Part shown: in pieces, positions 1 through 64,000 of the stretch
Numbering within the stretch: position 1 is the first letter of the stretch
Layout of the letters: every line of letters begins with the position of its first letter
NCBI GenBank assembly: GCA_902761755.1
Contig: CACWLP010000017.1
Coordinates: 19,080 to 83,079, forward strand
DNA from: an uncultured Eubacteriales bacterium
Lineage (GTDB): Bacteria; Bacillota; Clostridia; Christensenellales; Aristaeellaceae
Direction: 5' to 3'
DNA: 64,000 nt
Notes under the pieces: model-generated
Seen by the model: the letters and a program-made list of their open reading frames with translations, nothing else
The model's database searches: none
What the model was told of the DNA's origin: nothing
Program-made: the position numbers and the translations under genes

Positions 1-532
1 CCTTCCAGGAAACGAACACCACCAGCGCGGTCATGACCGGGGCCATGACGCACAGGATGGCCGCCAGGCCGGTATCCATGGTCAGCGTGATGGCGATGCC
101 GCCCACCAGCATGATGGGGGCGCGGATGCCCATGGTCTGGATCATGCGCACGAAGCTCTGCACGTTATAGGTATCGCTGGTCATCCGGGAGATCAGGGAG
201 GGCAGGCCCACCCGGTCCATCTGGCGGCCGGAAAGGTTCAGGGCCGTATGAAACAAATCCCGCCGCACGGCGAAAGCGGCGTCCCGGGCCACGCGGACGC
301 TCATGCGGTTGGCGGTCACGTTCAGCACGCGGGTGATCAGCGTCAGCCCCAGCATGATGCCGCCCCAGGCCGCCACCGGCCAGGCGTTCCCCGCCGCGGG
401 GATCACGTGGTCCAGCAGGTGTTCCAGAGCGTAAGGGATCAGCAGCTCGGTGCCGGTGCCCATCAGCTTGATCAGCATGACCAGCAGAACAAATTTTCCG
501 TATGGGCGCACATATCGCCAAATCAGTTTCAT
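1..532 (-). CDS. ABC transporter permease/ATP-binding protein, N-terminal part (cut by window edge)
   Basis: The reverse strand from the ATG at 532 reads MKLIWRYVRPYGKFVLLVML and continues without a stop to the window edge. The visible part is the transmembrane domain of a multidrug/lipid-type ABC exporter: several hydrophobic helices, and a conserved segment LISRMTSDTYNVQSFV typical of the ABC_membrane family (established family knowledge). The ATPase half lies outside the window. A GGAGCG ribosome site sits about 11 bases upstream. Substrate cannot be told from what is visible. Confidence 0.85.
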   Translation of the reverse strand, partial: MKLIWRYVRPYGKFVLLVMLIKLMGTGTELLIPYALEHLLDHVIPAAGNAWPVAAWGGIMLGLTLITRVLNVTANRMSVRVARDAAFAVRRDLFHTALNLSGRQMDRVGLPSLISRMTSDTYNVQSFVRMIQTMGIRAPIMLVGGIAITLTMDTGLAAILCVMAPVMTALVVFVSWK

Positions 533-697
533 GGGATCGTAAAACGCTCCTTTTCGGACCGGAATGGGCTTTCATCCGTTGACGCGTCCGTACCATTATA
601 AACATGAACCCCCGCGTCAAGTCAATCTCTCCGGCGCAAAAATCTGTCCGGACGCAGAAAAACAGGCGCGGATTTTGCCCGCCCGGAAGCAGGAGGC

Positions 698-726
698 TTG
701 ACTTTTGCCTGCTCCCGGCTTATAAT
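698..726 (+). promoter_or_regulatory. SigA-type promoter of the gcv operon
   Basis: TTGACT at 698-703 and a perfect TATAAT at 721-726 are separated by 17 bases. Transcription would begin about 733, just before the glycine riboswitch. Confidence 0.9.
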
Positions 727-752
727 GGCTTTGGAAAAAGCGGATGATAAAT

Positions 753-955
753 CCGGGAGAGATCTCGCCGGAACATATTTTCGGGCCGGGACGCCGAAGG
801 GGCAGGAAAAACTCTCAGGCAAAAGGATCGGATTTTGACGCACCCTGGAAAGCAGCAATGCACCGACGAAGTAAGGCGGCGTTCCGCCGCTGAATCTTTC
901 AGGTGAAAAGACAGGGCACAGAACCACATTCCCGTGTGGTTTTGTGTCCTGTTTT
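753..955 (+). promoter_or_regulatory. Tandem glycine riboswitch with terminator expression platform
   Basis: Aptamer 1 (about 755-831) has GGGAGA, ACGCCGAAGGGGCA and ACTCTCAGGCAAAAGGA. Aptamer 2 (about 843-916) has CTGGAAAG, CACCGACGAAGTAAG and AATCTTTCAGGTGAAAAGAC. These are the conserved cores of the two glycine aptamers. CCCTG 843-847 can pair with CAGGG 912-916 to close aptamer 2. The same 3' bases also form the left arm of an 18-bp hairpin (911-928 with 935-952) followed by TTTT. Glycine binding should therefore prevent termination and turn gcvT on, as described for other Firmicutes (inference for this copy). Confidence 0.95.
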
Positions 956-1008
956 CCTGTTCCGGACGGGCCGCCCCCGCGCGGCCCACAGCAAAGGAGG
1001 AAAAGCGC

Positions 1009-2094
1009 ATGGACGGCAAAAAGACCCCTCTGTACGGCGCCCATCTCGCCGCGGGCGGAAAAATGGTGGAATTCGGCGGATACTGCCTTCCGGTTCAGTA
1101 CAAAACCGGCGTGATCCGGGAGCATATGGCCGTCCGCACGGCGTGCGGCCTGTTCGACGTTTCCCACATGGGGGAAATCCTGGTGGAGGGCAAAGGGGCG
1201 GTGGCTTACCTCAACCGTCTCCTGACCAACGATTATACCGTCATGCGCCCGGGGCAGGCCCGGTACAGCCCCATGTGCCGGGAGGACGGCGGCACGGTGG
1301 ACGATCTGATCGTCTACAAGATCCGGGACGACAGCTACTTCGTGGTGGTGAACGCCGCCAATAAGGAAAAGGATTTTGCCTGGATGAAGGCCCATCAGAC
1401 CGAAAATGCGTCCGTTTCCGACGTGTCGGACCGGTACGCCCAGATCGCCCTGCAGGGGCCGAAGGCGGAAGCCCTCCTCCGGCGGCTGACCGGGGAGCTG
1501 CCCGAAAAATATTACACGGCGCTGTTCGATGCCCGGGTGGACGGCATCCCCTGCATCCTTTCCCGCACCGGCTATACCGGCGAGGACGGATTTGAAATGT
1601 ATCTGGCGCCGGACCGGGCGGAAGCATTATGGACGCTCCTTCTGCAGACGGGAAAAGAAGACGGCCTCATCCCCTGCGGCCTCGGCGCCCGGGATACCCT
1701 GCGCCTGGAAGCCGCCATGCCCCTTTACGGCCACGAGCTCAGCGATACGATCACGCCCCTGGAGGCGGGCCTCCGCTCCTTCGTAAAACTGGAAAAGCCC
1801 GGATTCATCGGCCGGGAGGCGCTGCTTGCCCAGGCGTCCCCCCCGCGGCGCCGGGTGGGCCTGAAGATCACGGGCCGGGGCATCGCCCGGGAGCATCAGG
1901 AGGTATTCCTGGACGGCCAGCCCGTGGGCATGACCACCTCCGGCACCCACTGCCCCTTCCTGAACGGCCCCTACGCCATGGCGCTGGTCCGGGCGGACGT
2001 GCCGGCCCAGGGCGCCCGGGTGGAGGTGGACGTCCGGGGGCGGCGGGTGGAAGCGGAAACCGTCCCCCTCCCCTTCTACCGCAGGCCCCGGTAA
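1009..2094 (+). CDS. gcvT: Glycine cleavage system aminomethyltransferase (T protein)
   Basis: This 361-residue protein takes the aminomethyl group held on the lipoyl arm of GcvH and, with tetrahydrofolate, releases ammonia and 5,10-methylene-THF. The N-terminus (TPLYGAHLAAGGKMVEFGGY), then FDVSHMGE and the C-terminal GCVT barrel, match the family end to end. The start is the ATG at 1009, eight bases after AAAGGAGG; a longer in-frame extension back to 934 overlaps the riboswitch terminator and is unlikely. It is the first gene of the gcvT-H-PA-PB-lplA-lpd operon, under the glycine riboswitch. Confidence 0.97.
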   Translation: MDGKKTPLYGAHLAAGGKMVEFGGYCLPVQYKTGVIREHMAVRTACGLFDVSHMGEILVEGKGAVAYLNRLLTNDYTVMRPGQARYSPMCREDGGTVDDLIVYKIRDDSYFVVVNAANKEKDFAWMKAHQTENASVSDVSDRYAQIALQGPKAEALLRRLTGELPEKYYTALFDARVDGIPCILSRTGYTGEDGFEMYLAPDRAEALWTLLLQTGKEDGLIPCGLGARDTLRLEAAMPLYGHELSDTITPLEAGLRSFVKLEKPGFIGREALLAQASPPRRRVGLKITGRGIAREHQEVFLDGQPVGMTTSGTHCPFLNGPYAMALVRADVPAQGARVEVDVRGRRVEAETVPLPFYRRPR

Positions 2095-2164
2095 TAAACG
2101 CCCGCAGGCGTCAGATCCGAAATCCTTGCACCGTACATACAAATCATTGAAGGAGGACTGAACC

Positions 2165-2542
2165 ATGAATTTCCCGAAAAACCTCATGTACACCAAGACC
2201 CACGAATGGGTGCTGTTCGCCGAGGACGGAAGCGCCGCCGTCGGCATCACGGACTACGCCCAGGACCAGCTGGGCGACCTGGTCTTCGTCAACCTGCCAG
2301 AAAAAGGAGATCCGGTCACGGCGGGCGAGAGCTTTGCCGACGTGGAATCCGTAAAGGCGGTGTCCGACGTGCTTTCCCCGGTGACGGGCGAAGTGGCGGA
2401 AATCAACGAGCTGCTGGCGGACGAGCCCCAGCGGATGAACCAGGCGCCCTATGACAGCTGGTTCGTCAAGGTCCAAAACATCACGGACCGGGCGGAGCTC
2501 ATGGACGCGGAAGCCTACCAGGCCTACACGGCCTCCTGCTGA
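2165..2542 (+). CDS. gcvH: Glycine cleavage system lipoyl carrier (H protein)
   Basis: 125 residues, the usual GcvH length. It carries the lipoyl arm that shuttles the aminomethyl group between P, T and L proteins. The lipoylated lysine is in the motif ESVKAVSD (about residue 63). AGGAGG precedes the ATG by 8 bases. The gap of 70 bases to gcvT and its place before gcvPA fit one operon. The lipoate ligase at 5259 probably modifies this protein. Confidence 0.97.
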
Positions 2543-2561
2543 CGCCACGGGAGGGAGAAGC

Positions 2562-3881
2562 ATGGCGACTTACGTACCTGTCACCCGGGAGGAAGAAGCA
2601 TTCATGCTGGAAGCCTGCGGCCTCCGGCAGCTGGACGACCTTTACGGCGACGTGCCCTCCTCCGTCCGGCTGCGGACGCCGCTGAACATCCCCTCCGGCA
2701 TGGCCGAAATGGGCGTGCGGCGGGAAATGGAAAGGCTGGCCGGGCAGAACACCGTTTTCCCCGCCGTTTTCCGGGGCGCCGGCGCTTACCGCCATATGAT
2801 CCCCGCCATCGTGGATACCGTGACGGGCCACGAGGCCTTCCGCACGGCCTATACCCCCTACCAGGCGGAGATCAGCCAGGGCGTGCTGCAGTCGATCTTT
2901 GAATTCCAGACGGACATCTGCGAGCTTACCGGCATGGAAGCGGCCAACGCCAGCGTGTACGACGGGGCCTGCGCCGCGGCGGAAGGCTGCGAAATGTGCC
3001 GGGAAAGGAAGCGCAGCAGGATCCTGGTATCGGAAAGCGTGGACCCCAAGATCCTCTCGGTGATCCGCACCTACGCCTTCGGCCGGGACGTGCCGGTGGA
3101 AACGGTGCCCCTGCTGAACGGCGTCACCGATCCCGCGGCCCTGGCCCCGCTGCTAAAGGAGGACGTATCCTGCCTGGTGGTGCAGCAGCCGAATTTCTTC
3201 GGCTGCCTGGAGGACCTGGACGCGCTGACCCAGCGTGCCCACGAAGGCGGCGCGCGGATCGTGGTCCACTGCAATCCCATCGCCATGGCGATTCTGAAAA
3301 CCCCCGGCGAATGCGGCGCGGACATCGCCGTGGGGGAAGGCCAGCCCCTGGGCATCCCGCTTTCCTGGGGCGGCCCCTATCTGGGGTTCATGGCCTGCAC
3401 CGCCAAGCTCATGCGCCGCCTGCCCGGGCGGATCGTGGGCGAAACCACGGACGCGGAGGGCCGCCGGGCCTTCGTGCTGACCCTGCAGGCCAGGGAGCAG
3501 CACATCCGCCGGGAAAAGGCCTCCTCCAACATCTGCTCCAACGAGGCGCTGTGCGCCATGCGGGCCGCCGCCTACCTGGCCGCCATGGGGCCAAACGGAC
3601 TGAAGCAGGCCGCGCTTCAGTGCGCCGCGAAGGCGCATTACCTGCAAAAAGCGCTGGAAGAGGCCGGCCTTGCCCCCGTCTATCCGGATCAGCCCTTTTT
3701 CCACGAATTCGTGACGGAATGCCCGGACGCGGAAAGGCTGCTTGCCGCCCTGCGGAAGGAAGGCATCCTGGGCGGGCTGCCCCTGGCGGGGAAGCGCATG
3801 CTCTGGTGCGCCACGGAAATGAACACCCGGGAAGAAATGGACCGGGCGGCGGCCGTCGTAAGGGAGGTGATCCGGCCGTGA
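2562..3881 (+). CDS. gcvPA: Glycine dehydrogenase (decarboxylating) subunit 1
   Basis: 439 residues starting MATYVPVTREEEAF, behind GGGAGGGAGAAGC. It is the N-terminal subunit of the split P protein found in Firmicutes, which with GcvPB decarboxylates glycine using PLP. IPSGMAEMGVRREMERLAGQ and the later FVLTLQAREQHIRREKA region are typical. An upstream in-frame extension runs inside gcvH and is not used. Its TGA overlaps the GTG of gcvPB by four bases, which suggests translational coupling. Confidence 0.97.
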   Translation: MATYVPVTREEEAFMLEACGLRQLDDLYGDVPSSVRLRTPLNIPSGMAEMGVRREMERLAGQNTVFPAVFRGAGAYRHMIPAIVDTVTGHEAFRTAYTPYQAEISQGVLQSIFEFQTDICELTGMEAANASVYDGACAAAEGCEMCRERKRSRILVSESVDPKILSVIRTYAFGRDVPVETVPLLNGVTDPAALAPLLKEDVSCLVVQQPNFFGCLEDLDALTQRAHEGGARIVVHCNPIAMAILKTPGECGADIAVGEGQPLGIPLSWGGPYLGFMACTAKLMRRLPGRIVGETTDAEGRRAFVLTLQAREQHIRREKASSNICSNEALCAMRAAAYLAAMGPNGLKQAALQCAAKAHYLQKALEEAGLAPVYPDQPFFHEFVTECPDAERLLAALRKEGILGGLPLAGKRMLWCATEMNTREEMDRAAAVVREVIRP

Positions 3882-5284
3882 AGCTGATCTTTGAAAAAGG
3901 CCGTCCCGGCCGCGGAACGGATTATCTGGGCCCCTGCGACGTGCCCGGAATCGAAATCGGCGGCGCGAAGCGGGAACGCCCGCTGCGGCTGCCCGAGGTA
4001 TCCGAATCGGAAGTGGACCGGCATTATTCCCTGCTGGCCCGGCACACCCACGGCGTCAACGACGGCTTCTATCCCCTGGGCTCCTGCACGATGAAATACA
4101 ATCCCGCCGTCAACGAATACGCCGCCTCCCTTCCGGGCTTCACCCAGGTGCATCCCCTGCAGGAAGCGGATACCGCGGCGGGCTGCCGGGAGGTATGCCG
4201 GCGGCTGGAGGGCATGCTGTGCGAGATCACCGGCATGGACGATATGAGCCTGCAGCCGGCGGCCGGGGCCCACGGAGAATTTACGGGCCTGCTGCTGATC
4301 AAGGCGTATCACCGGGCCATGGGGCATACGGGGCGGAACAAGATCCTGGTGCCCGATTCGGCCCACGGGACGAACCCGGCCAGCGCCTCCATGGCGGGCT
4401 TCGAGGTGGTCAGCATCGCCTCCGACGAAAACGGATTCGTGGATCTGGCGGCGCTGCAGGCCGCCGTGGGCGAGGACACCGCCGGCCTGATGCTCACCAA
4501 CCCCAACACCGTGGGGCTGTTCGATCCCCAGATCCTGGAGATCACCCGCATCGTTCACGAGGCCGGGGGCCTGAACTACTACGACGGCGCCAACCTGAAC
4601 GCCATCATGGGCATCGCCCGCCCCGGCGATATGGGGTTCGACGTGGTGCACCTCAATTTGCACAAGACCTTTTCCACCCCCCACGGCGGCGGCGGCCCGG
4701 GCAGCGGCCCCAGCGGCTGCAAGCATTTCCTTTCGCCCTTCCTGCCGGGGAAGGACACCCCGGAATCCATCGGAAACGTGCGGTCCTTCGGGGGGAATTT
4801 CCTGGTGGCCGTCCGGGCGCTGGCCTACCTGATGACCATCGGGCGGGAGGGCGTGCCGGACGCCGCGAAGCACGCCGTGCTCAACGCCAATTACATGCGG
4901 GTGAAGCTGGCGGATCTCTTCCCCATGGCCTATGACCGGATCTGCATGCACGAATTCGTGATGAGCCTGGAAAAGCTCAAAGAGGAAACCGGCGTTTCCG
5001 CCCTGGACGCGGCGAAAGCCATGCTGGACCACGGCATCCATCCCCCCACCATGTATTTCCCCCTGATCGTTCACGAAGCGCTGATGGTGGAGCCCACCGA
5101 AACGGAAACCCGGGAAACCCTGGACGAAGCCGTCGAGGTGCTGCGGGGGATCTGGCAGGCAGCCCACGACGACCCCGAGCGCCTGCACCTTCTGCCCCGG
5201 ACCACCCCCGTCCGCAGGCCGGACGAGGTCTCCGCGGCGCGCAACCCGCGGATCCGCTATGATTTCGAAGCTGTACGTGGCTGA
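3878..5284 (+). CDS. gcvPB: Glycine dehydrogenase (decarboxylating) subunit 2
   Basis: 468 residues from a GTG start at 3878, with AGGGAGGTGA just upstream. This subunit holds the PLP lysine, seen in NLHKTFSTPHGGGGPG (about residue 265). Other family marks are YPLGSCTMKYNP and DSAHGTNPASASMAGF. Length is close to the usual 470-490. The end overlaps the start of the lipoate ligase by 26 bases. Confidence 0.97.
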   Translation: MKLIFEKGRPGRGTDYLGPCDVPGIEIGGAKRERPLRLPEVSESEVDRHYSLLARHTHGVNDGFYPLGSCTMKYNPAVNEYAASLPGFTQVHPLQEADTAAGCREVCRRLEGMLCEITGMDDMSLQPAAGAHGEFTGLLLIKAYHRAMGHTGRNKILVPDSAHGTNPASASMAGFEVVSIASDENGFVDLAALQAAVGEDTAGLMLTNPNTVGLFDPQILEITRIVHEAGGLNYYDGANLNAIMGIARPGDMGFDVVHLNLHKTFSTPHGGGGPGSGPSGCKHFLSPFLPGKDTPESIGNVRSFGGNFLVAVRALAYLMTIGREGVPDAAKHAVLNANYMRVKLADLFPMAYDRICMHEFVMSLEKLKEETGVSALDAAKAMLDHGIHPPTMYFPLIVHEALMVEPTETETRETLDEAVEVLRGIWQAAHDDPERLHLLPRTTPVRRPDEVSAARNPRIRYDFEAVRG

Positions 5285-6266
5285 AAGCCCCTCCTTCTCC
5301 GCGCCGGAAAACCTGGCGACGGAAGCCGTGCTGACGGGCTGCGCCGCCCCGGGGGAGATCATCCTCTTTCTCTGGCAGAATGAAAAAACCGTAGTGATCG
5401 GCAAAAACCAGAACGCCTGGAAGGAATGCCGCCTCTCCCCCCTGCTCCGGGACGGCGGCACGCTGGTGCGCCGGCTGTCCGGCGGCGGCGCGGTGTTCCA
5501 CGATCTGGGCAATTTGAATATCTCCTTCTGCGTTTCCCGCCCGGAGGAGGATATCCCGCGGCAGACGCGGGTCATCCTGAACGCCCTGCGCAGCCTGGGC
5601 GTTCAGGCTTCCTGCACCGGACGGAACGACTTGGAATTCGACGGGCGGAAATTTTCCGGCCATGCCTTCTACCGGCAGGGCGCCGCCTGCTGCCAACACG
5701 CCACGCTGATGCTGCAGGTGGATCAAGCAGCGCTGGAAAAATACCTGTGCGTTTCCCCCCTGAAGCTCCGCTCCCGGGGCGTGGATTCGGTGCGCGCCCG
5801 GGTGGTGAACCTGGCGGACCGGTTCCCGGCCCTGACGGTCCCCGCCCTGCGCGGGGCGCTGGCGCAGGCCTTCGGGGAGGAATACGCCCTTTCCCCCGCG
5901 CCCTTCCCGTGGGAAGAGCGGCTGACAGACGCCCTCCGCGCCCGGCGGCAGGAAATGCAAACGCGCTTTGCCTCCTGGGAATGGACCTTCGGCCGCAGGA
6001 TCCCCTTCGATCTTGCAAAGCAGGCCCGCTTCCCCTGGGGCGGAGCGGAAATGCAGCTGTGCGTGACGGGCGGGCGCATCCGGGACTGCAAATTCTACAC
6101 CGACGCCCTGGACCCTTTGTGGACGGAAGGAATGGAGCGCGCCCTGCAGGGCGTCCGCTTTGCGCCGCAGGAGATCCGCGCCGTCTTTTCCTCCCTCCCG
6201 GCGGGAGAGGATCCCCGGATGCGGGAGGACCTGGAACAGATGCTGCTGAAAATGACGGAAGAATAA
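5259..6266 (+). CDS. lplA: Lipoate-protein ligase A
   Basis: 335 residues. The family's RRLSGGGAVFHDLGNLN motif (near residue 70) binds lipoyl-AMP, and a C-terminal accessory domain follows. It activates free lipoate with ATP and attaches it to carrier lysines; GcvH three genes upstream is the obvious substrate. ATG at 5259 lies inside the end of gcvPB, so translation is probably coupled. Its position inside the gcv operon places lipoate salvage under glycine control. Confidence 0.95.
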   Translation: MISKLYVAESPSFSAPENLATEAVLTGCAAPGEIILFLWQNEKTVVIGKNQNAWKECRLSPLLRDGGTLVRRLSGGGAVFHDLGNLNISFCVSRPEEDIPRQTRVILNALRSLGVQASCTGRNDLEFDGRKFSGHAFYRQGAACCQHATLMLQVDQAALEKYLCVSPLKLRSRGVDSVRARVVNLADRFPALTVPALRGALAQAFGEEYALSPAPFPWEERLTDALRARRQEMQTRFASWEWTFGRRIPFDLAKQARFPWGGAEMQLCVTGGRIRDCKFYTDALDPLWTEGMERALQGVRFAPQEIRAVFSSLPAGEDPRMREDLEQMLLKMTEE

Positions 6267-6276
6267 GGAGAACAAT

Positions 6277-7647
6277 ATGCAGGAATTTGATCTGGTCGTC
6301 ATCGGGGCGGGCCCGGGGGGGTATGAAACGGCCCTGGCCGCCGCGGCGGACATGCGGGTGGCCCTGGTGGAAAAGGACGAGCTGGGCGGCACCTGCCTGA
6401 ACCGCGGCTGCATCCCCACCAAATCGCTGCTGCACACGGCGGAATTGCTGGAGGCCATGCGCCGCAGCGATGTCTTCGGCATCCGGGCCGGCGAAATCGC
6501 CTGGGATTTCGCCGCGGTGCACGCGCGGAAGGAGCAGGTGGTCCGGCAGCTGCGGGACGGCATCGCCCTGCGGCTGAAGCAGAAAAAGATCCCCGTTTTC
6601 AAAGGCGCCGGCGACATCGTGGACGCCCGCACCGTCCGCGTCCGCGGCGCGGAGGGAGAAACGCTGCTGAAAACGGAAAAGATCCTGATCGCCACCGGCT
6701 CCCGGCCCGCCCTTCCCCCCATCCCGGGCATTTCCTGCCCCCACGTGGAAACCAGCGACACCCTCCTGGAAAAAACCGACGGCGTCTATCCCCGGCTGCT
6801 GATCGTGGGGGGCGGCGTGATCGGGGTGGAGTTCGCCTCCGTCTTTTCCGCGCTGGGCAGCGCCGTCACCATCGTGGAGGCCACGCCCCGGCTGGTGGGA
6901 AACATGGATAAGGAAATCGGCCAGAGCCTGAAAATGCTTCTGAAAAAGCGCGGCATGCAGGTATACTGCGATACCCGGGTGCAGGAGATCCGGGAGGACG
7001 GCGCGGGCCTGCGCTGCCTGTGCCTGCAGGGGGATACGCCCCTGGAGCTTTCCGCGGACGGGATCCTCGTCTGCGTAGGCCGCAGGCCCTGCGCGGACGG
7101 GCTGTTTTCCGGCGGCTTCTCCGTGGCGCAGGACCGGGGGCGGGTCCTGGTGGACGAGCATTTTCAGACCAGCTGCCCCGGGATTTACGCCATCGGGGAT
7201 GTGACCGGCGGCATCATGCTGGCCCACGCCGCCGCCGCCCAGGGAAAATGCGCCCTGGCCCACATGCTGGGCAGGACACCCCCGGTGGCGCTGATCGTCC
7301 CGGCGTGCATCTATACGGACCCGGAGATCGCCTCCGTGGGCCTGACCCTGGAGGACGCCCGGGACGCGGGCCTGCAGGCGGACAGCCGAAAATACCCCAT
7401 GTCCGCCAACGGAAAAAGCCTGCTTTCCCAGCAGGAGCGGGGCTTCATCAAGGTGGTTTACGACCGGGACAGCCACCGACTCCTGGGCGCCCATCTCATG
7501 TGCGCCCGGGCGTCGGATCTGATCAGCGAAATGACCCAGGCCCGGGCGCGGGGAAGCACCCTGGAGGAGCTGGCCTCCGTGATTCGTCCGCACCCCACCT
7601 TCAGCGAGGGCGTCACCGAGGCCGTGACGCTGCCCCGGGAAGCGTAA
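6277..7647 (+). CDS. lpdA: Dihydrolipoyl dehydrogenase (L protein)
   Basis: 456-residue FAD flavoprotein that reoxidises dihydrolipoyl-GcvH with NAD+. Seen directly: the FAD-binding VVIGAGPGGYETALAA at the start, redox disulfide GGTCLNRGCIPTKSLL (about residues 40-50), NAD-binding LLIVGGGVIGVEFASVFSAL, and the C-terminal interface HPTFSEGVTEAV with the catalytic His. Preceded by AAGGAGAACAAT. Last gene of the gcv operon; no pyruvate dehydrogenase genes are nearby, so its partner is the glycine system. Confidence 0.96.
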   Translation: MQEFDLVVIGAGPGGYETALAAAADMRVALVEKDELGGTCLNRGCIPTKSLLHTAELLEAMRRSDVFGIRAGEIAWDFAAVHARKEQVVRQLRDGIALRLKQKKIPVFKGAGDIVDARTVRVRGAEGETLLKTEKILIATGSRPALPPIPGISCPHVETSDTLLEKTDGVYPRLLIVGGGVIGVEFASVFSALGSAVTIVEATPRLVGNMDKEIGQSLKMLLKKRGMQVYCDTRVQEIREDGAGLRCLCLQGDTPLELSADGILVCVGRRPCADGLFSGGFSVAQDRGRVLVDEHFQTSCPGIYAIGDVTGGIMLAHAAAAQGKCALAHMLGRTPPVALIVPACIYTDPEIASVGLTLEDARDAGLQADSRKYPMSANGKSLLSQQERGFIKVVYDRDSHRLLGAHLMCARASDLISEMTQARARGSTLEELASVIRPHPTFSEGVTEAVTLPREA

Positions 7648-7686
7648 GGGACCCCGGCGGCTCCGGCGGCGCAGGGGAGAATTGGA

Positions 7687-7715
7687 TTGACAAGCCGCCG
7701 CTGCGGTAGTATAAT
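7687..7715 (+). promoter_or_regulatory. SigA-type promoter upstream of the phosphofructokinase gene
   Basis: TTGACA at 7687-7692 and TATAAT at 7710-7715 with a 17-base spacer. Transcription from about 7722 leaves a leader of roughly 180 bases before the start codon. Confidence 0.9.
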
Positions 7716-7721
7716 TTTTCA

Positions 7722-7902
7722 GGTTATGATCCTTTTGCCTGCCGGCCCCCGATGCGGGCGCGGGACAAGGCGGAAGGATCGCCCCGGGAAGGGCGCGGGC
7801 CTTGTCCGCCCCAAGTCCGGGAAAAGGCGCACCACGGGCGGCATGCCGGGCATTTTCCGGTGCTACGGCGGCTGTACAAGAAAAAAGAAATGAGGAAATG
7901 AC
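7722..7902 (+). promoter_or_regulatory. Structured 5' leader of pfp, function unknown
   Basis: No supported reading frame. GGACAAGG (7763-7770) pairs with CCTTGTCC (7800-7807) and encloses a second GC-rich stem; more inverted repeats follow (GCCGGGC/CCGGTGC near 7844-7863). No U-run terminator is visible. I do not recognise a riboswitch class. Confidence 0.4.
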
Positions 7903-9135
7903 ATGAAAGGCAACGTTCTCGTCGGTCAGTCCGGCGGCCCCACGGCCGTCATCAACTCCAGCCTCGCGGGCGTGTTCAAGGCCGCGACGGAACTCGGCTA
8001 CGGCAAAGTGTACGGCATGCGCCACGGCATCCAGGGCTTCCTGCAGGGGAAGTACGTGGATATGGCCGAACAGATCCGCAACGACCTGGATCTGGAGCTG
8101 CTCAAGCACACCCCCTCCGCTTTCCTGGGCAGCTGCCGCTATAAGCTGCCGGAAATCGACCAGGACAACGCGATCTTCGACCGCATCTTCGCCCTGCTGG
8201 ACGAGCTGAACATCGAAGTGTGCATCTACATCGGCGGCAACGACTCCATGGACACCATCCGCAAGCTGTACGATTACGGCCAGAAGATCGGCTCCACGCG
8301 GAAGTTCGTGGGCTGCCCCAAGACCATCGACAACGACCTGGCCATCACCGACCATACCCCCGGCTTCGGCAGCGCTGCCAAGTACATCGCCACCTCCACC
8401 AAGGAAATCATCTGCGACGCGGTGGCCTTCGCCAACAAGAAGAACGTCAACATTGTGGAGATCATGGGCCGCAACGCGGGCTGGCTGACCGGCGCCGCCG
8501 CGCTCTCCAAGGGCGACGATTGCGTCGGCCCCGACCTGATCTACCTGCCCGAGCTGCCCTTCAGCATCGAAGGCTTCGTGGACGAAGTGAAGAAGCTGCT
8601 GGAAACCAAGGACGTGGTCACCGCCATGGTGTCCGAGGGCATCAAGACCGCGGAAGGCAAGTACGTCTGCGAATACGCCTCCAGCTCCAAGACCACCGAC
8701 GCCTTCGGCCATCTGCAGATGTCCGGCACCGCCGCGTACCTGGCCTCCGTGGTTCAGGGCCAGCTGGGCTGCAAGACCCGCGCCATCGAATTCTCAACCC
8801 TGCAGCGCGCCGCCTCCCACATGGCCAGCAAGGTGGACGTGGACGAAGCGTTCAACGCGGGCAGCGCCACCGTGCGGGCCGCGGACAAGGGCATTTCCGG
8901 CGTGATGGTGCTCATCAAGCGGGTGAACGACAATCCCTATCAGAGCGGCAACGACGTGTACGACGTGCACAATATCGCCAACGCCGAAAAGGTGGTTCCC
9001 CGGGATTGGATCAATGAAAAGGGCAACGGCGTCACCGAGCAGTTCATCAATTACGTGCGTCCCCTGATCCAGGGCTACGACGTGCCCGTGATGGTGAACG
9101 GCGTGCCCCGCCATCTGGTGCTCAAGGAAAAATAA
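7903..9135 (+). CDS. pfp: 6-phosphofructokinase, probably pyrophosphate-dependent
   Basis: 410 residues. It phosphorylates fructose-6-phosphate to the 1,6-bisphosphate in glycolysis. VGQSGGPTAVINSS binds the phosphate donor. IGGNDSMDT is the donor-selectivity motif: ATP enzymes have GGDGS, so Asn-Asp here, with PKTIDNDL and MGRNAGWLTG, points to the PPi-using clade common in Clostridia (family knowledge; donor not proven). RBS AGGAAATG and ATG at 7903. It stands alone between its own promoter and a strong terminator. Confidence 0.92.
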   Translation: MKGNVLVGQSGGPTAVINSSLAGVFKAATELGYGKVYGMRHGIQGFLQGKYVDMAEQIRNDLDLELLKHTPSAFLGSCRYKLPEIDQDNAIFDRIFALLDELNIEVCIYIGGNDSMDTIRKLYDYGQKIGSTRKFVGCPKTIDNDLAITDHTPGFGSAAKYIATSTKEIICDAVAFANKKNVNIVEIMGRNAGWLTGAAALSKGDDCVGPDLIYLPELPFSIEGFVDEVKKLLETKDVVTAMVSEGIKTAEGKYVCEYASSSKTTDAFGHLQMSGTAAYLASVVQGQLGCKTRAIEFSTLQRAASHMASKVDVDEAFNAGSATVRAADKGISGVMVLIKRVNDNPYQSGNDVYDVHNIANAEKVVPRDWINEKGNGVTEQFINYVRPLIQGYDVPVMVNGVPRHLVLKEK

Positions 9136-9161
9136 GCGGTAAAACCGGTTAACGGATGATG

Positions 9162-9223
9162 AAAAGCCGGGAGGCGGCCGCGGGATGAGCATGCTCATCC
9201 CGCGGCCGCTTCCCGGTTTTTTC
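9162..9223 (+). terminator. Very strong intrinsic terminator after pfp
   Basis: Almost fully self-complementary from 9167 to 9216 around GATGAGCATGCTCATC, giving over 20 base pairs, then TTTTTT. Preceded by AAAAG, so it may act in both directions. Confidence 0.93.
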
Positions 9224-9279
9224 CTTTTCCCGCTGTTTTTCACCCGGAGCGGGAACAGGCGCAAAGCAAAAAATCCCCC

Positions 9280-9308
9280 TTGCCCGCGCCCGGAGCAGGG
9301 CGTATAAT
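9280..9308 (+). promoter_or_regulatory. SigA-type promoter of the glycosidase-LURP-kinase operon
   Basis: TTGCCC at 9280-9285 and TATAAT at 9303-9308, spacer 17. Confidence 0.8.
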
Positions 9309-9348
9309 ACAGCCAGAGGGGAAAAACGGGAATTGGAGCGTGACGCGC

Positions 9349-10305
9349 ATGTTCATCAAAGGATTCACCTACGGATACGACGGCCGGCGGGGCATGTACC
9401 GCGCGCCGGAGGCCGCCCTCTCCATGGACCGTTTGGCCGCCCTGGGGGGCGACTGGGCGGCGCTGGCCTTCGCGGTGATGCAGGATTCCTTCCACTCCAC
9501 CCTGATCCGCCCGGACTACCGCTTCACCGTCACCGACCGGGATATTGAAACAGCGGTGCGCCGGCTGCACGCCCGGGGGCTCAAGGTGTGCATGAAGCCC
9601 ATGGTCAACAGCATGGACGGCGTGTGGCGGGCGCACATCGCCTTTCCCCGGCCGGAATGGGGCGAAAAGGATTACTGGAAGGAATGGTTCTCCTGCTACA
9701 CGGCGTTCCTGTGCCATTACGCGGAGATCGCGGAAGAAACCGGGTGCGAAATGTTCTGCGTGGGGTGCGAAATGCTGGGCACGGAGCCGGAGGAGGCCCA
9801 CTGGCGAAACGCTATCGCCGCGGTCCGGAAGGTCTATCACGGCCCGCTGGTGTACAACACCAATCACGGCAAGGAAGCCAATCTTTCCTGGTGGGACGCG
9901 GTGGATTACATCGGCACCTCCGCCTATTACCGGGTGGCCGAAGCCCCGGGGGCGTCCGTGGAGGAAATGCGCGCGGCCTGGGAGAGGCAGCTTGCGCCCC
10001 TGGCGGAGCTGTCGCGGCGGCTGAACAAGCAGGTGATTTTCATGGAGATCGGCTGCCGCAGCGCCCAGGGCTGCGCCATGATGCCCTATGATTTTTCCCA
10101 CCGGGAATTCCCCTACGACGAGGACGAGCAGGCCAATTTCTACGAATCCTGCTTCCGCGCCGCGTGGGACAAGCCCTGGTTCGCTGGCTGGTTCTGGTGG
10201 GACTGGTACACCTTTCTGCCCCGCCGCACCCCGGATACGGGCTTTTCCATTGCGGATAAAAAGGCGGAGCATGTGGTGAAAAACTGGTATGCAAAGCAGC
10301 GGTAA
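9349..10305 (+). CDS. GH113-like glycoside hydrolase (beta-mannanase type), cytoplasmic
   Basis: 318 residues starting MFIKGFTYGYDGRRG; no signal peptide. It looks like a TIM-barrel glycosidase of family GH113. The candidate acid/base is the Glu in CVGCEMLG (about residue 142) and the nucleophile is the Glu in VIFMEIGCRS (about residue 231). Aromatic-rich GWFWWDWYTF near the end fits a sugar-binding cleft. GH113 members act on beta-mannans or related oligosaccharides (family knowledge); the exact substrate is unknown. It heads a three-gene run. Confidence 0.8.
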   Translation: MFIKGFTYGYDGRRGMYRAPEAALSMDRLAALGGDWAALAFAVMQDSFHSTLIRPDYRFTVTDRDIETAVRRLHARGLKVCMKPMVNSMDGVWRAHIAFPRPEWGEKDYWKEWFSCYTAFLCHYAEIAEETGCEMFCVGCEMLGTEPEEAHWRNAIAAVRKVYHGPLVYNTNHGKEANLSWWDAVDYIGTSAYYRVAEAPGASVEEMRAAWERQLAPLAELSRRLNKQVIFMEIGCRSAQGCAMMPYDFSHREFPYDEDEQANFYESCFRAAWDKPWFAGWFWWDWYTFLPRRTPDTGFSIADKKAEHVVKNWYAKQR

Positions 10306-10348
10306 GGCCGCGGAAGGCCAAACCGCCAGGAATAAGGAGGAAACAGCC

Positions 10349-10957
10349 GTGGGCGTTTTATCCAAAGTGCATCGCTTCCGCGAAGCGGGGCAGGAAGCCA
10401 ACGTCAACAACGTGGAGCGGTTCGGCCAGCCGGTCCGTTCGCTCTTTACCACCACGAAGGTATTCACCCTGCACCATCACATCGACATCGTGGACGAAAG
10501 CGAAAACGCGGTGTATCAGGCCAACACCAAATTTCCCTCCCTCCACGACAAGACGGACGTGACGGACGCCGACGGCCGGCAGGTGGCCCACATCGAAAGG
10601 AAGCTCCTCACCCTCCACCAGCGGCATACCATCGCCATGGCGGACGGGACCCGGTTTGAGCTGTCCACGGAGCTGTTCCACCTGGTCAGGGACATCACCA
10701 ACATCGAGGGCCTGGGCTGGCAGCTGCGGGGAAACATACTGGCGCTGAATTTTGAACTGTACGACGCCGCCGATAACGTGATCGCCGTGATCGGGCAGAA
10801 ATGGGTGTCTCTCCACGACAAATACTGCGTGGACATTTACCAGCCCGAGCACGAGGAGGCCGTGGTGGCGATCCTGGTGGCGCTGCAGCACATGATCCGG
10901 GATCGGAAGGCGGCCAGTTCTTCGTCCTCGTCGTCCTTCTCCTCCTCGGGATCGTAA
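10349..10957 (+). CDS. LURP-one-related (YxjI-like) family protein with poly-Ser tail
   Basis: 202 residues from a GTG at 10349, eight bases after AAGGAGG. The body (FTLHHHIDIVDESENAVYQA, then IERKLLTLHQRHTI) is the 12-stranded LURP-one barrel, a Tubby-like fold proposed to bind membrane phospholipid; its bacterial role is not established. The last 20 or so residues are nearly all serine (codons TCC/TCG/TCT), an unusual low-complexity end. Lies between the GH113-like gene and the kinase-like gene, 4 bases from the latter. Confidence 0.75.
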   Translation: MGVLSKVHRFREAGQEANVNNVERFGQPVRSLFTTTKVFTLHHHIDIVDESENAVYQANTKFPSLHDKTDVTDADGRQVAHIERKLLTLHQRHTIAMADGTRFELSTELFHLVRDITNIEGLGWQLRGNILALNFELYDAADNVIAVIGQKWVSLHDKYCVDIYQPEHEEAVVAILVALQHMIRDRKAASSSSSSSFSSSGS

Positions 10958-10961
10958 CGCC

Positions 10962-11507
10962 ATGGGAGAAGCGTGGACGATCGGCGGGCAGACGTACCGG
11001 ATCGAAAGGCTGCTGGGCCGCGGCAAGGGCGGGTATTCTTACCTGGCCCTGCGGGAAGGCATGCCCTTCGTGGTCAAACAGATCCATCACGAGCCCTGCG
11101 CCTACTACCGTTTCGGCAATAAAATGGAAGCGGAGCTCCGGGATTACGGGCGGCTGCGAGCCGCGGGCATCCGCATCCCCGCGCTGATCGCATGGGACGA
11201 AGAAGCCGAGCGGCTCGTGAAGGAATACATCGAAGGGGACACGGTCTTTTCCCTGGTGAAAAGCGGCCGCCCGGCGGACGCATATCTGCCCCAGGCGCGG
11301 GAAATGGCGGCCCGGGCCCGCGCCGCCGGGCTGAATATCGATTATTTCCCCACCAACTTCATCGTGCAGCGCGGCCTGCTGTGGTACATCGACTACGAAT
11401 GCAACGAATACATGGACGAATGGAGCTTTGACGCCTGGGGCGTGCGCTACTGGTCCATGACGGAGGAATTCCAAAAATACCTGGCGGAAAACCCTGAGAA
11501 CGCCTGA
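10962..11507 (+). CDS. Small protein-kinase-fold protein
   Basis: 181 residues. RIERLLGRGKGGYSYLAL resembles a glycine-rich loop, FVVKQI carries the ATP-contacting Lys, and IDYFPTNFIV followed by YIDYECNEY resembles the catalytic loop and DFG-type metal site of Bud32/RIO-like kinases. It is shorter than a full eukaryotic-type kinase and has no membrane segment. Probably a soluble phosphotransferase; substrate unknown. Starts four bases after the LURP-one gene, so the two are co-expressed. Confidence 0.7.
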   Translation: MGEAWTIGGQTYRIERLLGRGKGGYSYLALREGMPFVVKQIHHEPCAYYRFGNKMEAELRDYGRLRAAGIRIPALIAWDEEAERLVKEYIEGDTVFSLVKSGRPADAYLPQAREMAARARAAGLNIDYFPTNFIVQRGLLWYIDYECNEYMDEWSFDAWGVRYWSMTEEFQKYLAENPENA

Positions 11508-11523
11508 TCCCCGGCAAACGGCC

Positions 11524-12177
11524 TCACGCGGGGCGGTACTCCATGGCATTTTCGCAGCTGCGGAGCACCTCGCGGGGGTCGTTTTTCCTGTCCAGCCACG
11601 CGCCGTGGGTCCTGTCCGAAAAAATCACGGGCATCCGGCCGTGGATGAAGGCGATTTCCGGCGACGGCGCTTTGGTCAGCACGGAAAGCACGGGCAGGCG
11701 CCGATCCTGTTCGTAGCGGTAGATCCCCGCCAGGTACATGATCCCCGGCGTCCGGGGGCGGATGGCGTACTTGGTTTTCCCGCCCGGCGTCCGCCGCGGC
11801 GGTTTTTCCGCTTCGCCGATCTGCAGGGAGGGCCCATCGTCCGCCTCTCCCCATTCAAAATACCAGGAGCAGGGGATCAGGCAGCGGCGCTCCAGCATGG
11901 AGGCGCGGAACAGGGGCTTTTCCAGCGCCGTTTCGCTGCGGGTGTTGATGATCAGCCCCTTGCCGTCCGGACGATGAAAGCCCCACAGCATGGGATACGC
12001 CCCCGCTTCGCCGCTTTTCGCCAGCGCCAGGGCCGCCACGGCGGCGCCGGGAAACACCTCCCCCGCGGCGATGCCGCTTTCCCCGGTGACGGCCTTCTGC
12101 CGCCGGGCCGCTTCCTCGATCATCCGGGAGAGCAGTTCGTTTTCGCTTTCGCCCTCCACCCAGAACCGTCCGCACAT
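11524..12177 (-). CDS. SOS response-associated peptidase (SRAP, YedK/HMCES family)
   Basis: 217 residues beginning MCGRF, where Cys2 (after Met removal) forms a thiazolidine crosslink to abasic sites in single-stranded DNA. Other family residues: NTRSET, the Glu of CSWYFEWGE, and His in FIHGRMPVIF. GGAGGGAAAAACC precedes the ATG. It is the third gene of a minus-strand operon with a Y-family polymerase and a YolD-like protein behind a LexA box, so SOS control is seen in the DNA and not only assumed from the family name. Confidence 0.95.
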   Translation of the reverse strand: MCGRFWVEGESENELLSRMIEEAARRQKAVTGESGIAAGEVFPGAAVAALALAKSGEAGAYPMLWGFHRPDGKGLIINTRSETALEKPLFRASMLERRCLIPCSWYFEWGEADDGPSLQIGEAEKPPRRTPGGKTKYAIRPRTPGIMYLAGIYRYEQDRRLPVLSVLTKAPSPEIAFIHGRMPVIFSDRTHGAWLDRKNDPREVLRSCENAMEYRPA

Positions 12178-12226
12178 GGTTTTTCCCTCCGCTTTTTCTC
12201 ACAGGATGCCCGCGCCGGGCGGATCT

Positions 12227-12775
12227 TCATTCCCCGCCGCCGAACAGCGTTTCCGATTCCACGGAAAGCAGATCGTCCCAGGGGATCGCCGTATCCTCCA
12301 CCAGCAGGATCCTTCTCACCGGGTCCACCCGCCGCACCACGCCCGTCACGGTTTTATACTGCCCCAGCCGGCCGCAGGCGCCGTGATGCCCGTCCGCGCA
12401 GGGCACGTAATACGTCGCCGTCACGGCGGGGCGGCTGCGCCGGGCCAGGCGGGAATTGGCGGTCATCGCCCGGAGCAGGAGCAGCCGGCGGTTGGTTTCC
12501 TCTGTTTCCTCTTCGTCCGGGAAGCGCTTCCCGGCGTAGGGGATATTTTTTTGCCGGATATGCTCGCTGTAGCCGTCCAGGGCGTCGTAGGGGGCGAACA
12601 GCTTGGCCCGCTTGCCCCGCTCCATCCGGGGATGGCGCAGGGAAAACGCGTCCTCCCCGTGGCGGGGACGGCCCTGGAGCAGCACGCCCAGATACGGGAA
12701 CTGCAAAGGGATCAGCCGCCCGTCCACCACGTACTGCATTTCGCCGTCCGACAAGGGAATCGCGGTGGCGGTCAT
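12227..12775 (-). CDS. YolD-like protein of the Y-polymerase operon
   Basis: 182 residues. The segment RHPRMERGKRAKLFAPYDAL (about residues 47-66) matches the YolD-like family that accompanies UmuC/DinB-type polymerases in Firmicutes and is thought to help or regulate them. The C-terminal part (VTGVVRRVDPVRRILLVED) resembles the YolD beta-strand end. A middle segment with CADGHHGACG is Cys/His-rich. Its ATG overlaps the polymerase TGA by four bases. Confidence 0.75.
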   Translation of the reverse strand: MTATAIPLSDGEMQYVVDGRLIPLQFPYLGVLLQGRPRHGEDAFSLRHPRMERGKRAKLFAPYDALDGYSEHIRQKNIPYAGKRFPDEEETEETNRRLLLLRAMTANSRLARRSRPAVTATYYVPCADGHHGACGRLGQYKTVTGVVRRVDPVRRILLVEDTAIPWDDLLSVESETLFGGGE

Positions 12776-14235
12776 ACTTGATCCCTGCCTTTCTCAAGGG
12801 GCTCCACGGCGGGGCCGCCCGCCTTGTGCCCGCCGATCTGCATGTTCCGCTGGATGGTGGTGGCCCCCTCCAACAGGTTCATGCCTTTCACGATGGCATT
12901 CATGCCGAATTTTTTGCGCACGCCCAGCATGGCCCGCTGCAGCCGCCTTTCCCTTTCCAGGGCGTTAAAATCGGTGAACAGATCCGTCTGGCAGCTGCCG
13001 TCGTCGTATTCCACCTGGCAGGCGGCGATGTTCAGCCGCCGCAGCAGCAGATGCCGGTCCACCTTCTTTTCAAAGGACGGGATCAGCCGCTCCAGGATCT
13101 GCTGCCTGCTGTTGGTGCGGAAGGGCAGGCGCACGGTGGCGTTGGCGTGCCGGGGCTGCAGCCGCCCGTAGTAATCCAGCGTCAATTCCCCCTGATACTG
13201 GGGATAGGCGTTCAGCGATTCCGGGTCGAAGGCGATCCACCAGGCGACATACGCGCAGGTCAGATTCTTGGAAAGCAGATCCGCGCACAGCAGATCCGCC
13301 ATTTCCGTGAACACCAGCCGCCCCTCCCCGTACCGGTAGGGCCGGGGGAGCACCTGGCCCGTGCTCAGGCTGTGGTCCTCCGATTTGTAGGATTTGATGT
13401 CCTCCATGGTGGTGGGCTCGACGCCCCAGGCGTGGTCGATGAGCAATTCCGCGTTGACGCCAAACATGCGGTAGAGCATTTCCTCGTTGCCGGCGGACGC
13501 GGCGGCGATATCCCCCATGGTGTACAGCCCGCGTTCCCGCAGCCGCCGGGCCGTGCCCGGGCCGATCTGCCAGAAATCCGTCAGGGGCCGGTGGGTCCAC
13601 AGGGCGAGGATGTAGCCGATCTCGTCCAATTCCGCGATCCTCACGCCATCCCGGTCGGGCTTCTGCTTTTTCGCCACGATGTCCATGCCCACCTTGGCCA
13701 GATACAGATTGGTGCCGATGCCCACCGTGGCGGTGATGCCCGTGGTTTTCAGCACGTCCCGGATCATGGTGACCGCCATGAGATGCGCCGGGGAAATATG
13801 CTGCCGCTCCGCCTCCCGGCGGTACAGATGCAGGTAGGGCGTGGCGTCGATGAAGCATTCGTCGATGGAATACACGTGGATGTCCTGCTCCGACACGTAG
13901 CGCAGGTAAATTTCATAGATTTTCGCGCTGACGCGCAGGTATTCCGCCATCCGGGGCGGGGCGATGATGTAATCCACCCGGGTGTGGGTGTACGCCTCGA
14001 ACATGCGGATGCGCTCCTTCGCCTCAAACAGCCGGGGCCTGCCGGGCACGCCCATGGCCTTGAGCGCAGGGCTCACGGCCAGCACGATGGTCTTGTCCGT
14101 GCGGCTTTCGTCCGCCACCAGCAGATTGGCCGTCAGCGGGTCCAGCCCCCGGGCCACGCACTCCACCGAGGCGTAATAGCTTTTCAGGTCGATGCAGATG
14201 TACTGCCGCTTCCCGTCCGTCCCCGCCTGCCCCAT
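12772..14235 (-). CDS. Y-family translesion DNA polymerase (UmuC/UvrX-like)
   Basis: 487 residues. The palm motifs are CIDLKSYYASVECVARG with the first catalytic Asp and VYSIDECFIDATPYL with the Asp-Glu pair; then a helix-hairpin-helix region (IGPGTARRLRERG) and little-finger domain. Longer than DinB (about 350-410), closer to the plasmid/phage UmuC-UvrX group. It copies damaged DNA during the SOS response. The ATG at 14235 lies just downstream of a perfect promoter and LexA operator. No UmuD-like gene is visible. Confidence 0.93.
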   Translation of the reverse strand: MGQAGTDGKRQYICIDLKSYYASVECVARGLDPLTANLLVADESRTDKTIVLAVSPALKAMGVPGRPRLFEAKERIRMFEAYTHTRVDYIIAPPRMAEYLRVSAKIYEIYLRYVSEQDIHVYSIDECFIDATPYLHLYRREAERQHISPAHLMAVTMIRDVLKTTGITATVGIGTNLYLAKVGMDIVAKKQKPDRDGVRIAELDEIGYILALWTHRPLTDFWQIGPGTARRLRERGLYTMGDIAAASAGNEEMLYRMFGVNAELLIDHAWGVEPTTMEDIKSYKSEDHSLSTGQVLPRPYRYGEGRLVFTEMADLLCADLLSKNLTCAYVAWWIAFDPESLNAYPQYQGELTLDYYGRLQPRHANATVRLPFRTNSRQQILERLIPSFEKKVDRHLLLRRLNIAACQVEYDDGSCQTDLFTDFNALERERRLQRAMLGVRKKFGMNAIVKGMNLLEGATTIQRNMQIGGHKAGGPAVEPLEKGRDQV

Positions 14236-14266
14236 CGCTCCGTCCGTCCCCTCTGGCCCATAATAA

Positions 14267-14278
14267 GAACATTTGTTC
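14267..14278 (-). promoter_or_regulatory. LexA operator (SOS box)
   Basis: GAACATTTGTTC is a perfect match to the Gram-positive LexA core GAAC-N4-GTTC. It lies about 6-17 bases downstream of the predicted start point of the polymerase promoter, where bound LexA would block the polymerase operon. Confidence 0.92.
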
Positions 14279-14290
14279 TCTTACAGGATC

Positions 14291-14319
14291 ATTATAGCCC
14301 CGGAGGGCGGCGTTGTCAA
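14291..14319 (-). promoter_or_regulatory. SigA-type promoter of the SOS operon
   Basis: On the minus strand TTGACA (14319-14314) and TATAAT (14296-14291) are separated by 17 bases. The LexA box follows immediately. Confidence 0.93.
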
Positions 14320-14333
14320 CAGGAAAAATAAGC

Positions 14334-14372
14334 AAAACCGGAGCCCGCCTCCCCCACGGAAGCAGGCTCCGG
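14334..14372 (-). terminator. Intrinsic terminator after purA
   Basis: On the minus strand CCGGAGCC (14372-14365) pairs with GGCTCCGG (14345-14338), with extra pairing inside, then TTTT. Confidence 0.8.
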
Positions 14373-14387
14373 CTTCAAGCCGGCACA

Positions 14388-15662
14388 TTACCGGTAAATG
14401 ATTTCTTCCCGCTTGGGGCCGTTGGAGAGCATGGTCAGCGGACATTCGATTTCCTTTTCCAGGAATTCCACGTAGGCCCGGCAGTTGTCGGGCAGATCTT
14501 CGTATCGGGTGATGCCCCGGATATCCTGCTTCCAGCCGGGCAGGGTCACGTAAACGGGCTTCGCTTTATCCAGCAGCGGCGTCACGGGGAAATCCCGCAC
14601 CTGAACGCCGTCGATCTCATAGGCCACGCAGACCTTGATCTCGTCCAGGTAGCCCAGCACGTCCAGGTTGGTCATCACCGCGTCGGTGGCGCCCTGGATC
14701 ATGCAGCCGTAGCGGGTGGCCACCGCGTCGAACCAGCCCACCCGGCGGGGGCGGCCCGTTTTCGCGCCGTATTCCCCGGCGTCGCCGCCCCGGCGGCGCA
14801 GCTCCTCCGCTTCGTCGCCGAACAGCTCCGTGGTGAAGGGCCCCGCGCCCACGCAGGAGGAATAGGCCTTCGTGACGCAGATCACCTGCTCAAACGCCGT
14901 CACCGGCAGCCCCGCGCCCACCGCGCCAAACCCCGCCAGGGGCGAGGAGGAGGTGGTGAAGGGGAAAATGCCGTGGTCCGGGTCCCGCAGGGTGCCCAGC
15001 TGGCCCTCCAGCAGGATGCGCTTGCCGTCCTTCACGGCCCGGTGCAGGTACTGCGCCACGTCGCACACCATGGGCCGGATCTTCTGCCCCAGGGCGAAAT
15101 ACTTTTCGGTGAGGGCGTCCACGTCCAGCTCCGGCTTGTGGTACAGGCTGTCCAGCATGGCGTTTTTCAGCTTGGCGGCGTTTTCCAGCCGGGCGCGGAG
15201 GATCGCCCGGTCCATCAGCTGGCACACCTGCAGGCCGATCTTCATGTACTTGTCGCCGTAGAAGGGGGCAATGCCGGATTTGGTGGAGCCGAAGGACGCC
15301 TTGCCCAGCCGCTCCTCCTCGTAGCAGTCGAAGGCCACGTGGTATTCCATCAGCACCTGGGCCCGGTCGGAGATCAGCAGCTTAGGCGCGGGCACGCCCC
15401 GTTCCTCCAGCATGGCAAGCTCCTTGAGCAGCGCCTCGATATCCAGCGCGACACCCGGGCCGATCACGTTGGTGACGTGGCCGTGGCATACGCCGCTGGG
15501 CAGCAGGTGCAGGGCGAACTTGCCGTAGTTGTTGATGATGGTGTGGCCCGCGTTGGCCCCGCCCTGAAAGCGGATCACGATATCGCTGTTCTCCGCCAGC
15601 ATATCGGTGATTTTTCCTTTTCCTTCGTCGCCCCAGTTGGCGCCGACGATCGCACGGATCAT
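14388..15662 (-). CDS. purA: Adenylosuccinate synthetase
   Basis: 424 residues. It joins IMP and aspartate with GTP, the first committed step to AMP. Starts MIRAIVGANWGDEGKGKITD with the GTP-binding P-loop; FQGGANAGHTI carries the catalytic His. GGAGGGATCCCC precedes the ATG. Last gene of the minus-strand run after dapL (67 bases away), ended by a terminator. Confidence 0.97.
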   Translation of the reverse strand: MIRAIVGANWGDEGKGKITDMLAENSDIVIRFQGGANAGHTIINNYGKFALHLLPSGVCHGHVTNVIGPGVALDIEALLKELAMLEERGVPAPKLLISDRAQVLMEYHVAFDCYEEERLGKASFGSTKSGIAPFYGDKYMKIGLQVCQLMDRAILRARLENAAKLKNAMLDSLYHKPELDVDALTEKYFALGQKIRPMVCDVAQYLHRAVKDGKRILLEGQLGTLRDPDHGIFPFTTSSSPLAGFGAVGAGLPVTAFEQVICVTKAYSSCVGAGPFTTELFGDEAEELRRRGGDAGEYGAKTGRPRRVGWFDAVATRYGCMIQGATDAVMTNLDVLGYLDEIKVCVAYEIDGVQVRDFPVTPLLDKAKPVYVTLPGWKQDIRGITRYEDLPDNCRAYVEFLEKEIECPLTMLSNGPKREEIIYR

Positions 15663-15729
15663 GGGGATCCCTCCTGTGATACGGAAAATGATGGGGAGGC
15701 CGCTTTTGCTTTGGCGCGTCCCCGATTCT

Positions 15730-16938
15730 TTACAGAACGCTGACGATCCTTTCCACCGCCGCCCTGGTGTTTTCCAGGGTGTTGAAAGCGGTGAGGCGGA
15801 AATAGCCCTCCCCCGCGGGGCCGAAGCCCTCGCCCGGGGTGCCCACCACCTGCGCCTTTTTCAGCAGCAGATCGAAGAAATCCCAGGAGGGCATGCCCTC
15901 CGGCGTTTTCATCCACACGTAGGGGGAATGGACGCCGCCGAAGGCCAGGATGCCGGCCTTTTTGAGCCCCGCCAGGATCACCCGGGCGTTCTCCCGGTAA
16001 TAGGCGATGGTCTCCAGGATCTGCTTTTGCCCCTCGGGGCTGTACACCGCCTGGGCGGCCCGCTGGGTGAGATAAGAAACGCCGTTGAATTTGGTGGCCT
16101 GCCGCCGGCCCCAGAGCCGGTTCAGCCGCACGCCGTCGTACGTCACCTCCCCGGGCACCACGGTGTAGGCGCAGCGGGTGCCGGTGAACCCGGCGGTCTT
16201 GGAGAAGGAGCAGCACTCGATGGCGCATTTCTTCGCCCCGGGCACCTCGTAAATGCTGCGGGGAATGGCGTCGTCGGAGATAAAGGCCTTGTACGCCGCG
16301 TCGTACACGATGAGGGCGTCGTTTTCCAGCGCCCAGTCCACAAACACCTGCAGCTGCTCCTTGGTCAGCACCGTGCCGGTGGGGTTGTTGGGATAGCACA
16401 GGTACACCACGTCCACCCGTTTTTCCGGCAGCGGCGGCACGAAGCCGTTTTCCGCGTTGCAGGGCAGGTAGGTAAGGTTTGTCCACTTCCCGTTCACGTA
16501 ATCCCCCAGGCGGCCCGCCATGGCGTTGGAATCCACGTACACGGGATACACCGGGTCGGTGACGGCGATCTGCGCGTCCGGGCCGAACAGCTCCTGCAGA
16601 TTCCCCACGTCGGATTTGGCGCCGTCGGAAACGAACACCTCGTCCCGGGCGATCTCCACGCCCCGGGGGGCGTAATCCCCGGCGATGATGGCGTCGATCA
16701 GCCAGTCGTAGCCGAAATCCGGGCTGTAGCCGTGGAAGCCCTCGGGGGTGCCCATTTCATCGGCGGCCTTTTTCAGCGCCGCCACCACCGCGGGGGCCAG
16801 GGGCCGGGTCACGTCCCCGATGCCCAGGCGCAGGATCCGCGCGTCCGGGTTTTCGGCGGAAAACGTCTTCACCCGTTTGGCCACCTCCGCGAACAGATAC
16901 CCCGCGGGGAGCGCAGCAAGGTTTTTGTTGATCTTCAT
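15730..16938 (-). CDS. dapL: LL-diaminopimelate aminotransferase
   Basis: 402-residue PLP enzyme making LL-diaminopimelate directly from tetrahydrodipicolinate, which bypasses the succinylase/acetylase steps of lysine and cell-wall synthesis. [11 protein letters not shown] and the PLP-lysine motif [12 protein letters not shown] are typical of DapL. Upstream on the same strand is dapF, the next enzyme in the pathway, but a RAYT transposase gene now lies between them. Confidence 0.95.
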
Positions 16939-17024
16939 GCAGTACCTCCGGCCAGATTATTATTTCAGTATATCACCGGATGCGTCGAAGGCCGGTCAGG
17001 CCTTCGGCCGCCATCCGCGTCGGA

Positions 17025-17564
17025 TCACATCCCGTCCGGAAAGGGAAAGCCGCCGTCGCGGTCTTCCCGCCATTTCGCCGGGTTTTCGGCAATATAGCGG
17101 CAGGCAGCGTTGAATTCCTCCTCCGTCCGGATCACCCGGTCATAGAATGATTTCTGCCAGACGGAGCGTCCCAGCTGCCGGGTCACGGCCCGTTTCATGG
17201 AGCCAATCACCGTGGACAGCGTAGGGGCGGATATCATCCGCCCGTTTTCGCCGGCTGCATACAGCACAAGGAGATGCACATGGTCTGGCATGATGCAGAA
17301 GCAATCCACATCCACGTTGGCGTAATGATCAGGAATCGCGCGGATCGCCTGATCGACGGCCTTTCCCGCCCGGGTGAGCGGGAAGAGCGGGCGGATGATA
17401 TCCGCCCCTACGGCATCCGGCGGTTTTTCCGTCCATTCTCCGTTTGCGCCGCCGCTCCAGAATACGTTCCTGCGGGGCGACGTGCAGATGGTGACGAAGT
17501 ACGCGCCGCTGGCGGAATAGGAGAAATGGGGAAGTCGGTTCCGCTTTCTCTTCGGGAAATCCAT
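17025..17564 (-). CDS. REP-associated tyrosine transposase (RAYT), Y1 HUH family
   Basis: 179 residues from the ATG at 17564 (AGGTGG five bases upstream; a GTG at 17573 is the alternative). PHFSYSASGAYFVTICT opens the IS200-like Y1 fold; MPDHVHLLV carries the metal-binding HUH; SFYDRVIRTEEEFNAACRYI gives the nucleophile Tyr and the typical IAENP end. RAYTs are domesticated single-copy relatives that bind and cut REP hairpins starting GTAG or GGAG. Such REPs occur in this window, two of them inside this very gene. It is wedged between dapF and dapL in the same direction. Confidence 0.93.
   Translation of the reverse strand: MDFPKRKRNRLPHFSYSASGAYFVTICTSPRRNVFWSGGANGEWTEKPPDAVGADIIRPLFPLTRAGKAVDQAIRAIPDHYANVDVDCFCIMPDHVHLLVLYAAGENGRMISAPTLSTVIGSMKRAVTRQLGRSVWQKSFYDRVIRTEEEFNAACRYIAENPAKWREDRDGGFPFPDGM
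17221..17243 (+). repeat. REP palindrome inside the RAYT gene (GTAG on plus strand)
   Basis: GTAG followed by an inverted repeat GGGCGGATATCATCCGCCC (near perfect). On the coding strand of the transposase it is read as GRMISAPT. Confidence 0.9.
17389..17411 (-). repeat. REP palindrome inside the RAYT gene (GTAG on minus strand)
   Basis: Inverted copy of the element at 17221; on the transposase coding strand it is read VGADIIRP. The two copies face each other about 145 bases apart, a BIME-like arrangement within the reading frame. Confidence 0.9.
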
Positions 17565-17582
17565 GCCATCCACCTGCCGGGC

Positions 17583-18419
17583 TCAGTCCCCCAGCCACTC
17601 CCCGTCGTACACGAATTCGGCCGGGCCGGTCTGATACACGTGATTGTCCTCGGCGCTCCAGTGCAGTTGCAGATTGCCGCCGGACAGCTTCATCTGCACG
17701 GTGCGGTCCGAATTCCCGGCCAGCACCGCCGCCACCAGCGCCGCGCAGGCCCCGGTGCCGCAGGCCAGCGTTTCGCCGGCGCCGCGTTCCCACACCCGCA
17801 TCTGCAGGATACCCCGGTCGATCACCCGGACGAACTCCACGTTGGTGCGCCGGGGGAACAGGGGATGATGCTCGATCATGGGGCCGATGGTGGGCAGATC
17901 CACCACCTCCGGGTCCCGCACGAAAAGAACGGCGTGGGGATTGCCCATGTTGACGCAGGTGATGAACCAGGTCTGCCCCATGATCTGCAGCCGGTGGCGC
18001 AGCACCATTTCCCCGGGCAGATCCACGGGGATCAGGCGCGGGTTCAATTCCGGCGTGCCCATGTCCACCTTCACCCGGCTGACCTTCCCGTCCTCCAGCT
18101 GCAAACTGATCTGCTTGAGGCCGCCCTTGGTGTCGATGGTCAGCTCGGTCTTGTCGGTCAGCCCCCGCTCGTACACGTATTTGCCCACGCAGCGGATGCC
18201 GTTGCCGCACATGCCGGCCTCGCTGCCGTCGGAATTGAAAATCCGCATGCCGAAATCGGCGGTGTCGCTGGGCTCGATGAGGATCAGGCCGTCGCTGCCG
18301 CAGCCGAAGTGGGGCTTGCTCATCACGATGGCCAGGCGTTCGGGATCGGATACCACCTCTTCAAAGCAATTCACATAGATGTAGTCGTTGCCGATGCCGT
18401 GCATTTTCGTGAATTTCAT
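17583..18419 (-). CDS. dapF: Diaminopimelate epimerase
   Basis: 278 residues; converts LL- to meso-diaminopimelate for lysine and peptidoglycan. The two catalytic cysteines are in GMCGNGIRC (about residue 73) and ACGTGACAAL (about residue 220). Start MKFTKMHGIGNDYIYVN is the usual N-terminus. Downstream of argS by 55 bases and likely co-transcribed. Confidence 0.97.
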   Translation of the reverse strand: MKFTKMHGIGNDYIYVNCFEEVVSDPERLAIVMSKPHFGCGSDGLILIEPSDTADFGMRIFNSDGSEAGMCGNGIRCVGKYVYERGLTDKTELTIDTKGGLKQISLQLEDGKVSRVKVDMGTPELNPRLIPVDLPGEMVLRHRLQIMGQTWFITCVNMGNPHAVLFVRDPEVVDLPTIGPMIEHHPLFPRRTNVEFVRVIDRGILQMRVWERGAGETLACGTGACAALVAAVLAGNSDRTVQMKLSGGNLQLHWSAEDNHVYQTGPAEFVYDGEWLGD

Positions 18420-18474
18420 GCCGCCGCCTCCTTCCGGATCTTATCATCTGTATATGTTGCGCGGAGCGATGAGG

Positions 18475-20184
18475 TTACATGCGCTCCGGCGCGGCCAGGC
18501 CGATCAGGTACAGCCCCGTCTTGATCACTTCCGCGCAGGCCCGCGTCAGCTGCACCCGGGCGGCGGCGGCCCCGGGGTCGTCGTCCAGGATGCGGTGCTC
18601 GTAATAGAATTTGTTGTAAGCCTTGGCGATTTCCGTGGTGGCCCGGGTGACCAGATACGGCTCGTTCCGCAAACAGGCCTCCGACACCGCCTCCGGGAAG
18701 CGGGAGAGCAGCCGCAGCAGCGCCTGGGCCTCGTCGTCCGTCAGGGCGGCGTAATCGGGGACGGGCAGGCCTTCCGGCGCCTTGCGCAGCACCGAACGGC
18801 ACCGGGCGTGGGTGTACTGCACGTAGGGGCCCGTTTCGCCGTCGAAGTTCAGCGCCCGGTCCCACCAGAAATCGATGTCCTTGATGCGGTTGTTCTGCAG
18901 CGTGGCGTACACCACCGCGCCCACGCCCACCTGCCGGGCCGCTTCTTCCTTGTTTTCCAGCCCGGGGGATTTTTCCTTGATGATCTCCAGCGCCTTTTCC
19001 TGGGCCCGGGTGAGCAGTTCGTCCAGCAGCACCACGTGCCCCGTGCGGGTGGCCATGGCCTGGCCCTCGTAGGAGACCATGCCGAAGGCCACGTGGCTGC
19101 ACTGAGCGGCCCAGTCATAGCCCATCAGCTCAAGCACCTTGAACAGCTGGCGGAAATGCAGATCCTGCTGGTAGGCCACGACGTACAGGCTGCGGTCGAA
19201 ATGATAGGTTTCCTTGCGGTAGATGGCGGCGGCCACGTCCCGGGTGTGGTACAGGGTGGCGCCGTCGGATTTGAGGATCAGGCAGGGGGGCATGCCCCAG
19301 GGCTCCAGGTCCACGATCTTCGCTCCGTCCGAATCCTTGAGCAGCCCCTTTTCTTCCAGCTCGCGGATCACCGCGCCCGTCCGCTTCGCCATCACGCTTT
19401 CGCCGTCGTAGCTGTCGAAGTGCACGTCCAGCACGTCGTACACCTTCATGGCGTCCCGGAGCGTCACGTCCTTGAACCACTGGAAGATTTCCATAGCTTC
19501 CGGATCGCCGTCCTCGATCTTCTTGAACCAGGCGCGGCCCTCGTCCTCCAGGGCGGGGTTTTCCTTGGCCTCTTCGTTGAAGCGGACGTAGAGCCGGGTC
19601 ATTTCGTCCACGCCGCCCTTTTCCACCGTTTCCTTATCGCCCCATTTTTTATAGGCGCAGAGCATCTTGCCGAACTGGGTGCCCCAGTCCCCCAGATAAT
19701 TGATGGAAACGGTCTTCCACCCCAGGAAATCGTAGATCCGCCGGAGGGAATTGCCGATAACGGTGGTGCTCAGGTGGCCCAGGTGGAAACGCTTGGCGAT
19801 GTTGATGGAGGAATACTCCACGCACACGGTCTTGCCCCGGCCCTCGTCGCTGCCGCCCCATTTTTCCGGGGCGGCCAGGACGGCGGAAAGCAGATCCCGG
19901 GCAAAGTTTTCCCGGTTAAAGAAGAAATTCAGGTATCCGCCCGCGCATTCCACCCGGGCAACGGCGCCGTCCGTCAGGGCTTCGGCCAGCTTCCGGGCGA
20001 TCACGGGCGGGCCCAGGCGCAGGGCGCGGCTGAGCTTGAAGCAGGGAAAGGCATAATCCCCCATGGCGCTGTCCGGGGGCACCTCCAGCAGGGGATACAG
20101 GTCCTCCGGCAGCCCTTCCGCTTCCGGGAACGCCTTCTTCAGCATTTCCCCGGCCAGATCCGCAATGCGCCGTTTCATGTCCAT
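18475..20184 (-). CDS. argS: Arginyl-tRNA synthetase
   Basis: 569 residues from the ATG at 20184 (GGGAGG 12 bases upstream); ATGs at 20193 and 20178 and an upstream frame to 20253 are alternatives. Class I signature RFHLGHLSTTVIGN (HIGH-type), GDWGTQFGKM, and MATRTGHVVLLDEL in place of KMSKS, as usual in ArgS. The C-terminal DALR anticodon-binding domain ends at LIGLAAPERM. Confidence 0.96.
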   Translation of the reverse strand: MDMKRRIADLAGEMLKKAFPEAEGLPEDLYPLLEVPPDSAMGDYAFPCFKLSRALRLGPPVIARKLAEALTDGAVARVECAGGYLNFFFNRENFARDLLSAVLAAPEKWGGSDEGRGKTVCVEYSSINIAKRFHLGHLSTTVIGNSLRRIYDFLGWKTVSINYLGDWGTQFGKMLCAYKKWGDKETVEKGGVDEMTRLYVRFNEEAKENPALEDEGRAWFKKIEDGDPEAMEIFQWFKDVTLRDAMKVYDVLDVHFDSYDGESVMAKRTGAVIRELEEKGLLKDSDGAKIVDLEPWGMPPCLILKSDGATLYHTRDVAAAIYRKETYHFDRSLYVVAYQQDLHFRQLFKVLELMGYDWAAQCSHVAFGMVSYEGQAMATRTGHVVLLDELLTRAQEKALEIIKEKSPGLENKEEAARQVGVGAVVYATLQNNRIKDIDFWWDRALNFDGETGPYVQYTHARCRSVLRKAPEGLPVPDYAALTDDEAQALLRLLSRFPEAVSEACLRNEPYLVTRATTEIAKAYNKFYYEHRILDDDPGAAAARVQLTRACAEVIKTGLYLIGLAAPERM

Positions 20185-20229
20185 ACGTTCCATTTCCTCC
20201 CGGAATCCAAAATCAATACAGCTTATCTT

Positions 20230-20258
20230 ATCATATCTTGCCCCGTTTCGCAACGCAA
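20230..20258 (-). promoter_or_regulatory. Probable argS promoter
   Basis: Minus strand TTGCGT (20258-20253), 17-base spacer, TATGAT (20235-20230). Confidence 0.65.
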
Positions 20259-20425
20259 AAGCCCAGGGAATACCGAAAAAATGCGGGATCCGGGGGCATC
20301 CGCGGGGTTTTGCCGCGCAAAAGGGAATCCGGGCGGCCGATCCGGGCGGAAAACGCCCGCCGCAGGGCCGCGCCTGGCAGGGATTTCCATAAGGCGGCGG
20401 ACGCCCGGAAACGAGAAAAAAACAG

Positions 20426-20455
20426 TTGCGGACCGGCCGGGGATTATGCTATACT
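20426..20455 (+). promoter_or_regulatory. Promoter of the IscU-like/GGGtGRT operon
   Basis: TTGCGG (20426-20431), 18-base spacer, TATACT (20450-20455). Confidence 0.7.
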
Positions 20456-20507
20456 GAATTGGTTATAGGATTTCCCAAATCACCTGAACAGGAGGTACCG
20501 AGTCAAT

Positions 20508-21209
20508 ATGCAATACACGAAGGAAGTTGAAGACATGGTCTGTGTTGCGAAGGGCCCGAATCACGGCCCCGCGCCCATTCCTGAAGAAGGAAAATGGATC
20601 CAGGCCAAGGAGATCAAGGACATCTCCGGCTACACCCACGGCATCGGCTGGTGCGCGCCTCAGCAGGGCGCCTGCAAACTGAGCCTGAACGTGAAGAACG
20701 GCGTCATCGAAGAAGCCCTGGTGGAGACCATCGGCTGCTCCGGCATGACCCACTCCGCCGCCATGGCCAGCGAGATCCTGCCCGGCAAGACCATCCTGGA
20801 AGCCCTGAACACCGACCTGGTGTGCGACGCCATCAACACCGCCATGCGCGAACTGTTCCTGCAGATCGTGTACGGCCGCACCCAGAGCGCCTTCTCCGAC
20901 GACGGCCTGCGCGTGGGCGCCGGATTGGAAGACCTGGGCAAGGGCCTGCGCTCCATGGTGGGCACCATGTACGGCACGAAAGCGAAGGGCACCCGTTATC
21001 TGGAAATGACCGAGGGCTACGTGGTCAAGATGGCCCTGGACAAGGACGACCAGGTCTGCGGCTATCAGTTCCTGAGCCTGGGCAAGATGATGGACGCCAT
21101 CAAGAAGGGCATGGCCCCCAACGAAGCGTACGAAAAGAACCTGGGTACTTACGGCCGGTTCAAGGCTGAAGACGGCGCGGTCAAGTGGATCGATCCGCGC
21201 AAAGAATAA
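20508..21209 (+). CDS. IscU/NifU-like iron-sulfur scaffold family protein, partner of GGGtGRT
   Basis: 233 residues. WCAPQQGACKLSLNVKNG and IGCSGMTHSAAMASEILPG resemble the Fe-S scaffold fold, with Cys residues in the usual places; the rest (VGAGLEDLGKGLRSMVGTMY) is specific to the family found next to GGGtGRT proteins. The function of the pair is not established. GGAGGTACCGAGTCAAT precedes the ATG. Six bases separate its TAA from the GTG/AGG start region of the next gene. Confidence 0.8.
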   Translation: MQYTKEVEDMVCVAKGPNHGPAPIPEEGKWIQAKEIKDISGYTHGIGWCAPQQGACKLSLNVKNGVIEEALVETIGCSGMTHSAAMASEILPGKTILEALNTDLVCDAINTAMRELFLQIVYGRTQSAFSDDGLRVGAGLEDLGKGLRSMVGTMYGTKAKGTRYLEMTEGYVVKMALDKDDQVCGYQFLSLGKMMDAIKKGMAPNEAYEKNLGTYGRFKAEDGAVKWIDPRKE

Positions 21210-21224
21210 TGGGAGGTGCGACAG

Positions 21225-22170
21225 ATGGCCCTGTTTGAAAATTACGAAGGCCGCATGCCCCAGCTGCAGCCTGTTCTGGACAAGTACGGATTCAAGAATT
21301 TCGACGAAGTCAAGGCGTTCACCAACGGCAAGGGCGTGGACGCGTACAGCATCGTGGAAAGCACCCAGCCCATCTGCTTTGAAAACGTGAAGTGGGCCTA
21401 CGAGCTGGGCGCCGCCATCGCCATGAAGGAAGGCGCGAAGAACGCCGCCGAGGCCGCCAAGTGGATCGGCGTGGGCCTGCAGGCTTTCTGCATCCCCGGC
21501 TCCGTGGCGGATCAGCGCCAGGTGGGCATCGGCCACGGCAACCTGGGCGCCATGCTGCTGGACGAGGAAACCGAATGCTTCGCGTTCCTGGCCGGCCACG
21601 AATCCTTCGCCGCCGCCGAGGGCGCCATCAAGATCGCCCTGAACGCCAACAAGGTGCGCACGAAGCCCCTGCGGGTCATCCTCAACGGCCTGGGCAAGGA
21701 CGCCGCCATGATCATCAGCCGCATCAACGGCTTCACCTACGTGCAGACCAAGTACGATTACCTCTCCGCCGACGTGAAGGAAGACCACGCCCTGACCGTG
21801 GTGAGCAAGACCGCTTACTCCGACGGCCCCCGGGCGAAGGTGAACTGCTACGGCGCGGACGACGTGCGCGAGGGCGTGGCCATCATGTGGCACGAGGGCG
21901 CGGACGTGTCCATCACCGGCAACTCCACCAACCCCACCCGCTTCCAGCATCCCGTGGCGGGCACCTATAAGAAGGAACGCTGGGAAGCCGGCAAGAAGTA
22001 CTTCTCCGTGGCTTCCGGCGGCGGCACCGGCCGCACCCTGCATCCCGACAACATGGCCGCCGGCCCCGCCTCCCGTGGAAATGATGGGCTTCCTGGGCGC
22101 GGGCAACAACCCCATGGTGGGCATGACCGTGGCGGTCGCCGTGGCCGTACAGCAGGCGATGAGCAAGTAA
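21225..22170 (+). pseudogene. GGGtGRT family protein, frameshifted near its C-terminus
   Basis: ATG at 21225 (MALFENYEGRMPQLQPVL), eight bases after GGGAGG. About 280 residues read normally to the name-giving motif SVASGGGTGRTLHPDNMAAG. At about 22070 the frame breaks. The expected C-terminus VEMMGFLGAGNNPMVGMTVA continues in another frame and ends at TAA 22168-22170, before the terminator. The residues expected between are missing, so a deletion with net frame change fits better than a single base error. As read, the frame runs on into the downstream genes. Confidence 0.85.
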
Positions 22171-22191
22171 TTTCCCAACGATATAAGGCTC

Positions 22192-22219
22192 CCGAGGGCG
22201 ACTTCGGGAGCCTTCTTTT
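22192..22219 (+). terminator. Terminator of the GGGtGRT gene
   Basis: AAGGCTCCCGA, loop, TCGGGAGCCTT, then CTTTT. Because of the upstream frameshift this hairpin is now inside an uninterrupted reading frame. Confidence 0.85.
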
Positions 22220-22229
22220 GAGATGGAAA

Positions 22230-23150
22230 ATGATCACAGCCGTTGATTCAGCCAACATCCGCGAGGCCGCCGCCGTCCATTCCGCGTCCTGGCAGGCCTC
22301 GCACCGCGCCTTCTGCGCCCCCGATTTCGTCGCGCGGCATACCCCCGAGCGCCAGATGGAGTACCTGCAAGAGAAAATGGCGGGTGGAAGCCGGTTGTTC
22401 ATGCTGCTCGCGGATGGGCCGGTCGGCCTTGTTTCCGTGACCGGCAGCCTGATCGAGGACCTTTACGTGCTTCCCGATAGGCAGAACCGGGGCTTTGGGA
22501 CCCGCCTGCTGCAATTTGCCATCGCGCAATGCCCGGGCGTGCCCACGCTGTGGATATTGGAAAACAACGCGGGCGCGGAAAGGCTGTACCGGCGGATGGG
22601 CTTTCGGGAGACGGGCAGGAGGAACGCCATTACGGACACGCTGAGCGAAATCGAATTTGCGTTACGGAAGGAGACGAAACCCATGGATCACGCGCAGGAA
22701 GCCAGGCGGCTGTTCATGGAAGGCTACAACTGCGCCCAGGCGGTGTTCTGCGCCTTCTGCGACGAAACCGGGCTGGAGATCGATACCGCGGCCCGCATGG
22801 CCTCCTCCTTCGGGGGCGGCATGGGCCGGCTCCGGGAGGTGTGCGGCACCATGAGCGGCGCGCTCCTGGCCCTGGGGATGCTGCGGGGATACAGCGAGCC
22901 CGGGGATCCCGGGAAAAAGGCGGCGCACTACCGCCTGGTGCAGGAATACGCCCGGCGCTTCCGGGAGGAAAACGGGGCCATCGTGTGCCGGGAGCTGCTC
23001 AAAAACGTGCCGGTGACCCCCGGCCCCCTTCCCGAGCCCCGGACGCCGGAATTTTACGCCCGCCGCCCCTGCCTGAAGCTGGCGGAGCGGGCCGCGGCCA
23101 TCCTGGACGAACTGCTTGGCGAAACGAAAAGCAAGGAGGAAGAAACATGA
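22230..23150 (+). CDS. GNAT acetyltransferase joined in frame to a C_GCAxxG_C_C family protein
   Basis: From ATG 22230 the frame is open for 306 residues. Residues 1-150 are a GNAT acetyltransferase (LYVLPDRQNRGFGTRLLQFA is the acetyl-CoA loop; LYRRMGFRETGRR near the end). From residue 152 (ATG 22683, with its own AAGGAGACGAAACCC ribosome site) comes a C_GCAxxG_C_C protein, a Cys-rich family of probable redox role: EGYNCAQAVFCAFCDETG, SFGGGMGRLREVCGTMSGAL. No stop separates them. Either a true fusion or two genes whose separating stop was lost. The last bases overlap the next ATG. Confidence 0.75.
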   Translation: MITAVDSANIREAAAVHSASWQASHRAFCAPDFVARHTPERQMEYLQEKMAGGSRLFMLLADGPVGLVSVTGSLIEDLYVLPDRQNRGFGTRLLQFAIAQCPGVPTLWILENNAGAERLYRRMGFRETGRRNAITDTLSEIEFALRKETKPMDHAQEARRLFMEGYNCAQAVFCAFCDETGLEIDTAARMASSFGGGMGRLREVCGTMSGALLALGMLRGYSEPGDPGKKAAHYRLVQEYARRFREENGAIVCRELLKNVPVTPGPLPEPRTPEFYARRPCLKLAERAAAILDELLGETKSKEEET

Positions 23151-23434
23151 TCCGCCATATCGTGATGTTCAAGATCAAGGATGAATTCAAGGACGAGATC
23201 CCCCAGCTGGTGAAAAACTTCTACGGCATGAAGGGGAAGATCGAAGGCATGCTGGACCTGGAGGCCGGGCAGGATTTCCTGCACAGCGACCGGAGCTGGG
23301 ACCTGGCGCTCATCACCGTGTTCGACACCCGGGCGGCCTTCGACGCCTACCAGAACCATCCGGTGCATCTGCCGGTGAAAAAGCGGATGCACGAGGTGCG
23401 CACCGCGTCGGCAGCCTGCGATTTTGAATTCTGA
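23147..23434 (+). CDS. Dabb (stress-responsive alpha/beta barrel) domain protein
   Basis: 95 residues. MIRHIVMFKIKDEF and the ending LPVKKRMHEVRTASAACDFEF span the whole single Dabb domain, a ferredoxin-like dimeric barrel. Members include lyases and cyclases but many have no known reaction. ATGA overlaps the upstream stop, so translation is coupled. Confidence 0.88.
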   Translation: MIRHIVMFKIKDEFKDEIPQLVKNFYGMKGKIEGMLDLEAGQDFLHSDRSWDLALITVFDTRAAFDAYQNHPVHLPVKKRMHEVRTASAACDFEF

Positions 23435-23445
23435 CCAAAACGAAA

Positions 23446-23483
23446 AGCGCCCGTCCTGTTCATCGCAGGACGGGCGTTTTTTT
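23446..23483 (+). terminator. Intrinsic terminator after the Dabb gene
   Basis: CGCCCGTCCTG (23448-23458), loop, CAGGACGGGCG (23466-23476), then TTTTTTT. It lies between convergent genes and AAAA on the other side could let it serve both. Confidence 0.93.
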
Positions 23484-23499
23484 GAGAAATTTCGATGGA

Positions 23500-23913
23500 T
23501 CAGTATTGACCCCAGGACGGCCGGGAGGCGTTCTGCTGCGGCGGCGGGGTCTGCTGGGAAGGCTGCTGCGAAGGCGACTGCTGCACGGGCTGCTGCGGGG
23601 TCTCCGCCTCCTGAACGGGGGCGGCCTTGGGCGCCGTCGGGCCAGCGGAGCGCAGCGCGGCGTACTGCCGGATGGCCAGGTCGGTGCGGATGTCGCTGTT
23701 TTCCACCACGTGGCCGATGGAGTAGATGGTCAGGGAAAGGATCCACGCCAGCAGCGGCGCCAGGGCCATGATGGCTGCGCCTATCAGCGCGCGCTGGAAA
23801 TCGGGATTGTTATACAGCAGCGTGAAGGCGCCGACGGCCTCCATGGCCGCGAAGCTGACCCAGCGAAGGACCTTGGCGATGGTTTTGATTTTATGCCCCA
23901 AATTGCGATACAT
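23500..23913 (-). CDS. Small membrane protein with Gln/Pro-rich tail
   Basis: 137 residues from ATG 23913, ten bases after AAGGAG (a GTG at 23922 is the alternative). Two hydrophobic segments, near residues 15-35 (VSFAAMEAVGAFTLLY) and 42-65 (IGAAIMALAPLLAWILSLTI), then a disordered tail rich in Q, P and S (PQQPVQQSPSQQPSQQTPP). Not recognised. One base after the stop of the membrane protein upstream, so the two form a pair. Confidence 0.7.
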   Translation of the reverse strand: MYRNLGHKIKTIAKVLRWVSFAAMEAVGAFTLLYNNPDFQRALIGAAIMALAPLLAWILSLTIYSIGHVVENSDIRTDLAIRQYAALRSAGPTAPKAAPVQEAETPQQPVQQSPSQQPSQQTPPPQQNASRPSWGQY

Positions 23914-23914
23914 C

Positions 23915-24628
23915 TTACGCACGCTCCTTCCTGAGCTTTTCGCGGTAGTTTTCCAGCGCCGGGAACATGGGATTCTCCGCCTTCACCGGCTTGCGGCGGG
24001 CGCGTCCGGCGGGCAGCATGCCGGCGGCGACGGCAAAGAACGCCAGCGCCAGCGCAAGGATACTGAGCAGGCCCGCCGCCTCCTGCAGCACGATCTCGCC
24101 GAAGCTGTCCACCTTCAGATAGTCGATCAGGTTCCAGACGAACACGCCCAGGCTGCACAGCGTATACACGATGGCCAGCGCCAGGCCCACCGCGCCGCAG
24201 GCGCTGCCGTTATAGCGCGGCGCGATATGGGAGAACACGTAAAAGTTGACGGCGATGAGCGCGATGCACACCGATTCCACCAGAGAGATCAGGCCCTTGA
24301 TGCCCTCGCTGTTCCGGAAGGAAACGTACGGAAGGACCTGCCAGAAGGAGGATACCGCCAAGGCCAGCATCACAATGCCGAATATGGAGGAGAACACCAC
24401 GGAAGCGTACCGCCGCCCCTGGTAGGCAAAGCGCAGCGACAGCGCGACGCTGCCCAGCACGACGACGCCCCCCACCAGGTTCATCAGGATGCGCAGGACC
24501 GTATTGAACGTGAACCGGGCGCGGAAATAGCCCGTCTCACTGAACACCGCGCTGACCAGCAGAAGCGCCAGCGCGACGATCAGCAGGGCCAGGCAGACTT
24601 TCCACCTTTGCTTGAATGCAGCTTGCAC
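23915..24628 (-). CDS. Multi-pass membrane protein, unknown function
   Basis: 237 residues from a GTG at 24628 (GGGAGGG eight bases upstream). About six hydrophobic helices (VCLALLIVALALLLVSAVFS; ILMNLVGGVVVLGSVAL; SIFGIVMLALAVSSFW; and three more) and a basic C-terminal end (RKPVKAENPMFPALENYREK). No family recognised. Confidence 0.7.
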   Translation of the reverse strand: MQAAFKQRWKVCLALLIVALALLLVSAVFSETGYFRARFTFNTVLRILMNLVGGVVVLGSVALSLRFAYQGRRYASVVFSSIFGIVMLALAVSSFWQVLPYVSFRNSEGIKGLISLVESVCIALIAVNFYVFSHIAPRYNGSACGAVGLALAIVYTLCSLGVFVWNLIDYLKVDSFGEIVLQEAAGLLSILALALAFFAVAAGMLPAGRARRKPVKAENPMFPALENYREKLRKERA

Positions 24629-24718
24629 AAGGAATCCCTCCCGTCATATTTTGTCGCATTTGCAACTTTGCTTAGATTTTAAGGCTTTTTGGGCGGATTG
24701 TCAAGCCTTCGGGAACGC

Positions 24719-24747
24719 TTGCGCGAAGGCGCGGAACGTGCTATCAT
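24719..24747 (+). promoter_or_regulatory. glf promoter
   Basis: TTGCGC (24719-24724), 17-base spacer, TATCAT (24742-24747). Confidence 0.7.
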
Positions 24748-24787
24748 GGAAGCGCAGGTCAGATAAAAATGCAGAGGAGAGAAAGCG

Positions 24788-25900
24788 ATGCTGGATTATC
24801 TCGTCGTAGGCGCCGGGCTGTACGGCGCCGTGTTCGCGCAGCAGGCCGCCGAAAGGGGAAAAAAGGCGCTGGTGATCGAAAAGCGCCCGCACATCGGCGG
24901 GAACGTGTACACCGAGGACGTGGAGGGCATCCACGTGCACCGGTACGGGGCGCACATCTTCCACACCAACAGCGCCCCGGTGTGGGAATACGTGCAGCGC
25001 TTCGCCGCCTTCAACCGCTTCACCAATTCCCCGGTGGCCAATTACCGCGGGGAATTGTATTCCCTGCCCTTCAATATGTACACCTTCAACCGGATGTGGG
25101 GGGTGACCACGCCTGCGGAAGCGGCGGCAAAAATCGCGGAGCAGCGGAAGGAAATCACCCATGAACCCCGGAACCTGGAGGAGCAGGCCATCTCCCTGGT
25201 GGGCCGGGATATATACGAAAAGCTGATCAAGGGCTACACGGAAAAGCAGTGGGGCCGCAAATGCACGGATCTGCCCGCCTTCATCATCAAGCGCCTGCCC
25301 GTGCGGCTGACCTTCGACAACAATTACTTCAACGCCCTCTACCAGGGCATCCCGGTGGGCGGATACACGAAAATGGTTTCCCGGATGCTGGAAGGCACGG
25401 AGGTGCGCCTGGGGGTGGATTACATTATGGACAAGCCGCGCTGGGACGCCATGGCCCGGACGGTGATCTACACCGGGCCCATCGACGCCTATTTCGGCTA
25501 CCGGCTGGGGAATCTGGAATACCGCTCCGTGCGCTTTGAAACGGAGCTGCTGGATATTCCCAATTTCCAGGGCAACGCCGCCGTCAATTATACCGACGGC
25601 GAAACGCCCTTCACCCGCATCATCGAGCACAAATGGTTCGAATTCGGCAAGGACGAAAACGGGAACGACCTGCCAAAGACGGTGATCTCCCGGGAATACA
25701 GCTCGGAATGGCAGCCCGGGGACGAGCCCTATTACCCCGTGAACGACGAAAAGAACGGGAAGCTGTATCAGGCGTACCGGAAACTGGCCGACGGGGAAAG
25801 CAATGTGATCTTCGGCGGGCGGCTGGGGGAATACCGGTATTACGATATGGACCAGGTGATCCTCTCCGCGCTGGAAAAAGCAAAAGAAACGCTGGGCTGA
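24788..25900 (+). CDS. glf: UDP-galactopyranose mutase
   Basis: 370 residues. It turns UDP-galactopyranose into UDP-galactofuranose, the donor for cell-surface galactofuran, using reduced FAD. YLVVGAGLYGAVFAQQAA is the FAD loop; HRYGAHIFHTN and RYYDMDQVILSAL are family landmarks. AGAGGAGAGAAAGCG precedes the ATG. It is a single-gene unit with no other surface-polysaccharide gene beside it in this window. Confidence 0.96.
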   Translation: MLDYLVVGAGLYGAVFAQQAAERGKKALVIEKRPHIGGNVYTEDVEGIHVHRYGAHIFHTNSAPVWEYVQRFAAFNRFTNSPVANYRGELYSLPFNMYTFNRMWGVTTPAEAAAKIAEQRKEITHEPRNLEEQAISLVGRDIYEKLIKGYTEKQWGRKCTDLPAFIIKRLPVRLTFDNNYFNALYQGIPVGGYTKMVSRMLEGTEVRLGVDYIMDKPRWDAMARTVIYTGPIDAYFGYRLGNLEYRSVRFETELLDIPNFQGNAAVNYTDGETPFTRIIEHKWFEFGKDENGNDLPKTVISREYSSEWQPGDEPYYPVNDEKNGKLYQAYRKLADGESNVIFGGRLGEYRYYDMDQVILSALEKAKETLG

Positions 25901-25918
25901 TCCGGGCCCCGGCGTCTA

Positions 25919-25947
25919 TTGACTTTTTCGGAAAAACCTTCTATATT
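25919..25947 (+). promoter_or_regulatory. Promoter of the FGGY kinase
   Basis: TTGACT (25919-25924), 17-base spacer, TATATT (25942-25947). Confidence 0.8.
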
Positions 25948-26002
25948 TGAAGCAAATCATACCGACAGGAACAGCGACACATCATCAAGGGAGGAAAACA
26001 AT

Positions 26003-27571
26003 ATGGATTTTCGGCAAACGGCCCTGGGCATCGAATTCGGCTCCACCCGCATCAAAGCCGTCCTCATCGGGCGGGATCACGCCCCCATCGCTTCCGGCAG
26101 CCACGAATGGGAAAACCAGCTCCGGGACGGGATCTGGACCTACTCCATGGACGCCATCCACGGGGGGCTGCAAAGCTGCTTCGCGGATCTGAAACGCGAC
26201 GTGAAGGAAAAATTCGGCGAAACGCTGACGGCGGTGGGCGCCATCGGCATTTCCGGCATGATGCACGGCTATCTGCCCTTCGATCGGAATGACGCGCCCC
26301 TGGCGGAATTCCGCACCTGGCGCAACACCATCACCGGCCCCGCCGCGGCGGAGCTGACGGAGCTGTTCGGCTTCAACATCCCCCAGCGCTGGAGCATCGC
26401 CCACCTGCGCCAGGCCATGCTGAACAAAGAAGCGCACGTTCCGGACATCGCCCACCTGACCACCCTGGCGGGGTACATTCATTTCCGGCTCACGGGGAAA
26501 AAGGTGCTGGGCGTGGGCGAAGCCAGCGGCATCATGCCCATCGACAGCGCCATCGGCTCCTACGACAAAGAAATGATCCGCAAATTTGACGCGCTGGCGG
26601 AGCAGGACGGGTATCCCTGGCGTCTTGAGGGCATCCTGCCCGAAGTGCTGGGCGCCGGGGAGGACGCGGGGTATCTGACCGAAGAAGGCGCGCGGCTGCT
26701 GGACCCGGCCGGGGATCTTAAGCCCGGCATCCCCTTCGCGCCCCCGGAAGGCGACGCCGGCACCGGCATGGCCGCCACGAATTCCGTCCGCGCCCGGACG
26801 GGCAACGTGTCCGCCGGCACCAGCGATTTTGCCATGATCGTGGTGGATCATCCCCTGGGCGTGCACCGGGAGATCGACATGGTCACCACCCCCGCGGGGC
26901 TGCCCGTGGCCATGGTGCACTGCAATAACTGCACCAGCGATATCAACGCCTGGGTGAACCTGTTCCACGAATTCTCCGCCCTCATCGGCGCGGAGGTGAA
27001 CAAGGGCGAATTGTACGTGAAGCTGTTCAACAAGGCCCTGGAGGGCGACCCCGACTGCGGCGGGCTCATGAGCTACAATTATTTCTCCGGCGAGGGCGTC
27101 ACCGACCTGGACGCCGGCCGGCCCGTGTTCGCCCGGACGGAGAACGCGAAAATGACCCTTGCCAACTTCATGCGCACGCATCTGCTCTCCGCCCTGGCCA
27201 CGCTGAAAATCGGCCTGGACATCCTGACCCAGGAAGAAAACGTGCCCATCGACAAGCTCTACGGCCACGGCGGCTATTTCAAGACCCCCGGGGTGGGCCA
27301 GCGGATGCTCAGCGCCGCGGTGGGCTCCCCCGTTTCCGTCATGGAAACCGCCGGGGAGGGCGGCCCCTACGGCATGGCCCTGCTGGCGGGTTACAGGATC
27401 TGGAAGGAAGACGGGGAAAAGTTAGAGGATTACCTGGATCACAGGGTGTTCGCCCACGCCAAAGCCTCCACCCTCATGGCGGACGCGGAGGACATTCAGG
27501 GCTTCGCCGCCTTCCTGGAGCGTTATCAAAAGGCCCTGCCCGTGGAAATCGCGGCCATTCAGTGCTTGTAA
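26003..27571 (+). CDS. FGGY-family carbohydrate kinase (xylulo-/ribulokinase-like)
   Basis: 522 residues. [17 protein letters not shown] is the first ATP-phosphate loop; [25 protein letters not shown] and the late [16 protein letters not shown] are the other FGGY actin-fold motifs. It should phosphorylate a pentulose. araD, three genes downstream, would use L-ribulose-5-phosphate, so a pentose role is likely, but the sugar is not proven. GGGAGGAAAACAAT precedes the ATG. Its last 45 bases are repeated in altered form at 28529. Confidence 0.88.
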
Positions 27572-27600
27572 AATCAAGTTAAGCGCTGATTCCCTGCAAA

Positions 27601-27623
27601 GTAGGGGCGGATATTATCCGCCC
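27601..27623 (+). repeat. REP palindrome
   Basis: GTAG then GGGCGGATATTATCCGCCC (9-bp arms around one base). Confidence 0.92.
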
Positions 27624-27640
27624 AAAAAGCCTCCCACACC

Positions 27641-27663
27641 GTAGGGGCGGATATTATCCGCCC
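27641..27663 (+). repeat. REP palindrome
   Basis: Identical core to the copy at 27601, same direction, 17 bases later. Confidence 0.92.
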
Positions 27664-27721
27664 GAAAAAGCCGGGCACACGAAATGTGCTGAAAACCATG
27701 AAAAATCAACATGTTTCCCGC

Positions 27722-27744
27722 GGGCGGATAATATCCGCCCCTAC
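27722..27744 (-). repeat. REP palindrome, inverted
   Basis: Same core with CTAC on the right (GTAG on minus strand). With the two copies at 27601 and 27641 it forms a BIME-like cluster just after the kinase stop. Confidence 0.92.
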
Positions 27745-27831
27745 GATGCCGAGCGCTACCTGTGTGCCTTGAAAATGCTCGTCCTGAATCAATCCATAAA
27801 GAACCAAAAACAAGAAAAGGAGGCCATCCCC

Positions 27832-28527
27832 ATGAAAAAGCTCACCTGCCTGCTGCTGACGCTGCTCCTGCTGGTCCCCTGCTTCGCTGCCCTGGCGGAA
27901 GCGGCGGAGGAGCCCGCCACGGAAATCTACGCCGAGCCCATCCTCTTTAGGGGCATCCCCTGGGGAAGCACCTGGGAGGAAGCGCAAACGTACCTTCCCG
28001 AAGGAATAGAATACTATGAAACAGAAAGAAACGATCTTTCCACAGTGAATGGCTATCTGAGTGTAAAAGATCACAAGACGCTATACGGTGGCGAGTACCT
28101 TGGAAAAGACTATTATACAAGCAAAAACAAAATGAACGGCATGAAGGTCGCAGGCTATGAGCTCGAAAGTATGTATCTGTACTTTGCCGGCATGTCCGAC
28201 GACAGCGGGTATCTGGTAACAGACGAAACACACAGTGCCTTGCTCTATACCTCGTATACATTCAACGTCAATAATACGGATGCCGTGTATGAGGATCTGC
28301 TTGGCAAGCTGACTTCTCTGTATGGGAATGCACGCATGACCGGGGAGGATGGGAGGATCAATCTATGGTACGGCGCGGATGGCACCATGGTGTCATTGTG
28401 TAAGTATTATGGATACATCCACATCTGCTATGGCTTCAGCGGCGCGGATGCGCTGATCGAGCAGGCGCATCAGGTGCTGATGAACAAGGAAGTGCTGGAC
28501 GCCGGGAACAGCACCGACGGGCTGTGA
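27832..28527 (+). CDS. Secreted protein of unknown function
   Basis: 231 residues from ATG 27832, behind AAAGGAGGCCATCCCC. Signal peptide MKKLTCLLLTLLLLVPCFAA then ALAEA. The mature part starts with ILFRGIPWGSTWEEAQTYLP, a pattern like the FGMT-type start of the protein at 35533, and later VYEDLLGKLTSLYGNARM and WYGADGTMVSL. The two may be distant relatives (inference). Base use changes inside the gene: GC-rich at both ends, AT-rich from about 28000 to 28440. Confidence 0.75.
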   Translation: MKKLTCLLLTLLLLVPCFAALAEAAEEPATEIYAEPILFRGIPWGSTWEEAQTYLPEGIEYYETERNDLSTVNGYLSVKDHKTLYGGEYLGKDYYTSKNKMNGMKVAGYELESMYLYFAGMSDDSGYLVTDETHSALLYTSYTFNVNNTDAVYEDLLGKLTSLYGNARMTGEDGRINLWYGADGTMVSLCKYYGYIHICYGFSGADALIEQAHQVLMNKEVLDAGNSTDGL

Positions 28528-28528
28528 C

Positions 28529-28573
28529 GAAAAGGCTCTGCCCCTGGAAATCGCGGCCATCCGGTGCCTGTAA
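28529..28573 (+). repeat. Diverged duplicate of the FGGY kinase 3' end
   Basis: 45 bases here match 27527-27571 at 39 positions, in the same phase and with the same stop: EKALPLEIAAIRCL* against [14 protein letters not shown]. It lies immediately after the secreted-protein gene and has no start of its own. Confidence 0.88.
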
Positions 28574-28613
28574 GCCTGCGGACGTTATGGCTGAAAAAAT
28601 AAAAGGAGGAATA

Positions 28614-29120
28614 ATGAACATGAAAAAGTATGGCTGGCTGACGATGCTGACGGCGCTGATCCTGGCGCTGGGATGCGTGGGAACTGTCTGCGCGGAGATC
28701 ATTCCGCCCTGCGAGCCGGGGCAGCAAATCGGATATCCCGCCGTGGTGCTGTGCGAAGAGCTCACCCTGCGGGAGCAGCCCCATTCTTCTTCCAAAGCGC
28801 TGCAAACCCTGAATTACGGCGATCTGCCGATCGTGGTGGGCGCGGATCTGCCGGAAGGGGCAAAGGCAGAAAACGGATTCGTCTATGTCACCCTCGGCGA
28901 TGCCGAGGATTCGCCCTGCGGCTGGATCAACGCGGACTACATCGTCATCAATCCGGCCTGGTATGTGACGGGGAAAGATACGGCGGTATACGCCTGGAAT
29001 GACGCCGCCGCCCCGAAGGTCGCCCTGCTGGGCAAGGACGCCCGGCTCCCCATCCTGAAGGAAGAGGGCGATTGGTACCTCGTCAGCCTGCGCGGCGCGG
29101 TCGGCTGGATTCAGAAGTAA
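28614..29120 (+). CDS. Secreted SH3-like domain protein
   Basis: 168 residues, AAAAGGAGGAATA before the ATG. Signal peptide through about residue 25 (LTALILALGCVGTVCAE). The mature part has two SH3b-like stretches: VLCEELTLREQPHSSSKALQ and later AVYAWNDAAAPKVALLGKDA with WYLVSLRGAVGWIQK at the end. Bacterial SH3 domains often bind cell wall (family knowledge). Lies 37 bases before the BspA-like gene and may be co-transcribed. Confidence 0.78.
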   Translation: MNMKKYGWLTMLTALILALGCVGTVCAEIIPPCEPGQQIGYPAVVLCEELTLREQPHSSSKALQTLNYGDLPIVVGADLPEGAKAENGFVYVTLGDAEDSPCGWINADYIVINPAWYVTGKDTAVYAWNDAAAPKVALLGKDARLPILKEEGDWYLVSLRGAVGWIQK

Positions 29121-29157
29121 CGCGGGCGGCGCTGCCTGCAAGGAAGGATATGTGAGC

Positions 29158-31214
29158 ATGCGCAAAAGATTCATTGCGGTTTTCGTCGCCGTCATGCTGC
29201 TGGGATGCCTGCCGGGCGCGGCGGAGGCCGAGGAAGCGGCGGCCCGCGAAACGCTGACCAGCGGGGACTGGGAATATTTCCTGCTGGAAGACGGCGGCGC
29301 GGAGCTGGTGGACTACGACGGCCCCGCCGGCGATATCGTGATCCCCAACGAGCTGGACGGACACCCGGTCACGGCGGTATCCACGAATCCATTCCAGCTG
29401 CTGTTTGACAATTATACCGTGGCCGTTTCCCAGAGCCACCCTTACCTGGCCACCATCGACGGCGTGCTGTTCGGAAAAACGGACCGGAAACTGATTTGCT
29501 ATCCCAGCGGGCGGGCCGCGGCGTCCTACGAAATCCCCCAGGGAATCCTGGAAATCGGGAATTTCGCGTTCTACGGATGCGAAAGCCTGAAAGACGTGAT
29601 TATCCCCGACAGCGTGACCGGCATCGGATATGGTGCGTTCTGCGGTTGCGAAAGCCTGACGAGTATAACCATCCCCGACGGCGTGATCAGCATCGGGGAG
29701 TATGCGTTCTACGTGTGCAGCAGCCTGACGAGCGTGACCATCCCCGACAGCGTGACCGGCATCGGGATCGGCGCATTCTCCGGTTGCAGCAGCCTGACGA
29801 GCGTGACCATCCCCGACAGCGTGACCAGCATAGAGAAGGGTGCGTTCGCTTACTGCGACAGTCTGACGGACGTGACCATCCCCAACAGCGTGACCAGCAT
29901 CGGGGAGCGTGCGTTCGCTTACTGCGACAGTCTGACGGCGACAGTCTGACGGACGTGAACATCCCCGACAGCGTGACCAGCATCGGGGAGGAGGCGTTCT
30001 ACCAGTGCAGCAGCCTGACGGACGTGACCATCCCCGACAGCGTAACCAGCATCGGGAAGTATGCGTTCTTCGATTGCTCATCTATGACACAGATTTCTGT
30101 TTCGGAGGGCAATCAGAACTACTGCCAACTGGACGGCGTCCTTTTTGACAGGGAAATGCAAACGCTCATCTGCTATCCGGCCGGAAAGGCACAAGCGCAA
30201 TATACCATCCCGGACAGCGTGACTAGCATTGGGGCGGCTGCGTTCTACAAGTGCAGCAGCCTGACAGACGTGACCATCCCCGACAGCGTGACCAGCATCG
30301 GGGCGGATGCGTTCTACGGGTGCAGCAGCCTGACGGACATAACCATCCCCAACAGCGTGACCAGCATCGGGGAGGAGGCGTTCATCGGGTGCAGCAGCCT
30401 GACGAGCGTGACCATCCCCGACGGCGTGACCAGCATCAGGAAGGGTGCGTTCGCCGCCTGCAGCAGCCTGACATGCGTGACCATCCCCGACAGCGTGACC
30501 AGCATCGAGGCGGGTGCGTTCGCCCGGTGCAGCAGCCTGACGGACGTGACCATCCCCGACAGCGTGACCAGCATCGGGGAGTTTGCGTTCGCCGAGTGCA
30601 GCAGTCTGACGGACGTGACCATCCCCGACAACGTGACCAGCATCGGGGAGGATGCGTTCTTCTGTTGCAGCAGCCTGACGAGCGTGACCATCCCCGACGG
30701 CGTGACCAGCATCGGGAAGGGTGCGTTCGCCGCCTGCAGCAGCCTGACATGCGTGACCATCCCCGACAGCGTGACCAGCATCGAGGCGGGTGCGTTCTAC
30801 AAGTGCAGCAGCCTGACATGCGTGACCATCCCCGAGAGCGTGACCAGCATCGGGGAGGGTGCGTTCGTCTACTGCGACAGTCTGACGGACGTGACCATCC
30901 CCGACAGCGTGACCAGCATTGGGGAGCGTGCGTTCGCTTACTGCGACAGTCTGACGGACGTGAACATCCCCGACAGCGTGACCAGCATCGGGGAGGTTGC
31001 ATTCGCCCGGTGCAGCAGCCTGACGAGCGTGACCATCCCCGACAGCGTGACCAGCATCGGGGATTCTGCGTTCCGGGGATGCGAAAGCCTGACGCTCTCG
31101 GTCATCGCCGGGTCCTATGCCGAGCAATACTGCCGGGAAAACGGCCTCCAATATACTACCTATGACCCCGACCTGGAAGACGCCCCCACGGATTGGCTGA
31201 CGGGGACGCCGTAA
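29158..31214 (+). pseudogene. BspA-type leucine-rich repeat secreted protein, interrupted by a 14-base duplication
   Basis: ATG 29158 behind AAGGAAGG, signal peptide RFIAVFVAVMLLGCLPGAAEA. The rest is about twenty 23-residue TpLRR repeats (core SLTDVTIPDSVTSIG, then AF-x-x-C-S) in two blocks separated by ISVSEGNQNYCQLDGVLF. At 29926-29953 GACAGTCTGACGG(C/A) occurs twice in tandem, which shifts the frame; the first frame stops at 29949 and the second runs on to 31214. Such proteins mediate adhesion in other gut and oral bacteria. No LPXTG or other anchor is seen at the end. Confidence 0.85.
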
Positions 31215-31233
31215 GAAAAGAGGAGAGAAAAGC

Positions 31234-31929
31234 ATGCTGGAACAACTGAAAGAACTCGTTTGCCGGGCGAACCTGCTTCTGCCCAAATATGATCTGGTCA
31301 CCTTCACCTGGGGCAACGTCAGCGCCGTAGACCGGGAAAAGGGCCTGGCGGTGATCAAGCCCTCCGGCGTGGAATACGATACCATGACGGCGGAGGACAT
31401 GGTGGTGGTGGATCTGGACGGCAAGGTGGTGGAGGGCAAGTGGCGGCCCTCCAGCGACACGCCCACCCACGTGGAATTGTACAAGGCCTTCCCGGAATGC
31501 GGCGGCATCGTGCACACCCATTCCCGCTGGGCCACCACCTTCGCCCAGGCAGGCCTGGACATCCCCGCCATGGGCACCACCCAGGGCGACTATTTCTACG
31601 GCGCCATCCCCTGCACCCGGCCCATGACCGAGGAGGAGATCAAAGGCGCGTATGAAAAGGAAACCGGCGCCGTCATCATCGAAACCTTCCGCCGCCGGGG
31701 GATCGACCCGGCCCAGGTGCCCGGCGTGGTGGTGTTCTCCCACGGGCCCTTCGCCTGGGGCAAGGACGCCCTGGAGGCGGTGCACAACGCCGTGGTCATG
31801 GAGGAAGTGGCCTTCATGGACTGGCACGCCATGATGATCGCCCCGGACCGGGGGCCCATGCAGCAAGCCCTGCTGGATAAGCATTACCTGCGCAAGCACG
31901 GCAAAAACGCCTATTACGGGCAGAAATAA
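31234..31929 (+). CDS. araD: L-ribulose-5-phosphate 4-epimerase
   Basis: 231 residues. Class II aldolase fold: [31 protein letters not shown], and HTHS plus a later His in [11 protein letters not shown] as zinc ligands; KNAYYGQK is the typical end. It joins L-arabinose type pentoses to the pentose phosphate pathway. AAGAGGAGAGAAAAGC precedes the ATG. Probably works with the FGGY kinase at 26003; isomerase and transporter genes are not in the window. Confidence 0.95.
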
Positions 31930-31937
31930 GGTGACGG

Positions 31938-32045
31938 TGCGCGGACGCCGGAAAATCGGTAAAAACCGGCCTGTCACGGCGGGCGGATGATATCCGCCCC
32001 TACGGTTCGGGCGCGCAATGGGCGCATTTTCCCGTCCGTCTGAAC
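31938..32045 (+). repeat. 108-base direct repeat, copy A
   Basis: Begins TGCGCGGACGCC and ends GTCTGAAC; contains the inverted REP at 31981. Copy B is at 32227-32334, same length, roughly four fifths or more identical by eye. Confidence 0.85.
31981..32003 (-). repeat. REP palindrome, inverted
   Basis: GGGCGGATGATATCCGCCC followed by CTAC. Confidence 0.9.
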
Positions 32046-32148
32046 CGTGCGCCAGAAGCCGGGCAGCCGTCCGACAACAACAGCCTATCTTCGTTCATCC
32101 CTGCGTACGGACAGATATTACCCGCCCGAGATTTTATTCATCGTTGCC

Positions 32149-32171
32149 GTAGGGGCGGGTATTATCCGCCC
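32149..32171 (+). repeat. REP palindrome
   Basis: GTAG then GGGCGGGTATTATCCGCCC; one arm base changed (A to G). Confidence 0.9.
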
Positions 32172-32193
32172 GGGAATTTGTTCATCGTTTGTC

Positions 32194-32216
32194 GTAGGGG
32201 CGGATATTATCCGCCC
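32194..32216 (+). repeat. REP palindrome
   Basis: GTAG then GGGCGGATATTATCCGCCC, same as the copies at 27601 and 27641. Confidence 0.92.
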
Positions 32217-32226
32217 GAAGAAACGA

Positions 32227-32334
32227 TGCGCGGACGCCTGGAAATCGGCAAAAAGCGGCCTGTTACGGCGGGCGGATGATATCCGCCCCTATGGATCAGA
32301 CGCGCGATGGGCGCAGTTTCCCGCCCGCCTGAAC
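32227..32334 (+). repeat. 108-base direct repeat, copy B
   Basis: Matches copy A at 31938-32045 over its whole length with scattered substitutions and no obvious indel; includes the REP at 32270. Confidence 0.85.
32270..32292 (-). repeat. REP palindrome, inverted, GTAG changed to ATAG
   Basis: GGGCGGATGATATCCGCCC followed by CTAT instead of CTAC. Confidence 0.88.
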
Positions 32335-32500
32335 AAAATCCCTGAATTCTCCATCGTTCCTATGAAAACGGCCTGGAAATCCCACCGATCCGGCGGGGCC
32401 TCCAGGCCGATTATTTTGGTTTTTGCCCGGCATCTGCTTCCTGATTTGAAACGGCCTTTTCCCGGGCGCTGCGCGTCGGGCGAGCCCGACGGTTTCCCCC

Positions 32501-33535
32501 TCAGAAGCAGCGTTCCTTGCGCTCCTTCCGGCACTGCTCCACGTTCCCGCAGCGGTAGCACAGTTCGTTCTCGCAGATTCCGTCGTTCTCAAAGCAGGAC
32601 AGGATGTTCCTGACGGTGGTTTCGGCGATGTTGTTCAGGGCGTCCTCGGTGAGGAAGGCCTGGTGGGAGGTGACGATCACGTTGGGCATGGAAATGAGCC
32701 GGGCCAGCACGTCGTCGTTGAGGATATGGCCGGAAATATCCTGGAAAAATACGTCCGCTTCCTCCTCGTACACGTCCAGGCAGGCCGCGCCCACCTGCCG
32801 GGCCTTGATGCCCTCCAGCAGCGCTTCCGCGTCGATGAGCGCGCCCCGGGAGGTGTTCACCAGGATCACGCCCTTTTTCATCTGCCCGATGGCGTCCCTG
32901 CCGATCATGTGGCGGGTCTCCTCGGTGAGCGGGCAATGAAGGGAAATGATATCGCTTTGGGCGAACAGCTCCGCAAGCGGCAGGTATTCGATGCCGGCGT
33001 CCTTGGCGGGGAATTTGTCGTAGGCGATCACGCGCATGCCGAAGCCCCGGCAGATGTCGATGAAAATGCGCCCGATCTTCCCGGTGCCCACCACCCCCAC
33101 GGTCTTGCCGTGGAGATCGAAGCCCGTAAGCCCGTTTAGGGAAAAATTGAATTCCCGCGTCCGGTTGTAGGCCTTGTGGATGCGGCGCACGGAGGTGAGC
33201 AGCAGGGCCATGGCGTGCTCCGCCACGGAATACGGGGAATAGGCGGGCACGTGGACCACGTGGATCCTGCCGAAAGCGCGGCGGAGATCCACGTTGTTGT
33301 ACCCGGCGGAGCGCAGGGCGATGATCTTCACGCCGAAGCCGTACAGCCGGTCGATCACTTCGGCGTTCACTTCGTCGTTGACGAACACGCACACCGCCTC
33401 GCACCCCTTGGCCAGCTCCGCGGTATCGGCGGTCAGCCGGGTATCGAAAAACCGGATCTCCATGCCCGCGGCCCCGGCGTATTTTTCAAAGGACGGGATA
33501 TCGTAGGGCTTGGCGTCGAAAAACGCAAGTTTCAT
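32501..33535 (-). CDS. ldhA: D-lactate dehydrogenase (D-2-hydroxyacid dehydrogenase)
   Basis: 344 residues from ATG 33535 (GGAGGCGTTTTCC upstream). Reduces pyruvate to D-lactate with NADH. NAD loop VGVVGTGKIGRIFIDIC; catalytic Arg in LVNTSRGALID, Glu in CLDVYEEE, His in VIVTSHQAFLT. The C-terminus is Cys-rich (CENELCYRCGNVEQC). A much longer frame running on to 35275 only reads the antisense of the esterase gene and is not real. Confidence 0.94.
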   Translation of the reverse strand: MKLAFFDAKPYDIPSFEKYAGAAGMEIRFFDTRLTADTAELAKGCEAVCVFVNDEVNAEVIDRLYGFGVKIIALRSAGYNNVDLRRAFGRIHVVHVPAYSPYSVAEHAMALLLTSVRRIHKAYNRTREFNFSLNGLTGFDLHGKTVGVVGTGKIGRIFIDICRGFGMRVIAYDKFPAKDAGIEYLPLAELFAQSDIISLHCPLTEETRHMIGRDAIGQMKKGVILVNTSRGALIDAEALLEGIKARQVGAACLDVYEEEADVFFQDISGHILNDDVLARLISMPNVIVTSHQAFLTEDALNNIAETTVRNILSCFENDGICENELCYRCGNVEQCRKERKERCF

Positions 33536-33608
33536 GGAAAACGCCTCCTGTTTTGCTTTCTTTCCGGGAGAAAGCCGTATCATATTTACATTCTTCCTTC
33601 CCTGCGCT

Positions 33609-33637
33609 ATTATATTCCCGTGGAAACAGCCTGTCAA
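33609..33637 (-). promoter_or_regulatory. ldhA promoter
   Basis: Minus strand TTGACA (33637-33632), 17-base spacer, TATAAT (33614-33609): a perfect match. Confidence 0.93.
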
Positions 33638-33685
33638 TCGGCCCCGGGCTGAAGGCGGGAAAATACAAAAAAGGGAGGCGCGCCC

Positions 33686-35281
33686 ATGGCCATGATGGAA
33701 AGGCCGCAGGTCCGGAAGGCAGAAGGCGGCAGGTGCTGGGAGCACACGTTTGAAAAGTTTCACCTCAAGGTGTACGTGCCGGACAACGATCTGGACGGAC
33801 AGACCAACAATTACGGCTTCCGCGCACCGCTGCTGATGGTGCTGGAGGAGGAAAAGCAAAGCATGGACGCCGCGGTGCGCTTCGCCCGGGAAAGCGGGCT
33901 GGCCGGCATCGCCGCGGGAGTGGATTCCAGCGTGCTGTTCATTTCCCCCACGGCGGAGGGCGGCTGGGACGCGGCGGACGAAAGCCTGTACGCCGCGGTG
34001 ATCGCCGAGGTCAAAATGATCCAGGTGTACCGGGACGGCATCGTGGAAAACTTCGATTTCTTCAGCCAGACCTTCAAGGGCTATTTCGTCCGCGGGGCGA
34101 TCTTCCGGGCGGATGTGTACGGCTTTGGCAAATCCGCGGATTATATCGCCAAGCATCTGCTCAAAACCCTGCAGGGCGAATACCTCTGGGGCCCCGGGGA
34201 GATCACCCCGGCCATGTGCTCCATGGAAAAGCTCAGCGTGATCCCCGACGTGCAGCGGAAGGACATCGCGGTGCTCAGCGTGGGCAACAGCGCGGATGCC
34301 AACCGCGCCTTTGCGGGCTGCGAGCACCTGCTGATCAAGGACAGGGCCGAATACGGGGCGGATTACGCCTCCTTCGTGCGGAAGTTCAAAATGTGGTGCG
34401 GGCAGATGGAGCTGGAGCCGGATTTCCCGGCCCTGGGCATGACGGAGGAGGCGGGCAGCGTAGTGGTCCGCACCGATCCCGACAACCGCGGCCCCTTCCG
34501 GGATCAGCCCACCCACAAGGCGGGGTACTTCGCCTATTACAACAACGGCCTGTTCGATCACGGCCCCGTTCCCCTGGTGCTGGGCTTCCACGGCGGCGGG
34601 GATTCGTCCATGTTCCTCACCTTCGTCAGCGACTGGTGGGAGATCGCCCACCGGTACGGCTTCCTGTTCGTATCGGTGGAGAACCACCAGTTCGTCACCG
34701 CCCCCGAAGCCGTGGAGCTGATCGAGGGGCTGAAAAAGCGCTATCCCATCGACGCCCGCCGCATTTACGCCACCGGCTTTTCCATGGGCAGCGGCAAAAC
34801 CTGGGATCTTTTCCAGGAATACCCGGATCTCTTCGCGGGGCTCATGCCCGCCAGCGCCCTGTTCCCGGTGTACACCACCTTCTACGGTGCCCCGGCCAAG
34901 GCCAATCTCAATAAAACCGTGCCGGTGCCGGTGTTCTATTCCGGCGGCGAAAAATCCCACCTGCCGGAATTGCCCTTCCATGCGCCCACGGCGCTGGAAA
35001 GGGTGCAGTACGTGGCGGAGGTGAACCGGCTGAAGAAGGATTTCAGCGGCCTTTCCTTCGAGGGGAAGGACGCCTGGGAGCATCCCCTCTGGGGCATGGC
35101 CGGCGACCGGACCGAAAAGATCCCCGATCCCTCCCGGGACGGCGTCCTCACCGTCCACTATTACGACAGCGAGGACGGCGTTTGCCGCACGGCCTTCGCC
35201 AGCGTCAGCAATCAGGTGCACGAATGCCGGCACCACAGCTGTGAAAACGCCTGGAAGTTCATTTCCCAGTTCCACCGGTAA
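33686..35281 (+). CDS. Alpha/beta-hydrolase (PHB-depolymerase/feruloyl-esterase-like) with a long N-terminal domain
   Basis: 531 residues, AAGGGAGG before the ATG. No signal peptide. Residues 1-270 or so form an N-terminal region I cannot assign. From about 290 comes an esterase: VPLVLGFHGGGDSSMFL (oxyanion region), then the nucleophile in ATGFSMGSGKTWDLF, and a late His in NQVHECRHH. Similar proteins release acyl groups from plant or bacterial polymers; the substrate here is open. A terminator hairpin lies at 35488. Confidence 0.8.
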   Translation: MAMMERPQVRKAEGGRCWEHTFEKFHLKVYVPDNDLDGQTNNYGFRAPLLMVLEEEKQSMDAAVRFARESGLAGIAAGVDSSVLFISPTAEGGWDAADESLYAAVIAEVKMIQVYRDGIVENFDFFSQTFKGYFVRGAIFRADVYGFGKSADYIAKHLLKTLQGEYLWGPGEITPAMCSMEKLSVIPDVQRKDIAVLSVGNSADANRAFAGCEHLLIKDRAEYGADYASFVRKFKMWCGQMELEPDFPALGMTEEAGSVVVRTDPDNRGPFRDQPTHKAGYFAYYNNGLFDHGPVPLVLGFHGGGDSSMFLTFVSDWWEIAHRYGFLFVSVENHQFVTAPEAVELIEGLKKRYPIDARRIYATGFSMGSGKTWDLFQEYPDLFAGLMPASALFPVYTTFYGAPAKANLNKTVPVPVFYSGGEKSHLPELPFHAPTALERVQYVAEVNRLKKDFSGLSFEGKDAWEHPLWGMAGDRTEKIPDPSRDGVLTVHYYDSEDGVCRTAFASVSNQVHECRHHSCENAWKFISQFHR

Positions 35282-35289
35282 GAAGCTTC

Positions 35290-35480
35290 GGCGATGCGCC
35301 GCCCCGTGTGTGCAGTGGGATGGCGAACGCGAAGGCCAAAGGCCGCCAAATCGGAGGAAAGCCCACCACTAAGGTAGACCTTCACGCTGTGTTCATCAAG
35401 TATTATCCTGCTTACACGGATAGCCCATGACCGTGACGGAGCTGGCGTAGATATGTAAGCTGTCAAGACCAACGGTATAT
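35290..35480 (+). ncRNA. Candidate structured non-coding RNA, class unknown
   Basis: No reading frame is supported. A consistent fold can be drawn: GTGGG 35315-35319 with CCCAC 35362-35366, enclosing TGGCG 35321-35325 with CGCCA 35344-35348 and a GGCC-AAA-GGCC tip, leaving an asymmetric purine loop AATCGGAGGAAAG. Then AAGG-TAGA-CCTT (35371-35382), and GTGT 35389-35392 with ACAC 35414-35417, whose loop TATCC could pair with GGATA 35418-35422 as a pseudoknot. The purine loop resembles the GGAGGAAAG of RNase P or HEARO/omega-type RNAs, but other hallmarks are absent or unchecked. Strand uncertain. Confidence 0.35.
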
Positions 35481-35487
35481 AAGTATA

Positions 35488-35519
35488 TCACAATGGTGGG
35501 GTGAAGCCCCACCATTTTT
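35488..35519 (+). terminator. Intrinsic terminator
   Basis: AATGGTGGGG, loop TGAA, then GCCCCACCATT and TTT. It closes the region after the esterase and candidate RNA; the A-rich left side may also serve the opposite strand. Confidence 0.85.
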
Positions 35520-35532
35520 CAAGGCATTTTTC

Positions 35533-36198
35533 CTAGATGTCGTCATTTCTTTGGTCAATCTCATTACTTATCGTATCTAACTCAGCATTTATCTCATCTG
35601 CGGAATAAACTTGGTATCCAAGGATATGAAAAGTCAATTTCGTACCCATTACTGTTGCTGATTCAAAATAATGAACAATTGCCACATAAGTCCCATCATC
35701 TTGCTGAATTAGCCATGAACTATACTGCGGATATGTTTTATTCGTTCTTTTCAATCCCCAACATGACAAATAATCATTTGATTCAAAACCAATTCTTTCA
35801 ACAATAGGAAGGTATACTTCATTAGATGCACCATATTTCTTAGTTAATGCAGCCTCTAATGTTTCATATTCTGTCAAGGTAGAACGTAGCTGACTTCCAA
35901 GCCAATATGTGGCGGAATATAGTTTGTTATCTTTATCAAAATAGTAATGTATCTCACTACCATCTATTCCAGCAATTGTTCCTTCGACCTTTTTTGCAAC
36001 TTTAACCTTCGGTGTTCCATATTCAATTTTTTGAGCAGATACAGTGAATCCAGCATTCTTTTCATAAGAAGTAACTTCATCAAGCGTCATTCCAAAAGTC
36101 ACTTTACTATGCAATGTAAACGATTCAGCTATTGCGCTTCCAAGAACAAAGAGAGAGAGAAAAGACAAGGTAGCAAGAATAGAAATAAATTTCTTCAT
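35533..36198 (-). CDS. Secreted protein of unknown function, AT-rich gene
   Basis: 221 residues from ATG 36198, behind AAAGGAAG. Signal peptide MKKFISILATLSFLSLFVLG, cleavage near SAIAES. The mature part has KVTFGMTLDEVTSYEKNAGF, then IHYYFDKDNKLYSATYWLGS and ETLEAALTKKYGASNEVYL; it resembles the layout of the secreted protein at 27832. Codons are strongly AT-ended, unlike the surrounding GC-rich genes, which suggests transfer. 17 bases downstream of the next secreted gene. Confidence 0.78.
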   Translation of the reverse strand: MKKFISILATLSFLSLFVLGSAIAESFTLHSKVTFGMTLDEVTSYEKNAGFTVSAQKIEYGTPKVKVAKKVEGTIAGIDGSEIHYYFDKDNKLYSATYWLGSQLRSTLTEYETLEAALTKKYGASNEVYLPIVERIGFESNDYLSCWGLKRTNKTYPQYSSWLIQQDDGTYVAIVHYFESATVMGTKLTFHILGYQVYSADEINAELDTISNEIDQRNDDI

Positions 36199-36215
36199 GT
36201 TGAGACTTCCTTTCA

Positions 36216-36647
36216 TCATTGCTTTATCCATGAGTAATACTTGCTCACAGTCTCCGAAGTAATGTGATGAATTTCCGTGTCCGAAAAACGCATCTCATAT
36301 TCCAGTTTTCTGCCCGCAGGAATCCTGGCTTCCACTTCATCAAACTTTACAATCATTTGAAACAATACGCTCATCAATTCATTATCATCAAAGAAGAAAA
36401 AGACTTCGCATTGATCCCCATCAATCGCAACGATTGTCTGATTGCCATCTGTGAAATCAAAGCTGATGATACATTTGTTTGAATCATACCCGCTGGCGGT
36501 CATGACAACAGCATTTTTCTCCGTGAAATCTTTCACTTGACGGATGTATTCTTCCGACAGCGAAAGAAAACTGCTGTCAGCGCCTGCTGATGCCAATGCC
36601 AAGAAAAGCATCATACAAACAAGCAACAAACCAATGAATCTTTTCAT
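36216..36647 (-). CDS. Small secreted protein of unknown function, AT-rich gene
   Basis: 143 residues. Signal peptide MKRFIGLLLVCMMLFLALAS, cleavage near AGADS. The mature part is a compact alpha/beta domain (CIISFDFTDGNQTIVAIDGD, FFFFDDNELMSVLFQMIVKF). AAAAGGAGGATGAT precedes the ATG. Same AT-rich codon use as 35533 and in the same direction; likely one two-gene unit. Confidence 0.75.
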   Translation of the reverse strand: MKRFIGLLLVCMMLFLALASAGADSSFLSLSEEYIRQVKDFTEKNAVVMTASGYDSNKCIISFDFTDGNQTIVAIDGDQCEVFFFFDDNELMSVLFQMIVKFDEVEARIPAGRKLEYEMRFSDTEIHHITSETVSKYYSWIKQ

Positions 36648-36777
36648 ATCATCCTCCTTTTAATGTTACTGGGTGAAGGCGGTTCTTTCTATCCCTCCCT
36701 TCCTTGAAGAATATACTACAAATATAACTACTTTTATGACTATTAAATAATAACATATATTTATGAACTATGTCAAG

Positions 36778-36789
36778 CTATAATTATAG
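36778..36789. promoter_or_regulatory. Palindromic candidate operator and -10 of the RHH gene
   Basis: CTATAATTATAG is a perfect 12-base palindrome that includes a TATAAT (36779-36784), 24 bases before the RHH start codon. Ribbon-helix-helix regulators usually bind short palindromes over their own promoter, so autoregulation is plausible (inference). Confidence 0.45.
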
Positions 36790-36812
36790 TGTTTTCATGA
36801 GGTGATGCTATA

Positions 36813-37016
36813 ATGAAGCAAGAAATTCGTATTTCAAAGAAATCCATGCGTAAAGGTGATGACGGACATAAGGTAGTTTCTGTCCGCATGAAGGACGAAA
36901 CAATAGCTCGCCTGGATGAATTATCTGCTCAAACCAACCGAAGCAGGAATGAATTAATCAACATGCTTTTGGAGGCCTCTCTCGATATTGTGACCATTAC
37001 GCCAGAGGAAGAATAG
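36813..37016 (+). CDS. Ribbon-helix-helix (CopG/Arc-like) DNA-binding protein
   Basis: 67 residues. VVSVRMKDETIARLDELSAQ gives the beta strand and first helix, TNRSRNELINMLLEASLDIV the second, as in CopG-type antitoxins and plasmid repressors. Preceded by GAGGTGATG. No toxin frame follows: only a hairpin. So it is an orphan regulator in the AT-rich island. Confidence 0.8.
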   Translation: MKQEIRISKKSMRKGDDGHKVVSVRMKDETIARLDELSAQTNRSRNELINMLLEASLDIVTITPEEE

Positions 37017-37033
37017 CCAAGCAGAATAATCAA

Positions 37034-37079
37034 AAATGACGGACAGGCAGCAGCGGCCTTCCGTCATTTCTATTTCTGT
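37034..37079 (+). terminator. Hairpin after the RHH gene
   Basis: AAATGACGGA (37034-37043) pairs with TCCGTCATTT (37070-37079); the following T-run is interrupted, so it is a weak terminator. Confidence 0.6.
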
Positions 37080-37232
37080 GAAATTTTTCATCTGGAAACG
37101 GCTTGTTTTTTTCTTTACTGCCGATTGATTGCCGTTTATCCCAACAAACAAGCCTGACCGGATAAAGATAAATGATTACGAGAATACGATTTTCCAGCCA
37201 TTGTACGCTTAATCGGCTTTCTTGGAGGGGGC

Positions 37233-37275
37233 CTGGGGAGACCGTTCTTTGGCCTGCAAAGAACGGTCCCCCCAG
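37233..37275. repeat. Short inverted-repeat element after pulA
   Basis: CTGGGGAGACCGTTCTTT and its reverse complement (one mismatch) around GGCCTGC. The arms match the ends of the larger palindromic element at 45424. No T-run on the minus side, so it is not a normal terminator for pulA. Confidence 0.75.
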
Positions 37276-37303
37276 CATCCTCCTCTCCCCCATTCACTCC
37301 CCG

Positions 37304-39934
37304 TCACTCACCCCGGACGATCAGGGTGACGCTGACGGGAAGGACGGCGAAGGGGCCGTCGGCGGGCGCGGCATCCGGGGTGACGGCGTCGCCCTGGAGG
37401 ACGACGCGGTACGCGCCGAAGCCCGCCGGCGCTTCGAACTGCTTTTCCTCCGCGGTGGGGTTGATCACGGCGTAGGCCAGCGCCTCTTCCCCTTCGGCCC
37501 AGGTGACGGCGATCAGATTGCCGTCCAGCAGCTCCGCCGCGGGGGCGGTTTCCGTAAGGAAGCGATAGGGAGAATCGGGATTTGCGAATTTATCCCGCCG
37601 CAGGGCGATGAGCCCGCGGTAAAATTCCGAAAGCTGCGCTTCGTCGCCGTCCGGGGTCATGGCGTCCCAGCTCAAGTTATTGACGGCGTCCGAGGAGGCG
37701 TAGCTGTTGGCATCGCCCTGCTTGGTGCGCAGCATTTCTTCGCCGGCCAGGAAGAAGGGCGTGCCCCGGCTGAGCAGCACCACGGAGGCGCACAGGCGGT
37801 TCATGGCCAGCTTTTCTTCCCGGGATGCGTCGGGGCAGGCGGCGTCCAGCTTGTCCCAGAGGGTGTTGTTATCGTGGGAGGACGTGTAATTGATCACCAT
37901 GGCGTCGTTGACGTGCCAGGAAACCCCGGCGGATTTTACGCCGCCCTGGATGCCGAAGATCACCTTCTGGGCGTTCATGCGGCTGGGCTTGCCGTTGGCG
38001 TAGCCCACGTCCTTTTTATCGAACACGCTGCCCTTGAGGCCGTCGCGGATGGCGTCGTTGAACACCGCGATGCCGCCGATGGCGCCCTCCGAGGGCTTCA
38101 CCTGGCGGATGTTGGCCTGGCTGGCCTGGAAATTGTCCCGCAGGGCGGAGGTGCCGCCGGTCCAGCCCTCGCCGTAGATCAGGGCCTTGGGGTTCACCGC
38201 GTGAACGGCGGCCTCCACCGCCTGCATGGTCTGGATATCGTGGAGGGCCATCAGGTCGAACCGGAAGCCGTCCAGCCGGTATTCCTCCGCCCAGTAGCGC
38301 ACGCTGTCCACCATGTACTTGCGGAACATTTTGCGGTTGGAGGCGGTTTCGTTGCCGCAGCCGCTGCCGTTGGCCGGGCTGCCGTCGTAATTGAAGCGGT
38401 AGTAGTAATAGGGCACGATGCGGTTCAGGCAGGAATCGGCGGAATAGGTGTGGTTGTACACCACGTCCATCACCACGCCGATGCCGTTTTCGTGCAGGGC
38501 CTGCACCATCTGCTTGAATTCCGTGATGCGGACCTCGCCGTGATACGGATCGGTGGAATAGCTGCCCTCGGGCACGTTGTAATTCTTCGGGTCGTAGCCC
38601 CAGTTGAAGGAAGCGCCGCCGCCGCGCTCATCCACGGTGGCGTAATCGTACACGGGCTGCAGATGCACGTGGGTGACGCCCAGGTTTTTCAGGTAATCCA
38701 CCCCGGCGGGCAGGCCGGACGCATTGGTCAGCCCCGTTTCGGTGAAGGCCAGGTATTTGCCCGGATACCGGGAGGCGGACAGGGCGTTGGAGAAATCCCG
38801 CACGTGCACTTCCCAGATCACCGCGTCGCCGTAGCTGTCCAGGGCGGTAAAGCCGGGCACGTCCCGGAAGCCCTCCGGATCGGTGCGCTTTAGGTCCACC
38901 ACCATGCCCCTGTCGCCGTTGACCCCCGCCGCCCGGGCGTAGGGGTCCACCGCCTCCTGGGTGCCCAGGGCGGTGGTGACGGAGTAGGTATAGTAGGTGC
39001 CGTGGCCGCAGGCAGCCTCGGCGCGCCATACGCCCTGGTTTTCCCGCTCCATGGGGATCAGGTCATAGGCCGGGCCGTCGTTCCCTTCCTCAAACAGGTT
39101 CAGCGTCACCTGGGAAGCGGTGGGCGCCCAGACCTTGAACACCGTGCTGTCTCCCTGGATCACGGCGCCCAGGTCGTCCCCGTCGTAGGTGTAGCGCTCC
39201 ACAAAATCCTTGCTGTCAAAGATCTCGGTGGGCACCGCGGCGATCTCGCCGTAGCCCTCGATCTCCACGGTGTAGGGCAGGGCGATATCCAGCGGCTCCT
39301 GGGTGGTGATGATCCCGGTGACCACCTCGTTGTTCAAACTGGAGAGCTTTTCGATCCCGATCTCCCGGCCGTCCTGCCGCACGTGGACCCGGTCCAGGCT
39401 TTCCAGCCGCACCGCGGGGCTGATGAAATAGCGGATCTGATCGGACGCGATGATGCCCGCCAGCTGGAAAATGCGGATGGGCTCCAGGGTCTTTCCCCCG
39501 TCCGGGCTGGAATACTGCATGCCGTCCCCGGGCAGCAGGTAGATCTTCGTGTCCGGCCCGGTCATGATGGCGAACCGGTCGTCCGGGTAATCCTTCGTGG
39601 CCTCGCCCCAGGATTTTCCGCCGGGATCGGAGCAGTTCCTGCGGACGATGAAGCCCACCTCGCTCACGTCCTCCGGCACGTTCACCACGCACTTGACGCC
39701 GTATGCGCAGGGGTGGAACAGATTGCCGCTGCCGTCCCTGCCCGGGAACCAGATCCATACGTCGCAGGTGTCGTAATCCGCGTCCGGATCGCTCCAGTAC
39801 AGCGTCAGCTGGCGGCATCCGTCCTCTTTTTCCAGGGTATACTCCGCGCTTCCCCCTTCCGCCAGGCATCCCGTGCCCGGCAGGGGCAGCACCAGCGCGG
39901 TGATCAGCATCAAAACCATCAATCTGCGCGTCAT
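37304..39934 (-). CDS. pulA: Secreted type I pullulanase
   Basis: 876 residues. Signal peptide ending near PLPGTGCLAEG. An N-terminal pullulanase-associated starch-binding part (YDTCDVWIWFPGRDGSGNLF), then an insert and CBM48-like domain (TVFKVWAPTASQVTLNLF), and the GH13 barrel: FNWGYDPKNYNVPEGSYST is the pullulanase signature; nucleophile Asp in LDGFRFDLMAL, acid Glu in ALIYGEGWTGG, third Asp in NYTSSHDNN. It cuts alpha-1,6 bonds in pullulan, starch or glycogen. No secreted amylase lies nearby. Confidence 0.95.
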   Translation of the reverse strand: MTRRLMVLMLITALVLPLPGTGCLAEGGSAEYTLEKEDGCRQLTLYWSDPDADYDTCDVWIWFPGRDGSGNLFHPCAYGVKCVVNVPEDVSEVGFIVRRNCSDPGGKSWGEATKDYPDDRFAIMTGPDTKIYLLPGDGMQYSSPDGGKTLEPIRIFQLAGIIASDQIRYFISPAVRLESLDRVHVRQDGREIGIEKLSSLNNEVVTGIITTQEPLDIALPYTVEIEGYGEIAAVPTEIFDSKDFVERYTYDGDDLGAVIQGDSTVFKVWAPTASQVTLNLFEEGNDGPAYDLIPMERENQGVWRAEAACGHGTYYTYSVTTALGTQEAVDPYARAAGVNGDRGMVVDLKRTDPEGFRDVPGFTALDSYGDAVIWEVHVRDFSNALSASRYPGKYLAFTETGLTNASGLPAGVDYLKNLGVTHVHLQPVYDYATVDERGGGASFNWGYDPKNYNVPEGSYSTDPYHGEVRITEFKQMVQALHENGIGVVMDVVYNHTYSADSCLNRIVPYYYYRFNYDGSPANGSGCGNETASNRKMFRKYMVDSVRYWAEEYRLDGFRFDLMALHDIQTMQAVEAAVHAVNPKALIYGEGWTGGTSALRDNFQASQANIRQVKPSEGAIGGIAVFNDAIRDGLKGSVFDKKDVGYANGKPSRMNAQKVIFGIQGGVKSAGVSWHVNDAMVINYTSSHDNNTLWDKLDAACPDASREEKLAMNRLCASVVLLSRGTPFFLAGEEMLRTKQGDANSYASSDAVNNLSWDAMTPDGDEAQLSEFYRGLIALRRDKFANPDSPYRFLTETAPAAELLDGNLIAVTWAEGEEALAYAVINPTAEEKQFEAPAGFGAYRVVLQGDAVTPDAAPADGPFAVLPVSVTLIVRGE

Positions 39935-40061
39935 AGTTTTCCTCCTCCGTTTCCGATGCGTTGCGGTAAAAGTATAGGATCTCGTCTGTCTGCAATCATT
40001 ATATCACATCCGCATGGATTTTAGGAAGAAAAATTTGCGCGGCCCGGCCGGAGGCGCGGGT

Positions 40062-40090
40062 TTGCGCCCGGAACGATTTTTGCTTATAAT
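40062..40090 (+). promoter_or_regulatory. Promoter of the ECF sigma gene
   Basis: TTGCGC (40062-40067), 17-base spacer, TATAAT (40085-40090). Confidence 0.75.
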
Positions 40091-40174
40091 AGAAAAAGAA
40101 AAATTTTTTTGCCGGCTGTTGGCCGGTTTGGGAAGCTGCCTCGTCTAATGATTGACGGAGGGAGGGAAAGAACG

Positions 40175-40678
40175 GTGACGCAGGATCCGCGCCGGACATG
40201 GCTGGAGGAAGCGATGGAGCGCTGGGAAAAGCCGATGCTGCATCTGTGCTTCGCGTATCTGGGCGATCTGGCCCTTTCGGAGGACGCGGTGCAGGAGACG
40301 TTTTTCCGGGCCTGGAAGGGCTATGCGCGCTTCCGGGGCGAAGCCCAGGAAAAAACCTGGCTGACCCGCATCGCCGTGAACGCCTGCAAGGACCTGATGA
40401 AATCCGCCTGGGCCCGGAAAACGGACCGGTCCGTGACCCCGGATGCTTTGCCGGAGGGGGCCGTTCCCTTTGAGGCGCGGGACGACACCGTTACGCGTGC
40501 GGTGCTGGCCCTGCCGCCCAAAATGAAGGAAGCGGTGCTGCTGCGCTGGTATCAGGGACTCACCCTGGAGGAAATGGCCCGCGTGCTCCGTCTGCCCCGG
40601 TCCACCGTCAATTACCGATTGAAGAAAGCGAAAGCGCTGCTCAGGGACGAACTGGAGGAATGGTACGATGAAGAATAA
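40175..40678 (+). CDS. ECF-type RNA polymerase sigma factor
   Basis: 167 residues from a GTG at 40175 (GGAGGGAGGG upstream; ATG 40148 is a less likely start). Region 2: CFAYLGDLALSEDAVQETFF and RAWKGYARFRGEAQEKTWL; region 4: LLRWYQGLTLEEMARVLRLP then STVNYRLKKAKALLRDEL. It lacks region 3, as ECF factors do. The next gene overlaps by 11 bases and encodes a single-pass membrane protein that fits an anti-sigma factor. Confidence 0.93.
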   Translation: MTQDPRRTWLEEAMERWEKPMLHLCFAYLGDLALSEDAVQETFFRAWKGYARFRGEAQEKTWLTRIAVNACKDLMKSAWARKTDRSVTPDALPEGAVPFEARDDTVTRAVLALPPKMKEAVLLRWYQGLTLEEMARVLRLPRSTVNYRLKKAKALLRDELEEWYDEE

Positions 40679-41621
40679 GGAAACGCTGAAAGCCCGGATG
40701 GACCGGCGGCTTTCCTTCCTGGATGGTCTGCCGTCCTGCCGCTCCGCCGTGATGCAGCGTATCGCGCAGGAGGAGGCACCCGTTATGAAGAAAAAAATCT
40801 CCCTGGGGCTGGTACTGGCCCTGATCCTGGTATCCCTGTCCGTGGCCGGGCTGGCGGCCGCCGCGCTGCTGTTTTCCCCCAAGGCCGACGCCGCCCGCAT
40901 CGCCGACCGGGCGCTGGAAGAAAAATACGGCGTCACCCCCGAAATGCAGACCTTCTTTGTCCGCAGCGAGGAGGAGCTGCCCGGCGGCGCGGTGCGCGTC
41001 CTCTATGCCGGGCGGGATCAGCTTCTGGAAGCCCTGGGCACCTATACCGCCCGGGTGAAGGACGGAAAGGCCGATATTTCCTGGAGCTACGATGGGAAGG
41101 ACACCTCCGGCCTGTACGGCGCCGACGCCTGGGGCGTACAGCAGCTCCGGCAAATGCTCATCGACAACCAGGAAACCGGCGGCATGGGCCTTTTCCTGCC
41201 CCGGGCCCTGGAAATCGCGCAGGCCAACGGAAACCCCTGGCAGGATTCCGTCAGCACCGAGGAAGAAATCATCGACTATTTTGAGCAGCTGGAAAAGGAA
41301 AAGACCGCCGCTCTGGCCGCGCGGAAGCTGCCCGAGGATGAAATGGCCGAGCTGGCCCGCCAGGCCGTGATCGAGGCCTATTCCCTCACGGCGGAGCAGG
41401 TCGCGGCGCTGGAACAGTATGTGCAGCCCCTGGCCGACGAGGAAAACGCCTGGTACTGGATGGAGGACGGCAAGCCCTGCTTCGAGGTGCAGTATTTCCT
41501 CTCCCAAGGCCCGGACGGCGCCTTTGTGGAAAAGGACGGCACGTACGGCGTGCTGGTGAACGTGGAAACCGGCGTGATCGAGCGCATCGTGTACGAATCC
41601 GGCCTGGGCGGGGAGGGCTGA
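40668..41621 (+). CDS. Single-pass membrane protein, probable anti-sigma partner
   Basis: 317 residues overlapping the sigma gene. A cytoplasmic N-terminus of about 40 residues (MDRRLSFLDGLPSCRSAVMQ), one membrane helix (SLGLVLALILVSLSVAGLAA, about residues 45-66), and a 250-residue outer domain with repeated short alpha/beta stretches (IADRALEEKYGVTPEM; QAVIEAYSLTAEQVA). No zinc HxxxCxxC anti-sigma motif is present. The role is inferred from context. Confidence 0.75.
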   Translation: MKNKETLKARMDRRLSFLDGLPSCRSAVMQRIAQEEAPVMKKKISLGLVLALILVSLSVAGLAAAALLFSPKADAARIADRALEEKYGVTPEMQTFFVRSEEELPGGAVRVLYAGRDQLLEALGTYTARVKDGKADISWSYDGKDTSGLYGADAWGVQQLRQMLIDNQETGGMGLFLPRALEIAQANGNPWQDSVSTEEEIIDYFEQLEKEKTAALAARKLPEDEMAELARQAVIEAYSLTAEQVAALEQYVQPLADEENAWYWMEDGKPCFEVQYFLSQGPDGAFVEKDGTYGVLVNVETGVIERIVYESGLGGEG

Positions 41622-41642
41622 GCCCCCTTTCCCGCGCCCGGA

Positions 41643-41668
41643 CGCCCCGCTTTGCAGGCGGGGCTTTT
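41643..41668 (+). terminator. Terminator after the anti-sigma-like gene
   Basis: GCCCCGC, loop, GCGGGGC, then TTTT. Confidence 0.85.
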
Positions 41669-41677
41669 CATTTGGGT

Positions 41678-41707
41678 TTGCGTAGGCGCGTCTTCCTGTT
41701 GTATAAT
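41678..41707 (+). promoter_or_regulatory. Promoter of the patatin-scrB unit
   Basis: TTGCGT (41678-41683), 18-base spacer, TATAAT (41702-41707). Confidence 0.75.
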
Positions 41708-41739
41708 ACAAAAAAGCCTGGCCGGACGGAGGAAGCGCC

Positions 41740-42627
41740 ATGAACGAAACGAAAACCGCCCTCATCATGGAAGGCGGCGCCATGCGGGGCATGTTCACCT
41801 GCGGGGTGATCGACGTGATGATACGGGAAAAAATCGCCTTCAACGCCGCGGCGGGGATCTCCGCCGGGGCGGTGTTCGGCTGCAATTTCAAGTCCGGCCA
41901 GATGGGGCGGCCCATCCGCTACAACAAGCGCTACTGCGGGGACAAACGGTACTGCAGCCTGTCCTCCCTGCTGCGGACGGGGGATCTGTACGGGGCGGAT
42001 TTCTGCTACCGGGAGCTGCCGGATAAACTGGACCCCTTCGACCGCGCGGCCTTCCGGGAAAACCCCATGGCCTTTTACGTGGGCGCCACGGACGTGGAGA
42101 CGGGGAAATGCGTTTTTCACCTTTGCGCCGACGGCGGGGAAAACGATATGCTTTGGTTCCGCGCCTCCGCCTCCATGCCCCTGGTGTCCCGGCCGGTGGA
42201 AGCGGAAGGCCGCCTGCTGCTGGACGGCGGCATCACGGACGCGGTGCCCTATGCATACATGGAAAGCCTGGGCTATCGCCGGAACGTGATCGTGCTCACC
42301 CAGCCCCGGGGCTACCGCAAAGCCCCCGTCCGGGGATTGCCGCTGATCCGGCTGCTGCTGCGGAAATATCCCCGGATCGCCGAAGCCATGGCGAAGCGCC
42401 ACGAAATGTATAACCGCCAGATGGAGCAGATCGACGATCGGGAGGATACGGGGGAAGCGCTGGTGATCCGCCCGCCCTGCGCGCTGGGCATCGGGCATAC
42501 GGAAAAGCGCCCGGAAGAATTGGAGCGGGTGTACCGCCTGGGGGTGCAGGCGGCGGAAGCGCGCCTGGAGGACATCCGCCGCTTTCTCCCGCCGCAGAAA
42601 GGATTCGCCGTGAAAAAAGGCGAATGA
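41740..42627 (+). CDS. Patatin-like phospholipase (YjjU/RssA type)
   Basis: 295 residues. MEGGAMRGMFTCGVID is the oxyanion loop, GISAGAVFGCN the nucleophile elbow (Ser about 43), LDGGITDAVPY carries the catalytic Asp as DGG. These soluble enzymes hydrolyse lipid acyl chains; the substrate is unknown. Followed 35 bases later by the GH32 gene. Confidence 0.93.
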   Translation: MNETKTALIMEGGAMRGMFTCGVIDVMIREKIAFNAAAGISAGAVFGCNFKSGQMGRPIRYNKRYCGDKRYCSLSSLLRTGDLYGADFCYRELPDKLDPFDRAAFRENPMAFYVGATDVETGKCVFHLCADGGENDMLWFRASASMPLVSRPVEAEGRLLLDGGITDAVPYAYMESLGYRRNVIVLTQPRGYRKAPVRGLPLIRLLLRKYPRIAEAMAKRHEMYNRQMEQIDDREDTGEALVIRPPCALGIGHTEKRPEELERVYRLGVQAAEARLEDIRRFLPPQKGFAVKKGE

Positions 42628-42662
42628 TACCCAATACGACCGCAAAAACAGGAGGGATCCCC

Positions 42663-44144
42663 ATGCGCACATGGACACGGGAAGAAAAATACCGCATCCT
42701 CAAGGACCCCCAGGAGCTGCTGCCGCTGTATGAAAAAATTTCCCGGTCCCCCTGGCGGCAGGCCTATCATAACCAGGCGGTAACGGGCCTGATGAACGAT
42801 CCCAACGGCTTCGTCTGGCACGACAACCGCTGGCATCTGTTCTATCAATGGTGCCCCTGGGGCGCGGTGCACGGGCTGAAATACTGGTATCATATCGTGT
42901 CCCGGGATCTGGTGACGTGGAAAAACCTGGGGGTTTGCCTGCTTCCGGACCCGGAGGACGGATACGATAACAAGGGCGTGTATTCCGGCTCCGCCATGCC
43001 CATCGGGGACAAGATCTATCTCTATTACACCGGCAACCACCGGGACGCCGACTGGACCCGACGGGCCTATACCTGCCTGGCGCGGCTGGGCAACGACGGC
43101 TGGCCGGAAAAATATCCCCTGCCCCTTTTCGGCGCGCACCCGGACTATACCGAGCACCAGCGGGACCCCAAGATCCTGCGGGTGCCGGGCCGGGACACGT
43201 ATTACATGATCATCGGGGCCCAGACCAGGGAGAAGCACGGCTGCGCGCTGGTGTATTCCTCGGAGGACCTGCAGCACGGCTGGACCTTCGCCGGCCAGCT
43301 GCGGGTGCCGGGGTTCGAGGCTTTCGGGGACATGTGGGAGTGCCCCTCCGTGGAGCACATCGGCGGGAAGGACGTGCTCATCTTCTGCCCCCAGCATCTC
43401 ACCCTCCCGGGCCGGGGCGGCAGCCGCAACCACAACGGCTATATCATGGGCGCCATGGACTGGGACCGCCTCGTTTTCCAGCCGGACGGGCAGTTCCACG
43501 TGCTGGATTTCGGGTTCGATTCCTATGCCGCCGCCTGCGCCAATAACCTGCAGGAGGCAGAAAAGGCCATCCTGATCGCCTGGATGGGCGTACCCGACGT
43601 GAGCTACCCCACGGACGAGGAGGACTGGGCCGGGTGCCTCACCCTGCCCCGGGAGCTCACCGTCCGGGGCCGCCGGCTGATCCAAAGGCCGCTGCCGGAA
43701 CTGAAAAAGCTGCGGGACGAGCAGCACGTGCTGACGGAAAACGAAGCGGGCTGCTGCCCGCTGCCCCCGGCGGCGGAAATCGAGGTGGACTGCCGCCCCG
43801 GGGACGTGGAAACGGACCTGTTCACCGACGCGGCGGGGCAGGGCGGGCTCACCGTCCGCTACGACGAAGCGCGCCGGGAAATCACCGTGGACCGCGGCGG
43901 CATGCGCATCCCCTTTAACCCCGAGGAGGGCTTTTCCCGCGCCCGGCCCCTGGAAAACGGCTTGAGCCATCTGCGGATCTTCGTGGACCACAGCTCCGTG
44001 GAAATCTTCGTCAACGACGGCGACGCGGTGTTCACCTCCCGGGTGTTCCCCGCCGCGGAGGAGCACTTCTTCCGCATCCGCGGCGACGTGTTCCCCCGGC
44101 TCTGGAGGATGAAAAACGCAGTGAAGGAGCACTTCCTGATTTAG
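42663..44144 (+). CDS. scrB: Sucrose-6-phosphate hydrolase (GH32)
   Basis: 493 residues, GGAGGGATCCCC before the ATG. GLMNDPNGFVWHD holds the nucleophile Asp, HQRDPKILRV the transition-state Asp, and DMWECPSVEHIGG the acid/base Glu. A C-terminal beta-sandwich ends with RIFVDHSSVEIFVNDGDAVF. No signal peptide, so it acts inside the cell, most likely on phosphorylated sucrose; a fructan or sucrose role is possible. No PTS gene is adjacent. Confidence 0.93.
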   Translation: MRTWTREEKYRILKDPQELLPLYEKISRSPWRQAYHNQAVTGLMNDPNGFVWHDNRWHLFYQWCPWGAVHGLKYWYHIVSRDLVTWKNLGVCLLPDPEDGYDNKGVYSGSAMPIGDKIYLYYTGNHRDADWTRRAYTCLARLGNDGWPEKYPLPLFGAHPDYTEHQRDPKILRVPGRDTYYMIIGAQTREKHGCALVYSSEDLQHGWTFAGQLRVPGFEAFGDMWECPSVEHIGGKDVLIFCPQHLTLPGRGGSRNHNGYIMGAMDWDRLVFQPDGQFHVLDFGFDSYAAACANNLQEAEKAILIAWMGVPDVSYPTDEEDWAGCLTLPRELTVRGRRLIQRPLPELKKLRDEQHVLTENEAGCCPLPPAAEIEVDCRPGDVETDLFTDAAGQGGLTVRYDEARREITVDRGGMRIPFNPEEGFSRARPLENGLSHLRIFVDHSSVEIFVNDGDAVFTSRVFPAAEEHFFRIRGDVFPRLWRMKNAVKEHFLI

Positions 44145-44198
44145 GCCCCGCAGCAGACCGGTCCGTGCCCCACCGGGCAGGATACAACCCCGGAAAAA

Positions 44199-44231
44199 AA
44201 CAGCGCGGTCATCGCCGCGCTGTTTTTGTTG
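44199..44231. terminator. Terminator between scrB and dnaJ
   Basis: AACAGCGCGG, loop TCATCG, CCGCGCTGTT, then TTTGTTG; A-run on the left. Convergent genes may share it. Confidence 0.88.
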
Positions 44232-44252
44232 CTGTTGTTTTTGTTGTTATAT

Positions 44253-45386
44253 TTACGGATTGAACAATTCCTTCACCTTGTCCAGAAAGCTCTTGCGGCC
44301 TTCGTATTCCCTGCCGGTGGCGGTATCGGCGAACTGGCGCAGCAGCTCCTTCTGCTTTTCGTTGAGCCGCCGGGGCACCTCCACCCGGATGTGCAGGATC
44401 ATATCGCCGCGGTAATTGCCCCGCAGCTGCTGCACGCCCTGGCCCTTGATGCGGTATTCCGTGTCGTTCTGAGTGCCCTCGGGGATATGGAAATTCACCT
44501 TGCCGCCCCCCAGGGTGGGCACCTCCACGTCCGCGCCCAGGGCCGCCTGGGTAAAGGAGATGGGGAAATCCAGGTGCAGGTTGATGCCCTCCCGGCGGAA
44601 CAGCTTATGGGGCCGCACCGTCACCTGGATGTAGAGGTCGCCGTTGGGCCCGCCGTTGCGCCCGGGCTCGCCCTGGCCGTTCATCACGATGGTCTGGCCG
44701 TTGTCGATGCCCGCGGGCACCTTCACGGACGCCGTGCGCCTCCGCCGCACCCGGCCGGTGCCGGCGCAGGCGGGGCATTTATCGGTGATCACCCTGCCGC
44801 TTCCGCCGCAGGTGGAGCAGGTGCGCACCGTGACCATGAAGCCGCCCTGCATGCGCACCTGGCCGGTGCCTTTGCAGGTGGGGCAGGTCTTGGGCTGGGT
44901 GCCGGGCTTGGCGCCGGTGCCGTGGCAGGTATCGCAGTTTTCGGTGCGGGTGAACTCGAAGGATTTTTCGCAGCCGAAGGCCGCTTCCTCAAAGCTGATG
45001 CGCAGATCGTAGCGCAGATCGTTCCCCGCCATGGGGCCGTTTCTCCGCGCAGACGCGCCGCCCATGCCGCCGCCGAAAAGCTGGTCGAAAATATCGCCCA
45101 TGCCGCCGAAGCCGCCGAAATCAAAGCCGCCGTACCCGCCCTGGCCGCCGAAGCCCGCCTGGGGCCCGTCGAAGCCGAACTGATCGTACCGCGCCCGCTT
45201 TTCCGGGTCGGACAGCACTTCGTTGGCCTCGTTCAGCTCCTTAAAGCGCTCCTCGGCCTGCTTGTCGTTGGGATGCAGGTCCGGGTGGCACTCCTTGGCC
45301 AGCTTGCGGTAAGCCTTTTTGATGTCCTCGGCGGAGGCGTCCTTGGGAACGCCCAGCACCTCGTAATAATCGCGCTTTGTTGCCAT
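44253..45386 (-). CDS. dnaJ: Chaperone DnaJ (Hsp40)
   Basis: 377 residues. J domain with the HPD motif ([12 protein letters not shown]), a Gly/Phe-rich linker ([20 protein letters not shown]), four zinc-finger repeats ([32 protein letters not shown]) and C-terminal client domains. It delivers clients to DnaK and triggers its ATPase. It is separated from dnaK by 198 bases that hold a palindromic element. Confidence 0.98.
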
Positions 45387-45423
45387 CGTTACCTCAACTC
45401 ACAGTTTTTTGGGTTTTTCTTTT

Positions 45424-45564
45424 CTGGGGGGAAACCGCTCTTTGGAAGTTTCTTCGCATGGCCTGCGCTTCGCTTGCCCATGCTCTCATGTTTTCCGTTT
45501 TCAGTGTAACGGCACGCCAGGCGTCACTTTCGTGCCGCCTGGCTGAAAGAACGGTTTTCCCCAG
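45424..45564. mobile_element. Palindromic MITE-like element between dnaK and dnaJ
   Basis: The 141-base stretch begins CTGGGGGGAAACCGCTCTTT and ends with its approximate reverse complement GAAAGAACGGTTTTCCCCAG. Inside are two more hairpins (GCATGG/CCATGC and GCCAGGCG/CGCCTGGC). The tips match the arms of the short element at 37233. No coding capacity. No clear target duplication seen. Confidence 0.55.
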
Positions 45565-45584
45565 TAAGCCCCGTTTACTTCGTC

Positions 45585-47432
<1,848 letters not shown>

Positions 47433-47498
47433 CTATCCGCGAATTTCCGGTTTTGTTTTTTTTCTATGGAAAACGGCACCCGCCGCTTTGCCCTCTCT

Positions 47499-48077
47499 TT
47501 ATTCCGCCACCACTTTGACCATGGCGTGGCGGATCACCTGATCCCCCATTTTGTAGCCCTTCTGCAGCACCGCGCAGACGCATCCGGGCTCGCCCTCCTC
47601 CGGCGTTCCCTGCATGACGGCGTTTTCCAGGGCGGGATCGAATTTTTCCCCGGGCCGGTCGATGACCTCCACGCCCCGCTTCTCCATGGCGTCGCAGAGC
47701 TGTTTGTACACCAGCCTGACGCCGGTGAGCAGGCTTTCGTCCTGGCTTTCCTGCTGGGCGGCCCGCTCCAGGTTATCCACCACCGGCAGAAGCTGCCGGA
47801 TGAATTCCCGGGCCCCGTCCTCGTAGGCCTCCGCCCGGGTGGCCTTGGTGCGTTTGCGGAAATTATCGAAATCCGCCTGCACGCGCTGGGCCAGGTTCAG
47901 GTATTCCTCGGCCTGCGCCCGGGCCTCGGCCAGGGGATCCTCTTCCGGGGCCTGCGCTTCCGGAGCGGTTTCCGCTTCCTCCGGGGCGGAGGCTTCCTCC
48001 AGGATCTCCTCCCCTTCGGGGTTCATTCGTTCGCTGTCCTGCGGCATGGTCTTCTTCCTCTTTTTCTCTTTTTTCAT
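47499..48077 (-). CDS. grpE: Nucleotide exchange factor GrpE
   Basis: 192 residues from ATG 48077. Basic start, acidic disordered stretch (EEILEEASAPEEAETAPEAQ), long coiled coil (YLNLAQRVQADFDNFRKRTK) and beta domain (CVCAVLQKGYKMGDQVIRHA). Releases ADP from DnaK. Lies 13 bases after hrcA. Confidence 0.95.
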   Translation of the reverse strand: MKKEKKRKKTMPQDSERMNPEGEEILEEASAPEEAETAPEAQAPEEDPLAEARAQAEEYLNLAQRVQADFDNFRKRTKATRAEAYEDGAREFIRQLLPVVDNLERAAQQESQDESLLTGVRLVYKQLCDAMEKRGVEVIDRPGEKFDPALENAVMQGTPEEGEPGCVCAVLQKGYKMGDQVIRHAMVKVVAE

Positions 48078-48090
48078 TCCCAATCGCCTT

Positions 48091-49110
48091 CTATTCGCCC
48101 AGCATTTCCGTCAGCACCTGGCCGACGGCGCTCAGGGCGCTGAGCACCTGCCCGTAGGGCATCCGGGTGGGCCCGATGACGCCCACCGCGCCGTGATGAT
48201 CCACGCCCACCTGATAGCTGGCCGTCACCACCGAGCAATCCGCCATTTCCGGCAGCCCCGTTTCCGGGCCGATCCGCACGGCGAAGGGCCGCCGGTTCTC
48301 CGCCAGCAGGGCCATCAGCTTCTCCTTCTCCTCCAGGGCCGACAGGAAAGCGCGTGCTTTCTCCACGTCGGAATACTCCGGATAGTTCAGGATGTTGTGG
48401 CTGCCGCCCACGGTGAGGGTATCGGTGGCGGACTGGCGCTCCATCTGGGCCGCCAGATCGGCGATGCCCTGCAGCACCTGGGCGTCCCCGCCCATCTGCC
48501 GGGAATAGGCCCCCAGCATTTCCTGCACTTCCTGCAGGGTGCGGCCCGCCAGATGCTCGGTGAGGGTGCGGGAAATGGCGTAGAGCGCGTCCCCGTCCAG
48601 GTTCTCGCTGACCCGGATCACCGTATCCCGGATGGCGCCGGTATCGGTGACGATCACCAGCAGCGCCGCCCCCCGGGGCATGGGCACCAGCTGCAGCGTG
48701 GACACCCGCAGCTCCGTCTGCTTGGGCATCATCACCACGGCGGTGTAGCGGGTGAACTCGCTGATGGCCTGGGCCGCGGTGGTGAACACATCCTCCATCT
48801 GCCGCACCCGGCGGGAGAAGAATTCCCGCGCCCGGGCGTCCGGCCGGGGGGGCTGATCCTCCAGCAGATCGTCCACATACAGCCGGTAGGCCTTCACGCT
48901 GGGCACGCGGCCCGCGCTGACGTGGGGCTGGGCCAGATAGCCCAATTCCTCCAGATCGCTCATCTCGTTGCGGATGGTGGCGCTGGAGAGGCTGGTTTCG
49001 TACTTGCGGGAGATGGTGCGGCTGCCCACGGGCATGGCCGTCTGAATGTAATCGTCGATGATGGCGTGCAGGATGCGCTCCTTCCGCGCGTCAATGGGAT
49101 GTACCGCCAT
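48091..49110 (-). CDS. hrcA: Heat-inducible transcription repressor HrcA
   Basis: 339 residues. N-terminal winged helix (PVGSRTISRKYETSLSSATI RNEM split over residues about 28-50), then the GAF-like inserted dimer domain ending SYQVGVDHHGAVGVIGPTRM. It binds CIRCE and is released by heat through GroE supply. CIRCE lies 35 bases upstream of its start, so it controls itself and the dnaK operon. Confidence 0.97.
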   Translation of the reverse strand: MAVHPIDARKERILHAIIDDYIQTAMPVGSRTISRKYETSLSSATIRNEMSDLEELGYLAQPHVSAGRVPSVKAYRLYVDDLLEDQPPRPDARAREFFSRRVRQMEDVFTTAAQAISEFTRYTAVVMMPKQTELRVSTLQLVPMPRGAALLVIVTDTGAIRDTVIRVSENLDGDALYAISRTLTEHLAGRTLQEVQEMLGAYSRQMGGDAQVLQGIADLAAQMERQSATDTLTVGGSHNILNYPEYSDVEKARAFLSALEEKEKLMALLAENRRPFAVRIGPETGLPEMADCSVVTASYQVGVDHHGAVGVIGPTRMPYGQVLSALSAVGQVLTEMLGE

Positions 49111-49144
49111 AACGGCTTCCGCTCCTTTCCCTTCCGGCTTGTTG

Positions 49145-49171
49145 TTAGCACTCTCACTCGTTGAGTGCTAA
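49145..49171 (-). promoter_or_regulatory. CIRCE operator
   Basis: TTAGCACTC, nine bases, GAGTGCTAA: a perfect match to the HrcA operator, placed just downstream of the hrcA transcription start. Confidence 0.98.
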
Positions 49172-49181
49172 CCACGGGTAT

Positions 49182-49210
49182 AAGATAGCACGATTCGGGG
49201 ATTCTGTCAA
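49182..49210 (-). promoter_or_regulatory. SigA promoter of the hrcA operon
   Basis: Minus strand TTGACA (49210-49205), 17-base spacer, TATCTT (49187-49182). Confidence 0.88.
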
Positions 49211-49299
49211 TACTTCGGGAAAAAATATTTTGTCGGGGCACAAAAAGCGGGAAGGATCTTTCCTTCCCGCAGGCAGGAAAACAAACGGTTTCCCGGGGG

Positions 49300-49845
49300 T
49301 TATTTCCCCATGGGGTTCGTTTCGTCCCGCCGGGTGTGGGCGCTGCGGTGATCCTTCCGGAAAAACAGAAGCTCGATCAGGCTTTTTTCATAGGGGATGA
49401 ACCGGCCGTCGTCGATCATGGCCAGGATTTCTTCTTTTCCCGCCCACCGGACGGATTGCACCTCCTCCGGCTGCAGCCGCAGCGCGGACAGATCGACCCC
49501 CCGCGTCAGCAGATAAATATCGTCGAAGCCGTTTTCCCAATACAGGGTAAGGGACGGGCGGATATCGGAAAAGTCGATGTCCAGCCCCAGCTCCTCCAGC
49601 GTCTCCCGGTGCGCCGCGGAGCGGCTGCTGTCCCCAGCGGTGGCGGAGCCGCCCACGCTGAAATCCCACAAATTGGACCAGCCGGCCTTGAAGGGCTGGC
49701 GCTGCTGGATCAGCATGCGCCCTTCGGCATCGAAAATGCACACGTGCACCACCAGCCGGTAACACCCCGCCGGCACCTTCTCCCCCCGCACCATGGTGCG
49801 GCCCGTCTTTTCCCTTTCCGCGGTGTACAGATCGAACAGTTCCAT
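49300..49845 (-). CDS. NUDIX hydrolase
   Basis: 181 residues from ATG 49845, six bases after GGAGGG; an in-frame ATG at 49851 overlaps the upstream TGA but touches the ribosome site. Nudix box: GGSATAGDSSRSAAHRETLE then ELGL, with Asp at the first acidic position as is common in this IDI-like subgroup (MLIQQRQPFKAGWSNLWDFS). It hydrolyses a nucleoside-diphosphate-type compound; substrate unknown. Co-transcribed with exonuclease III. Confidence 0.88.
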   Translation of the reverse strand: MELFDLYTAEREKTGRTMVRGEKVPAGCYRLVVHVCIFDAEGRMLIQQRQPFKAGWSNLWDFSVGGSATAGDSSRSAAHRETLEELGLDIDFSDIRPSLTLYWENGFDDIYLLTRGVDLSALRLQPEEVQSVRWAGKEEILAMIDDGRFIPYEKSLIELLFFRKDHRSAHTRRDETNPMGK

Positions 49846-49847
49846 CT

Positions 49848-50603
49848 TCATCCCTCCATCGTCAGCTCCACCGGGCAGTGGTCCGAGCCGAAAATCTCCG
49901 GGTGGATGCAGGCGCCTGTCAGCTTTTCCCGCAGCCGGTCGGACACCAGAAAATAGTCGATGCGCCAGCCGGCGTTGTTCTCCCTCGCGTGGAAGCGGTA
50001 GCTCCACCAGCTGTACGCCCCGGCGGCGTCCGGGTGGAAGTAGCGGAAGGTGTCGGTAAAGCCGCTGTCCAGCAGGGCGGTCATTTTGTCCCGCTCCTCC
50101 CAGGTGAAACCCGCGCTGCGCTCGTTGGATTTGGGGTTTTTGATGTCGATTTCCCGATGGGCCACGTTCAGATCGCCGCAGACCACCACGGGCTTTTTCT
50201 CATCCAGCGATTTAATATAATGTAAAAACGCGTCCTCCCACGCCATCCGGTAGGGCAGCCGGGCCAGGCCGTCCTGGGAATTGGGGGTATACACCGTGAG
50301 GAAATAAAAGCCCGGGTATTCCAGGGTGATCACCCGGCCCTCATGGTCGAATTCCTCCACGCCCAGGCCATAGGTAACGGACAGCGCCGGCATTTTGCTG
50401 AATGTCGCCGTGCCGGAATAGCCCTTCTTTTCGGCGTAATTCCAGTATTGATGATAGCCCGGCAGATCCAAACTGATCTGCCCCTGCTGCAGCTTGGTTT
50501 CCTGCAGGCAGAAAACATCCGCGTCCAGGGCGGAAAAAACGTCCATGAATCCCTTGCCCATGGCGGCCCGCAGCCCGTTCACGTTCCAGGAAATCAGCTT
50601 CAT
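49848..50603 (-). CDS. xth: Exodeoxyribonuclease III (AP endonuclease)
   Basis: 251 residues. ISWNVNGLRAAMGKG, VFCLQETKLQQGQ (metal Glu), VVCGDLNVAHREIDIKNP, YSWWSYRFHARENNAGWRID and FGSDHCPVELTM are the ordered motifs of the ExoIII family. It cuts DNA at abasic sites in base-excision repair. The stop region overlaps the NUDIX ribosome site. Confidence 0.97.
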   Translation of the reverse strand: MKLISWNVNGLRAAMGKGFMDVFSALDADVFCLQETKLQQGQISLDLPGYHQYWNYAEKKGYSGTATFSKMPALSVTYGLGVEEFDHEGRVITLEYPGFYFLTVYTPNSQDGLARLPYRMAWEDAFLHYIKSLDEKKPVVVCGDLNVAHREIDIKNPKSNERSAGFTWEERDKMTALLDSGFTDTFRYFHPDAAGAYSWWSYRFHARENNAGWRIDYFLVSDRLREKLTGACIHPEIFGSDHCPVELTMEG

Positions 50604-50624
50604 TCGTGCTTCCTCGCTTCCGTA

Positions 50625-51263
50625 TCACCGCCAGGAAACGATGTTTCCCTCCGGCATGCGTTTTTTCAGGGCTTTCCGGGGATTTACCAGCACCGGATGC
50701 CCGCACAGGCGCAGCATGCTTTCGTCGCTTTTGCTGTCGCCGTAGGCGAAGGACGCGGCCCAGTCCGCCTCGACGCCGTTTTGCGCCAGCCATTCCTTCA
50801 CCCGGCGCGCCTTTTCCGGGCCCTTGCAGTTGCTTTCCACGGCAAAGTCTTCCGTCAATTCCGTGCACAGCACCGCATCGAAGCCCAGGGCTTCCGATAC
50901 CAGACGCATATAATTGTCCGTGGAGGCGGAGACCAGCACTGTCAGATCCCCCCGGTCCCGGTGCTTTTGCAGCGCTTCCTTCCCGTCCCGGAACACGGAG
51001 GGCATCAGAACGCTCCGGACGAAATCCCCGGCCAGGGCCTTCCCGTCCTCCCGGGGAAGCGAACGCAGGAAGCGCAGGGAACGGGTCTTCATTTCCCCGT
51101 CCGTCAGGCCGCCCAGCAGGTATTTCACCGTGCAGCAGAGGATCCCGGCATATTCCCGCCGGGAAAGAACGCCCTTTTTCCTGGCGAAGCGCACGAAGGA
51201 AACGATGCTGTCCCCGGGGATCAGCGTGCCGTCGAAATCAAACAGCGCCAGCGTCCGCCCCAT
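50625..51263 (-). CDS. HAD-IB family phosphatase (SerB-like)
   Basis: 212 residues from ATG 51263 (GGGAGGG six bases upstream). Motif I LALFDFDGTLIPGDS, motif II VLVSASTDNYM, motif IV SFAYGDSKSDESML. HAD-IB enzymes dephosphorylate small metabolites such as phosphoserine; no serine gene is nearby, so the substrate is open. 21 bases upstream of exonuclease III. Confidence 0.9.
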   Translation of the reverse strand: MGRTLALFDFDGTLIPGDSIVSFVRFARKKGVLSRREYAGILCCTVKYLLGGLTDGEMKTRSLRFLRSLPREDGKALAGDFVRSVLMPSVFRDGKEALQKHRDRGDLTVLVSASTDNYMRLVSEALGFDAVLCTELTEDFAVESNCKGPEKARRVKEWLAQNGVEADWAASFAYGDSKSDESMLRLCGHPVLVNPRKALKKRMPEGNIVSWR

Positions 51264-51329
51264 GCCGGTCCCTCCCTTCGCCTGTCCTTGCATTCATGGT
51301 AGCACGCCGGTATCGGGCTGTCAAGAAAA

Positions 51330-52622
51330 TCACACGGTTTCAATGCCCGTATCGCTCTCGACCACCTGCAGCAGCTCCTCCTGGTTCCCGTCCCGGGCGT
51401 TGATGTAGCTCAGATAATCCTGCCCGCCGAAGCTGCCGCGGAATTCCCAGCACAGCTTTTCGCCCCCGTCGGTGGGGATCAGGCACAGCCGCCCTTCCCC
51501 CGCCGCCAGCCGGGGGCTCACCCGCTGCCAGGCCTCCGCTTCCGTAAGCGACGGCACCAGCGCCCCCCTAGGCCGGTGGTTCTGCCAGTAGTTCCGGGCT
51601 TCGACGCCCACCACCTGGGCGGTGTCCATACGCAGCTGCACCTTGATCTGATCCGGGTACAGGATCGCTTCCCCCTGGGTGGCGGCGAAGGAGATCACCG
51701 CCAGGCCCTGGTACACCTGGAAGTAAGTGCTTTCCATATTCTCAAAGCCCCGGAGGGCAAGAAAGGCGAGGGCGCTGTCCCGGCACTGCTCCAGGCTCTT
51801 TTCCCGGGGGAAATCCGCGCTGTCCGGGGCCATCCACAGGATTTTTCCTCCGGTTTTGGTCACCGCCGACTGCAGCGTCAGCCCATCGGTCCGCAGCGTG
51901 ACGCCCCAGCAGGGAATGTCCCCGCCCATATCGGCCCCCGGCTCCGCCTGGGCCGCCCGGTCCGCCCCCAGGAACTCCCGGGCCAGGGCGAGGGCCTCCT
52001 CCCGGGTGACGGTTTTCTGGCCCAGGCCCCGGGCCGGCCCCGGATCCGCCGCATCGGAAAAGGGCCCGTCGTAAATCAGCGTGGGATAAGCCACCCCGCT
52101 GTCGTAGGCCGGGGCCTGCGCGTCCTCCGGGACGCCGTAAAACCCTTCCTCCCCCTTTACCGCCCGGTCGGACAGGCCCGCCCGGGCCTCCTGCAGCGCC
52201 CGGGTGCAGTCCGCGCAGGCGGCGGCCAGGCGCGTTAATTGCTCCGCGTCCGCGTCCGTCATTTCGTTCGCCCCCAGCAGCACGTTGGTGTAATCCGTCA
52301 CCTGGTTGGCGAATTTCACCGCGCCCCGGGTGGCGGCGTGATCCAGCGGCAGCAGGCTGATGCTGCGCTGCACCTGGGCCGCCCCGGCCCCCGCCCGGCC
52401 CAGATACCGCCGCAGGGCCGCCGGATCCCCGGAGAGGAGAGCCTTGTTCAGCATCAGCCCCACATCCTCCGTCTGCCGCAGGGCGGAGAGCACCGCCCCG
52501 TCGTAGATCTGCCGCAGCCTTGCCGTCAGCGCCCCGCTTTGCCGCGCCCCGCGGACGGCCGCCCCTGCCGCCGCCAGCAGCAGCACGGCCCCCAGCGCGA
52601 TCGCCGCGCCTTTCTTCTTCAT
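51330..52622 (-). CDS. ypeB: Germination protein YpeB
   Basis: 430 residues. N-terminal membrane anchor (AAIALGAVLLLAAAGAAVRG), a helical part (QSGALTARLRQIYDGAVLSA), then PepSY-type domains (TREEALALAREFLGADRAAQ; TEAEAWQRVSPRLAAGEGRL). YpeB holds SleB in the spore inner membrane and keeps it from acting too early. It lies 16 bases after sleB, the usual order. Confidence 0.92.
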   Translation of the reverse strand: MKKKGAAIALGAVLLLAAAGAAVRGARQSGALTARLRQIYDGAVLSALRQTEDVGLMLNKALLSGDPAALRRYLGRAGAGAAQVQRSISLLPLDHAATRGAVKFANQVTDYTNVLLGANEMTDADAEQLTRLAAACADCTRALQEARAGLSDRAVKGEEGFYGVPEDAQAPAYDSGVAYPTLIYDGPFSDAADPGPARGLGQKTVTREEALALAREFLGADRAAQAEPGADMGGDIPCWGVTLRTDGLTLQSAVTKTGGKILWMAPDSADFPREKSLEQCRDSALAFLALRGFENMESTYFQVYQGLAVISFAATQGEAILYPDQIKVQLRMDTAQVVGVEARNYWQNHRPRGALVPSLTEAEAWQRVSPRLAAGEGRLCLIPTDGGEKLCWEFRGSFGGQDYLSYINARDGNQEELLQVVESDTGIETV

Positions 52623-52638
52623 CGTCCTTCCCCCTCCA

Positions 52639-53304
52639 TCATACCGCGAAGCGGTGCTGCCCGATCACCAATCGCACCTCCCGGCTCCAGATCCAGGCGC
52701 TGGTGGCGGTGGACGGATTGTAATAATACACGCAGCCGCCGGTGGGGTCCCAGCCGTTCATGGCGTCCCGGGCCGCCCGGAGGGAATCGCTGTCCGGGGT
52801 CAGGTAGATCTGCCCGTCCTTCACGCAGTCGAAAGCCCCGGCCTGGTAAATGACCCCGCTGACGGTGTTGGGGAACGCGGCGGAGCGCACCCGGTTGAGC
52901 ACCACCGCCGCCACCGCCACCTTGCCCACGTAGGGCTCCCCCCGGGCCTCGCCGTGCACCAGCCGGGCCAGCATGTATACCTCGCTCTCCGCCTGGGAAA
53001 CGGCCGGCGCGGCGTTTGTCAGCCGCACCCCCAGGGCCGCCGCCGTGGCGGACCCCACCACGCCGTCCGCCTTCAGGCCGTTTTTCCGCTGGAAATACAA
53101 TACCGCCGCATAGGTATCCGCCCCGAAGATCCCGTCCGCCGGGGCGGTCATGTAGCCGTACTGCCGCAGCTTTTCCTGGATCTGCCGCACGTCCTCTCCC
53201 CGGTCGCCCCAGGCCACCGCCCCCAGGGCCGGCGCCGTCCAGACCGCCAGCAGCAGTACCGCCGCAGCTATCGCAAACAGCCAGCATATCGCCCATCGCT
53301 TCAT
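52639..53304 (-). CDS. sleB: Spore cortex-lytic enzyme SleB
   Basis: 221 residues. Signal peptide to about ALGA, a peptidoglycan-binding domain (DVRQIQEKLRQYGYMTAPAD), then the hydrolase domain: LARLVHGEARGEPYVGKVAV with the catalytic Glu, AVVLNRVRSAAFPNTVSGVI, and YYYNPSTATSAWIW. A lytic transglycosylase that degrades cortex during germination. CATAATA at 53338-53332 upstream resembles the -10 of forespore sigma G promoters, but no matching -35 is clear. Confidence 0.95.
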   Translation of the reverse strand: MKRWAICWLFAIAAAVLLLAVWTAPALGAVAWGDRGEDVRQIQEKLRQYGYMTAPADGIFGADTYAAVLYFQRKNGLKADGVVGSATAAALGVRLTNAAPAVSQAESEVYMLARLVHGEARGEPYVGKVAVAAVVLNRVRSAAFPNTVSGVIYQAGAFDCVKDGQIYLTPDSDSLRAARDAMNGWDPTGGCVYYYNPSTATSAWIWSREVRLVIGQHRFAV

Positions 53305-53394
53305 CCGTCCGCCCTCCTTTCTGTCTCCGGTTATTATGCGTCGTTTTCCCCGGGAGAAAGGCAGGGATTGTTACGATAATGTGAATTATTTGTC

Positions 53395-53423
53395 TTGACA
53401 TTGTTAAATAAATGAAATAAAAT
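53395..53423 (+). promoter_or_regulatory. Promoter of the peptidoglycan-binding protein
   Basis: TTGACA (53395-53400), 17-base spacer, TAAAAT (53418-53423), in a locally AT-rich stretch. Confidence 0.85.
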
Positions 53424-53490
53424 AGAGTGAAACTCTATGCACGCAAGCGTTTGGCCGCAATCGGCCGACGATAGAATGGAGGATACAGCC

Positions 53491-56379
53491 ATGCATGCCC
53501 GACTCACCCGCCTGACCGCCCTTTTCCTGGCGTTCCTGTGCGTCCTGGCCTTATGGAGCGGAAGCGCCGCGGCGGAAAAGCAGACCGTTACGCTGTCCGC
53601 CCCCCTGACGCTGCGGAGCACGCCCTCCGAGCAGGGCGCAGCCGTGGCGACGGTGCCCGCCGGGGATATGGTGGCGGTGATCAGCGAAATGGGCGAATAC
53701 TGCCAGGTGGTGTACGAAGGCGTCACCGGCTGGGCGTCCAAGCAGGCCCTGGGCCTTGCCGGCAGCGCGTCCGGCGCCGCTACCCAGGCGCTGGTGAAAA
53801 ACAGCCAGGGCAATGAGGTCAAAAAGCTGCAAAACGCCCTGAAGGAGCTGGGCTTTTATACTTCCTCCGTGGACGGAAAATACGGCAGCGGCACGGAGAA
53901 GGCCGTCTCCGCCTTCCAGAAAATGAACGGCCTGCCCCAGACCGGCGTGGCGGACGCCGCCACCCAGGCCCTGCTCTACGGCGGAAACGCCAAGAACAGC
54001 CTGGGCGTTTCCACCGCGGCCAACGCAGGCTATACCGCCCTGCAGACCGGCAGCAAGGGCGCGTCCGTAAAGCAACTGCAGACCCGACTTAAGGAACTGG
54101 GCTATTATTCGGGCAAGATCGACGGCGCGTACGGCAGCGGCACCGCCGCGGCGGTGAAGGCGTTCCAGAAAAAGCACGGGTTTTCCCAGACCGGGAAGGC
54201 GGACGCCCTGACCCAGACGGCGCTGTATTCCTCCGCCGCCCTGTCCGCCGGCGCTTCCACAGCCGCCGTGCCGACGCCCACGCCCCTGCCCACCCCCACC
54301 CCGGCCAAGGCGGGCAAGGCCACCTATCCCTTCACCACCTATACGCTTTCCTCCGTGAACCTGCGCAAGCAGGCCTCCGTTTCCTCCGCCCGGATCCTCA
54401 CCGTGCCCAAAGGCGCGGAAATCAGCGTGCTCTCCCTCAGCGGGGACTATGCGAAAATCACCTACAACGGCAGGACGGGCTATATCGTATGGGAGTACGC
54501 CCTGATCCCCTCCCAGTACCTGCCCGGCAAGGAGCTCAAGGAAGACGCCGAGGCGCGCCAGCATTATCCCTATCTGCAATCCGGCTCCACGGGCAAAAAC
54601 GTGGCGCTCCTGCAGGAAGCGCTGGCGGAGCTGGGCTTCTATACCGGCGAGGCGGACGGCGATTACGGCGCCAAAACCCTGTCGGCGGTAAAGGCTTTCC
54701 AGAAGAAAAACGATATCAAGCAGGACGGCATGGCCAGCCCCGAATTGCAGAAGCTGGTGTTCGAGGGCCGTCCCAAAAACAGCAAGGGTTCCCGCACGGA
54801 GGTCAAGCTCCTGCCCGGCTACGAGGACGTAGACATGCGCGCCGGCGACAAGGGCGACCAGGTGACGCTGCTGCAGCAGCGCCTGGCGTCCCTGGGCTAT
54901 TTTACCGGCACGCCCGGCCGGGTTTATGACAGCGCCACCGTCAGCGCGGTGAAGAAATTCCAGAAGGATCACGGGCTGTATGTGGACGGCAACGCCGGGG
55001 CGAAAACGCGGCTGCTGCTGTCGGTGCTGGCTTCCACGCCGGCCCCCGCCGCCGCGCCTACCGATACGCCCGTCACGGTCATCCAGCCCGCCTCGACGCC
55101 CCTCACCGCCCAGAACGTCACCGTGATCCGCAGCGGCGCCCGGGGCGAAGCCGTGCGGCAGCTGCAGCTTCGCCTGATGGCCCTGGGCTATTATACCTGC
55201 ACCGCCGACGGCGTTTACGACGCCGACGATATCCAGGCGGTGCGCGCCTTCCAGCAGAAAAACGGCCTCATCATCGACGGCGTGGCCGGGCTGATCACCC
55301 AGCGGCAGCTGTATTCCGCCGGCGCCCTGCCCGCCACCACCGCGGCTCTGCCCGCCTCCGTGCTGGCTACGGCCACCCCGACGCCCACCCCCACCCCCGC
55401 CGTTATCCAGACCGTGGAAACCCTGAAAACCGGCAGCCGGGGCAACGCCGTCGTCCAGCTGCAGAACAGGCTCAAGGCCCTGGGCTACTATACCGGCGCG
55501 GCGGACGGCATCTACGGCGCCGGCACCGCCAGCGCAGTCAAGGCCTTCCAGCGGGCCAACGGCCTCACCCCCGACGGGGAAGCCGGGCCGCTGACGCTGA
55601 GCAAGCTCTCCGCCGCAAAAGCGCCCGCCGCGAAAGCGACCGCCACCCCCGCGCCCACGAAGGCCCCCGCCGCCACGCTGCTCAAATCCGGCGACCGGGG
55701 CGCCGCCGTTACCGCCCTGCAGCAGAAGCTGACCGGCCTGGGCTATCTCACCGGCAATTCCGACGGCATTTTCGGCGCGGCCACCTATCGGGCAGTGAAG
55801 GCCTTCCAGAAGAAAAACGGCCTGTCCGCCGACGGCGTGGCCGGCGCAAAGACGCTGGAGAAGCTGAACTCCTCCTCCGCCATCCCCGCCGGCAGCAGCG
55901 CCGCGCCCACCCCCACCCCCGCCCCCGTGGCCGTTTTCCGGGTGCCCGATCCGGCGGAGGTACGCTACGCCAACTGGTATTCCGAGATCCGGGAGCGGGC
56001 CAAGACGTTGCCCGACGTGGTGATCTACGATCCCGATTCCGGGCTGCATTTCAACCTGCACATGTTCTCCTTCGGCAAGCACGCCGACAGCGAGACCCCC
56101 ACCGCCCAGGATACCGAGATCCTCAACCGGATCTGCGGGGTGAACAGCTGGACGCCCAAGTACGTCTGGGTGATCTTCGCCGACGGGCGGGTATACATCG
56201 GCTCCATCCACAGCCACGGCCACGAGGTGGACCACACCCCGGGCAACAACCTGGACGGCCATATCTGCCTCCACTTCCCCCGGGTCATGACCGAAGCGGA
56301 GGCTACCGGCCCCTACGCCGTCAGCCACCAGAACGAGATCAACTGGGGCTGGGAGCTGACCAAAGCGAAAATCAAATAA
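53491..56379 (+). CDS. Secreted protein with seven peptidoglycan-binding domains, two SH3 domains and a possible L,D-transpeptidase-like end
   Basis: 962 residues from ATG 53491 (GGAGGATACAGCC). Signal peptide ending WSGSAAAE. Order: SH3b (TLRSTPSEQGAAVATV), PG_binding 1 and 2, Pro/Thr linker, second SH3b (SVNLRKQASVSSARILTV), PG_binding 3 to 7 (pattern LQxRLxxLGYYTG...AVKAFQKKNGL) with PTPTPTPA linkers, then a C-terminal domain from about residue 830. That last part has HSHGHEVDHTPGNN and LDGHICLHFPR, which recall the His and Cys of YkuD-type enzymes in a non-standard order. Confidence 0.88.
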   Translation: MHARLTRLTALFLAFLCVLALWSGSAAAEKQTVTLSAPLTLRSTPSEQGAAVATVPAGDMVAVISEMGEYCQVVYEGVTGWASKQALGLAGSASGAATQALVKNSQGNEVKKLQNALKELGFYTSSVDGKYGSGTEKAVSAFQKMNGLPQTGVADAATQALLYGGNAKNSLGVSTAANAGYTALQTGSKGASVKQLQTRLKELGYYSGKIDGAYGSGTAAAVKAFQKKHGFSQTGKADALTQTALYSSAALSAGASTAAVPTPTPLPTPTPAKAGKATYPFTTYTLSSVNLRKQASVSSARILTVPKGAEISVLSLSGDYAKITYNGRTGYIVWEYALIPSQYLPGKELKEDAEARQHYPYLQSGSTGKNVALLQEALAELGFYTGEADGDYGAKTLSAVKAFQKKNDIKQDGMASPELQKLVFEGRPKNSKGSRTEVKLLPGYEDVDMRAGDKGDQVTLLQQRLASLGYFTGTPGRVYDSATVSAVKKFQKDHGLYVDGNAGAKTRLLLSVLASTPAPAAAPTDTPVTVIQPASTPLTAQNVTVIRSGARGEAVRQLQLRLMALGYYTCTADGVYDADDIQAVRAFQQKNGLIIDGVAGLITQRQLYSAGALPATTAALPASVLATATPTPTPTPAVIQTVETLKTGSRGNAVVQLQNRLKALGYYTGAADGIYGAGTASAVKAFQRANGLTPDGEAGPLTLSKLSAAKAPAAKATATPAPTKAPAATLLKSGDRGAAVTALQQKLTGLGYLTGNSDGIFGAATYRAVKAFQKKNGLSADGVAGAKTLEKLNSSSAIPAGSSAAPTPTPAPVAVFRVPDPAEVRYANWYSEIRERAKTLPDVVIYDPDSGLHFNLHMFSFGKHADSETPTAQDTEILNRICGVNSWTPKYVWVIFADGRVYIGSIHSHGHEVDHTPGNNLDGHICLHFPRVMTEAEATGPYAVSHQNEINWGWELTKAKIK

Positions 56380-56394
56380 CGATCAAAACGCCGC

Positions 56395-56439
56395 AAAGCC
56401 GGGGATGGACTACAGATCCGCCCCCGGCTTTCATTTTTT
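56395..56439 (+). terminator. Terminator after the peptidoglycan-binding protein
   Basis: AAAGCCGGGG (56395-56404) pairs with CCCCGGCTTT (56422-56431), followed by CATTTTTTG. Confidence 0.88.
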
Positions 56440-56465
56440 GGGTTTTTTCCGCATATCCCTTACTG

Positions 56466-56700
56466 CGCGCAAAAGGGGCTGTTGCACAGCCCCTTCGATC
56501 AAATGGATCCTCCCTTTGATCGACTTAAAACGCCTTTTCCTCTCGTCCCTGCGGGACTCGCGGGCGGAAAAGGCGCAAGGAAAGCATTTTTGCTCTCGCA
56601 GGGCATGCTCTGCTTTAGCAAAAATGCTCCTCGCAGCGCACGGGTCGCTGCTGCGGATTCCGCTTGGAGGGGCTGCGGCCCCTCCAATCCACCCCGGGGT
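56466..56700. repeat. Chain of hairpins, possible degenerate mobile element
   Basis: No gene. Successive stems: AAGGGGCTG/CAGCCCCTT (56473-56495), CGATCAAA/TTTGATCG (56496-56522), CGCCTTTTCC/GGAAAAGGCG with inner GTCCC/GGGAC (56531-56575), AGCATTTTTGCT/AGCAAAAATGCT (56583-56628), GGAGGGG/CCCCTCC (56666-56685). From 56700 to 56823 I see only a weak GATGTTGC/GCAACATC hairpin (56769-56806) that may end abrB. Confidence 0.6.
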
Positions 56701-56823
56701 TCTTCGAATTCCCGGTATTCACTGCTGCTCATTCTTTTATGAAAACCAATATCCCTGTAAACAAAGAGGATGTTGCAGATTGACTTTACGCAACATCCCC
56801 GTCCCTCCGGAGCATCTGACCCC

Positions 56824-57069
56824 TCACGCTTGCTTTTTCAGCTGCTCCAGGCAGTTTCTGCAAATCAGCTTGTCCTTGTAGCGGATCACATCCCTGGCGT
56901 CATTGCAGAAAATGCAGGCGGGATGATATTTCTTCAGGATGATCTTGTCATCCTCCACAAAGATCTCCAGCGTGTCCCTCAGGCCAATATCCATCGTCCT
57001 GCGCAGCTCAATGGGCACGACGATGCGGCCCAGATCGTCCAGTTTCCGCACAACGCCTGTTGATTTCAT
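56824..57069 (-). CDS. abrB: AbrB-family transition-state regulator with Cys4 tail
   Basis: 81 residues. MKSTGVVRKLDDLGRIVVPI then ELRRTMDIGLRDTLEIFVED is the swapped-hairpin AbrB DNA-binding domain, close to B. subtilis AbrB. The C-terminal half differs: ACIFCNDARDV and ICRNCLEQL form a CxxC...CxxC zinc-ribbon-like end. It likely represses post-exponential genes. It is divergent from spmA, sharing a 155-base upstream region. Confidence 0.93.
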   Translation of the reverse strand: MKSTGVVRKLDDLGRIVVPIELRRTMDIGLRDTLEIFVEDDKIILKKYHPACIFCNDARDVIRYKDKLICRNCLEQLKKQA

Positions 57070-57224
57070 CCGCTCTCCCCCTCCCGTGCTGGAAGTGTTT
57101 TTTCTATATGTTTGTTATATTTTATCCATTTTTTGCGCATCTGTCAAGAAAAACTTCTCAAATTTTCACGATCTTGTACCAAAAAAGCGCAATTATTGTC
57201 ATCCGGAAAGGGGCTGGGGCTGGG

Positions 57225-57785
57225 GTGCTGCAAGGGATTTTCGCTTTGCTGACGGCGGCGGCGCTGGCGGCCGGGGCCGCCCGGGGACGGCTGGACAGCG
57301 TGGTAAACGCCATGCTGTCCGGGGCCCGGGAAGGCGTGACGGCGGCGCTGGCGATGGCGGGGGGCTTCGCATTTTTCTGCGGGTGGATCGGCGTGCTCCG
57401 CCGGGCGGGCGCGGTGACGCTTCTGGCCCGGGCGGGGAGGAGGCCGCTGAGGCGGCTGCTGGGGCCAGGGCTTACGGAGGACGCGCTGGAGCCCGTCGCC
57501 GTAAACCTGGCGGCCAACATGCTGGGCCTGGGCAACGCCGCCACCCCCTTCGGCATGGAGGCCGCTCGCCGGATGGCCGCGGGGGACGCCGCCGGCAACG
57601 CCCTGTGCCTGTTCCTGGTGATCAATTCCTCCTCGGTGCAATTATTGCCCGCCACGGTGATCGCCCTGCGCGCGGCGGCGGGCTCCGCGGACCCCGGGGG
57701 CATCGCGCTGCCCGCCCTCATCGCCACCGCCCTGTCCACCCTCGTGGGGATCGTCAGCTGCAAGATCGCGGAGCGCCTTTCGTGA
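57225..57785 (+). CDS. spmA: Spore maturation protein A
   Basis: 186 residues from a GTG at 57225 (GGAAAGGGG about 12 bases upstream); the open frame extends back to 57060 but without a ribosome site. A membrane protein with the nucleoside-recognition (Gate) domain: GAREGVTAALAMAGGFAFFC, NLAANMLGLGNAATPFGMEA, FLVINSSSVQLLPATVIALR. SpmA and SpmB are needed for spore core dehydration. The TGA overlaps the spmB GTG. Confidence 0.9.
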   Translation: MLQGIFALLTAAALAAGAARGRLDSVVNAMLSGAREGVTAALAMAGGFAFFCGWIGVLRRAGAVTLLARAGRRPLRRLLGPGLTEDALEPVAVNLAANMLGLGNAATPFGMEAARRMAAGDAAGNALCLFLVINSSSVQLLPATVIALRAAAGSADPGGIALPALIATALSTLVGIVSCKIAERLS

Positions 57786-58279
57786 GCTGGGCGCTGCCGG
57801 CGATGATCCTTGCCTGCCTGGCGGCGGGGGTGTGGCGGCGGGTGCCGGTCTACGACGCGTTCCTGGAAGGCGCGAAGGAAGGGCTGGCCACCGCCCGGAA
57901 CATCCTGCCCGCCCTCATCGCCATGCTCTGCGCGGTGCGCGGGTTCGAGGCCAGCGGGCTGACGGAGGATCTGTGCCGCCTGTGCGCCCCGGCGCTCCGG
58001 GCGCTGCGCCTCCCGGAGGAAACGCTGCCGCTGATGCTGCTTCGTCCGGTCAGCGGCTCTGCGTCCCTGGCGGCCCTGCGCGCCGTGCTGGATCAGTGCG
58101 GGCCGGACAGCCGGGCGGGGCTGGTGGCCAGCGTGATGATGGGCTCCAGCGAAACGGTGTTCTACACCTGCGGGGTGTACCTGTCGGCGGCGGGGGTGAA
58201 AAAATCCCGCCACACCGTGCCCTGCGCCCTGCTGGCCTGGCTGGCGGGCAGCATCGCGGCGGGGCTGCTGGTGCCGTAG
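57782..58279 (+). CDS. spmB: Spore maturation protein B
   Basis: 165 residues from a GTG overlapping spmA by four bases. YDAFLEGAKEGLATARNILP, MLLRPVSGSASLAALRAVLD and VMMGSSETVFYTCGVYLSAA match SpmB, the partner of SpmA in spore dehydration. Multi-pass membrane protein. The longer frame starting at 56939 runs antisense to abrB and is not real. Confidence 0.92.
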   Translation: MSWALPAMILACLAAGVWRRVPVYDAFLEGAKEGLATARNILPALIAMLCAVRGFEASGLTEDLCRLCAPALRALRLPEETLPLMLLRPVSGSASLAALRAVLDQCGPDSRAGLVASVMMGSSETVFYTCGVYLSAAGVKKSRHTVPCALLAWLAGSIAAGLLVP

Positions 58280-58306
58280 AAAGCCAGGAAAAGAACAGGC
58301 GCGGAA

Positions 58307-58335
58307 TTGACAAACAGGATCCTTCTTGCTATCCT
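58307..58335 (+). promoter_or_regulatory. asnA promoter
   Basis: TTGACA (58307-58312), 17-base spacer, TATCCT (58330-58335). Confidence 0.82.
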
Positions 58336-58358
58336 GTCTGCAGAAGGAGGGAACGCCT

Positions 58359-59366
58359 GTGAGCCACGTTACGATCCCCGCGGGGTACAAATCCACCCTG
58401 TCTTTATATGAGACTCAGGAAGCCATCGCCCTGATCAAAAAGACCTTTGAAAGCAACCTGTGCCACGCGCTGAACCTAAAGCGCGTGTCCGCCCCTCTGT
58501 TTGTGGACCGGGCCTCCGGCCTGAACGACGATCTGAACGGCGTGGAGCGCCCCGTATCCTTCGATATGCTGGAAACTGGGGAAGAAGCCCAAGTGGTGCA
58601 CTCCCTGGCCAAATGGAAGCGCTACGCCCTGGCCCGGTACCGCTTCCCTCTGGGGGAAGGGCTGTACACCGATATGAACGCCATCCGCCGGGACGAAACG
58701 CTGGATAACCTGCACTCCGTCTACGTGGACCAGTGGGACTGGGAAAAGGTGATCCGGGAGGAGGACCGCACGATGGATCTTCTCCGGGACACCATGGAGC
58801 GCATCGTCACCGCCATCTGCATCACCCTGGACCGGATCAAGTGGGAATATCCCCAGGTGAAAACCGCGCTGGAAAGGCAGATCGCCTTCGTCACCACCCA
58901 GGAATTGGAGGACCTGTATCCGGACAAGACCCCCAAGGAACGGGAAAACCTGTTCCTGCGGGATCATCACACCGCCTGCATATTGCAGATCGGCGGCGCC
59001 CTCAGATCCGGCAGGCCCCACGACGGCCGCGCCCCGGACTACGACGACTGGCAGCTGAACGGCGACATCATGTTCTGGAACGAGGTGCTGGGGTGCGCCT
59101 TTGAAATCTCCTCTATGGGCATCCGGGTCAGCCCGCAGTCCCTGGACGAGCAGCTGCGCCTCTCCGGCCACGAGGAGCGCCGGGCCCTGCCCTTCCATCA
59201 GGCGCTGCTCCGGGGCGAACTGCCCTTCACCATCGGCGGCGGCATCGGGCAGAGCCGCCTGTGCATGCTGCTGCTGGGCAAAGCCCACATCGGGGAGGTG
59301 CAGTCCTCCTACTGGGACGCCGATACCCGGGCGCAATGTGAAAAAGCCGGGATCGTGCTTTTGTAA
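58359..59366 (+). CDS. asnA: Aspartate-ammonia ligase
   Basis: 335 residues from GTG 58359 (AAGGAGGGAACGCCT). ATP-dependent asparagine synthesis from aspartate and ammonia, related to class II tRNA synthetases. AKWKRYALARYRFPLGEGLY, TDMNAIRRDE, VYVDQWDWEKVI and TIGGGIGQSRLCMLLLGKAH are diagnostic. Single-gene unit with its own promoter and terminator. Confidence 0.97.
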   Translation: MSHVTIPAGYKSTLSLYETQEAIALIKKTFESNLCHALNLKRVSAPLFVDRASGLNDDLNGVERPVSFDMLETGEEAQVVHSLAKWKRYALARYRFPLGEGLYTDMNAIRRDETLDNLHSVYVDQWDWEKVIREEDRTMDLLRDTMERIVTAICITLDRIKWEYPQVKTALERQIAFVTTQELEDLYPDKTPKERENLFLRDHHTACILQIGGALRSGRPHDGRAPDYDDWQLNGDIMFWNEVLGCAFEISSMGIRVSPQSLDEQLRLSGHEERRALPFHQALLRGELPFTIGGGIGQSRLCMLLLGKAHIGEVQSSYWDADTRAQCEKAGIVLL

Positions 59367-59382
59367 AATCTTCCCATCGCCG

Positions 59383-59408
59383 GGTCTTTCGAGACCCGGC
59401 GTTTTTTG
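59383..59408 (+). terminator. asnA terminator
   Basis: CGCCGGGTCT, loop TTCG, AGACCCGGCG, then TTTTTT. Confidence 0.92.
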
Positions 59409-59426
59409 ATCGGCGGCAAAACGAAA

Positions 59427-59455
59427 TTGACAGAAACAGGCAGTTCTGCTATCAT
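59427..59455 (+). promoter_or_regulatory. Promoter of the secreted protein at 59500
   Basis: TTGACA (59427-59432), 17-base spacer, TATCAT (59450-59455). Confidence 0.85.
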
Positions 59456-59499
59456 AGGGATGAATCCAAATGCAAAACCAAATACGGGAGGAAACGAAT

Positions 59500-60852
59500 A
59501 TGAAAACCAATCGGTGGGGAAAGGCCCTGTCGCTGCTGCTGGCGGCGATCCTGCTGCTGTCCCTGGCCCCCGCGGCCCGGGCCGAGATGTTCCCCGATTC
59601 CGACGAAATGGACATGGTGCATCTTGCCTTGGCCGGCACCGTGCACATGCTGGCAAAAGCGGTGGATGAGAATGAAAAGGAGCCCAATGCGCTGTATCAG
59701 TCCCTGCTGAAGATCGACGTAATGAACCCCACCCAGGCGTTCATCGTGCAGCTGAAGGGCAATCAGGGCTACACGCTGGATCAGGCCCTGAACGCCCACG
59801 GATTCTATTGCATCCCGAAAACCATTGCCAAGGCGCACAACAGCCAGTTCAGCGAAAATTACGCCGCGGTATCGGAAAAGGTGATCGGCCATTACAACGT
59901 CAAGCACGGCTTTGACGACGTGCTGGTGATCCTGACCTACGGCAGCCACATATCCCTGTCCAGCGTCGACAGCTCCTCGGTCTGGAGCAGCTTCCTCATC
60001 AGCGCCGAGGACATTTCCGCCGCCCTGACGGAGAAAGACATCGCCGATCTGGGCGCCCAGTACGGCATCGAGGACCCCGACATCCTGCGCTACACCGGCG
60101 AATCGCTGGATACGCTGCTGTCGCTGGATAAAAACAAGCACGGCCCCGGCGCAGCGGATATCCTCTGGGGCGACGGCATGCCCTCCGCCCGGGAGATCGT
60201 GAGCACCGTCTGCAACAGCGACGCCCACATGCGGGCGCTGTTCCCCAAGCTCGCCGGGCAGCCGCGGATGGACCCGGATATGGTGCGCCGCTGCATTGAC
60301 AATTATCTCACCCAGAACTATACCCTGGACGCCGCCCGCTTCATCGCGGAGGAGATCGTGCCCCTGCTGAAAGGCACCGGAAAACTGGATTTCATGGATT
60401 TCCTCCGGGGCGTAACGGACAGCGACCTCAAACGCTTCCCCTTCCCTGAAGCCGCCTATACCGACGAGGGGGAAGCCGGGCCTATCAAGGAAAACGCCAC
60501 GTATCTGATCGTGGTGGAGCGGCAGAACGTCAATGCCGATCCGGTGACCGGCGTGGATATCCTGATGGAAGCCATGCTGCCCCCCGCCGCCATTCCCGCC
60601 TCCGCGGAGGAAGCGGATTACATCGTCCGCGTCACCGTGGACTGGAACGGGGACAAATACACCCAGGGGAACCTGGAGGTGTATTACGCCAACGTCCGCA
60701 TCGGCCTGTACGAAGCTGCCACCGAGGTCAGGGTCAGGGATCTGGGCAGCTATACCCAGAAGCTGACGGGTTACATGCGGGTCACCAGCACCGTCACTTA
60801 CCTGAACCCTTACCGGGATCTGATCTGGAGCCGGGTGCGCAATCTGTTCTGA
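59500..60852 (+). CDS. Secreted protein of unknown function
   Basis: 450 residues, GGGAGGAAACGAAT before the ATG. Signal peptide ending LAPAARAEM. The mature part starts with helices (MVHLALAGTVHMLAKAVDEN), has GFDDVLVILTYGSHISLSSV, and ends with a beta-rich segment (LEVYYANVRIGLYEAATEVR, TSTVTYLNPYRDLIWSRVRN). No transmembrane anchor after the signal and no family recognised. Confidence 0.78.
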   Translation: MKTNRWGKALSLLLAAILLLSLAPAARAEMFPDSDEMDMVHLALAGTVHMLAKAVDENEKEPNALYQSLLKIDVMNPTQAFIVQLKGNQGYTLDQALNAHGFYCIPKTIAKAHNSQFSENYAAVSEKVIGHYNVKHGFDDVLVILTYGSHISLSSVDSSSVWSSFLISAEDISAALTEKDIADLGAQYGIEDPDILRYTGESLDTLLSLDKNKHGPGAADILWGDGMPSAREIVSTVCNSDAHMRALFPKLAGQPRMDPDMVRRCIDNYLTQNYTLDAARFIAEEIVPLLKGTGKLDFMDFLRGVTDSDLKRFPFPEAAYTDEGEAGPIKENATYLIVVERQNVNADPVTGVDILMEAMLPPAAIPASAEEADYIVRVTVDWNGDKYTQGNLEVYYANVRIGLYEAATEVRVRDLGSYTQKLTGYMRVTSTVTYLNPYRDLIWSRVRNLF

Positions 60853-60868
60853 TCCCCGGCCCTTCCCC

Positions 60869-60896
60869 GCGCCGCCTGTTCCGGGCGGCGCTTTTT
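60869..60896 (+). terminator. Terminator
   Basis: GCGCCGCC (60869-60876), loop, GGCGGCGC (60884-60891), TTTTT. Confidence 0.92.
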
Positions 60897-60898
60897 CA

Positions 60899-60927
60899 TT
60901 GACGAACGCCGCCCGATATGGTAGACT
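60899..60927 (+). promoter_or_regulatory. Promoter of the PopT-HAD operon
   Basis: TTGACG (60899-60904), 17-base spacer, TAGACT (60922-60927). Confidence 0.75.
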
Positions 60928-60962
60928 AAGCCCGTTGATTTTTCCCGAAAGGAAGCGGACCC

Positions 60963-61838
60963 ATGAAAGAACTGATCCTCAAGATCCTGCGGGGCGTGGT
61001 GATCGGCGTGGCCAACATCATCCCCGGCGTGTCCGGCGGCACCATGATGGTGAGCATGGGCGTGTACGACACCCTGATTCATTCCATCACCCATCTGTTC
61101 AAGGAATTCTGGAAGAGCATCAAGGCGCTGCTGCCCTACGCGGTGGGGATGCTGGCGGGCATCCTGGCCTTTGCCAGCATCATCAACTGGGGGCTGGAAA
61201 ACTATCAGCTGCCCACCAACACCCTCTTTATCGGCCTGATCCTGGGCGGGCTGGGGCCGCTGCTGAAAAGGATCGACCGGAAAAAGCTGGGCCCCGCCGC
61301 GGTGATCGCTTTCCTCGCGCTGTTCGCCCTGATCATCTGGCTGGGGCTGCAGAACCGGGACAGCATCCAGAACGCGGAAACCATCGATATGAACGCGGGG
61401 CAGATGCTGATCATGGTTTTCCTGGGCATGATCGCCTCCGGCACCATGATCATCCCCGGTGTGTCCGGCAGCCTGGTGCTGATGCTGCTGGGCTATTACA
61501 AGGCCGTCACCGGGGCGCTGAAAACCGTGGCCCACGGCCTGGTGCACTTTGACTTTGCCGGCCTGGGCCAGCCCATGCTGATGCTGCTGCCCTTCGTGCT
61601 GGGCATCGTGCTGGGGCTTTTCGGCGTGGCGAAGCTCATCGAATGGCTGACCCACCGTTTCCCCACCGCCACCTACTGCGGCGTGCTGGGCCTGGTGGTG
61701 GCTTCTCCCATCGCGCTTCTGATCCAGACCGATTTTGCCGGCACCACGGTGCTGCTGGCCGTGGTGGCCGTGCTGACGTTCGTTGCGGGCTTCCTGGTGG
61801 CCTGGCTGCTGGCCGGCAGCGAAAAGGAGCCCACGTGA
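60963..61838 (+). CDS. popT: DUF368 membrane protein, PopT-type undecaprenyl-phosphate translocase
   Basis: 291 residues, multi-pass. The duplicated DUF368 signature is visible: NIIPGVSGGTMMVSMGVYD near residue 18 and IIPGVSGSLVLMLLGYYKAV near residue 165, each before hydrophobic helices. DUF368 proteins were recently shown to return the lipid carrier C55-P across the membrane for cell-wall synthesis (family knowledge). GAAAGGAAGCGGACCC precedes the ATG. Its stop overlaps the HAD gene start. Confidence 0.9.
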   Translation: MKELILKILRGVVIGVANIIPGVSGGTMMVSMGVYDTLIHSITHLFKEFWKSIKALLPYAVGMLAGILAFASIINWGLENYQLPTNTLFIGLILGGLGPLLKRIDRKKLGPAAVIAFLALFALIIWLGLQNRDSIQNAETIDMNAGQMLIMVFLGMIASGTMIIPGVSGSLVLMLLGYYKAVTGALKTVAHGLVHFDFAGLGQPMLMLLPFVLGIVLGLFGVAKLIEWLTHRFPTATYCGVLGLVVASPIALLIQTDFAGTTVLLAVVAVLTFVAGFLVAWLLAGSEKEPT

Positions 61839-62599
61839 TCCGCCTGGTCGCCTGCGATCTGGACGGCACGCTGCTGTATCCCGACGGCCAACTGCCCGCC
61901 GGGATTTTTGACGTGATCCGAAGGCTAAGGGAAAAGGGCGTCCGCTTCGCCGCCGCCAGCGGACGGCAGTACGATAACCTGTACCGCCTCTTTTCCCCCG
62001 AAGCGGAGCACATGGATTTTCTGTGTGAAAACGGCGCGGTGATCGTGGCCGGCGGAAGGCAGACGGCGTCCTTTTTCCCCCGGCCCATGGCGGATGAGAT
62101 CATCCGGGACATCGAAGGCGCGGGCATGCTGCTTCTGCTTTCCACCCCCGCCTTTTCCGTGCTGCGCCTGGATGCGCCCCGGGCGTATGCCGACGATATC
62201 CTTTACCGGCTGCAAAACGCCGTCGCCCTGGCGGCGGACCCCGCGCTTTACGCCGGGCAGTGCGTCAAGCTCTCCGGCTTCCGGGAGGAGGGCGTGGAGG
62301 ACTTGGCCCCGCCGCTGCAGGCGAAATGGGGAAGCGCGCTGCACTGCGATATCGCCGGCCACCGGTGGCTGGATTTTACGCTTACCAACAAGGGCGACGG
62401 CATCGCGGCGCTTTCCCGGGCGCTTCAGATCCCCCTGTCCGACGTCGCCGCCTTCGGGGACCAGTTCAACGACGAAGCCATGCTGGACGCCGTGGGCCGC
62501 CCTTACATCATGGCCCACGCCCCCGCGCCCCTGCTGCGCAAGGGCTATACGGTCTGCCGCCGGGTGACGGACGCGCTGGAAGAAATCCTGGCGGAATGA
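61835..62599 (+). CDS. Cof-type HAD-IIB phosphatase
   Basis: 254 residues from a GTG overlapping popT by four bases. Motif I LVACDLDGTLLYPDGQ, motif II AAASGRQYDNL, cap domain, motif III Lys in TNKGDGIAAL and motif IV VAAFGDQFNDEAML. Acts on sugar phosphates or similar small substrates; coupling to popT is positional only. Confidence 0.92.
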   Translation: MIRLVACDLDGTLLYPDGQLPAGIFDVIRRLREKGVRFAAASGRQYDNLYRLFSPEAEHMDFLCENGAVIVAGGRQTASFFPRPMADEIIRDIEGAGMLLLLSTPAFSVLRLDAPRAYADDILYRLQNAVALAADPALYAGQCVKLSGFREEGVEDLAPPLQAKWGSALHCDIAGHRWLDFTLTNKGDGIAALSRALQIPLSDVAAFGDQFNDEAMLDAVGRPYIMAHAPAPLLRKGYTVCRRVTDALEEILAE

Positions 62600-62602
62600 A
62601 AA

Positions 62603-62638
62603 AACGCCTCCGGGCATACGATCCGAAGGCGTTTTTGT
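62603..62638. terminator. Bidirectional terminator
   Basis: AAAAACGCCTCCGG ... CCGAAGGCGTTTTT between convergent genes; A-run and T-run on the two sides. Confidence 0.9.
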
Positions 62639-62647
62639 GTGCGTGCG

Positions 62648-62932
62648 TTATTCTTCGTCGGCTCGGCGCACCAGCGCGGCGATCTCCCCCCACCGGGCCA
62701 GCACGGCGTCGTAGTTTTCCTTCCGGTGGGGAAACGTACAGCCGGAACAATCCTTGATCCCCTGTTCCGTATAGACGAAGTCCCCGCCGCACTTCTTTCC
62801 CAGGGCGTACAGGGGGCAATAGCAGAACAGGCAGCTGAATTCCTCTTCCGGCACGCCCGTATGGCAGGGAAAGTATTCGCAGGCCCGGTTCTGGAAAAAC
62901 CGGCTGCCGCTTGCGTTTTCTTTTTCCGTCAA
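62648..62932 (-). CDS. Cysteine-rich small domain protein
   Basis: 94 residues from a TTG at 62932, six bases after GAGAGGA; the TTGA overlaps the upstream stop. Cys pattern ACEYFPCHTG, SCLFCYCPLYALGKKCGG, KDCSGCTFPH matches the Cysteine-rich small domain (PF04071-like) family, possibly metal-binding, with no firm function; some members sit with cobalamin genes but none is here. Confidence 0.8.
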   Translation of the reverse strand: MTEKENASGSRFFQNRACEYFPCHTGVPEEEFSCLFCYCPLYALGKKCGGDFVYTEQGIKDCSGCTFPHRKENYDAVLARWGEIAALVRRADEE

Positions 62933-63831
62933 ATTTCGTCCTCTCCCAGCAGCATCAGGCTGCCGTCCCGACCGCTTTCCGTGATGTACCAGCACACATC
63001 CTCGCCCTCCGCGTCGGTATAGCGGATGCGCAGGGTGGGGAAAATATCCTCAAAGTAAGCGAAAACCTGCAGGTTGTCCCCCGGGGAAAGGGGATCGGCG
63101 GTATACAGCGGCGCAGCGTCCGCCGGAGCGAAGGTTTCATCGTCCCATTCCACCTGCTCCAGCACAAAGCCCCGCATCTCCCGCAGGGGCATAATCACGA
63201 AGGGATCGGCGTCCTCGTCCACGGTTACGGGAATGAACTGCATCCCCGCCGCGCCGCCCTGGAACCAGTCCATGCGGAAATCCGCGGTTTCCGCCATCTG
63301 AGGCGGGAATTCCAGCGATTCCAGGATCTCCCACATCTTCTCGCCCCAGCCGTCGGGGTCGCCGTCCGGATAGGCGATGAACAGGGGATAGATCTGATCC
63401 CGGCCTTCAAAAACTATTTCTGCGTTGGGGTACGGCCCGTCCACCACGCCGTCTTCCTCATGCTGCCAGATCCAGCCGGGCAGCGCCCATTCCCCGTCCA
63501 GCGGCTCAAAGCCCTCCGGCGGCGTCCAATCCGCGGGCTTGGTCCATTCCGGATCCGCCGCGCTGAGATTGGAAAAACAGAGGCACGCCTGGTTTTCCGC
63601 ATCCTTCCAAACGATGTTAAGCCCCTCTTCGTATTTTTCTTCCACCAGGGCCAGGGGATACACCAGCACGGCCTCGCCCTCTTCGCTTACGTCCACGCCG
63701 AATTCGCCGGCGTCGTAGAGAAACGACAGGCCGAAATCGCTTTCGAACCAATCCCATTCGGGCTCCTCCGCCAGTACGGGCAGGGCGGAGAGCATCGCCA
63801 GCGCCAGCAGCAAACACACAAACCGTTTCAC
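62929..63831 (-). CDS. Secreted protein of unknown function, acidic
   Basis: 300 residues from a GTG at 63831 because AAAGGAGGGG lies inside the longer frame that would start at 63858. Signal peptide VKRFVCLLLALAMLSALPVL. Mature part is very acidic and Trp-rich (EEPEWDWFESDFGLSFLYDA, GWGEKMWEILESLEF) and ends ESGRDGSLMLLGEDEI. No family recognised. Confidence 0.78.
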   Translation of the reverse strand: MKRFVCLLLALAMLSALPVLAEEPEWDWFESDFGLSFLYDAGEFGVDVSEEGEAVLVYPLALVEEKYEEGLNIVWKDAENQACLCFSNLSAADPEWTKPADWTPPEGFEPLDGEWALPGWIWQHEEDGVVDGPYPNAEIVFEGRDQIYPLFIAYPDGDPDGWGEKMWEILESLEFPPQMAETADFRMDWFQGGAAGMQFIPVTVDEDADPFVIMPLREMRGFVLEQVEWDDETFAPADAAPLYTADPLSPGDNLQVFAYFEDIFPTLRIRYTDAEGEDVCWYITESGRDGSLMLLGEDEI

Positions 63832-63856
63832 GGAAAATCCCCTCCTTTTATGCTTC

Positions 63857-63921
63857 AATCGTCGGCGTCTTTCCCTTCGGGAGCCGCCGACCCGGCCGAC
63901 AGCCCTGCGGGCCCGTCGCCT
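63857..63921. repeat. 65-base direct repeat, copy 1
   Basis: Starts AATCGTCGGCGTCTTTCCC and ends CCCGTCGCCT; one base differs from copy 2 at 63936. Contains inverted repeats (GTCGGC/GCCGAC type). Confidence 0.92.
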
Positions 63922-63925
63922 GATT

Positions 63926-63934
63926 ATTATACCA
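63926..63934 (-). promoter_or_regulatory. Extended -10 promoter between the direct repeats
   Basis: Minus strand TGGTATAAT. No convincing -35; the TG-extended -10 may compensate. Drives the secreted protein at 62929. Confidence 0.65.
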
Positions 63935-63935
63935 T

Positions 63936-64000
63936 AATCGTCGGCGTCTTTCCCTTCGGGAGCCGCCGACCCGGCCGACGGCCCTGCGGGCCCGTCGCCT
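63936..64000. repeat. 65-base direct repeat, copy 2 (reaches the window end)
   Basis: Same as 63857-63921 except A to G at one position. More copies may lie beyond the window. Confidence 0.9.

Follow-up and report, generated by a model that had tools for sequence, protein, structure and literature searches.

Facing REP hairpins inside the coding sequence of a RAYT gene are conserved as DNA and may be a cis substrate of the encoded transposase

The RAYT gene studied here, which encodes a REP-associated Y1/HUH transposase, carries two facing REP hairpins within its own reading frame, and among related genes such internal hairpins are conserved at the DNA level, either by selection or by copying. 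It lies in a stretch of 64,000 nucleotides (the window in the following) on contig CACWLP010000017.1 of an uncultured Eubacteriales bacterium of the Aristaeellaceae. Directly observed are the position of the hairpins, their pairing, their conservation as DNA, the agreement of the two copies within a gene, stem differences that are mostly compensated, and an inverse relation with REPs in the flanks. We propose that the pair serves the enzyme as a cis substrate, an explanation which in our judgement has about an even chance of being correct.

The reading frame listed in Table 1 starts at an ATG; an alternative GTG start is present nine bases upstream, at 17573 in the ORF listing, and all residue numbers are counted from this GTG. 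The protein matches the Pfam family Y1_Tnp (E 5.5e-5) and the NCBIfam model NF047646, REP_Tyr_transpos (E 1.8e-18). As the score of the latter, 66.9 bits, is below the cut-off of 80 bits, the protein is not filed under this equivalog. The best relative of solved structure is 4er8 (profile E 5.3e-13), a REP-associated tyrosine transposase in complex with a REP hairpin, and it also ranked first in a Foldseek search (E 7.3e-7, TM 0.56/0.61) with an AlphaFold model of mean pLDDT 82.9. An HUH motif followed downstream by a tyrosine makes the protein a Y1/HUH enzyme; sequence and fold kinship to E. coli TnpA_REP and a GTAG-footed REP family in the same genome make it a RAYT/TnpA_REP in the broad sense, and the identity assigned in the initial annotation is upheld by the Y1_Tnp and 4er8 matches. 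All 44 sequences of alignment A2, that of the window among them, have H98, H100 and Y160, and both histidines are also invariant in the 14 sequences of alignment A1. From its place in the YIxxNP motif, Tyr160 is presumed to be the catalytic tyrosine. The protein has a single match in its own genome (2.2 Mb in 46 contigs, 73% complete). Just 3′ of the stop codon, at 16986-17006, there is a perfect 8-bp hairpin with a loop of 5 nt, which is not followed by a T run on the gene strand.

The two internal REPs, R1 and R2, are identical palindromes of 23 nt, GTAGGGGCGGATATCATCCGCCC, with the GTAG ends pointing outward. Their positions and strands as well as the in-frame peptides read from them are as initially annotated. 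Each folds as single-stranded DNA into an 8-bp stem with a 3-nt loop, and the pair spans 191 bp, the interior of which is coding. In the AlphaFold model, the R1 residues precede the HUH motif and lie in a coil whose pLDDT is below 50 at residues 54-59; R2 encodes the coil that leads from the HUH strand to the helix of residues 119-134. A scan of the window with up to 4 mismatches found seven further copies of the palindrome between 27.6 and 32.3 kb, in agreement with the initial count of at least seven. Apart from the internal pair no copy was detected between positions 1 and 27600, and flanking REPs of the REPtron type, a layout that is common for RAYT genes though not universal, are absent here. 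Genome-wide, 32 copies with up to 2 mismatches were counted and none with the reversed pattern as control. The palindromes within the gene belong to the REP family of this genome. Extragenic facing pairs of 98-115 bp are present as well. Their interiors, compared by eye, show no similarity to that of the internal pair, and on this comparison a MITE-like origin of the extragenic pairs from the RAYT interior is unsupported. Loci were obtained for 30 of the 32 copies; seven other ORFs of at least 100 aa contain a REP, all without a Pfam match, and the idea that REPs generally sit in genes of this genome is likewise unsupported.

Table 1. Coordinates of the RAYT gene, its internal REPs, neighbouring genes and further REPs in the window
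Feature	Position	Strand	Basis or remark
RAYT (REP-associated Y1/HUH transposase) coding sequence	17025..17564	-	ORF from ATG; Y1_Tnp, REP_Tyr_transpos and 4er8 matches
Internal REP 1 (R1)	17389..17411	-	GTAG foot at 17411; in-frame VGADIIRP, residues 55-62
Internal REP 2 (R2)	17221..17243	+	GTAG foot at 17221; complement in-frame GRMISAPT, residues 111-118
HUH motif codons H98-V99-H100, between both internal REPs	17274..17282	-	alignments A1, A2
Tyr160 codon	17094..17096	-	invariant residue, YIxxNP motif
dapF, upstream neighbour of RAYT	17583..18419	-	TIGR00652
LL-diaminopimelate aminotransferase gene (called dapL here), downstream neighbour	15730..16938	-	TIGR03542
Three further REPs: 27601+, 27641+, 27722-	27601..27744	.	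window scan
Four further REPs: 31981-, 32149+, 32194+, 32270-	31981..32292	.	window scan

Internal REPs were surveyed in 99 RAYT genes, comprising the gene of the window, 18 relatives belonging to its family and, from named genomes, the best 80 of at least 515 relatives (from at least 589 stretches), ranked with a query that contained the REP-encoded residues. The family search matched 24 of 200 genomes, the window's own included, and gave 29 rows; left out of these were the row of the window itself and ten others that were weak or partial (L046-L054, L057). GTAG hairpins occur in the coding sequence of 81 genes, a hairpin made of masked letters in L113 being discarded: 56 genes have separate plus and minus hairpins, 22 a single hairpin and 3 one full palindrome with a double foot, while 18 have none. 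The 18 family-search genes alone gave 8 pairs, 6 singles and 4 genes with none. After shuffling, GTAG hairpins of at least 7 bp were found in only 11 of 1020 sequences (102 RAYT coding sequences, ten times each, by dinucleotide walk with runs up to 10% shorter accepted). The hairpins sit mostly at the same two loops and are lineage-specific in sequence, with 23 to 26 nt; in an alignment of 14, the sequences without REPs have shorter loops at both places. It had been considered that homologues in genomes lacking the window's REPs might carry the same residues, which is mostly not so: most relatives have other residues at both loops, and these are encoded by another palindrome. Internal pairs are also carried by Ruminococcus bicirculans 80/3 (L071) and Gemmiger formicilis (L083). 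Among other RAYT-like genes, represented by 30 fetched top matches to NF047646 in the phylum, no internal GTAG hairpin was detected. Most of these (27) are longer, with at least 220 residues, and the three of similar length (161-168 residues) have 4 to 24 GTAG hairpins outside the gene.

Several genes depart from the common layout. In L110 and L130 the pair is found in opposite order, the minus hairpin first and the plus hairpin second, which suggests an independent insertion. The second loop of L127, L131 and L139 holds a single full palindrome with GTAG feet on both sides; these genes come from an unnamed bacterium and from MAGs of Desulfuromonas and Moraniibacteriota. L106, L111, L119 and L122 contain several in-frame units of the REP-encoded segment within one loop, for instance KGSPLPI repeats in L119 and TGPSGTPAPTRE-like units in L122. 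Outside the Bacillota, an in-gene GTAG hairpin of the same kind was seen in the gammaproteobacterium Histophilus somni (L126). A facing pair with a RAYT-like span of 194 bp at G202:C22:29615-29808 is perhaps the internal pair of a RAYT.

The comparison of R1 with R2 reveals a close agreement of the two copies within a gene. Their median edit distance is 1 as compared to 9 between genes, and 26 of the 56 pairs are exactly identical. The summed distance of 60 is far below that of 10000 permutations (mean 452, minimum 378). In 53 pairs (the 56 without L109, L110 and L130), R2 was closer to R1 of the same gene than R2 of the nearest relative in 35 cases, farther in 4 and tied in 14. In 51 of these 53 pairs the start of R1 falls on a single alignment column; the codon phase of R1 is 0 in 51 of 53 and 1 in the other two. 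Among the 30 non-identical pairs, 18 stem differences are compensated and 5 uncompensated, 19 fall into the loop and none into the GTAG foot. Here, the number of 5 holds with a stem length fixed per REP length and becomes 3 with variable stem lengths; without L109 and L110, which are non-identical and of other order, there are 13 compensated against 5 uncompensated differences. These counts are biased against uncompensated changes, since the search accepted hairpins with no more than one mismatch in the stem. At identical residues the same codon is used in 234 of 266 REP sites as compared to 999 of 2083 other sites (28 disjoint pairs out of 1409, from 102 genes). The more two proteins differ outside the REPs, the more their REPs differ (r 0.32, against at most 0.11 in 2000 permutations). 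As the genes are related, the permutation and Fisher figures given here overstate independence. Because the copies match within a gene and synonymous positions are conserved, it is as DNA that the REPs are kept or re-copied. The nearly fixed synonymous REP sites and the variation of frame and order led us to reject conservation at the protein level as the main cause.

The internal pair is inversely related to REPs next to the gene. Among the genes with a pair, 13 of 54 have GTAG hairpins within 300 bp outside; the figure is 20 of 23 for genes with a single hairpin or full palindrome and 11 of 17 for those with none. Distances were taken from the ends of the protein match, and the count covers those 94 of the 99 genes for which 300 bp were available on either side. 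Genes without an internal pair thus have flanking REPs in 31 of 40 cases (pair versus rest: Fisher p 3e-7, kinship ignored). Since pair genes seldom and other genes usually have flanking REPs, the internal pair seems to replace them, and it may stand in for the flanking REPs of a REPtron. At 10 of the 18 genes without internal REPs (L104 left out), a plus REP upstream and a minus REP downstream were found within 400 bp, an arrangement that is a facing pair around the gene.

Internal REPs also correspond to the REPs elsewhere in their genomes. For the 81 genes with internal hairpins, 90 of 234 flank hairpins are within 3 edits of the gene's own internal REP, compared to a mean of 6.1 for a foreign one. 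An extragenic hairpin within 3 edits of the internal one was present in the fetched flanks of 37 of these genes, and no such near copy in the fetched flanks of the other 44. Among the matches listed genome-wide, the internal stem type is the main one in G000, G060 and G034; it is frequent in G208, occurs also in G202, G203, G204 and G209, forms a minority in G200 and is represented by few copies in G148; in G201 and G206 the exact internal type was not found outside the gene among these matches. The extragenic facing pairs of G060 often combine one REP subtype, GCGATGCGC, with another, GCCAATGGC, as if the arms were kept distinct. In G226, the arms of extragenic facing pairs are identical in 10 of 43 among the matches listed.

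Of 29 genomes of the genus, 6 yielded a close RAYT; in these, REPs of the window's type number 28 in G000, 47 in G230, 27 in G219, 54 in G218, 296 in G226 and 16 in G229. Of the 23 genomes without a close RAYT, 13 have no such REP and 3 reach 16; three genomes with distant RAYT matches only (G115, G069, G214) have no REPs of the window type. The association of RAYT presence with REP number is supported by a one-sided Mann-Whitney test (p 6e-4) and a Fisher test (p 2e-4), kinship being ignored in both. It had been pointed out that many palindromes with no link to RAYT presence would speak against the initial reading. In this genus REP number largely goes with RAYT presence, with the exception of G134, G150 and G176, in which 58, 38 and 29 REPs were counted and no RAYT was found, although incomplete assemblies may hide RAYTs in this comparison. 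A large REP population does not depend on internal copies, because G226, with R1 only, has 296 REPs and G218, with neither copy in its RAYT gene, has 54; on account of these two genomes, internal REPs as drivers of REP abundance were rejected.

Among 20 loci of the genus fetched around dapF, the gap between dapF and dapL holds a RAYT match in 5 and none in 15; in part of the genus, the RAYT gene occupies a fixed position. By eye, the dapF-dapL stretches of L145, L151, L155, L157 and L160 resemble decayed RAYT ends, and a RAYT gene may be decaying at this place. Both REPs are retained in three of the five genes (G000, G229, G219), and R2 is lost with the frame remaining open in the other two (G230, G226). 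No REPs outside the gene were found in the stretches examined for G000, G219 and G229; in G230, G226 and G218, where one or both internal copies are missing, REPs lie close outside the gene. The loop of both internal REPs reads ATC in G000 and G229 and AGC in G219. As AGC is absent from the remaining 25 copies of this pattern in G219, its internal copies share a change that was not derived from these. The AGC loop is equally compatible with selection and with copying from one internal REP to the other.

According to PMC8266576, E. coli TnpA_REP recognises the single-stranded REP, not its reverse complement, and cleaves at CT. By analogy with this enzyme, we propose that the encoded RAYT would bind, and may nick, the internal hairpins when its own gene is single-stranded. 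The REP pair is positioned inside the coding sequence instead of beside the gene, in two loops bracketing the HUH codons; it is translated as protein, but what persists, or is made anew time and again, are DNA hairpins that match the REP type of the genome. As a cis substrate, the hairpins would tie the enzyme to the repeat type and could possibly limit the expression or the spread of the RAYT itself. A quite plausible competitor, to which we nevertheless give somewhat less than an even chance, is that the REPs are selfish insertions tolerated in flexible loops, harmless and functionless, and homogenised by gene conversion or by template switching from one inverted repeat to the other. Tolerated insertion is the view published for subclass 2.4 in the main-text sections of PMC6006769. 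It is in line with the low-confidence coil at R1, with the loss of R2 from two of the five dap-locus genes with the frame intact and of both copies in G218, with the units multiplied in one loop of four genes (L106, L111, L119, L122), and with the confinement of the rare AGC loop in G219 to both internal copies. However, insertion without function does not readily account for the recurrence in many lineages of facing pairs that occupy the same loops, mostly in one outer codon phase, for the inverse relation with flanking REPs, or for the fact that among the 30 copies fetched no insertion into a recognisable gene was seen elsewhere, the seven REP-bearing ORFs having no Pfam match.

Two further explanations place the function in the gene products. 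R1 and R2 could fold in the transcript, locally or together, and as an autoregulatory mRNA element slow translation or alter decay, which we consider rather unlikely. The coding RNA is indeed more stably folded than its shuffles (z -5.3, 0 of 100 as good), and in the predicted minimum-energy fold all 23 bases of R1 pair with R2 around the HUH segment. However, the fold of one sequence is weak evidence, genes with a single copy exist, and the 18 compensated differences between R1 and R2 keep each hairpin but break the pairing of R1 with R2, so that a long-range helix was rejected as the structure that is kept across the family. Much less probable still, and in our view very unlikely, is a function of the peptides themselves, i.e. 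a specificity loop written in the DNA which it recognises. R2 directly precedes the helix of residues 119-134, which by position would correspond to the REP-contacting helix of E. coli TnpA_REP as described in PMC8266576. On the other hand, some genes (2 of 53) translate the REP in a different frame, the order is reversed in L110 and L130, synonymous REP sites are nearly fixed, the R1 loop is poorly ordered, and the peptides are lost in some close relatives.

Should the reading as a cis substrate extend to the wider group, two facing REPs in cis, whether within the gene or next to it, would be a working part of such RAYTs, acting as built-in address and brake; we regard this generalisation as doubtful. 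If it is true, enzyme specificity and repeat type would be inherited as one unit and change together. Genes with their own in-frame repeats offer a direct test of long-term matching between REP and RAYT, because synonymous recoding can erase the hairpins and leave the protein untouched. The comparison of genes already separates DNA-level from protein-level conservation.

The core of this finding, in-frame REPs in tnpA_REP genes, was already published in 2018. In its main-text sections, the study of Quentin et al. (PMC6006769) describes REPs inside tnpA_REP genes of subclass 2.4, which is RAYT group 4 of Bertels et al., generally located between HuH and Y with the frame undisrupted, and regards the insertion region as peripheral with little impact. 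The initial statement that REPs normally lie outside genes therefore fails for this type of transposase, as judged from the same sections. In contrast, the literature searched gave no report of the pairing in facing orientation, of a concerted and mostly compensated change, of conservation at synonymous sites or of the trade-off with flanking REPs; this holds for the literature which included main-text sections of PMC6006769; its supplementary Figure S10, showing insertions, lay outside this scope. Compared with subclass 2.4 as presented in these sections, the window gene likewise has a REP in frame (R2) in the variable loop from the HuH strand to the next helix, a WQ motif and canonical long and double-foot REPs, and it has no C-terminal extension, none being reported there for 2.4. 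Unlike the published cases, it has two facing copies, the first of which is upstream of HuH. The distance from HuH to the tyrosine is about 60 residues as against a reported median of 88, which is no cut-off, and the motifs are DHVH, WQ and YIAENP as against NH[IFV]H, WQ and YIxNNP (PMC6006769). In the alignment of 14, the relatives of the window RAYT often have NHVH or NHIH.

With E. coli TnpA_REP (group 2, 4er8) the window RAYT shares the Y1/HUH fold and a GTAG-footed REP family in the genome. In the case of the E. coli enzyme REPs flank the gene, and 4er8 has an alignment gap where R2 of the window lies. The internal pair also resembles a REPIN, reportedly defined by Bertels and Rainey in 2011 as a facing REP pair, in its two inverted REPs with GTAG outward, as do the extragenic facing pairs of this genome; unlike a REPIN, it is of greater span and encloses coding sequence. 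Intragenic REPs reported by Di Nocera et al. in 2013 occur, according to the text sections of PMC3733652, in diverse genes, many of them for DNA synthesis or repair, and mostly at differing sites; like the REPs described here, they are translated in frame inside proteins.
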